From NCBI RefSeq assembly GCF_039555335.1, contig NC_092628.1:30165409-30229408 (forward strand): a stretch of 64,000 nucleotides of DNA. Direction: 5' to 3'. The position numbers and the translations under genes were made by a program. Shown here in pieces: positions 1-64,000 of this stretch. The stretch is from Amphiura filiformis (lineage: Eukaryota; Echinodermata; Ophiuroidea; Amphilepidida; Amphiuridae). How positions within the stretch are numbered: position 1 is the stretch's first letter; every line of letters begins with the position of its first letter. Below the pieces are notes generated by a model that had not been told where the DNA came from, did not search any database, and saw nothing but the letters and a program-made list of their open reading frames with translations.

Positions 1-487
1 TGAATCGCATTCCATTGCTTCAAACAATAGAATCCGGCTCCAACCGGATGGAGCCGGTGTATCCCTTAGATAATTGTCTTAAACTTATCTTCCAGAATGA
101 CTAAAATGCTAAGCTTTGCATGCATCATGATGCAGTCATGGTCCATGGCAAAGGCGATTCGACCTTTGTGGCATTAAACCCAGTTAACAGGAAATTAATC
201 CAGTAAATCGATTCAGTAAAGCAAATAAGCTCATGCATTCGATCACTAACGGCAACCAGCTTCGGTCGATTACCCCAGCTGCAGCGTGTGTAAACTCTAA
301 TTTGCATAGAGGCTGTACGTGAAATTATTGATTGGCTCCAAACAAAGGATTTGAACCGGTGCACGTAATCATGGCGCAGTGCAGTCCATTCAATCAAATG
401 TTGTCATCAACCTATTTGATCGCAGTGCATTGTTATGTGTGTGAGACGAACTGTCGCGGTTGATTGCAATCAAACAAACGATGTCTT

Positions 488-838
488 ATGTATTACTTTG
501 TTCCGTGATGAAAATCGTGATGTTTTATTTAATCACTCTCGAAAAATGTATTTCTTTTGTAGGCCTATTACTTTGTTTTGTGATGAAAATCGTGATGTTT
601 TATTTCATCACGCTTTAAAACAAACGATTTCTCATGTATTACTTTGTTTCGTGATGACAATTTTGATGTTTTATTTCATCACTCACGAAAAATTGATTTC
701 TTACTTGATGTATTACTTTGTTTCGGGATGAAAATCGTGATGTTTTATTTCATCATCACGCTCTAAAACAAACGATTTCTTATGCATTATATTTGTTTTG
801 TGATGAAAATCGTGATGTTTTATTTCATCACGCTCTAA
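488..838. repeat. Tandem repeat, about 5 copies of 70-77 bp
   Basis: Five diverged copies of a unit containing ACTTTGTTTTGTGATGAAAA, then a TTTTATTTCATCACGCTCT-like end. Each has an internal GTGATG/CATCAC inverted pair, so each unit could form a small hairpin. Confidence 0.85.
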
Positions 839-921
839 ACAATAATTATAGTTACATGCATTTCAAGAAAAAATCTTATTAAAACGGTAGGTTCTATGTT
901 GTTTAGAAAAAATGTAGAAAG

Positions 922-940
922 TGATGATGATGATGATGTC

Positions 941-1011
<71 letters not shown>
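922..1011. repeat. (GAT)n microsatellite
   Basis: About 30 GAT units with one GTC interruption near the start. Open frames through it give poly-Asp, poly-Ile or poly-Ser and are not genes. Confidence 0.97.
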
Positions 1012-1014
<3 letters not shown>

Positions 1015-1780
1015 CTCCAAAAGTGTCCCGGTTTGTTTTTCTTGCCCTAAATCGTGCGTATCTATTAATAAGGCACTTCAATAATCAATAATCAGTCCCG
1101 TGACGGCCTTTACTAACTAGCTACTAACTTGGGTTTATGGGCGCTGATATTTCATGTTCACTGTCACTTATTTATCAGAAAAGTGCGACCCTTTGTCAAT
1201 CACCTACAGTACCCAATTTCGGCATACTATATAAGAAACTCATCATGATGATTGCCAGAGAATAGTTAAAATGTAGCTTGTACCGTTTTTTTGTGGCATC
1301 CTTCAGAAGTGAGCGGTCCGATACCAATATTTTCGGTCAAATCTCCATTCAATTAACACGGGGAGTTGGCTAGCTATGCCTTGCCCTCATTCATATTTTA
1401 CAAAAGTGCGACTATTTCTGAACATCTAACCTAGCTGTAATTTTAGGTCATGTTAGAGAAATATATTTGCTAGAAGTTTGGAGAATAGCTAACATATTGG
1501 CTGGTTATTTTTCACACAGTGATGTTAACTAGGCAAGTGCCCATTCTTCCAACGTACATCATTTGTAAAGGTCACGCGTCAATGGTGAGAGCACTGTGTA
1601 TTGTGTATAGGAAAACGGACAGTAACTGCAGTATGTTTGTTTAACGCAATAACGTAGTGATCCCCTGTAGGAGCCTTTTTAGTCGGGCTTTTTAGATACT
1701 CCAACTCCCGAAGGGCTTTTTGGCGACTAACATGGAAAGAATGGATGAAAAAAGATAGAAAACAAACAAAGAAGTTGTTT

Positions 1781-1856
1781 GCTCTGGGTGGGATTCGAAC
1801 CCGAGACCTCCTGCATGCCAAGCACTAGGCCGCCGACACTTAGCCACGGGTCTTAC
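1781..1856 (-). other. tRNA-like sequence (pseudogene or SINE head)
   Basis: Minus-strand GTGGCTAAGTG... resembles an A box and GGTTCGAATCC is a consensus B box. The anticodon and acceptor stems do not pair fully, so a working tRNA is unlikely. Confidence 0.5.
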
Positions 1857-1929
1857 GCTGGCCGGGCCAGGTAGATATAGGTAACAAATTTTAACGACAT
1901 CTTCCTCCTGTTAGAGAACAATCTCGGTA

Positions 1930-2124
1930 ACTACTTTTCAACATGTTGAAACATGGCCTATGTCCTCACGAACTACTTCAACATATTGAAACATGGCCTA
2001 TGTCCTCACGAACTACTTCAACATGTTGAAACATGGCCTATGTCCTCACGAACTACTTCAACATATTGAAACATGGCCTATGTCCTCACGAACTACTTCA
2101 ACATATTGAAACATGGCCTATGTC
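1930..2124. repeat. 40-bp minisatellite, about 5 copies
   Basis: Nearly identical units with ACATATTGAAACATGGCCTA and GTCCTCACGAACTACTTCA. Each unit carries the small palindrome TTCAACAT(A/G)TTGAA. Confidence 0.95.
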
Positions 2125-2443
2125 AATGATGGCTACTGTCGTGGCGATGACGCAAATTAAGGCCCTTTTTTTTTGAGAATAAATTGAAATAGGAATCCTG
2201 CTACATATTTTTGCACATCCGTTTATGGGAATGTGATTTTAATAATTCAAAACAGAGAACTAGGCAAAATGTGAACTGGATGCGTCCGACTTGGGAAGGC
2301 TTGAAATGCAAAATGTTTTGTTTTGGTGGAAAAATTGGTATCTTATTCAAGTTTTAAATAAATTTGTTTACAGTTTTTAAAAAAGGCAATACCAAACATT
2401 AAACTTTAGAAATGGGGATTTTACAACGGTGTAAACATTGATC

Positions 2444-2820
2444 CAGTGACGTAACTACTGGGGCAGGGGCAACGTGCCCGGCGCCAAATTGACTAATTCA
2501 GCATCGATTCTGCGCCCCTCCAAGCGATGAAAGTCAAAATTTTCGCGCATTTTACCACAAAATCAATTGAAAGAACATTTTAAGACCGATATTCAATTTC
2601 TAGTACTTAGTAACCAAAATTAATTAGTGGTATGCCTTATTTGTCCAAAATGTTTAAAGAATTGGGGGCGGGGGCATTATGTATCTTTAGCTCTGGGCGC
2701 CATGCACAACCCCTAGCTACGCCACTGGCCGCGTCTAAGATATTCTCGGGGGGAGGGGTAAGGGCGCCAATTATGTTCAAGTTCTTGCCCCGGGCGCTAC
2801 CACCCCTAGTTACGCCACTG
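2444..2820. mobile_element. hAT-type non-autonomous element with 8-bp target duplication
   Basis: Ends CAGTGACGTAACTA and TAGTTACGCCACTG form an inverted pair. The exact 8-bp duplication CATTGATC flanks it at 2436-2443 and 2821-2828, as expected for hAT transposases. A second right-end-like sequence (CTAGCTACGCCACTG) lies inside near 2712-2728. No transposase. Confidence 0.88.
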
Positions 2821-3255
2821 CATTGATCGGTCCTTAAACATGTTAAAATGCTTTACTCTACTCTGAGACAGAATTAAAAATACTATACGTCTCTGTCAAT
2901 CAAACTCTCAACGATCCTCGATTGGTTAGTAACGTACAAAAGGAAGGTAGAGTTTTCTGGTGCCTTCATCGGAGAAACGGAATCGCAGAAAATGGCAAAC
3001 AATTATGGTACTTTTACAAGGCTTTTTAAAAAGCAGATTTTCTAGGCATTGACATGGTGTTTTCCATAACTAAGATCTAATTTTAAGACGGTTTATATAT
3101 TTGAAGGCGCACAATTAACCACAAGGCTATCGCTATCGTTTTATCGCCGCGTTCATTAACTCAATCATAACGACAACCAGTAAACAAATCGTTTCTGAGA
3201 TTGATTGACAAGTGACGCAATTTTATCTCCGGCTCCGATTCTATCTCAATTTTAC

Positions 3256-31865
<28,610 letters not shown>

Positions 31866-32149
31866 GATTGGTTTCAACAATAATTAGTGACAAATCTCTT
31901 AAAACATAACCAGTCCAGAATAAATATTTCAACGATTACCCATGACATCATATGATTCAACCAAGATTGTGTATAATTATGCAGCAACAGGTCCGATTAT
32001 ATTCGAGCTAAAATGCCACACAAGCACCACGAAGTGTGACAAATGATACCATTGGTTTCAACCACACCACTCTTCGCCATACATACATTCTCCCAGCCAC
32101 ATTTCCCTAACATAATATGAAATTTAAAAAAGAAGGAAATTTAATTAGG

Positions 32150-32232
32150 CAGAGGCGGGGCTCGAACCCACGCTGCACTGCGCCGCTATCACGTATACCA
32201 TATGACCAGCGCCTTAGACCGCTCGACCAGGA
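32150..32232 (-). other. tRNA-Leu-like sequence
   Basis: The minus strand reads GGTCGAGCGGTCTAAGGCGC (Leu-type D arm) and GGGTTCGAGCCCCGCCTCTG (T arm and 3' acceptor). The 5' acceptor strand is not complementary and the variable arm is abnormal, so it is a pseudogene or SINE head. Confidence 0.55.
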
Positions 32233-32246
32233 AGGACTTGATAGTC

Positions 32247-33436
32247 CCTCATTTCAAATTTTTAGTTTTGGTTTCTCTTTTGTTCAGAAACCAAAAATCA
32301 AGGGATTAAAAAGTAGAGCAGATCTGGTCTGCAATCATAACACTATTATGCTGGGAGGACACAGTATAGGGTATATAACCAGAAGTATACAATAGCCTAT
32401 TGTGCTAACATAATTATTATCATGATTGATATCGGAAATCTATCCTGCGGACGACAGTTGATGCTCTCTGTCGAAGGTGGCATATTACACTCACGAGTTC
32501 TTGGCCTAGAAATCATATACATGTGCGTATATTGCAGGATGGGGTGGGGTGGGGGTTTGGTTTGTTTGTTTGTTTGTTTGTATGAAACATAAATGATGCA
32601 TGGAGATGATTTGATTATGAATTAGTTTATTATCCACAGTAAGCACAACCCATACCTCTTTAAGAGGGGGCTCCCCTCTCCCCCACCTATATAACCACCT
32701 CTTCCCTAAGTGTCTCTTTTCCCCCTCCTCCCCTACATTCGATATCTCCTCTATCTCGAGCTCTCCTCCCCCTTCTCTTTTCACTTCCAATTAATGCTCC
32801 CTCCCATCTGTTTCTCTTTTTCCCTGTCATTTCCCCCTTATCTCCCCCCCCCCCCCACACACACACACACACACACCACTTACAATCTCTTCTCCCCTCT
32901 ATCTTCTACTTACAGTAAAAATTGCTTCAGTAAAAGTCACTAGGTTATTAGAGGTCATATAATTGGCCTTCCATCGATTCTGGTACTTGGGATTAAGGAC
33001 ATGAATCGATTTTGTTTAAATGTAGCACCTATACAATTACAATTGTGGCCCCTTTTGTAATATCGAATACAAATATTTCGATGGTCTATATTTTTTCACA
33101 GGTGAAATAGCCCAGGCTTATTCGGTTTTGTAAACCACGTCTTTCAATGTAGATTACCATGCTCGATTTCTCTCCTCGTGAATATTGCACTGCGAAATTT
33201 AAACATTTCTTTTGTATACTTAGAGTAGGTAACTTCAAATCAAATAATTTTACGATTCACACCACTTATAAGAAACTGAAACCAAAACCGAAACTGACTG
33301 ACACAAATGTTCGGTTTTAAACAAAAGGTAGAAACAATGAGTTCGATATCTTATGATTCAAGTGGTTAGGCAGGACAATAGGAAACCACGTGACCAAAAC
33401 CAAAACCAAAACTAAAACTAAACATTTGAAATGAGG
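32247..33436. mobile_element. 1.2-kb inverted-repeat element, copy 1
   Basis: Ends CCTCATTTCAAATTTTTAG and TTAGTTTTAGTTTTG reversed (ATTTGAAATGAGG at 33424-33436). Internal T/C-rich tract (32690-32830) and (AC)n at 32856-32876. A second copy in opposite orientation lies at 61382-62475. Confidence 0.85.
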
Positions 33437-35649
33437 CAGTGCCATCGTGAAAATTTAAACATATAATATTAAGGTTATTAATTATTTTAAACTGTTGTGA
33501 TTTGGTAGTTCACAGCATCTTACGAATGGTAGTGAGCTTTGGGAAAAACTGCATTGCTCAATTCATAGCGAGCGTGTAGAGGAATTAAAATATCACAGAT
33601 ATACTTTTACAGGTGCTGCGGTTCTTGAGTTACGTTGTGAAGAGGGCTGAAACAACAACACTTTTGTAAAACGTACATAACTAATTAACAACAATAATTT
33701 AAGCATGTTTGCAGAGTATACCATTTGTAGAATGAACTTTTGCAAAACATCAAGGTATTAATTTTCAATAATATATTGATCTAGATAATGAAAATCGATT
33801 TTTAGGTTGCTTCGACCAACAATACCTCGTCTACCCTTAATAAATCGCAACTTCATTACTACATCATATTTTGGAATTGTATCTGCTTAAAACATCAATG
33901 TGTATTATAATAAAGCTACCATTATTTATATTATTGAATTCTTAAGCGCATAGAGACAATTAATACGAGGGTCCTATGAATAGGCCTACATACACAATAC
34001 ATAAAATCGATTTTGATATCGGCCACGTGCTCTGCTGTGCATGTGGTTTCCCGTAGTGGCGGAAGTTGTATTACGAAGTGCATCCGAACTCCATTTTGAT
34101 TGGATTGTTCCAGTTTGCATCCTAAATCCACATTAGAGCCCTAATTTTATTTACGAAATCAAAAGATTAGATTATCATAACAAAAAACGGTAATCTTTTG
34201 TCGGGTCTAATGTGAAAATTACATTAAAAAAGTACAGTTTTTAAAGAATTAATATTCACTTAATTCCAAAAAAATGGCGTATATAAGATTGAAATAAATT
34301 CTCTACCTTCTATACTAGATCGATTGTGACGCAAGTTGTTATCAAAAATTGTTATGATAGATGTACAGTTAATATTCATATATTCCATTACCTATCTGAT
34401 GGTACAGTTTTTACACAGAAAATATTTATTTGAAAAAACTGCCACTCGGCTTTTTCCGGAAAGGTCACAGGGTCGCCGTGACCTGTGCAATAATTACAAT
34501 TAAAATTTTTCTTATTCTAACAGCAAGCGTTTCTAAAATGAAGTATGGCGAAATGTGGTGTAGGTTTCAACTTAAATATCAATAACAAATGATTGAGCGT
34601 CTGACTGACCGCACACTATAAGTATAAAGTTATTGCACCCGACACATTCTATCAGTAGCCAGTGTTGACTCAAAGGTCATGTACGGGGATAAAATAGTAT
34701 TTAATGCATTTTATTTAAGCTTATTTAATACCAATTCATCAGCCGTACTTAGTTCTTGCTTCTCAGTATTAACACTGACATAGTTGGGTTAAAACAATAC
34801 GCTGTATATTAATAAAAATATTAATTTGCTTGAATGATGAATATTCATACGCAGCGATATAAAACGTATATATAGAAACGTAGCGTAGAAGTTTGGTTTC
34901 TATTAATTTGCTTGTTGTGAAGTTCTATAAATGTGCTTAAACTTAATGCAAAAAGTTAATGAACACAGTTAATATGGCCTGACAGCTTTCTGCAAAATAA
35001 TAATACGTTTGCTCTACATGTTTCAGCTTGTAAACCAAGGATAAAGGAAATTATTTCTTCTTCATATTCTTCTTTTCCTGATTATGGAGCACAGTATAAT
35101 CGCCCCGATATCTTCATGGCAGAAATCGCCATGGTATGTTGAATCCACAGCCACGCATGGCCATTTTGTTCCGACCTTTGAGACGCATAATGAGCCGAGG
35201 GACATCGACTAAGGCTACTGAAAATAGCCTGGTAATTGACCTATCTGTGTGTGAGTGAACATGTATACGCCATTGATGAGGTCTGCCTCCACGGGAGTGA
35301 GTGCAGCTAGCCTAAACACCAGGCACAAAAAGAAACTCGTCAGTTATATTCATCCTTTCTGTTCAATAACTTGATAATACACAGTGGTATTTAACCAATA
35401 TTAATAAAGTTGAAGCCTCATTCAAATACATGTAGCTAATTTCTCTACTTAAGTATATAAATTACAGATACTTGTAAAATGTCTTCTTTTGTCTTTAATA
35501 CATCGCTTTCAGCTTAACCACTAGCAGGCTGTGTTAGCACATCTATCACACTAACAAAGGTGTGTACCAAAACCTGAATTTTGCTAATTTTTACGATCCT
35601 CCTGATGAGCAAATCACTGAATGGGCCCTTTAATCTAAACTTTGAGGTT

Positions 35650-36018
35650 TTAAGGTGGTACTACACCCCTGGCAAATGCTGTGCCTATTTTCATGATTTT
35701 TGCATTTTTCTCAGTATATAATTATAGCGTATTGGTGACAAGTAAGATATGTAGTATATTTATACGGGCAAGGATTACAACTACTGCACTGGAAATTTTA
35801 TTTCAGCAGTTGTGGAGTTACAGGCAAATATGAGGGGAAACCAATTTGATCAATAAATCAATAACTATTGCCGTGAGGTGCTGAATTTTCAGTACAGTAG
35901 TTGTAGTCCTTACATATCTTACATATACATATCTTACTTGTCACCAATGCGCTATAATTTTTGAGAAAAATTCAAAAATAGACAAAAAAATTGGCCAAGG
36001 GTGTAGTACCACCTTTTA
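35650..36018. mobile_element. Palindromic TTAA-type MITE, copy A
   Basis: Left end TTAAGGTGGTACTACACCCC and right end GGGTGTAGTACCACCTTTT are inverted. The halves also share TTACTTGTCACCAAT. Ends 322 bp before the AKR start codon. Confidence 0.88.
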
Positions 36019-36339
36019 GGCATTCAAATTCACAGGGCACTAAAACGCCACAGAATGGCCTGCGTATGACTGGTGTCATTGGCAAGAAAGGTATTTCACG
36101 GACAAACGAATTAACCTTGAATATTGTATTGTTTAGCTTCAGCACCGACCTTGTCCTTGACTATAATGGAAAGAGTAATGCATGAATAAATGCGTATTTG
36201 ACTTGTCCGTGTCAAACAGAGGACATAAATCGTTGAACCGTTATCCAAAATATATGACAACAACAACAAAATACTAGATCAGCAACACCAAGAGTGAAAG
36301 TTGTTTTGATATATTTTAGTTCATTATTTGCATTTTATA

Positions 36340-36397
36340 ATGCCGATTCCGACGGTGAAGCTTTCCAATGGGGTATTAATGCCCGCCATAGGAATTG
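36340..36397 (+). CDS. AKR exon 1
   Basis: ATG at 36340, 19 codons plus one base, donor ATTG|gtaagt. Encodes the first beta strands of the barrel (VKLSNGVLMPAIGIG). A palindromic MITE ends about 320 bp upstream. The promoter region is AT-rich, with tatatttta near 36310 but no convincing core promoter. Confidence 0.9.
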
Positions 36398-39300
36398 GTA
36401 AGTAGTATGAAAGCATGCATTTACCAGGTTCGGCAAAAACTAATTTTATATTATAATAATCAGGCTCAGTTACTTATTACATTATATCTGTACATCGTAG
36501 GCCTATTGCATGAATTTAAGATAGATAGAATTACTGTTAGGTTTATCTTGAGAGTGCAAGACACCTGCTACAACATGCATAGTAATTTTGTTCTAATACT
36601 CCATAGGATTGAACAATATTATGGGTTTGGACTCCGGGATGGGGGAAGCGGGGTGTATGGGGTGAGGTGTGTGGTGTAGATGTTAAATGGGCTATTGACT
36701 GTGGCTTAGCTAGACTGGGCGCCATCATAGAGGGCACCCATTTCAACATAAATAGTCATCGTTTATTAGACCGAAATTCTACTTGATTATGCTCCTCTCG
36801 CAATTGTTTTAGGAAGGGGAGCGATTCTCATCCTTGCCCCAGGCGCCACGGATGCCATAGCTACGCCACTGTCTATAACTGCTCTTTCTCTTTTTTTTAC
36901 AATGCAATAATTTTTCATTTAGACATATGACGAAGAAATGTCCATATATCAGTTTAAACGTGATTATTGAATGTCCGTGTCTATATTATTTGTTGCTAAA
37001 AACTTGCTATGAATGATGAGCCTATTCAAACTGGTCATAATGATTTTATAGGTTCTTCGGGAGAATTTGGAGGTTATGGACACGAAGCAACAGTGTATGC
37101 CATTCAAGACTGTGGCATGAGACTAGTAGATACAGCTGCTATTTATGGAACAGAAAAAAATGTTGGTAAAGCTATTAATGAATCTGGTATTCCACGGCAA
37201 GATTTCTTCATAACTACAAAGCTTTGGTTTACAGATATGGGATATGAGTCTGGAAAGAAAGCTTTGCAAGCATCTTTAAAAGCTTTGAATTTAGAATATG
37301 TCGGTAAGTGTGATAAATACATGCACCTTTTATATTTCACGGGTTTTAGTGGGTCAACCTGCATAACATTTTCTAGATACCCGAATAGAGGTTATCCATG
37401 TTACTCATGTGTGACTTCTAACAAAAGGCGCTGATTCCCGTAGTATTCCTCATTCAAACCAATTCAATGCACGACCTCGGAGTTACTTGCATGACTTTGG
37501 CGGGCTATTTTGAAACATTCATTGTTGCACATGCAGGTGCTTCTTGTGAAAATCCTAAATAAGGTATAGCAGTCGCTGATAGGATATGCAACTTATAGAA
37601 CACGGATAACCTCTATTGCACCAACACTGTTGAAACCAAAACGACGTGTTTTTGTAATGTCTTCTGCAAGTGATCTAATAAAAGCAAACCTGATCGATTA
37701 CGTGACGTGATGAGGCTAAATTTATTGTAAAACTGTAAATTTCCATCAAAGGTCTTGAAAAAGTTTTGCTTGCCCTTTGAAGACTTTAAAAGGAGGCCGG
37801 TCTTTCGATTGTTTCAGACATGTCAACCAATGCTGGTCATGGTTTATTTCTATATTGCGAAATAATCTGAATATTAAATGTGCTTTAAACGGCTCACCCG
37901 ATATGAAGGCTAAATCATGAACGTAGACATAAATAAAAGATAATATAGTAGATTTGGCACTTATTTGGTTTTTATAAAGGTAAAGGTTGTCGCACAAATA
38001 GGCTAAATTTTTCAATTTCAAAATTAATGTACCCTTAAAAAAGCAAGTGATTTCTGGATTTTTGGGTCGCTCGGGAATCTGCAAAAAAACCTCTTTTGAC
38101 CAAATTAAATATCTTATAGAATATAAAGTTGAATGCGATGTAGATTTTGCAGTGTATGTGTAATCCTCTCGTGATAAACAATAATTGCATTCAAGTGATA
38201 TTATTTTGCAGACAACTTGTAAAACTTAATGTGTTGAAATTATGCATCAAAACAAAATCTGCAAGACCAGTGCATCCGATATGGGGGTGAGGGGATTGAG
38301 TTAGGCGGTCCGCGCCCCAGACGATATAGGGTATTTGTCCCTTTGCCCTTAATAAGGACGACTTTGGAGAACAAAATTTGATCTCAGGTAATTAATTAAT
38401 ACCACACATTAGCTATTTTGCTGATAGCAGCTAGCAGATAGCTCATCAATTCACATATATACTGCTTATAGCAGGTAGCTTAGCAATGCCCATATCTACT
38501 GCTTATACTATCAGTTATAAGTTATAGCAGGTAGTTTTATCAATTCCCATATCTACTGTTGATAGCAGATAGTTTATCAATACCCACATCTACTATCGAT
38601 AACAACAGGTAGTTAATCAATACCTCACATCTACGATAATAACAGGTATATTGCTGTTAGCAGGTAATTTATCAATGCCAACATCTACCGCTGATAGGAG
38701 GTAGGTTCAGATAGTTTATCAATGTCCAATCTACTGCTGATAACAGATAGTTTATCAATGCCCGCATCTATTGCTGATTACACGTAATTTATCAATACAC
38801 ATAATATACTGATGATAGCAGGTAGTTTATTAATTCCTGATCCTACATCTAGTGTTGATAACACGTAGTTTATCAATGCCCACATCTACTGTTGATAGCA
38901 GGTAGTTTATCATTCCCCACATCTACTGCTGATAGCAGGTAGTTTATCTATTCCCACATCTACTGCTGATAGCAGGTAGTTTATCTATTCCCACATCTAC
39001 TGCTGATAGCAGGTAGTTTATCTATTCCCACATCTACTGCTGATAGCAGGTAGTTTATCTATTCCCACATCTACTGCTGATAGCAGGTAGTTTATCTATT
39101 CCCACATCTACTGCTGATACTCCAAATTTTCTCGTATCTCGTCCAAAATGTTACAGATTATTATTCCGAAGGTTCATTACTCCAAAGGTTCGTTATTCTG
39201 AAGAGTCAATACTCCGAAGCCTTCCGAATTTTCTCATTATTCCGAAGGGTCATTATTCCGATACGGTAAAGATCGTTATTTCAAAGGATCGTTATTCCGA

Positions 39301-42300
39301 ATTCGGAGTAATGACCCTTCGGAATAACTATAGCCTTTGGAATAATGACCCTTCGAAATAATGGTCATTCGGAATAACAACACGATCACCATGAAAGTAT
39401 CCGATTTGCAAGATATTTGCAATCATCTTCAACACACAGTCATCTATTCGTTTGTGTACTATTATATATAATACAAAGGAAAATAACCGACTCATTTTTA
39501 TGCTCCAATCAAAGTTATTTAAAAATATCAAAGAATCTTCTTTGCACCGATTTGTAGCAGATGTGAACCTTTTCCCTAAAACATATTTTTATCTGCGTAA
39601 AATGAGCTCCAATATTACAGTCCTATTGCTCACAAAATATACATGCATACATACATGTATGTAAGGATTTATATTGCGCCTTATCATAAAATACCAAAGC
39701 GGATTTCAAAAAAGACTTACACTACAAAAACATGCAAATGAATATACTATACTAAAACTGATCAAAAGTTTACGCAGATAAAATACAATGACATTGACAC
39801 CGCATTCGCATTTTTCCGTAAAAAAGTGACAAAAATAAAGACAAATTTCGGAATTGTCTTCTGGTGAAATAATTTTGTACACGTATAGACTTTATACAGT
39901 CTCTCCAACTTACCCCCTCCCAACAGATCCTCCTTCACCCTGAGCAAGTTTGATTAATTTATTACTTTTCAAGAAAATGGGTCATTCCAGTTGTAATTCA
40001 TACACCCCCTGTGGAAAACATGACCTTAACATCCCAATTGAATTCACGCTCCCTGTATGGGCCATACAGTGAGCGTGAATTCATACAGGGAGCGTGAATT
40101 CAACCGGGGAATTCAATTGGGCTACTTGAATGGGTGACTCCATTTGAAATCTACACCCTCTGTGTGGAAGATTTAGAACATGTCTAATATGGGGGTATGT
40201 GGATTTCAACTGGAATAGCCCGATGGGGAATCTTTTGGAAGTTTGGAACAACAGAAGTAATCGGGCTTCAATAAATTTGAGATCGAATCAAAAAGAACTT
40301 ATCATAATACCTAAAAATGCAACATATCCACCATTTATGTGGTTATTAACATCTGGAAGAATTATTATTATACGTTGATATCTTTTTTGAATCGGCAATA
40401 TCCAGTTGAATCAAATGCCCACTTAGGAATAACGACATCGCCTCTTTTAGTAACAACGTCTTTGTCATGTTTGCTAGCGCGCTCACATTTTCGTTCGACA
40501 ATCACTTTACTGGATGTATGCATTATTAATGAGCTGTGATATTGTACTTTGGTCATGTTTGTTGTGAGTTGACTAACATCAAATGGTACATAAAACTTCT
40601 CCCATCCTGGATATGGTAAGCTTTCTGCTGGATATTGATACTCATTGCCAAGCATCTGTAGAAAAATCAAACAGAACGATATCAAAAATAAAATTAGATT
40701 AGTGCTATTAACTAGTTTTATTATCTTTTAGTGAAACTTAAAGGCCCATTCAGTCATTTGCTCATTCAGAAAATCATCAAAATGCAGTTTAATTTGTACA
40801 TATCAAATGAAACACAAAATTATCCCTGCAGCTGAAATGGGATCGCCCTCGTGAGGTCACGCGATGTTTTCATGAGGAGCCAATTGGGTGCCTTGTTTGG
40901 TATCAGGAGGGCCAATCACGGGCATCCTTGCTTGGAGCCGTCGGTGGCCATTTTGTTGGCTAAGGCCATTCTCTGTCAGTTTTCAGCAAGAACGGATGCA
41001 GAATTTTTTTTTATCCCACCCACCACTCCCCATATGTCATAATTGATATCTGTTTAAAATTGATTTCAAGAGTTTGATAGTGTGTCATAAAATTTGAGTC
41101 TCGCAGTAGTGAGACAAGTACATATAAAGTGTCGGTCTTCAAATTAAAAGGTAATGAGGAATGAGATGAAATACGAAAGAGAAAGGAAAATATATTCGAT
41201 TGAGAGTTCTTTGAATTTGAATAATATTCTAATTACATTGAGGTTTTTGAGTTACATAGTAGTATGACTATTGTATACGGGTGTGAGAGTGTGCGTGGGT
41301 AGATCACTTTAGGTTCAATTTCTATCTCAGCAACACATTCTATTCTGTTGCGCAGTTGTATTTTCTTAAATTCTATTTGTATAGGTGTGTTCACTCTAGT
41401 GTGTCTTCAGAAGCATTGACAAAATCGATACAATTGGTACCACTTTCAGTCTTAGGTGGTAATGCCCTTCAGTCTTAGGTCGAGTAATTTTATTTATAGC
41501 AGGAAGGAAGGAATTAACACCAGGTTGGCATGGGATAGCTAGACAGGGGCCAAGTACTATGCCCTCAGATTTTTCTTGTTCATCAAAGTATAAATAAAAA
41601 TGAAATATTGGGTTCAAGTTTTTATGAGGTTGCGCAGCCGGCTGGTTATCGCGTTAATTTCTGTTAAAGGCTGCCTTTTGTATTAGACATGATATCCTAG
41701 TTATGTATTCGAATTCATAAATGTGCAGAGCATGGCACTGTGTTTGCTTGGCGTTGGCAGCGAAAAATAATGGGTTTTGCAATTAACTCCTTCAACATGT
41801 TCAAACAAAAAATCGGGTTAATGGTCCACTGTGGTGAAGAGGCCTCGACCGTAAAATTCAGAAGCTCTTCAAATAATCACAAGCGTGGATCTTGCGGTAT
41901 TTATTATGTATGTATGTATTATTCACTGAGCGTGTTTGTAGAGAGCCAGCTTATCAGTTGTTAGGCGCTTATCACCGTAGAAGTACTTCAAGATCATTTG
42001 CCATTGCAGTGTGGTATTTCCGTGATAAACTACTACAAGCACGCTCGTAATATCATTATGCATTTAAAGTGTATTTTGGTCAATCATATAATGTTATTCT
42101 AATTTAATTATATTGATTTAATTGTTACTGCCTAAATGTATTGAGATTTATTTATATACCAATGACTCTTGTTTACATTTAATTTTATTACTTTGTTAAG
42201 AATATTAGTATCACTTGTATATTGATGTTGATGATTGATGAAAATGAAATATGAATGAATGAATTTACTAGCAAAGGAAATGAGGGGACCAGAAATAGCT

Positions 42301-45300
42301 TATTCCCTGGTACAGGGTACGGATGTTAACAAGTAGTCCTTGTGGCAGTTTTTGGATCATTTTTCTAAAATGATCGATTTAATGTACAGAATTATACATG
42401 TACTACATTAATAAATTCTATTTAGTACTTCCAATATCCGTAGGCATCTACCTACTGGGTATTTGGCATGGGTTTATTTACCGATGTCCACTATGTAATC
42501 TGAATATAACTTTGGGCTTTCTTTTCCTTCTCTATATCTTAGGACCAAGAAGCCTATAATAAAGGGTGCGTTCAGATATTACTGGTACATTCCTTTGGCT
42601 ACTTCCAGACGAGCCATTATCAATGTTGTTTGGCAAACTGCTTTGTCCTTCGGTCTTCTCTTTCTCAAAAATAGCTTAACCTTTGCGAACCCTTCGCGAC
42701 AATCTCAGCTAATCTCAGATACTTTATAACGTGGTGACATTCATTTTGAAAGATGACAATCTATAAATCTATAATTCTACTTCCTTTCAAGAGAACACAA
42801 TTTAGACGATTGAATGAAGACGAAGATTATTTGTAATATGATTTCATTTCATTTCATTTCATTTCATTTCATTTCATTTCATTTCATTATTACCTCATAT
42901 CTAATCGAGAACATGAGAAAATATTGTAAAGGCCATTAAAGGTCCGTAACCCGATCGACAGCATCATCCCCCGATTTTTTCATTGTTGATGAGGTTTTGG
43001 TATCACATAATAGATACTATTTTTCTCATTACTATCCTGAAATTTGACGCTCCAAGTCGATGTATTTCCAGAGAAATCATCAATCACAGCGGTTTTTACA
43101 GGTATACCAGTTTGTAAACAATAAAAATTACTTCGGATCATGGGAAGAGAAAAAAGCGAACTACGCTAAGTGCTGAGGAGACGGTCCGCCGTATATAATT
43201 AAAACAATTCCTTGATTATTTCAGTTGTTGAAATAGCTCAATTGGCTAGCGCGCCGTTCTTTTACCCGCGAGGTACCCGGTTCAAAACCCGGTATCGGAA
43301 GGGTTTTTTCCTCTCCATTTTTAACCCAAACTTTTTATATTCATTTGAAATGTACATATTGCAAGGGGAAATATATTTTGTTTCCTTTTTTTCTGAAACG
43401 GTACGAAAAAACAAAAACAAACAAAAAAACAACAAATATTTTTCGTTCAATACGGACCGGGCATTGCAGCATGTCAGCATTCGTCATACGAACGGGAATT
43501 GTTGTTGTTGCATGCCTACCCAGAATGCAATTCACGTATACAAGGTATTGGATTGCAAATTTGGCTATTTATTCACATTTACGCTGAAAATGCTCTCGTT
43601 TTTCACAAAGCAGCATAAAGGGGAGATATTTGATATTATTATGTAATTTTAAAGACAATCCATATCCAAAACCAATAGGGTTACCCCTTTAATATACGCA
43701 TCTATGATCAAGTTTTTTGTGTCAATGCCTTCTCGGACTGTATTTATATTGGATGGTAATTTAAATCGATGGCCTAAATTGATATTTAGTGAACTTTATA
43801 ATATGAATTCAAATAACAATATGAGATGGAAGTGAAAGTGGATTCAGTCAATAGAAAATATATTGTATGATATAATGATATGGATTTTATGTTCAAAACA
43901 TACCTTGATAACAATAATGACGTGCCAATATAATATTGTGGTAGAAAATGCTTGTAAAAAAACTTCCTTAAACGATTATGTTCACAAGAATGTGCCTTCT
44001 CTAGAAAATTATCTTCTTGAGAAAATTTTCATTTATGGAGCCAGTTTGAAATTCAGAGCCCGCTCCAATACATTGTCGCTTGATAGGAAAGTAAGTATTT
44101 GAGATTGAACTATTTCTGCCATTTGTAGCCTTTGTACATGTTGTAATGATGGTCAAGAAGATGTTTTACATTTTATGTAAGGCATATAAAGATATCAGAA
44201 CTCATGAAATGAATAGCCTTAAATATTCACTTTGTAATGTAGGTTATACCTCAGTCCGGGCCTCAGTCTGAAACATTTCCATCAGTAGTGAATTGAATGC
44301 TCAAATGCATTTATCTTAGGTAGTAATGTTCTGTACTTCATGCGTATTACATTCATTCATTACAAGTATTGTAATTTGTAAAACATTTCTCAATGGGCTC
44401 ATGTCATTCTAGCTTATTATGTTCATAAATGTATTTGTCTTGAAGTCCTTGTTTGAGCTTGTAATTTTGCCATATAGGCCTATAATGAGTAATAGCTCAG
44501 AAAAGTGTTGTATATAGATAATGTATCAATTATGTATATATATTATTTAAAGTTCAATTTTTTTATTTTTCATCTAGGCCCTATATGTATATAGGGCCTA
44601 CTCCGGGCCAGGGAGGGAAATATATTTTGTGTATAAGGGAATTTTAAATAAGGGGAGGGGTATTCTTGACAGCGGGGAGGGGCGAGTGTTATTTAAGGGA
44701 GGGGCATATCAATTTGAAAGTGTAATAAATAAAATAAATCAATAAATTTAGCAAAGTTATAGTTCATTGAATCTACAACCATATGACAAAACAGGTGAAA
44801 ATAGTTAATGACATAAAATTTGAAAACTATTGTTAGGAACACTTGAGGTTTTGACTTTTAAAATTAAAACCTACATTTTGGTCAAAAATGTGCTTGGATA
44901 GGTAGTTTTCAACAGATTTACCACACTCGCCTTGCTATATAACATTGAATTGCGTTATCTGTTGACCTAATGACGAAAAGTGTTTTTAGGGGGAAGTGTA
45001 TAGCTTTCATTTGACATAAAAAAATTCTGATTGATGAAGGGAACACGTCTAGCAGGTAGTTTATCAATGCCAACATCTACTACTGATATGATAATAGCCC
45101 AGCAAACACAAAACGTTTTCGACATCATTCGCAAAAGGTTATAAAAGGTTGTCAGAAAACGTTTAAATGTCGGGTTATATAAAGGGTATATTAAGAGTAT
45201 AAAACGTTTCCATAACCTTAAAAAACATTTTTTGATAATCTACTGCTCAGTAAACAAAAATGTTTTACAGAAAACGTTAAAATGTCGGGTTATATAAAGG

Positions 45301-48300
45301 GTATAAAAACGTTTTAATAACATTCCAAAAACATTCTTGAAAACTTGATACAAAACATTCTAAACAGAATGTTATTTGGGGGTTGAAAAAATATTTTGTG
45401 AAACATGTTTGCCCAAAATATTTTCAATAACGTTTTATAAACGTTTTCATGACCTTTATATAACCCGACTTTTAAATGTTATTAAAAGGTTTTGATAAAA
45501 AAAACATTTTAAGAACATTTCTGTGTTGGCTGGGTTCAAATATTTTAACATAATGTTATTTAAGTATTGACACAATATTTGGCAAAAATGTTTGCAAAAA
45601 TAGTTTACAATTACATTTTTTGAAGACATTTAAAAATATTGTTGTAGTGTGTTTACATACAAAACGTTTTAATACGTTATCATGACCTTTAAATAACCCG
45701 ACATTTTAATGTTATTAAAACGTTTTTACCTCAACCAAAAGCCAAAATATAACCTATTTAAAACGTTTTTAAAACGTTTTGTGTTTGCTGGGAGTTTACA
45801 TGACATTTTACAGTCCCTTAAGGTACTAGGTATATCACAGAGTCAGCGAGAACGATGCGGGATTCGTACTGATACCAAAAAAGCATTTTTATTCCTCCTT
45901 TAACTTGTAACGCTAAGGGACCGTTCAACATTTACGTCAGGGATAGGTGAGCGTTGTAAGCGGGAATCTGAATTTTGGGTATTTTTTAACCTTTCGACAG
46001 TCATGTTAATGTCTAGGATTTATTCACAATTTTCAAAATATTAAAGATGGATGATTTTCCGTCAGGAAAGAAAAACGTTGTGATCTTATTATTAAGTATT
46101 CTAATAAAGAGCTTTGGGATTAGGACTCGCTAAATATTTTAGGCAGCGAGGTAGGTACCAGGATAAATCACACGGCTTGGTAGATGCGTCTTGGTTCACT
46201 CGTCTCGGCTAGTCCCTCAGATTGGTAGTTTCTTCATCGGCTATTCATCATAGATTTGGCATGGGCGCTAATAAAAAGCTCTCCATAGAACTAGAGGTTC
46301 GACCAGGGTCTTATTTAGGCTTTCAGACTCAGCCAAGCACGAATATTATCACACCAACATCAAGACAATCAAAACCACAATTTACTGATATTTAAGTTAT
46401 TTATTACCTTACTACATCTTCTTCATTTCGTATGAAACTTTATATTAAAACTAACAAGTGAACTGGGAATAGAACAAACTCCATTATCAAAGTAATAATT
46501 AGCGAGAATTATTCTCGCTCTAAACTAAGAAGTTGTGTCCAAGTCTTGACGCACACGGAGATTTTATAGACAGGTGTTATCTCTCTGAGTGACTGCTACA
46601 AGCTACAACTAAACCTCAGTTTGCGTCGTCCACAAGACCTCTGTTTACAAAAGACCATTGTGACGTTTTACGATAGTCTAATCGAAATGAAACGAGAGAG
46701 TGATTTTTCAGTCGGGGTGAATGACACCATAATTTTGATTAAATAAATAAATGAAAATAGAAGGGCACGGGATATAAAATAATATATCGCCACAACAGTA
46801 TTAATTTTCTATTTGCTCTTACAACCCATTCAGATCTTTATCTAATTCATATGCCAAACTGCCCTGATGGAACTACAAACCCAACCAAGACTCGACAAGA
46901 TACGTGGAGAGTGCTTCACGAAGCATACGAGCAGGGTTAGTGTAATATACTTTATACATCCTTGTCTTGTACATCTGTTTACAGTGATAAGATAATTTGC
47001 TATATAACGTGCGAGTATGGCCTATCCTATACATGCATCTACCTGACTCTTCATACATCTGTGTTAACTGAATTGTAAACATGAGTTGCCATTAAAAGGG
47101 CTTTCGTGATCCACCCACTTTTTTCAAAAAAAGTTGAGATTTTTATACGACTGGAAACCTCAGCTGGGTACATATATGGAAAAGTAGTCTCTTTTGCTCA
47201 AATAAAAGGGGTCCCACAGTTAAGCAATGGGAGAAAATTGTCTTTTTTCTCTTTCAACTTCAATTATTATGAAGGGAAAGTCTTTAATTTTTTGGCTCAC
47301 TCTTATTTGTCTCAAGTATATATTAAACTTTACTTTCCCCGATTTTCAAGGAAATCTGATGAAAGACCTCGTCGTACAGGAGCACTAAACACGGCAAGGT
47401 ATTCCCAAAATCTCACTCGATTTACAGCGAAATACACTGACATGCACCCCATGTCATTAAAGTAGCGTGCTATAGACGGCCCTCATGTTGATAATAGAAA
47501 GTCCGATTGACTTGGCTTAAACGGTATTTGCTAGAAATACTTTGCCAGATTCTACTCTCTAAAAAGGAATCTGATTGGTTACAAAGTGCCGTCGTACTGT
47601 AGGAAAAACCATACCCTCTTCCGTACAGCCCTGCTTAGTGTGAGCTAGTGTGTTGTGTGGTAATGTATGCATTGTGCATTGACCTCGAACGCCTCTGTAC
47701 ACACAGCGTGCACACACTGGAGTCGAGTATAATTTATTTAAAGAGACTTTCATAGGAAAACTTTTCCATATCTTGCAGATTATTCGTTTAGCAAAAATAT
47801 CGTCAAATGATTTGAATTTCGTTTTGGTATACCAGAACGAAATTACAACACTGGCCTATGGAGCAGTGTAATACACATAATCAGGCAGAACTCGCAAACT
47901 CAAAATCGGAATCAACTGAAATTTTGGGAATAAGCTTTTTCGTGAATATCTACTGAAAAATGTCATAAAAAGAGGATGCTAGGATCACGAAATACTCCTT
48001 TAATGTTTTTCCAAAGCCTATACATTCTCACTACCGGTGTTAACCAATACCTGAAGGGGCATATCAATTCTGTCAAATCTACGAACAAGTAGTACACTTT
48101 TATCTAGGAGCCCAGTTAATTTTAGTTAATATTACCGTAAATTAGACTTGATCAAATAAACTAGATGTAGATAATACAGCTCATATTAATAACACTATAG
48201 GCTGTAGGCAAGTATAGTGACTGAAAGACAATAATTCCTTTGGTCTTCACTATAGGTATATGTAAATCAATAGGCGTGAGTAACTATGACGTACGGCATC

Positions 48301-51300
48301 TGGAAGAACTTCAAACCATGCAAGTTGTGCCTCACGTTAACCAGGTGTGTAACATTGGGTTAAGGGGGTACTACACCCCTGTGGTATATTTGTGACTATT
48401 TTTGCATTTTCTCAAAAATAATAACACACTGGTAACAAAAGTTATGTATATTATTGGGGCAAGGAATCAATTACTACACTGAAATTTCAGTGACTCAAGA
48501 CAAGCGGTTCAGTATAATATGATAGGAAATAAGGTACATCCTAGCAGTACCTTATTTCTTATCATAAATACCAAACCGCTTGTCTTGGGTCACTGAAATT
48601 CCAATGTAGTAATTGGATTTCTTCCCTTATAATATACATAACTTTTGTTACCAGTGTGTTATTAGTTTTGAGAAAATGCAAAAATAGACACAAATTTATC
48701 GAGGTGTAGTACCCCTTAATACATTTAAACTCCACACTCCCCGTATGGAAGATGTTTGAAATACGAATTTGAATAGCATTAGCACATTAGCCAAATCTAT
48801 ATGAAACCCATTCTCCTCGATATGGAAGAGTCATGTTGAATCTTTCTCAGAGGGCGTTTGAAATTCAACAGTGTACTTCGGTTATATCTATAAATGCGCT
48901 TTTATAAATACGCACGTGACCCATGGGCACGACATACCAAGACCAGCAAGCGTGACCAAATCCTCATGCATTGACCACTATACAGAAAGGGATAGGAACT
49001 CTGTAGATAAATATTATCAAATTTAAGTATTTATTGAATTGCAAAATTATTACACATTTTGCAATTCCGAATTTGTAATATGTTATCAAAAACAACATTT
49101 TGAAAGTATTTGACGACGGAAAATATATTCAACGACCGACACGTTTAGAATATAATCACAAAGTTGAACAAAATAGACAATTTTGCTGCACAGCAGTCTA
49201 ATGTTGTTCCGCCTTTGCATTCAATTGTATAGAAAGACCACTCGTTATGTAGAAGGACATTTCGAGACTTACCGTCTATAGCTGTTATGGCAGCGCGGAG
49301 GTGGTCACGTGCGTGTTTATAAAAGCGCATTTATATATATGTGACGTTGCATGTCAAAAGGGGACACTTTTGGACTCTCAACATTGTCAATAATATTTTT
49401 AAAGGCCGATATCTCAATTTCTAATTTTATAATACCATAACTTACGACCTCAATATCTTCGCTTAGGAATGTCCGATTTCATTGGGGAAAACGGCATTGT
49501 GGAGCAAAATATCCCTATATTTAAGATATGTACAAACCTCAAAATTGATAACCTGCCCAAAAGTGTCTCCTTTTGACATGACACGTCACATATAACCAAA
49601 GTACACCGTTCAAAAGGAGCTGCTTTAGGTGTTCATCCCACACGAAATTCATACTCCGTCTGTGGAAGAAAATCATGCACAAGGGTAGTGTGGACTTTAA
49701 AATGAGTAGATCGTTTTAATCCTTTTCAAAAAAATGACATTTTTGGAACGCTTGCGTGTAAATAACAGAAAACTGTCACCCCCTCTCCCCCGTGCAATGT
49801 TGAGAAATGCCAATGTCTTCAGCGGTTCCCCAATGTGTTCCAACATTGCTTGATGGGGAGAGGGGAAGGGTGAATCATTGTTGTAGATGTCATGTTTCTT
49901 CCCAAACACAATATAGGTCATTTCCATGAACATAAGAAATTCTGCACGGAATTTTGACAGAGTGTGCCAAGCGTTCCAAGGACTTTTTTCCTTGATTGTC
50001 TCTACCGAATGCAAAATATTTCATCTAAATTTCGTTTTTGTCTCATAACTCAAAAACGGAATGTCGTATGAGCTTCAAATTTCACACGATTTGAGAGTGG
50101 ATTATATACTTTGCAATCATAATAAAATTGTTGATAACGAATTTGGTTTATTTAGGGAGTGGTCACCGAAAACACCCCATATGCTAAATTACACACGTTT
50201 CATAATTATGGCTCTAAACTGCTCTAAAATGTCATTTGTGTCCATAACTCAAAAACAGGATGTTGTATGAGCTTCATATTGCACACGATTTGAGAGGGGA
50301 TTATATGCTTTGCAATCATAATAAAATTGTTGATAAAGAATTTGGTTTATTTAGGGAGTGGTCACTGAAAACACCCCATATGCTAAATTACACACTTTTC
50401 ATAATTATGGCTCTAAACTGCTCTAAAATGTCGATTTTGTCCATAACTCAAAAACAGAATGTTGTATGACCTTCATATTGCACACGATTAGAGAGTAGAT
50501 AATATCCTTTTGAATCATGATAAAATTGTTGATAAAAATGTTGAGTTATTTAGGGAGTGGTCACTGACAACACCTCCTATGCTAAATTACACAAGTTTTG
50601 TAATTATGGCCCTCTTCTGTATGATACTGAGTCAATTTTCGTTTTTGTCTCATAACTCAAAAACACTACAAATGCATTTTTCGTACAATATCACAATGTT
50701 TTGCAGCATGTTTTCCAAAAAAAATTTTAAATGTTATTAAAACATTATGTACCCTTTATGATATAACCTGACGTGTAAAATTTATGTTTTCTCTAAAACT
50801 TGTGTTTGCTGAGTATAGGCACATCCGAGCGAATCAGAAAGATTATGATGTAACAATTTGAAACAACTCATTTCTGAATATTATTTATAACAAAATACGC
50901 TTTTGCGATGAGAAAAAAATAAAAGAAAAAAAAACGAAACAACAATTTAATACACTTAAAGAAAAAATATAGACCACCATTGGGACTCGAACCATGCACA
51001 TCAGTCAATAGCCAAAAAGTTAACAGTCGGAGGACTAATCCGCTACGCCACGCTGCCATTGCACAAACGAAGTAACAAGTTTTGTTCTTTTATAGTAGTC
51101 AGGTATCGGGAAAGTGTAAACTTGTATAGTAGAAATGGCAAAGTGTATCAGTTTACCATAATGACAAAATGGTCCAAAATCGACATTTTATGTTTTGAGG
51201 CCGCATCTCATGACGCGTCACGTTCGTTTACATGTGCTATACCAATTGAGCATGTTTTAATGCAAAAGGAATGTCACCTTTATTTCTTCTATGAAATTTG

Positions 51301-54300
51301 TTAACACTTTACCATTTTGAATTGAAATAAATATATATACAATTTCTTTCAATACAAAATGAAAATACTATAAAAGAACACAACTTGTTACTTCGATTGC
51401 GAAATGGCAGCGTGGCGTAGCGGATTAGTCCTCAGACTGATAACCTTTTGACTATTGACCGATGTGGTTCGAGTCCCATTGGTGGTCTTTTTAAAAGTAT
51501 ATTCAATTGTTGTTTTCGTTTTTCTTTTCTTGTTTTTTTTTTCTCATCGCAAAAGCGTATTTTAATAAATAATATCAGAAATGAGTTGTTTATGCGTATT
51601 TATTTCAATTCAAATTGGTAAACTTAACTGTTAACAAATTTTATATATGAAACGAATGTTTCATTCCTTTTGCAATAAAACATGTTCAATTGGTAGAGCA
51701 AATGTAAACGAACGTGACGCTTCGTGAGATGCGGCCTAAAAACATAAAATGTCGATTTTGGACCATTTTGTCATTATGGTAAACTGATACATTTTGAGGT
51801 TTCTACTATAGGGTGCTTGCATGGAAGATCACAAAGTTCAAACCATCCTAAAGACACGCTCCAGAGGACGTGCAAATGCACGGAGTACAATACCAATCAC
51901 CTGTTTAACTGCTTTTGATCAAAGTAATTCTTTGTACTCCATGCATTAGCATATCTTATGGAGCGTGTCTGGAGGATGATTTGAACTCATGACCTTTCGT
52001 GCAAGCACTCTATACAAGTTTACACTTTCCCCGATACCTGACTACTATAAAAGAACAAAACTTGTTACTTCGATTGCGAAATGGCAGCGTGGCGTAGCGG
52101 ATTAGTCCTCAGACTGATAACCTTTTGACTATTGACCGATGTGAATGGTTCGAGTCCCAGTGGTGGTCTTTTTTAAAAGTATATTCAATTGTGTTTTTTT
52201 TTTCGTGTTTTTTCTCATCGCAAAAGCGTGTTTTAATAGAAATAATATTCAGAAATGAGTTGTTTCAAATTGTTACATCATAATCTTTGTGATTCGCTCG
52301 GATATGCCTATACTCAGCATACACAAGTTTTCCAGAAAACATTTATATAAGCCTATACTCAGCAAACACAAGTTTTAGAAAAAACATTTACATGTTGGGT
52401 TATATCATAAAGGGTACAAAATGTTTGAAGTTTTAATAACATTGAAAATATTTTGGAAACATGCTGCAAAACATTGTGATATTGTAAAAAATGTATTTGT
52501 AGTGTTTTTGAGTTACGAGACAAAAAAAATTTGACTACAGTAGAGGGCATAATTATGAAACTTGTGTAATTTAGCATAGGAGGTGTTTTCAGTGACCACT
52601 CCCTTAATAACCCAACATTTTTATTAACAATTTTATTATGATTCAAAAGGATATTATCTACTCTCAAATCTGGTGCAATATGAAACTCATACAACATTCT
52701 GTTTTTGAGTTATGGACAAAAACGGCATTTTAGAGCATTTTAGAGCCATGATTAAGAAACGTGAGTAATTTAGCATAGGGGGTGTTTCCAATGACCACTC
52801 CTTAAATAAACCAAATTCTTTATCAACCATTTTATTTTGATTACAAAGCATATAATCCACTCTCAAATCGCGTGCAATATGAAGCTCATACAACATTCTG
52901 TTTTTGAGTTATGGACACAAATGACATTTTAGAGCAGTTTAGAGCCATAATTATGAAACGTGTGTAATTTAGCATATGGGGTGTTTTCTGTGACCACTCC
53001 CTAAATAAACCAAATTCGTTATCAACAATTTTATTATGATTGCAAAGTATATAATCCACTCTCAAATCGTGTGAAATTTGAAGCTCATACGACATTCCGT
53101 TTTTGAGTTATGACACAAAAACGAAATTTAGATGAAATATTTTGCATTCGGTAGAGACATGTTAACCTTTTGACTATTGACCGATGTGAATGGTTCGAGT
53201 CCCAGTGGTGGTCTTTTTTTAAAAGTATATTCAATTGTGTTTTTTTTTCGTGTTTTTTCTCATCGCAAAAGCGTGTTTTAATAGAAATAATATTCAGAAA
53301 TGAGTTGTTTCAAATTGTTACATCATAATCTTTGTGATTCGCTCGGATATGCCTATACTCAGCATACACAAGTTTTCCAGAAAACATTTATATAAGCCTA
53401 TACTCAGCAAACACAAGTTTTAGAGAAAACATTTACATGTTGGGTTATATCATAAAGGGTACAAAATGTTTGAAGTTTTAATAACATTGAAAATATTTTG
53501 GAAACATGCTGCAAAACATTGTGATATTGTAAAAAATGTATTTGTAGTGTTTTTGAGTTACGAGACAAAAACGAAATTTGACTACAGTAGAGGGCATAAT
53601 TACGAAACTTGTGTAATTTAGCATAGGAGGTGTTTTCAGTGACCACTCCCTTAATAACCCAACATTTTTATTAACAATTTTATTATGATTCAAAAGGATA
53701 TTATCTACTCTCAAATCTGGTGCAATATGAAACTCATACAACATTCTGTTTTTGAGTTATGGACAAAAACGGCATTTTAGAGCATTTTAGAGCCATGATT
53801 AAGAAACGTGAGTAATTTAGCATAGGGGGTGTTTCCAATGACCACTCCTTAAATAAACCAAATTCTTAATCAACCATTTTATTTTGATTACAAAGCATAT
53901 AATCCACTCTCAAATCGTGTGCAATATGAAGCTCATACAACATTCTGTTTTTGAGTTATGGACACAAATGACATTTTAGAGCAGTTTAGAGCCATAATTA
54001 TGAAACGTGTGTAATTTAGCATATGGGGTGTTTTCTGTGACCACTCCCTAAATAAACCAAATTCGTTATCAACAATTTTATTATGATTGCAAAGTATATA
54101 ATCCACTCTCAAATCGTGTGAAATTTGAAGCTCATACGACATTCCGTTTTTGAGTTATGAGACAAAAACGAAATTTAGATGAAATATTTTGCATTCGGTA
54201 GAGACAATCAAGGAATAAAGTCTTGGAACGCTTGCGTGTAAATAACAGAAAACTGTCACCCCTCTCCCCGTGCAATGTTGAGAAATGCCAATGTCTTCAG

Positions 54301-56357
54301 CGGTTCCCCAATGTGTTCCAACATTGCTTGATGGGGAGAGGGAAGGGTAAATCATTGTTGTAGATGTCATGTTTCTTCCCAAACACAATATAGGTCATTT
54401 CCATGAACATAAGAAATTCTGCACGGAATTTCGACAGAGTGTGCCAAGCGTTCCAAGGACTTTTTTCCTTGATTGTAGGTACCGCCATAGTCGAACGCCT
54501 TAACGATTGAGCTAACTTGACTGACTATTGAGCTAACTTGACTGACTTCAAACTGATTGAAGTTTGCAAAAACTGATTGAAGTTTGCATGTCCCTCATCA
54601 TACACCGTACATAAGCAACACCTGGTATAATTTTGTTTATACTTCATATTCAAATAAAATCAAATGTTCATAATTTGTGTTGAATATCGATAACTGGAAT
54701 TTAAATGACAAAACTATTCGGAGTTGCGAAAATATTTGATAAGGCGATGACAAACAAACCCCTGTTCTTCGGGCCCGACTGATTTCGTTTTGTTATATAG
54801 GCCTACAGCCGTTTTAAGCCGAAGTTTGATTTTGGCTAATAAATTACTAGTAAAACAAGTTCAGGAAGTTTACAATATGTTTGCAAATAATGTCTTTCAA
54901 GCTAAGTGTGATTTTTAGGGTAAATAGTCTCTTCCCGAAAACCAATTCCCGACCGACTCACCCCAATTGACAAGTCCATCCGCCCGTAAAAAAGTTTTTT
55001 TAACGATATTTTTCTCACCTTCAGATAGAGTATCATCCATTCCAAGATCCTAATAGAGATGTTATCAAGTACTGTAAGGCAAACAACATAGTTCTTCAGG
55101 TAATATACCAAGTCTGATACATATTTATTTTATGAAATTCAGGTATAGCGTTTGTGATATTGTTTATCATATTTGTGATTATAAGAGTGTGGACCTTACG
55201 TGTGGGCTAGGAGAAAAATCACTATCCTTTTTTACTTTATCGAATAACCTGTGGCTTTTTATAAATAGGCATACTCTCCATTTTGTGCGGGAAAAGCAGT
55301 CTCCCATCCTGAAATCATCAAGGTTGCCCAAAAGAACAAACGTACACAAGGACAAGTTATACTACGGTGGATCATCCAGGTAAAAAAAAAATTTACATAG
55401 TATTCTATACAGGGCCTTCAAAGTGGCTCTCGTATGAAAAAGGATTGGACTACTGAAATGAACTTAAGGGACGTACCATTAGATTCTCAGGTGGGGGTAG
55501 GAAGTTTTGAAAAAAAAAACTTCACCCACTACATGAGCAAAAAAAAAATTATGTGATAATTTGTTTGAATTGTTTTGAATTAAAATATATCACAGTCACC
55601 CTGAAAATAAACAATAAATCGAACGTATGGGGTTTTTTTCAGCACGGTATCGTTCCAGTTCCCAAAACAGCAAAAGTTGAGCGAGCCAAGGAAAATTCAA
55701 CAGTGAGTACTAATTCTCTCCTTCTCAATCTTTACATTTACATGATTTTTCTTGAGAGGGGGAAATCGTTTTGATATAATTATTAGCTTTAACTCAAGAA
55801 CAGCAAGACTATGAAGATATGCAAATACAATTATTGGGTTTCTTGACTCATTTCCTATCAGATTCAATGTATTCATGTCAAGAAATACACTGCAGTTTTA
55901 GTTTTATTTAAATGGCTAAAACTTGAAATACCGTAAAACCTCGTCTACAAGCATATAGAGTGCCTGTGATAAGATAAAAGCTAAATTATTCCAGGCACCA
56001 TTATGGATTTTGAGCAAATAAATTACAGATCCAAGCATATACAAACAAGTATTATTGTAAGACCAATCTATTGTTTTGGAATATTTACACTTGTTTCGTA
56101 TTAATTTAGCTTTCATCAAAAACACTAAACGAGGTTTTACGGTATGGCCCCTGCCATCCCATTCGCCGTAAGTCATAATTATTTTACACTATCTGTTCAT
56201 AAATCAGGTATATACTTGTTTCATTGAATTGATGATTTTATTCATGTTTTATCAACAGATTTTTGACTTCCAGCTTTCCAAAGAAGACATGGATGCAATG
56301 GACAATATTCACAAAGATTCCTTTCATACACTTAACCCTTTCAAAGATGTTCCATAA
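36340..56357 (+). CDS. Aldo-keto reductase, complete 8-exon gene (281 aa)
   Basis: Exons 36340-36397, 37052-37303, 46834-46935, 48256-48344, 55025-55099, 55269-55379, 55643-55702 and 56259-56357 join in frame to 846 nt (281 codons plus stop), all with GT-AG borders. The family is NADPH-dependent reductases of aldehydes and ketones, cytosolic (known). Catalytic set: Asp46 (LVDTA), Tyr51 (IYGTE), Lys76 (TTKLW) and His109 (LIHMP). GVSNY and VNQIEYHP are family signatures. The NADPH 2'-phosphate site appears as PKT...ER..EN (Lys237, Arg243, Asn247). The start MPIPTVKLSNGVLMPAIGIG matches the usual N-terminus. Length (about 280) fits the short AKR type rather than the roughly 315-residue AKR1 type, whose C-terminal loop is absent here. 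Substrate cannot be told from sequence. No sign of decay. Introns 2 and 4 are large and full of repeats. Confidence 0.95.
36703..36875. mobile_element. hAT-type element relic
   Basis: The right end CATAGCTACGCCACTG matches the end of the hAT element at 2444-2820; the left end is degenerate (GGCTTAGCTAGACTGGGCGC). Confidence 0.5.
37052..37303 (+). CDS. AKR exon 2: catalytic Asp, Tyr, Lys
   Basis: Acceptor attttatag, donor TCG|gtaagt, 252 nt, phase 1 in and out. Contains GMRLVDTAAIYGTEKNVGKA and DFFITTKLWF. Confidence 0.96.
38400..39118. repeat. 37-bp minisatellite, about 19 copies
   Basis: Unit TAGCAGGTAGTTTATC, then (T/A)ATTCCCACATCTACTGCTGA. Left copies are diverged and uneven; the last six (from about 38895) are near-identical, showing recent expansion at the right end. 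A single detached copy sits at 45054-45090. Confidence 0.95.
39128..39382. repeat. Cluster of short TTATTCCGAAGGGTC repeats on both strands
   Basis: About 13 copies of a roughly 18-base word. The left copies read TTATTCCGAAGG and the right ones CCTTCGGAATAA, so the cluster folds on itself around 39300. Confidence 0.88.
39979..40221. mobile_element. Palindromic MITE (243 bp)
   Basis: Ends GGGTCATTCCAGTTGTAATT and TTCAACTGGAATAGCCC are inverted. The centre contains AATTCACGCTCCCTGTATG with its complement in duplicate. Confidence 0.85.
40368..40655 (-). CDS. Unassigned candidate coding exon (95 codons) in AKR intron 2
   Basis: A strong acceptor (gatttttctacag) is followed immediately by ATG and 95 open codons to TAA. 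The product is rich in aromatic and charged residues (start MLGNEYQYPAESLPYPGWEK, middle KRGDVVIPKWAFDSTGY). Composition is more protein-like than the surroundings. I do not recognise the family. It could be the terminal exon of a gene nested antisense to the reductase, or a relic. No partner exon was found between 40656 and 46833. Confidence 0.4.
   Translation of the reverse strand: MLGNEYQYPAESLPYPGWEKFYVPFDVSQLTTNMTKVQYHSSLIMHTSSKVIVERKCERASKHDKDVVTKRGDVVIPKWAFDSTGYCRFKKDINV
42838..42888. repeat. (ATTTC)n microsatellite
   Basis: About ten perfect ATTTC units. Confidence 0.97.
43222..43303 (+). other. tRNA-like sequence (Lys-type anticodon region)
   Basis: AATAGCTCAATTGGCTAGCG is an A-box-like D arm and CCCGGTTCAAAACCCGG a perfect T stem-loop. 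TTCTTTTACC could present a TTT anticodon. The acceptor strands GTTGAAA and ATCGGAA do not pair, so it is probably tRNA-derived. Confidence 0.5.
45108..45792. mobile_element. CCCAGCAAACAC inverted-repeat element, copy 1 (685 bp)
   Basis: Ends CCCAGCAAACACAAAACGTT and AACGTTTTGTGTTTGCTGGG are exact inverted repeats. Internal AACGTTTT and TATATAACCCGACATTTAA words recur in both orientations. No gene. The opposite-orientation copy is at 60233-60923. Confidence 0.92.
46834..46935 (+). CDS. AKR exon 3: catalytic His
   Basis: Acceptor acccattcag, donor GCAGG|gttagt, 102 nt. The split codon G|AT gives Asp of VDLYLIHMP, with the catalytic His. Followed by RQDTWRVLHEAYEQG, the family's 'TW..ME...' helix. 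Confidence 0.95.
46936..48255. other. AKR intron 3 (1.3 kb)
   Basis: No repeat family or exon recognised. An open frame at 47106-47465 has no recognisable domain and is taken as chance. Confidence 0.5.
48256..48344 (+). CDS. AKR exon 4: GVSNY signature
   Basis: Acceptor cttcactatag, donor AACCAG|gtgtgt, 89 nt, phase 1 in and phase 0 out. Reads ICKSIGVSNYDVRHLEELQ and VPHVNQ. The donor is followed after 15 nt by a TTAA-flanked MITE. Confidence 0.95.
48364..48715. mobile_element. Palindromic TTAA-type MITE, copy B (352 bp)
   Basis: Begins GGGGGTACTACACCCC and ends GGTGTAGTACCCC, flanked by TTAA at 48360-48363 and 48716-48719 (the piggyBac-type target). Halves pair along nearly the whole length, including AAGACAAGCGGTT and its complement. 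Lies 15 nt past the AKR exon 4 donor. Confidence 0.92.
48869..49608. mobile_element. CAGT-ended MITE with 5-bp duplication, copy 1, hosting a nested MITE
   Basis: Ends CAGTGTACTTCGGTTATA and TATAACCAAAGTACACCG. Flanked by TTCAA on both sides. A copy of the TGACGTG MITE occupies 49340-49592 inside its right arm. Confidence 0.85.
49340..49592. mobile_element. TGACGTG MITE, copy 2 (internally deleted, nested)
   Basis: Ends GTGACGTTGCATGTCAAAAGG-like and GACATGACACGTCACAT. The middle matches 19850-20040. Confidence 0.88.
49717..49999. mobile_element. ACAATCAAGG-ended MITE, copy 1
   Basis: The right end CCAAGGACTTTTTTCCTTGA ends TTGT at 49999; the left end is degraded. Same orientation and about 95% the same as 54204-54476. 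Confidence 0.85.
50040..50680. repeat. 199-bp tandem repeats in the left arm, about 3 copies
   Basis: Unit contains CATAACTCAAAAACGGAATG, GATTTGAGAGTGGATTATAT and TTTAGGGAGTGGTCACCGAA. Each copy has a similar 69-codon frame, but 199 is not a multiple of 3 and the frames have no recognisable domain. Confidence 0.9.
50971..51060 (-). other. tRNA-Asn-like module (left arm)
   Basis: Minus strand GTGGCGTAGCGGATTAGTCC (A box), CGACTGTTAACTTTTTGG (GTT anticodon region) and GGTTCGAGTCCC (B box). Flanking stems do not fully pair. Confidence 0.6.
51402..51487 (+). other. tRNA-Asn-like module (centre)
   Basis: GTGGCGTAGCGGATTAGTCC ... GTGGTTCGAGTCCCATTGGT. Anticodon region changed to GACTGATAACC. Confidence 0.6.
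51810..52013. mobile_element. Small MITE within the right arm (about 204 bp)
   Basis: Ends GGGTGCTTGCATGGAAGATC and GACCTTTCGTGCAAGCACTC are inverted and flanked by TATA. The left arm lacks it, giving an empty-site comparison. Confidence 0.8.
52080..52169 (+). other. tRNA-Asn-like module (right arm)
   Basis: Near-copy of 51402-51487 with GATGTGAATGGTTCGAGTCC. The same module's 3' half reappears at 53160-53215. Confidence 0.6.
53160..54203. repeat. Right arm, second copy: about 1.04-kb direct duplication of 52117-53158
   Basis: From GTTAACCTTTTGACTATTGA to GCATTCGGTAGAG it repeats the preceding kilobase with few differences, including three 199-bp units. The junction falls inside the tRNA-like module. 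Confidence 0.93.
54204..54476. mobile_element. ACAATCAAGG-ended MITE, copy 2 (273 bp, complete)
   Basis: About 32-bp inverted ends: ACAATCAAGGAATAAAGTCT and CCAAGGACTTTTTTCCTTGA ending in TTGT. No gene. Confidence 0.9.
54479..54540 (-). other. tRNA-like A-box fragment
   Basis: Minus strand AGTTAGCTCAATCGTTAAGG then CGTTCGACTATGGCGG, a D-arm-like start cut off by the MITE; the GAGCTAACTTGACTGAC part is duplicated. Confidence 0.45.
55025..55099 (+). CDS. AKR exon 5
   Basis: Acceptor ctcaccttcag, donor CTTCAG|gtaata, 75 nt, phase 0. Reads IEYHPFQDPNRDVIKYCKAN and NIVLQ, continuing the VNQ of exon 4. Confidence 0.95.
55269..55379 (+). CDS. AKR exon 6
   Basis: Acceptor tataaatag, donor ATCCAG|gtaaaa, 111 nt, phase 0. 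Reads AYSPFCAGKAVSHPEIIKVA and then RTQGQVILRWIIQ, the family's 'AYSP' and 'QV.LRW' blocks. Confidence 0.95.
55643..55702 (+). CDS. AKR exon 7: NADPH-binding
   Basis: Acceptor tttttttcag, donor TCAACA|gtgagt, 60 nt, phase 0. Reads HGIVPVPKTAKVERAKENST; Lys, Arg and Asn of PKT....ER..EN are the NADPH 2'-phosphate contacts in characterised AKRs. Confidence 0.95.
56259..56357 (+). CDS. AKR exon 8: C-terminus
   Basis: Acceptor tatcaacag, 32 codons then TAA at 56355-56357. Reads IFDFQLSKEDMDAMDNIHKD and ends PFKDVP. No canonical AATAAA is evident within the next 100 bases. Confidence 0.94.
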   Translation: MFDFQLSKEDMDAMDNIHKDSFHTLNPFKDVP

Positions 56358-56529
56358 ATGAGTGGTATCGGGTTAGTGTTAGTGATAGGGTTAGCATGGT
56401 TAGGGTCAGAGTTAATATAAATTGGGGATTTATAGTGCACGATGCCAATTCACAAGCCTCTGTACACTTTAAAGGTTTTCGCTGACCACTGTGGCTCAAA
56501 CAAACCTTATGAACCATTTTATAACATTA

Positions 56530-56775
56530 AAAAAACTCAGCTCAATATGGGCGCAGTCTCCTAGTCTACCTATATGTAACCATCGCAACTAGGATCAGCT
56601 CCACAAGTAACGTGTAAACCGAGTAAATTAGGCATCGAGATCTTTGCCAAGGGGAATTTTAAGCTAGCGCAATTTTCACGAGAACATTTTCCAACCCCAC
56701 CATTGCTCGAACTCGGGACTTCCCGCACTGGAGTCTGAAGCTCTAGCAACTGCGCTAACTTGATTGCCAAGGTTA
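56530..56775 (-). mobile_element. tRNA-derived SINE
   Basis: The minus-strand head has TTAGCGCAGTTGCTAGAGC (A box) and CCCGAGTTCGAGCAATGG (B box), then a unique body ending near GAGCTGAGTTTTTTT. Confidence 0.65.
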
Positions 56776-57387
56776 TGTTGTAGGGTTAAAGTTACGGTTA
56801 GGCTTAGAATTAGGGCTTTGGTTATAGGTTATAGATTTTGGACTATCGACATGTAACCATTGCCCAGGCACTTATTTAGACACTAGACAGACTTTACTAC
56901 GTTTAGTTTTAATTGGTTTGGTTTGATTACCACATAAAAATCAACAAACATTCATTCGAGATGTAAAGTATAATCAAAAGTAAGAATAGCAAGTACAAAT
57001 AATTCTTATTTACATTATTTCATATTATAAAGTATTCTCTTTCAAATGCTGATTTTTCGTTTGTCTATTCTACTTATTTATGAATTGTCAGTATTATTAT
57101 ATCTCTTCTTTCAAACTCAAGGACAAAATATATATAACCACATCCCTATTACACTATGTAAATGGAAAATAACCCATTTCGTACCGGATTGTACACTCTT
57201 GAAGACATTATTTCAAAAAGGGTTTATGTATTTCTGTAAGAAAACCTTCGATAGTTTTTAAACATATGGATCTTTTTTGGTACTCCGAGGAAACATTTTT
57301 GATGCTGAAAAAGAAAAGGCCTGCAGATCATGTAAGCCTAATGGTTTTCCAAAAGGTTCTTGATTTTCTGGAACCCTTTTGAAAGAT

Positions 57388-57558
57388 CAGGGGCGGATCC
57401 AGGAATTTTCAATAGAGGGAGCGCCGAGCCACCGCCGCCGCGGCTCGTCGCCCACACAAAGTCAGGCGCCGCTCTGCAAAAATACACAGAGTCAGGCACC
57501 GATCTGCAAAAAATAGAGGGGGCGCGCGCCTGGTGCGCACCCCTCTAAATCCGCCCTG
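57388..57558. mobile_element. hAT-type MITE relic (about 171 bp)
   Basis: Ends CAGGGGCGGATCCAGG and TAAATCCGCCCTG are inverted. The GC-rich centre contains CGCCGCCGCGGC. Target duplication no longer exact. Confidence 0.7.
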
Positions 57559-58179
57559 TTAGATCATGTGCAAAGGTTATCCCTGGAGGACACTTTAGGA
57601 CATTTTCGTGCCTATTAAAGGAACATCTCGATTTCATTGCATGATTTTTCTAATGATCATGAACCATTAACTCAGAGTTCAAAACAATAATTTTTATAGT
57701 TCATGATCATTAGCAAAATCATGTAATGAAATCAAGGCGTTTCCCTCAAATAAGTAGCTCGATGAAACATCCTTAGTGGGTATGCTAGACCTGTTTTAGT
57801 ACTTATTATTAGACTTTTAGCCATGTTAGCCCAATAGACATGATAGAAGACATTTTTTACTTGTTATTAAGCCTGTTTTCTGGCGCCAAGGATATCTGCG
57901 AAATTTAAATCGGGTTCTTGTTTTACAATGTTTAAATCCAATCATCTTACAACATGGTACAAAATGTTATGCTTTGCTTCTTACTGAGTTGATATTACGC
58001 TTCAGGTTGTTTACAATCGTAGTGTTATTATTATTACGACAAGTTATCCTTTATGACATCTTTGACTGAGCTCGGATTGTGATGAATTGTTGATCGTGTT
58101 TCTCTTTCTTCCCAACATTTTCTTATGGTTGTACCCTATATTTTTGCTTTCATTTCCCAAAGTCACAAATTAGAGAGTA

Positions 58180-59379
58180 CAGGGAGTCCCAGAAAAAATT
58201 ACCGGGCGAATGAATTTGAACGTAAGTCGAGAAATAGATATCAGAATCCACCAATCTAAACATCAGCGTGTAGCCCATCTTATTCTGCATCTTATACGCC
58301 AAATTTACTGGAATCGGTTGACTGATTGCGAAGAAATGGGCGATTACATAACGCATGTGTCAATTTACTTCATTCCAAGTTTGAAAGTTTCAACACAATG
58401 CGCACTAGTGGTTAACTGTCTATGCAATGGGCTTCATATTTTGTTCTGTGAAATCCTTTTTGTTTTAAACAATCTGTTTCTTGCAAAGCATTTAGTTCGG
58501 TTTTGTTCAAATTCGAAAACCTGCACGATATTGAAAATGAAAGCTTGCATGTAAGATTGTGCTCGGTACTTGTAAATATATTTTTTCATTAATGTTGACA
58601 TAAATGTTGCATAAAGAATTATTGCATAGAGAATTTCAGCTAGCTTAAAAATTTTCTCACATAGGGTATATTGCTGATCCATTAATTATCCTTTTCTGGT
58701 GCATTGTGGGATTGAAAAAGGGGCAAATCGATCGCTAATTTGCTCCCTTTTCTATCCCACAATGCACCAGAAAAGGATAATTAATGGATCAGCAATATAC
58801 CCTATACATTAATGTTTGTGGAATATTTCCAAGAAATTGTAAAGCAAAGTTTAAATCTTTTAAAACTTCAACATTAATGTTGCATGGTATCAAAATCACA
58901 CGTAAAGCTGTAAGCACTTGAACATTGTCATTCTTGGCTCAAATGTTCTTTGGAAAGTTAAAATATAACATATTTGGCAACTTAAAGAATTAAAGTTGGA
59001 AAGCTTCCAATATTGCAGAAAACATAGTTTTCTCGGACAAACTATTATTCATCTTCAGTGAAAGCATGAATAACATAACACCATCGGATTATAAAATAGA
59101 TTATGTGGACTAAATTTAATGAGATACTCAAACTTTAGGAAGCGGTGAGCGAGTATGAAAAAAGCGCCTGTTGATCAAACTTGGAATGAATTGCATTAAT
59201 GCGCTCATTATGTAATCGTTAATTTCTTCGCAACCAGTCAACCAAATCAAATAACATTTTTGTATACGATGCACAATAGAATAGGCTATGCGCTACATTT
59301 TTAAATTTTTGATTCTGATGTCTATTTCTCGACTTACGTTCAATTTTATTCACTCGGTAATTTTTTATGGGACACCCTG
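58180..59379. mobile_element. Tc1/mariner-type 1.2-kb non-autonomous element
   Basis: Ends CAGGGAGTCCCAGAAAAAAT and ATTTTTTATGGGACACCCTG, flanked by TA on both sides. Inverted homology continues about 130 bp inward (CGTAAGTCGAGAAATAGATA and complement). No transposase recognised. Confidence 0.88.
58661..58805. repeat. 145-bp palindrome with perfect 52-bp arms
   Basis: Arms 58661-58712 and 58754-58805 are exact reverse complements (start ATAGGGTATATTGCTGATCC). The 41-base loop pairs further with mismatches. Nested inside the mariner-type element. Confidence 0.96.
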
Positions 59380-59427
59380 TATAACGTTTTAAGACAAACT
59401 TAATAATTGGAAGATGTATTCCATAAC

Positions 59428-60085
59428 CAGTATGCTTCGACTATATTTATAAATACGTACACATACGCACGTGACCACCTCTGCGCTGCCATAATAGCTT
59501 GTAGACAGTAAGTCTCGAGGTGAGCTTCATATTCGGACCCCCCCCCCTGTGTAATAATTTTGCTATTCAACTAATACATGAATTTGATGATATTTATCTA
59601 AAGATTTTCTATCCTTTTCAATGGCATGGGCATTTGTGACGTGGTATATCGAAAGCAGATTTTTTCACAATTTGGGTTTGTTGCGAATTTGTGATGTTAT
59701 TAATGTTTAAAATATTGTCTGATAGTTTCAGACCGGAATATAACTGGCATCTTGTATTTTTGAGGTAATTTTTCAAGGTAATTCCTACTCTCAACAATGT
59801 CAATAATATGTTTAAAGGCCGATATCTCAATTTCTAATTTTATAATACCATACCTTACAAACTCAATATCTTCGCTTAGGAATGTCGGATTTCATCAGGA
59901 AAAACGGAGTTGTGGAGCAAAATATATTTCTTTAAGATATGTAAAAAACTTAAAATTGATAACCTGTTTTGACATGACACGTCACATTTGGTGACGCTTA
60001 ACGCTTGCTGGTTTGGGTATGTCGTGCCCATGGGTCACGCGCGTACTTATAAATACGTATTTATAGATATAGTCGAAGCATACTG
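59428..60085. mobile_element. CAGT-ended MITE with 5-bp duplication, copy 2, hosting a nested MITE
   Basis: Ends CAGTATGCTTCGACTATA and TATAGTCGAAGCATACTG are exact inverted repeats. Flanked by ATAAC on both sides. The nested TGACGTG MITE is at 59635-59988. Confidence 0.9.
59635..59988. mobile_element. TGACGTG MITE, copy 3 (nested)
   Basis: Right end GACATGACACGTCACATTT intact, left end degraded (TGTGACGTGGTATATCG). Body matches 19700-20040. Confidence 0.85.
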
Positions 60086-60232
60086 ATAACTAAGATCTTG
60101 GTAGTTTGTTTTTCATCAAGACAAATAAGTCGCTACACATTATTAATTATTGCTTTGTTTTCCATTTGAGGGTCTTAGCTTCATTTTGTTTTTCATCACA
60201 TCAATAACTTTCTGTTAATATAAAATCAATTA

Positions 60233-60923
60233 CCCAGCAAACACAAAAACGTTTTAAAAACATTTTAAATAAGTTATATTTTGGCTTTTGGTTTAGGTAA
60301 AAACGTTTTAATAACATTAAAATGTCGGGTTATATAAAGATCATGATAACGTTTTAAAACGTTTTGTATGAAAACACACTACCACAATATTTTTAAATGT
60401 TTTCAAAAAATGTTATTGTAAACTATTTTTGCAAACATTTTTTCCAAATATTGTGTCAATACTTAAATATTATTATGTTAAAATATTTGAACCCAGCAAA
60501 CACAGAAATGTTCTTAAAATGTTTTTTTCAAAACCTTTTAATAACATTTTAATGTCGGGTTATATAAAGATCATGAAAACGTTTTTAAAACGTTATTGAA
60601 AATATTTTGGGCAAACATTTTTCGCAAAATATTTGTTCAACTCCCAAAATAACATTCTGTTTAGAATGTTTTGTATCAAGTTTTCAAGAATGTTTTTGGA
60701 ATGTTATTAAAACGTTTTATACCCTTTATATAACCCGACATTTAAACGTTTTCTGTAAAACATTTTTGTTTGCTGAGCAGTAGATTATCAAAAATGTTTT
60801 TAAGGTTATGAAAACGTTTAATACTCTAAATATACCCTTTATATAACCCGACATTTAAACGTTTTCTGACAACCTTTTATAACCTTTTGCGAACGATGTC
60901 GAAAACGTTTTGTGTTTGCTGGG
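60233..60923. mobile_element. CCCAGCAAACAC inverted-repeat element, copy 2 (691 bp)
   Basis: Reverse complement of 45108-45792, with TA on both sides. An internal CCCAGCAAACACAGAAATG at about 60494 suggests the element was built by one copy inserting in another. Confidence 0.92.
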
Positions 60924-61024
60924 TATTGCTTTGTTTCAATATGATTAAGTCATGTATTGAAATCAAATGTTAATATAGTTTATACAATTCCATTACGGTA
61001 TATCCAGATTCCTTCTGGCATTTT

Positions 61025-61231
61025 TTAGTATGTATGCTGACAGGAATATCCTTTGCGGCATCTCTCGCAGAGATCAGCTCGATGAGGCTTGTTGGGATCC
61101 ACGTGCTTATCTTCCGGATCACAAGTGCATAAGGCATGAACTTTTCCACAGATGGAGCATTTGAACTGCTCTACCTTGTATGGCTTCACGAAGGTTCCAG
61201 GACAACTTTGACATTCTTGACCAAAGGCAGG
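61025..61231 (-). CDS. ZAR1-like terminal exon
   Basis: Acceptor attcttttttcag, then 68 codons and TAA. Begins PAFGQECQSCPGTF and ends RKGYSCQHTY. A terminal-inverted-repeat element ends 101 bp past the stop (60923), so it probably lies in or at the end of the 3' UTR. Confidence 0.9.
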   Translation of the reverse strand, partial: PAFGQECQSCPGTFVKPYKVEQFKCSICGKVHALCTCDPEDKHVDPNKPHRADLCERCRKGYSCQHTY

Positions 61232-63864
61232 CTGAAAAAAGAATAATAATAATAATGATGTTAAGCGATGTTGAAGTCAGTGAATTACTAGTTTTAATAT
61301 CTGGCATGTCTAAACAAAAAGATGATCACCAAAACTGCTGATAGAACTACACACACTACACAAAAGTGTATTGCAACATTTCCTCATTTCAAATATTGAG
61401 TTCAAGTTTTGGTTTTGGTCACGTGGTTTCCTATTATCCTGCCTTAGCTCTTGAGTGACATGATTATTGATATCTTTGTTTCTACCCATTGCTAGAAACT
61501 TAAAATTTGTAGCAAGGAGATTCGGTTTTCATTTCAGTCTCTTATATAATGGTATGAAGAAGATAATCACTTGGTTTGAAGTATACAAAAGAAACGTTTA
61601 AATTTCGCAGTGCAATATTCACGAGCAGAGAAATCGAGCATGTCAATCTACATTGAAAAAAACGTGGTTTAGAAAATCCAATAAGCCATGGCTATTTTAG
61701 CTGTGAAAAAATATAGACCATCGAAATATTTGCATTCGACATTACAAAAGGGGCGACTCAAGTGATATAAACAAAATTAATTCATGTCCTTAGGAGAATC
61801 GATGGAAGGCTATCATGTGGCTTCCAATACATGCAATATAAGCTAGTGACTTTTATTGAAGCAATTTTTACTGGAAAAAATGAGAAGAGAGAGGGGGAAA
61901 GAGAGAGTAGGGGTGTGGGGGGGAGGTAATTGGAGGGAGCAAGAGAAACAGATGTGAGAGAGCATTAGAAGTGGAAAGGGAAGGAGGGAGAGCTTGAGAG
62001 TGGAGTGGAATAGTGTTCGAATGTATGTAGGGAGAGGCGAGAAGGAGACACTTGGGACAGGGAAGAGGAGAGGGGAGCCTAGGTAAGAGGTATGGGTTGT
62101 GCTTACAGGGGACACGATTCATAATCATATCATCTCCATCATCATCATCGTTTGTTTCATACAAACAAAGCCGCCGCCCCCCCCCCCCACCACCACACAC
62201 ATGCGGGATTATACGCGCATGATTTCTAGGCCTCGGGTGTAATTATACCGTGACCTACGACAGAAAATCAGATTTGATGAGCATCAACTACCACCCGCGG
62301 TGATAGATATCCGAAAATGCACAATAGCATAATAGACCATTATATACATATACCATTATACAGTGTCCTCCCAGCACAATAGTGTTATGATTGCAGACCA
62401 GATCTGTACCACTTTTTAATCCCTTGATTTTTGGTTTCTGAACAAAAGAGAAACCCAAACTTATTTGAAACGAGGGACTGCTGATAAAAGAAATTCCGCA
62501 AACTGTAAATTGATCTAATATCCTGTTGATTTCATATGACATACTGCATGGAAATGTTCTTTGCTGAAATAAGTAAGATTAGGCTAATAAATGCGACGGA
62601 AGGTGTCACTTGTGGTGACATGCGCCTATTCCAGCGTTTCCAATGTGGCGCAAAGACGGAAATCCGTTAGAACGCAGAGACGAAGAAACGTTAGTCCACA
62701 AAATGTCCCGATTCCTTTAACAATCTCTATAGGCCTATGGTTTAATTTATGCAAGATATCAGGAAAATGGCAGAGAAAGTCTTATTCATGGATGTGTGGG
62801 ATGGAAGAAATTGCCAGCCTTAGAAGACAAAGGTCCTTCAAGGTCTGGAGGACTCAGATGAAAGAAATGATTGCTTGTTCATTACGTGTTTGGCATGTCC
62901 TTTATGGAGGGTAACTGGTTGGTAGCGCCCGGGGCAAGAAACAAAATTGTCCAGCCCTAATTGCAAGACGTCGACAGCCATCTTTGGCTGTTATTTGTGT
63001 CCAATCGCCACATCCGTGCAACCTACTTCCGTAACCATTTCTCTGATACATTACAGAAACAGCTCGAAACCGATTAAACCATTTGGCGACCCTAAAGGCA
63101 GGTGAAGTTTTTTGTCTCTTCATTCAAACGGGTTCACGTCTTTCCGCCATTGTAAGCACTGGAATAGGCGTATGATGTCACCACGAGTGACACCTTCCTT
63201 CCGATTTACGTATTAGCCTAATCATAATATTTCACGAAATATTTCATGCAAAGAACATTTCCATGTACGCCATATGCAAATCAACACAGGATATTGAATC
63301 AATGTTCATTATATACAGTTTGCCGAATTCTCCCGGGGAATTATTTTTCCAGCAATGTTGCAATACGTGTTTGTTTGCATGTGTATTTTGCTATCCAAGC
63401 AAAATAATACAAAATAATTTTTAAGGGACCTTCGAAAAATGTTACAAAAACGTCCGGAAAACCGTTTTATGACCTCCATAGAACTCGACATTTAAATGTA
63501 CTCTGGCAACATTTATGCGTCCACATGAAAATACTACTTTAAGACTAATTTAACTAAAGCCAATCAAATGATGATACTGTATGTGTCCAAAGAAGGATCA
63601 AGTACCATCACTCCGATGATGCATGGCCTTCGACCAAGATGGCCGACACTTTCAGGTCAGTAAAATATATTTGGTATTTTAACATTCTGTTAATTGTATG
63701 TGTTCAAGTTGAACAACTCACCACATCCGTGCCCTTATGAACCCACGCAGAAGCCGACTCCCATCCACGCTTGCATTTCGGACAAGAAAACCAGCCGTAT
63801 CGTTTTTCTGCATTTCCTGCCATTGCCGTCTGTATAATGAGAGCTTTCTCTTCAACTGAAGTGC
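61025..63864 (-). CDS. ZAR1-type 3CxxC zinc-finger protein, last two coding exons
   Basis: Exons 63722-63864 and 61025-61231 join in phase 0 to an 116-codon C-terminal part ending at TAA (61025-61027). Cysteine pairs in order: CPKC, CQSC, CSIC, CTC, CERC, plus a final C. The stretch KHVDPNKPHRADLCERC corresponds to the strongly conserved C-terminal block of zygote arrest 1 (ZAR1/ZAR1L), and YGWFSCPKCKRGWESA to its first zinc-binding pair. Known family role: maternal mRNA binding and translational repression in oocytes; here the role is inferred from similarity. The N-terminal part is beyond the right edge. The 2.5-kb intron holds two inverted-repeat elements. Alternative: another 3CxxC family protein, less likely given the C-terminal block. 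Confidence 0.87.
61382..62475. mobile_element. 1.1-kb inverted-repeat element, copy 2
   Basis: Opposite orientation to 32247-33436. Ends CCTCATTTCAAATATTGAG and ATTTGAAACGAGG. Lies within the ZAR1-like intron. G/A-rich tract 61870-62090. Confidence 0.85.
62492..63329. mobile_element. Inverted-repeat DNA element, possibly a decayed Tc1-like transposon
   Basis: Arms of about 160 bp (AATTCCGCAAACTGTAAATT, GGAAGGTGTCACTTGTGGTG) repeat inverted at 63150-63329. On the minus strand the interior reads VAKWFNRFRAVSVMYQRNGY and TQITAKDGCRRLAIRAG, which resembles the DNA-binding region of Tc1-like transposases, but no complete frame remains. Confidence 0.65.
63722..63864 (-). CDS. ZAR1-like penultimate exon
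   Basis: Probable acceptor aatatag at 63865-63866 and donor GATGTG|gtgagt; 143 nt (two bases plus 47 codons). Reads TSVEEKALIIQTAMAGNAEK then RYGWFSCPKCKRGWESASAW. The frame is closed by a stop just beyond the acceptor, supporting the border. Confidence 0.82.
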
Positions 63865-64000
63865 CTATATTAGTTTATGACATGTGTCTCCTCAGATTTT
63901 TTAGCAGATTCAACAACCAAATGTGAAGTACGTGCTTTTTGTATATACTCCGTATTACTACATGACAGATTTTGCGTCAGAATAACTATTGCAACATCAC

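What the first reader, a model, noticed from the sequence alone, without database searches (positions are those of the whole stretch)
49717..54476. 4.8-kb inverted and tandem repeat block with tRNA-Asn-like modules
A left arm (199-bp repeats, CAGCAAACAC-like end, T/A tract, tRNA-like module) is mirrored on the right. The right arm is itself duplicated in tandem (about 1.04 kb), with its junction inside the tRNA-like module. MITEs in the same absolute orientation cap both outer ends. The whole lies in AKR intron 4 and a transcript could form a kilobase-long duplex. This is the most unusual architecture in the window and may be a composite transposable unit not yet described.
Basis: partly seen in the sequence, partly recalled or inferred. 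Interest (0 to 1): 0.75.

Follow-up and report, generated by a model that had tools for sequence, protein, structure and literature searches.

The report
Rearranged foldback-like repeat in intron
An animal gene's intron holds a stretch of DNA with long mirror-image, internally repeated arms, built like an already known kind of mobile DNA, and the sequence suggests that its odd extra copies come from recent mis-copying during DNA repair.

Summary
The block is real. Two inverted arms (50003-51350 and 51578-54200) hold 199-bp tandem repeats, a CAGCAAACAC-type fragment, a T/A tract and tRNA-like modules; 1,045 bp of the right arm is duplicated in tandem, and two copies of one MITE cap the ends in the same orientation. 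The plan resembles foldback elements such as Tetris and Galileo. I do not file it as a member: no target-site duplication bounds the block, and other copies could not be sought in the host genome.

The odd features are young. The outer 300 bp of the left arm, the two MITEs and the two right-arm copies differ from their counterparts by 2/300, 2/254 and 6/1044, against 65/697 in the rest of the arms. The left MITE's inner end looks like a chimera of the right MITE's two ends. I read this as template switching at the right MITE's terminal repeat, so no composite transposon is needed. Assembly error in the young copies is not excluded. The modules have Pol III-type boxes but pass no tRNA test, and Asn is not their best match.

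The parts
49743..50002 (+). Left MITE A; outer 19-22 bases of its 5' terminal repeat absent; inner end reads GATTGT-CTC-TACCG
   Evidence: 2 mismatches of 254 against the right copy, 3 internal single-base gaps
50003..51350 (+). Left inverted arm
49981..50296 (+). Young outer tract of the left arm (with 20 bases of MITE end), pairs with 53907-54222
   Evidence: 2 of 300 sites differ from right copy B, change point at 50297; 314 predicted pairs
50036..50610 (+). 199-bp tandem repeats of the left arm, 2.9 copies
50695..50820 (-). Fragment of a CAGCAAACAC-ended element in the left arm
   Evidence: 73-75% like 45246-45359 and 60665-60777
50973..51057 (-). tRNA-like module of the left arm; TATA-like box at 51094-51087, T6 four bases after the end
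   Evidence: A and B boxes, sequence
51351..51577 (.). Middle domain, with a further copy of most of the tRNA-like unit (unit 51366-51591)
51406..51487 (+). tRNA-like module of the middle domain
51578..53159 (+). Right inverted arm, copy A (includes MITE 2)
51811..52009 (.). MITE 2, flanked by CTATA (51806-51810 and 52010-52014); empty site in the left arm
   Evidence: alignment; hairpin z -10.6 for 51811-52013
52083..52168 (+). tRNA-like module of the right arm; TATA-like box at 52046-52053, T6 after the end
52548..53129 (+). 199-bp tandem repeats of right copy A, 2.9 copies
53160..54204 (+). Tandem copy B of the right arm, starts inside the tRNA-like module
   Evidence: 6 mismatches of 1044 against copy A; junction
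53548..54176 (+). 199-bp tandem repeats of right copy B, 3.2 copies
54201..54479 (+). Right MITE A with both terminal-repeat ends, TA on each side
   Evidence: terminal repeat about 35 bp, 30 matches, 4 mismatches, 1 gap; hairpin z -7.7

Best explanation
This is an old, non-coding, foldback-like element: long inverted arms with internal 199-bp tandem repeats, a middle domain, and tRNA-like modules in both arms and the middle. It was rearranged recently. Shown by sequence: the outer 300 bp of the left arm, the two MITE A copies and the two right-arm copies have the same low divergence (0.6-0.8%), while the rest of the arms differs by 9.3%. Inferred: a break or stalled fork near the inner end of the right MITE A was repaired by copying. 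One product annealed inside the tRNA-like module at an imperfect 4-base match (AGAC) and copied the right arm again, giving the 1,045-bp tandem duplication. Another used the left arm's inverted homology, copied the outer 300 bp, switched between the two terminal repeats of the right MITE (shared ACAATCAAGGAA) and copied the MITE backwards, which gives the same absolute orientation, the chimeric inner end and the missing outer end of the left MITE. Whether this was one event or several is unknown. An RNA hairpin in the host intron is predicted; an effect of it is not shown.
For: Divergence 2/300 (outer left tract against right copy B), 2/254 (MITEs), 6/1044 (right copies), not distinguishable (Fisher p 0.66-1.0), against 65/697 in the inner arms (p 1e-8 for the outer tract, 2e-7 for the MITEs); change point at 50297 reached by 0 of 1000 shuffles. 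Chimeric inner end of the left MITE: GAG as in the right MITE's 5' end, AAAAAAGTCC as in its 3' end. The duplication junction GGTAGAGACA/TGTTAACC runs into the MITE end. MITE 2 has an empty site in the left arm, so the arms are older than it. Foldback plan and template switching at such arms are described (passages).
Against: No target duplication found around the block; no second copy in 64 kb, and no genome to search. The chimeric end rests on about five informative columns. The AGAC match at the junction is imperfect (an extra A, and T for A). Divergence of 0.6-0.8% is also what two alleles might show, so mis-joined haplotypes could mimic the young copies. Equal divergence does not prove one event.
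Confidence: 0.55

Rival explanations
1. MITE A inserted twice independently, at the same TA site of each arm (CGGTACCG), in the same orientation by chance; gene conversion between the arms evened out their outer 300 bp, and the tandem duplication is a separate event.
For: Both MITE inner ends abut the same arm sequence with TA (GCATTCGG-TA and TA-CCGAATGC), and the right outer flank also reads TACCG. Conversion between inverted arms is expected.
Against: Needs a repeat hit at one site; the left MITE lacks its outer end and TA; its inner end differs from the right MITE's outer 3' end (CTC against AGG).
Confidence: 0.2
2. A circular DNA made of the arms plus one MITE A recombined into a solitary MITE A here, or the locus is one unit of a tandem array, which leaves the arms between two MITEs of the same orientation.
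For: Joining the two inner flanks at the TA would give a perfect palindrome GCATTCGGTACCGAATGC with a MITE of symmetric ends (read); explains orientation and MITE similarity.
Against: Does not by itself explain the 300-bp tract or its sharp edge; no circle or array is seen.
Confidence: 0.12
3. Assembly or library artefact: the young copies are mis-joined alleles or chimeric reads.
For: Young copies differ by only 0.6-0.8%, with single-base gaps in homopolymers.
Against: Does not touch the old arms: 9.3% divergence and a MITE with a 5-bp duplication on one side only. The junctions join unlike sequences, and substitutions separate the copies.
Confidence: 0.12
4. One reading: two MITE A copies carry the arms between them as one mobile unit.
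For: MITE A at both outer ends.
Against: No target duplication found around the block; the left outer end is incomplete; no second copy in the window.
Confidence: 0.06

Closest known systems
Tetris, foldback transposon of Drosophila virilis (PMC4079207; abstract and passages seen)
   Same: Long terminal inverted repeats (up to 1,735 bp) with an outer domain of about 220-bp tandem repeats, inner domain, variable middle, no apparent coding capacity.
   Different: Tetris has structurally complete copies with target duplications and a long flanking domain shared with the MITE DAIBAM in inverted orientation; here a MITE caps both ends in one orientation, tRNA-like modules lie in the arms, and no target duplication was found. 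Sequence similarity was not tested.
Galileo of Drosophila mojavensis and D. willistoni (PMC3573991, PMC4168063; passages seen)
   Same: Long arms with internal tandem repeats (about 210 or 140 bp), unequal repeat numbers between arms, inserted elements in arms, chimeric copies without matching target duplications.
   Different: Galileo is placed by its transposase in the P superfamily; here no transposase is seen and the superfamily is unknown.
FB4 and the FoSTeST / gap-filling models (PMC8277862; passages seen)
   Same: Foldback arms with tandem duplications ascribed to stalled forks and template switching with microhomology.
   Different: That paper treats captured host sequence; here the copied pieces are the element's own arm and a neighbouring MITE, and the switch is inferred between two MITE ends.
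TU elements of sea urchin (cited in PMC4079207 as a sea urchin foldback; details recalled)
   Same: Foldback plan with tandem repeats in the arms (recalled).
   Different: Recalled repeat unit is far shorter; not compared.

Membership tests
Foldback-like DNA elements | Long terminal inverted repeats | tested here: met
   Arms about 1.35 kb
Foldback-like DNA elements | Internal tandem repeats in the arms | tested here: met
   199-bp units in three arm copies
Foldback-like DNA elements | Target-site duplication bounding the element | tested here: not met
   Outer flanks read by eye: no direct duplication around the block; the MITEs at the ends hide the arms' own ends
Foldback-like DNA elements | Dispersed copies in the genome | not testable with these tools
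   No genome held; no other copy of the 199-bp unit in the window
Foldback-like DNA elements | Related transposase source | not tested
   Only two mechanical ORFs of 110 aa or more overlap the block (114 and 116 aa); not searched
Composite transposon bounded by MITEs | Intact outer ends with target duplication | tested here: not met
   Left MITE lacks its outer end
tRNA gene | Accepted by a tRNA finder or the Rfam tRNA model | tested here: not met
   ARAGORN 0 in the window and 0 with introns allowed in 49200-55000; two hits at a lowered threshold lie elsewhere; Rfam none
tRNA-type Pol III promoter | A box, B box and T-run in order | tested here: met
   3 full modules among 5 pattern matches in 64 kb, mean 0.4 in 20 single-base shuffles; T-runs read
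tRNA-Asn | Nearest to tRNA-Asn | tested here: not met
   Asn scores 18-19.5 (z 3.1-3.8), Thr 30-34 and Leu-TAA 29.5-30.5; recalled human-like probes. The left module does share CTGTTAAC with Asn.

The most novel reading that the evidence does not exclude
The element's arms carry a working Pol III cassette as an integral part: in each arm the tRNA-like module points to the outer end, with a TATA-like box 37 bases upstream and a T-run after it, so the element may make its own small structured RNAs while its inverted arms give long double-stranded RNA from the host intron.
Probability: 0.1. Interest if true: 0.55.

Novelty: new variant of a known kind. Interest (0 to 1): 0.3.

Why it matters
If right, it is a readable single-locus record of how foldback arms grow, and of MITE ends acting as switching points in repair, including a MITE copied in the unexpected orientation by a switch between its own ends. 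It also warns that MITEs capping a repeat block are not proof of a composite transposon. The predicted hairpin lies in a host intron, so an effect on the AKR transcript can be tested.

Tried and rejected
Rejected: tRNA-Asn identity (Thr and Leu-TAA score higher). Rfam matches mir-559 (23.8 bits, cut-off 95) at 51858-51964 and mir-4660 (19.4, cut-off 87) at 49778-49865 fall on the hairpins of MITE 2 and MITE A and are taken as chance. Wholesale artefact, for the old arms. The two mechanical ORFs over the block (114 and 116 aa) were taken as chance and not searched.

Led nowhere: seven exact-pattern scans for other copies, 0 matches each (genome contigs; viral contigs). These collections hold prokaryotes and viral contigs, so a null says little about the animal. 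A literal search for the CAGCAAACAC motif gave 170 papers; the 20 listed looked off topic by title. Literal searches for tRNA-like or Pol III parts in foldback or MITE elements listed no such case: 40 papers with 20 listed, 0, 2 and 1; I opened one from those lists (PMC4079207) and one paper that one search also lists (PMC3573991). That is not proof of absence in print. sought foldback or Rehavkus papers. Four papers were seen as passages only.

Not done: no read data, no small-RNA data, no relatives of the host, no identification of the species. The composition profile was not used.

Full report
What is there. The longest inverted repeat of the window is 49981-50611 with 53592-54222 (631 nt, 95%), the next is nearly the same left arm with 52545-53159 (615 nt, 95%), and 16 of 23 inverted pairs listed lie in this block. 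With gaps the left arm runs from 50003 to about 51350 and the right arm from about 51578 outwards. Each arm copy has about three 199-bp units; the motif CATAACTCAAAAAC recurs at their borders and occurs at 10 places in the window, all in this block. Inward follow a fragment of a CAGCAAACAC-ended element, a T/A tract and a tRNA-like module. Two complete elements of the CAGCAAACAC family lie at 45098-45792 and 60233-60923, in opposite orientation, 661 of 689 aligned sites alike.

The duplicated right arm. Copies 52115-53159 and 53160-54204 differ at 6 of 1044 aligned sites. The junction reads GGTAGAGACA then TGTTAACC. Its left part runs up to six bases into MITE A as parsed here, and its right part starts inside the tRNA-like module, where AGAC precedes TGATAACC; the match is imperfect (an extra A, and T for A). 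If GAGACA is MITE sequence, the duplication came after the MITE insertion.

The MITEs. Right MITE A (54201-54479) has both ends of a terminal repeat of about 35 bp, TA on each side, and a hairpin z of -7.7 against 30 single-base shuffles. Left MITE A (49743-50002) is the same sequence in the same orientation: 2 mismatches in 254 aligned sites, three internal single-base gaps. It starts at TTGGAACG, without the outer 19-22 bases. Its inner end reads GAG next to the arm, like the right MITE's 5' end, and AAAAAAGTCC further in, like the right MITE's 3' end. MITE 2 (51811-52009) sits only in the right arm between two CTATA copies; the left arm shows the empty site.

Ages. In a three-way alignment of the arms, left against right copy B shows 2 differences in the outer 300 ungapped sites and 65 in the next 697; the change point at 50297 was reached by 0 of 1000 shuffles. 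The outer tract, the MITE A pair (2 of 254) and the right-arm pair (6 of 1044) are not distinguishable (Fisher p 0.66-1.0). The outer tract and the MITE pair each differ from the inner arms (p 1e-8 and 2e-7); the right-arm pair was not put to that test. Gapped sites were left out. So the arms are old, and the features that make the block look odd are young. Similar divergence does not prove one event.

How it most likely arose (inferred). A break or stalled fork near the inner end of right MITE A was repaired by copying. One product annealed within the tRNA-like module and copied the right arm again. Another used the left arm's inverted homology, copied the outer 300 bp, switched at ACAATCAAGGAA from one MITE end to the other, and copied the MITE backwards until it stopped short of the outer end. 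This fits the orientation, the chimeric inner end, the missing outer end and the similar ages. It was built after seeing them and is not an independent prediction. Rivals are two independent MITE insertions plus gene conversion, a circle of arms plus MITE recombining into a solitary MITE, and an assembly artefact of the young copies.

The tRNA-like modules. Modules at 50973-51057 (-), 51406-51487 (+) and 52083-52168 (+) have an A box, a B box and a T5-T6 run at or within four bases of the end; TATAAAAG lies 37 bases upstream in all three; a fourth at 53160 is cut. An A-B pattern search gave 5 matches in 64 kb, 3 of them these, against a mean of 0.4 in 20 single-base shuffles. ARAGORN and Rfam do not accept them. 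Against nine recalled tRNAs, Asn ranks 6th or 7th (z 3.1-3.8) and Thr first, tied with Leu-TAA for the left module. Transcription is untested.

Host context. AKR exon-like matches lie on the same strand on both sides; one is significant (E 4e-8) and the others are weak but in gene order. Pfam gives Aldo_ket_red for 3 of 4 exon pieces (E 3.5e-12, 0.00076, 0.012; only the first above the curated cut-off). As RNA, 49981-54222 folds with a 314-pair stem between its ends and 1,256 left-right pairs; this is a predicted minimum-energy fold without shuffle control.

Comparison. Tetris has arms up to 1,735 bp with about 220-bp tandem repeats and a variable middle (passages). Galileo has arms with about 210-bp or 140-bp repeats in unequal numbers, inserted elements, and chimeric copies without matching target duplications (passages). 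FB4 copies carry tandem duplications ascribed to template switching (passages). The present block is built like these. I do not file it as a member, since no target duplication was found and copies could not be sought. It is a variant of a known kind with a partly readable rearrangement history.

Noticed in passing
45098-45792 and 60233-60923: Two copies of a roughly 690-bp CAGCAAACAC-ended inverted-repeat element with many AACGTTTT-like repeats, 96% alike, in opposite orientation, flanked by AG/AG and TA/TA.
   Followed up: partly
49376-49593, 19842-20056, 59787-59987: A repeat just left of the block recurs twice in the window (94% and 84%).
   Followed up: no
10195-12091: An RVT_1 reverse-transcriptase ORF (10316-11617) flanked by 122-nt inverted repeats that are 99% complementary.
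   Followed up: no
4362-7352 (-): A 996-aa open frame with endonuclease and reverse-transcriptase domains, LINE-like and apparently long intact.
   Followed up: no
32229 (-) and 43234 (+): Two further A-box/B-box pattern matches, possibly SINE heads.
   Followed up: no
54482-54530 (-): Right flank reads like the 5' part of a tRNA-derived sequence (TTAGCTCAATCGTTAAGGCG); seen by eye only.
   Followed up: no
24385-24941, 58178-59381: Other sizeable inverted repeats (153 nt at 88% with a 19-nt spacer; 207 nt at 77% with a 790-nt spacer).
   Followed up: no
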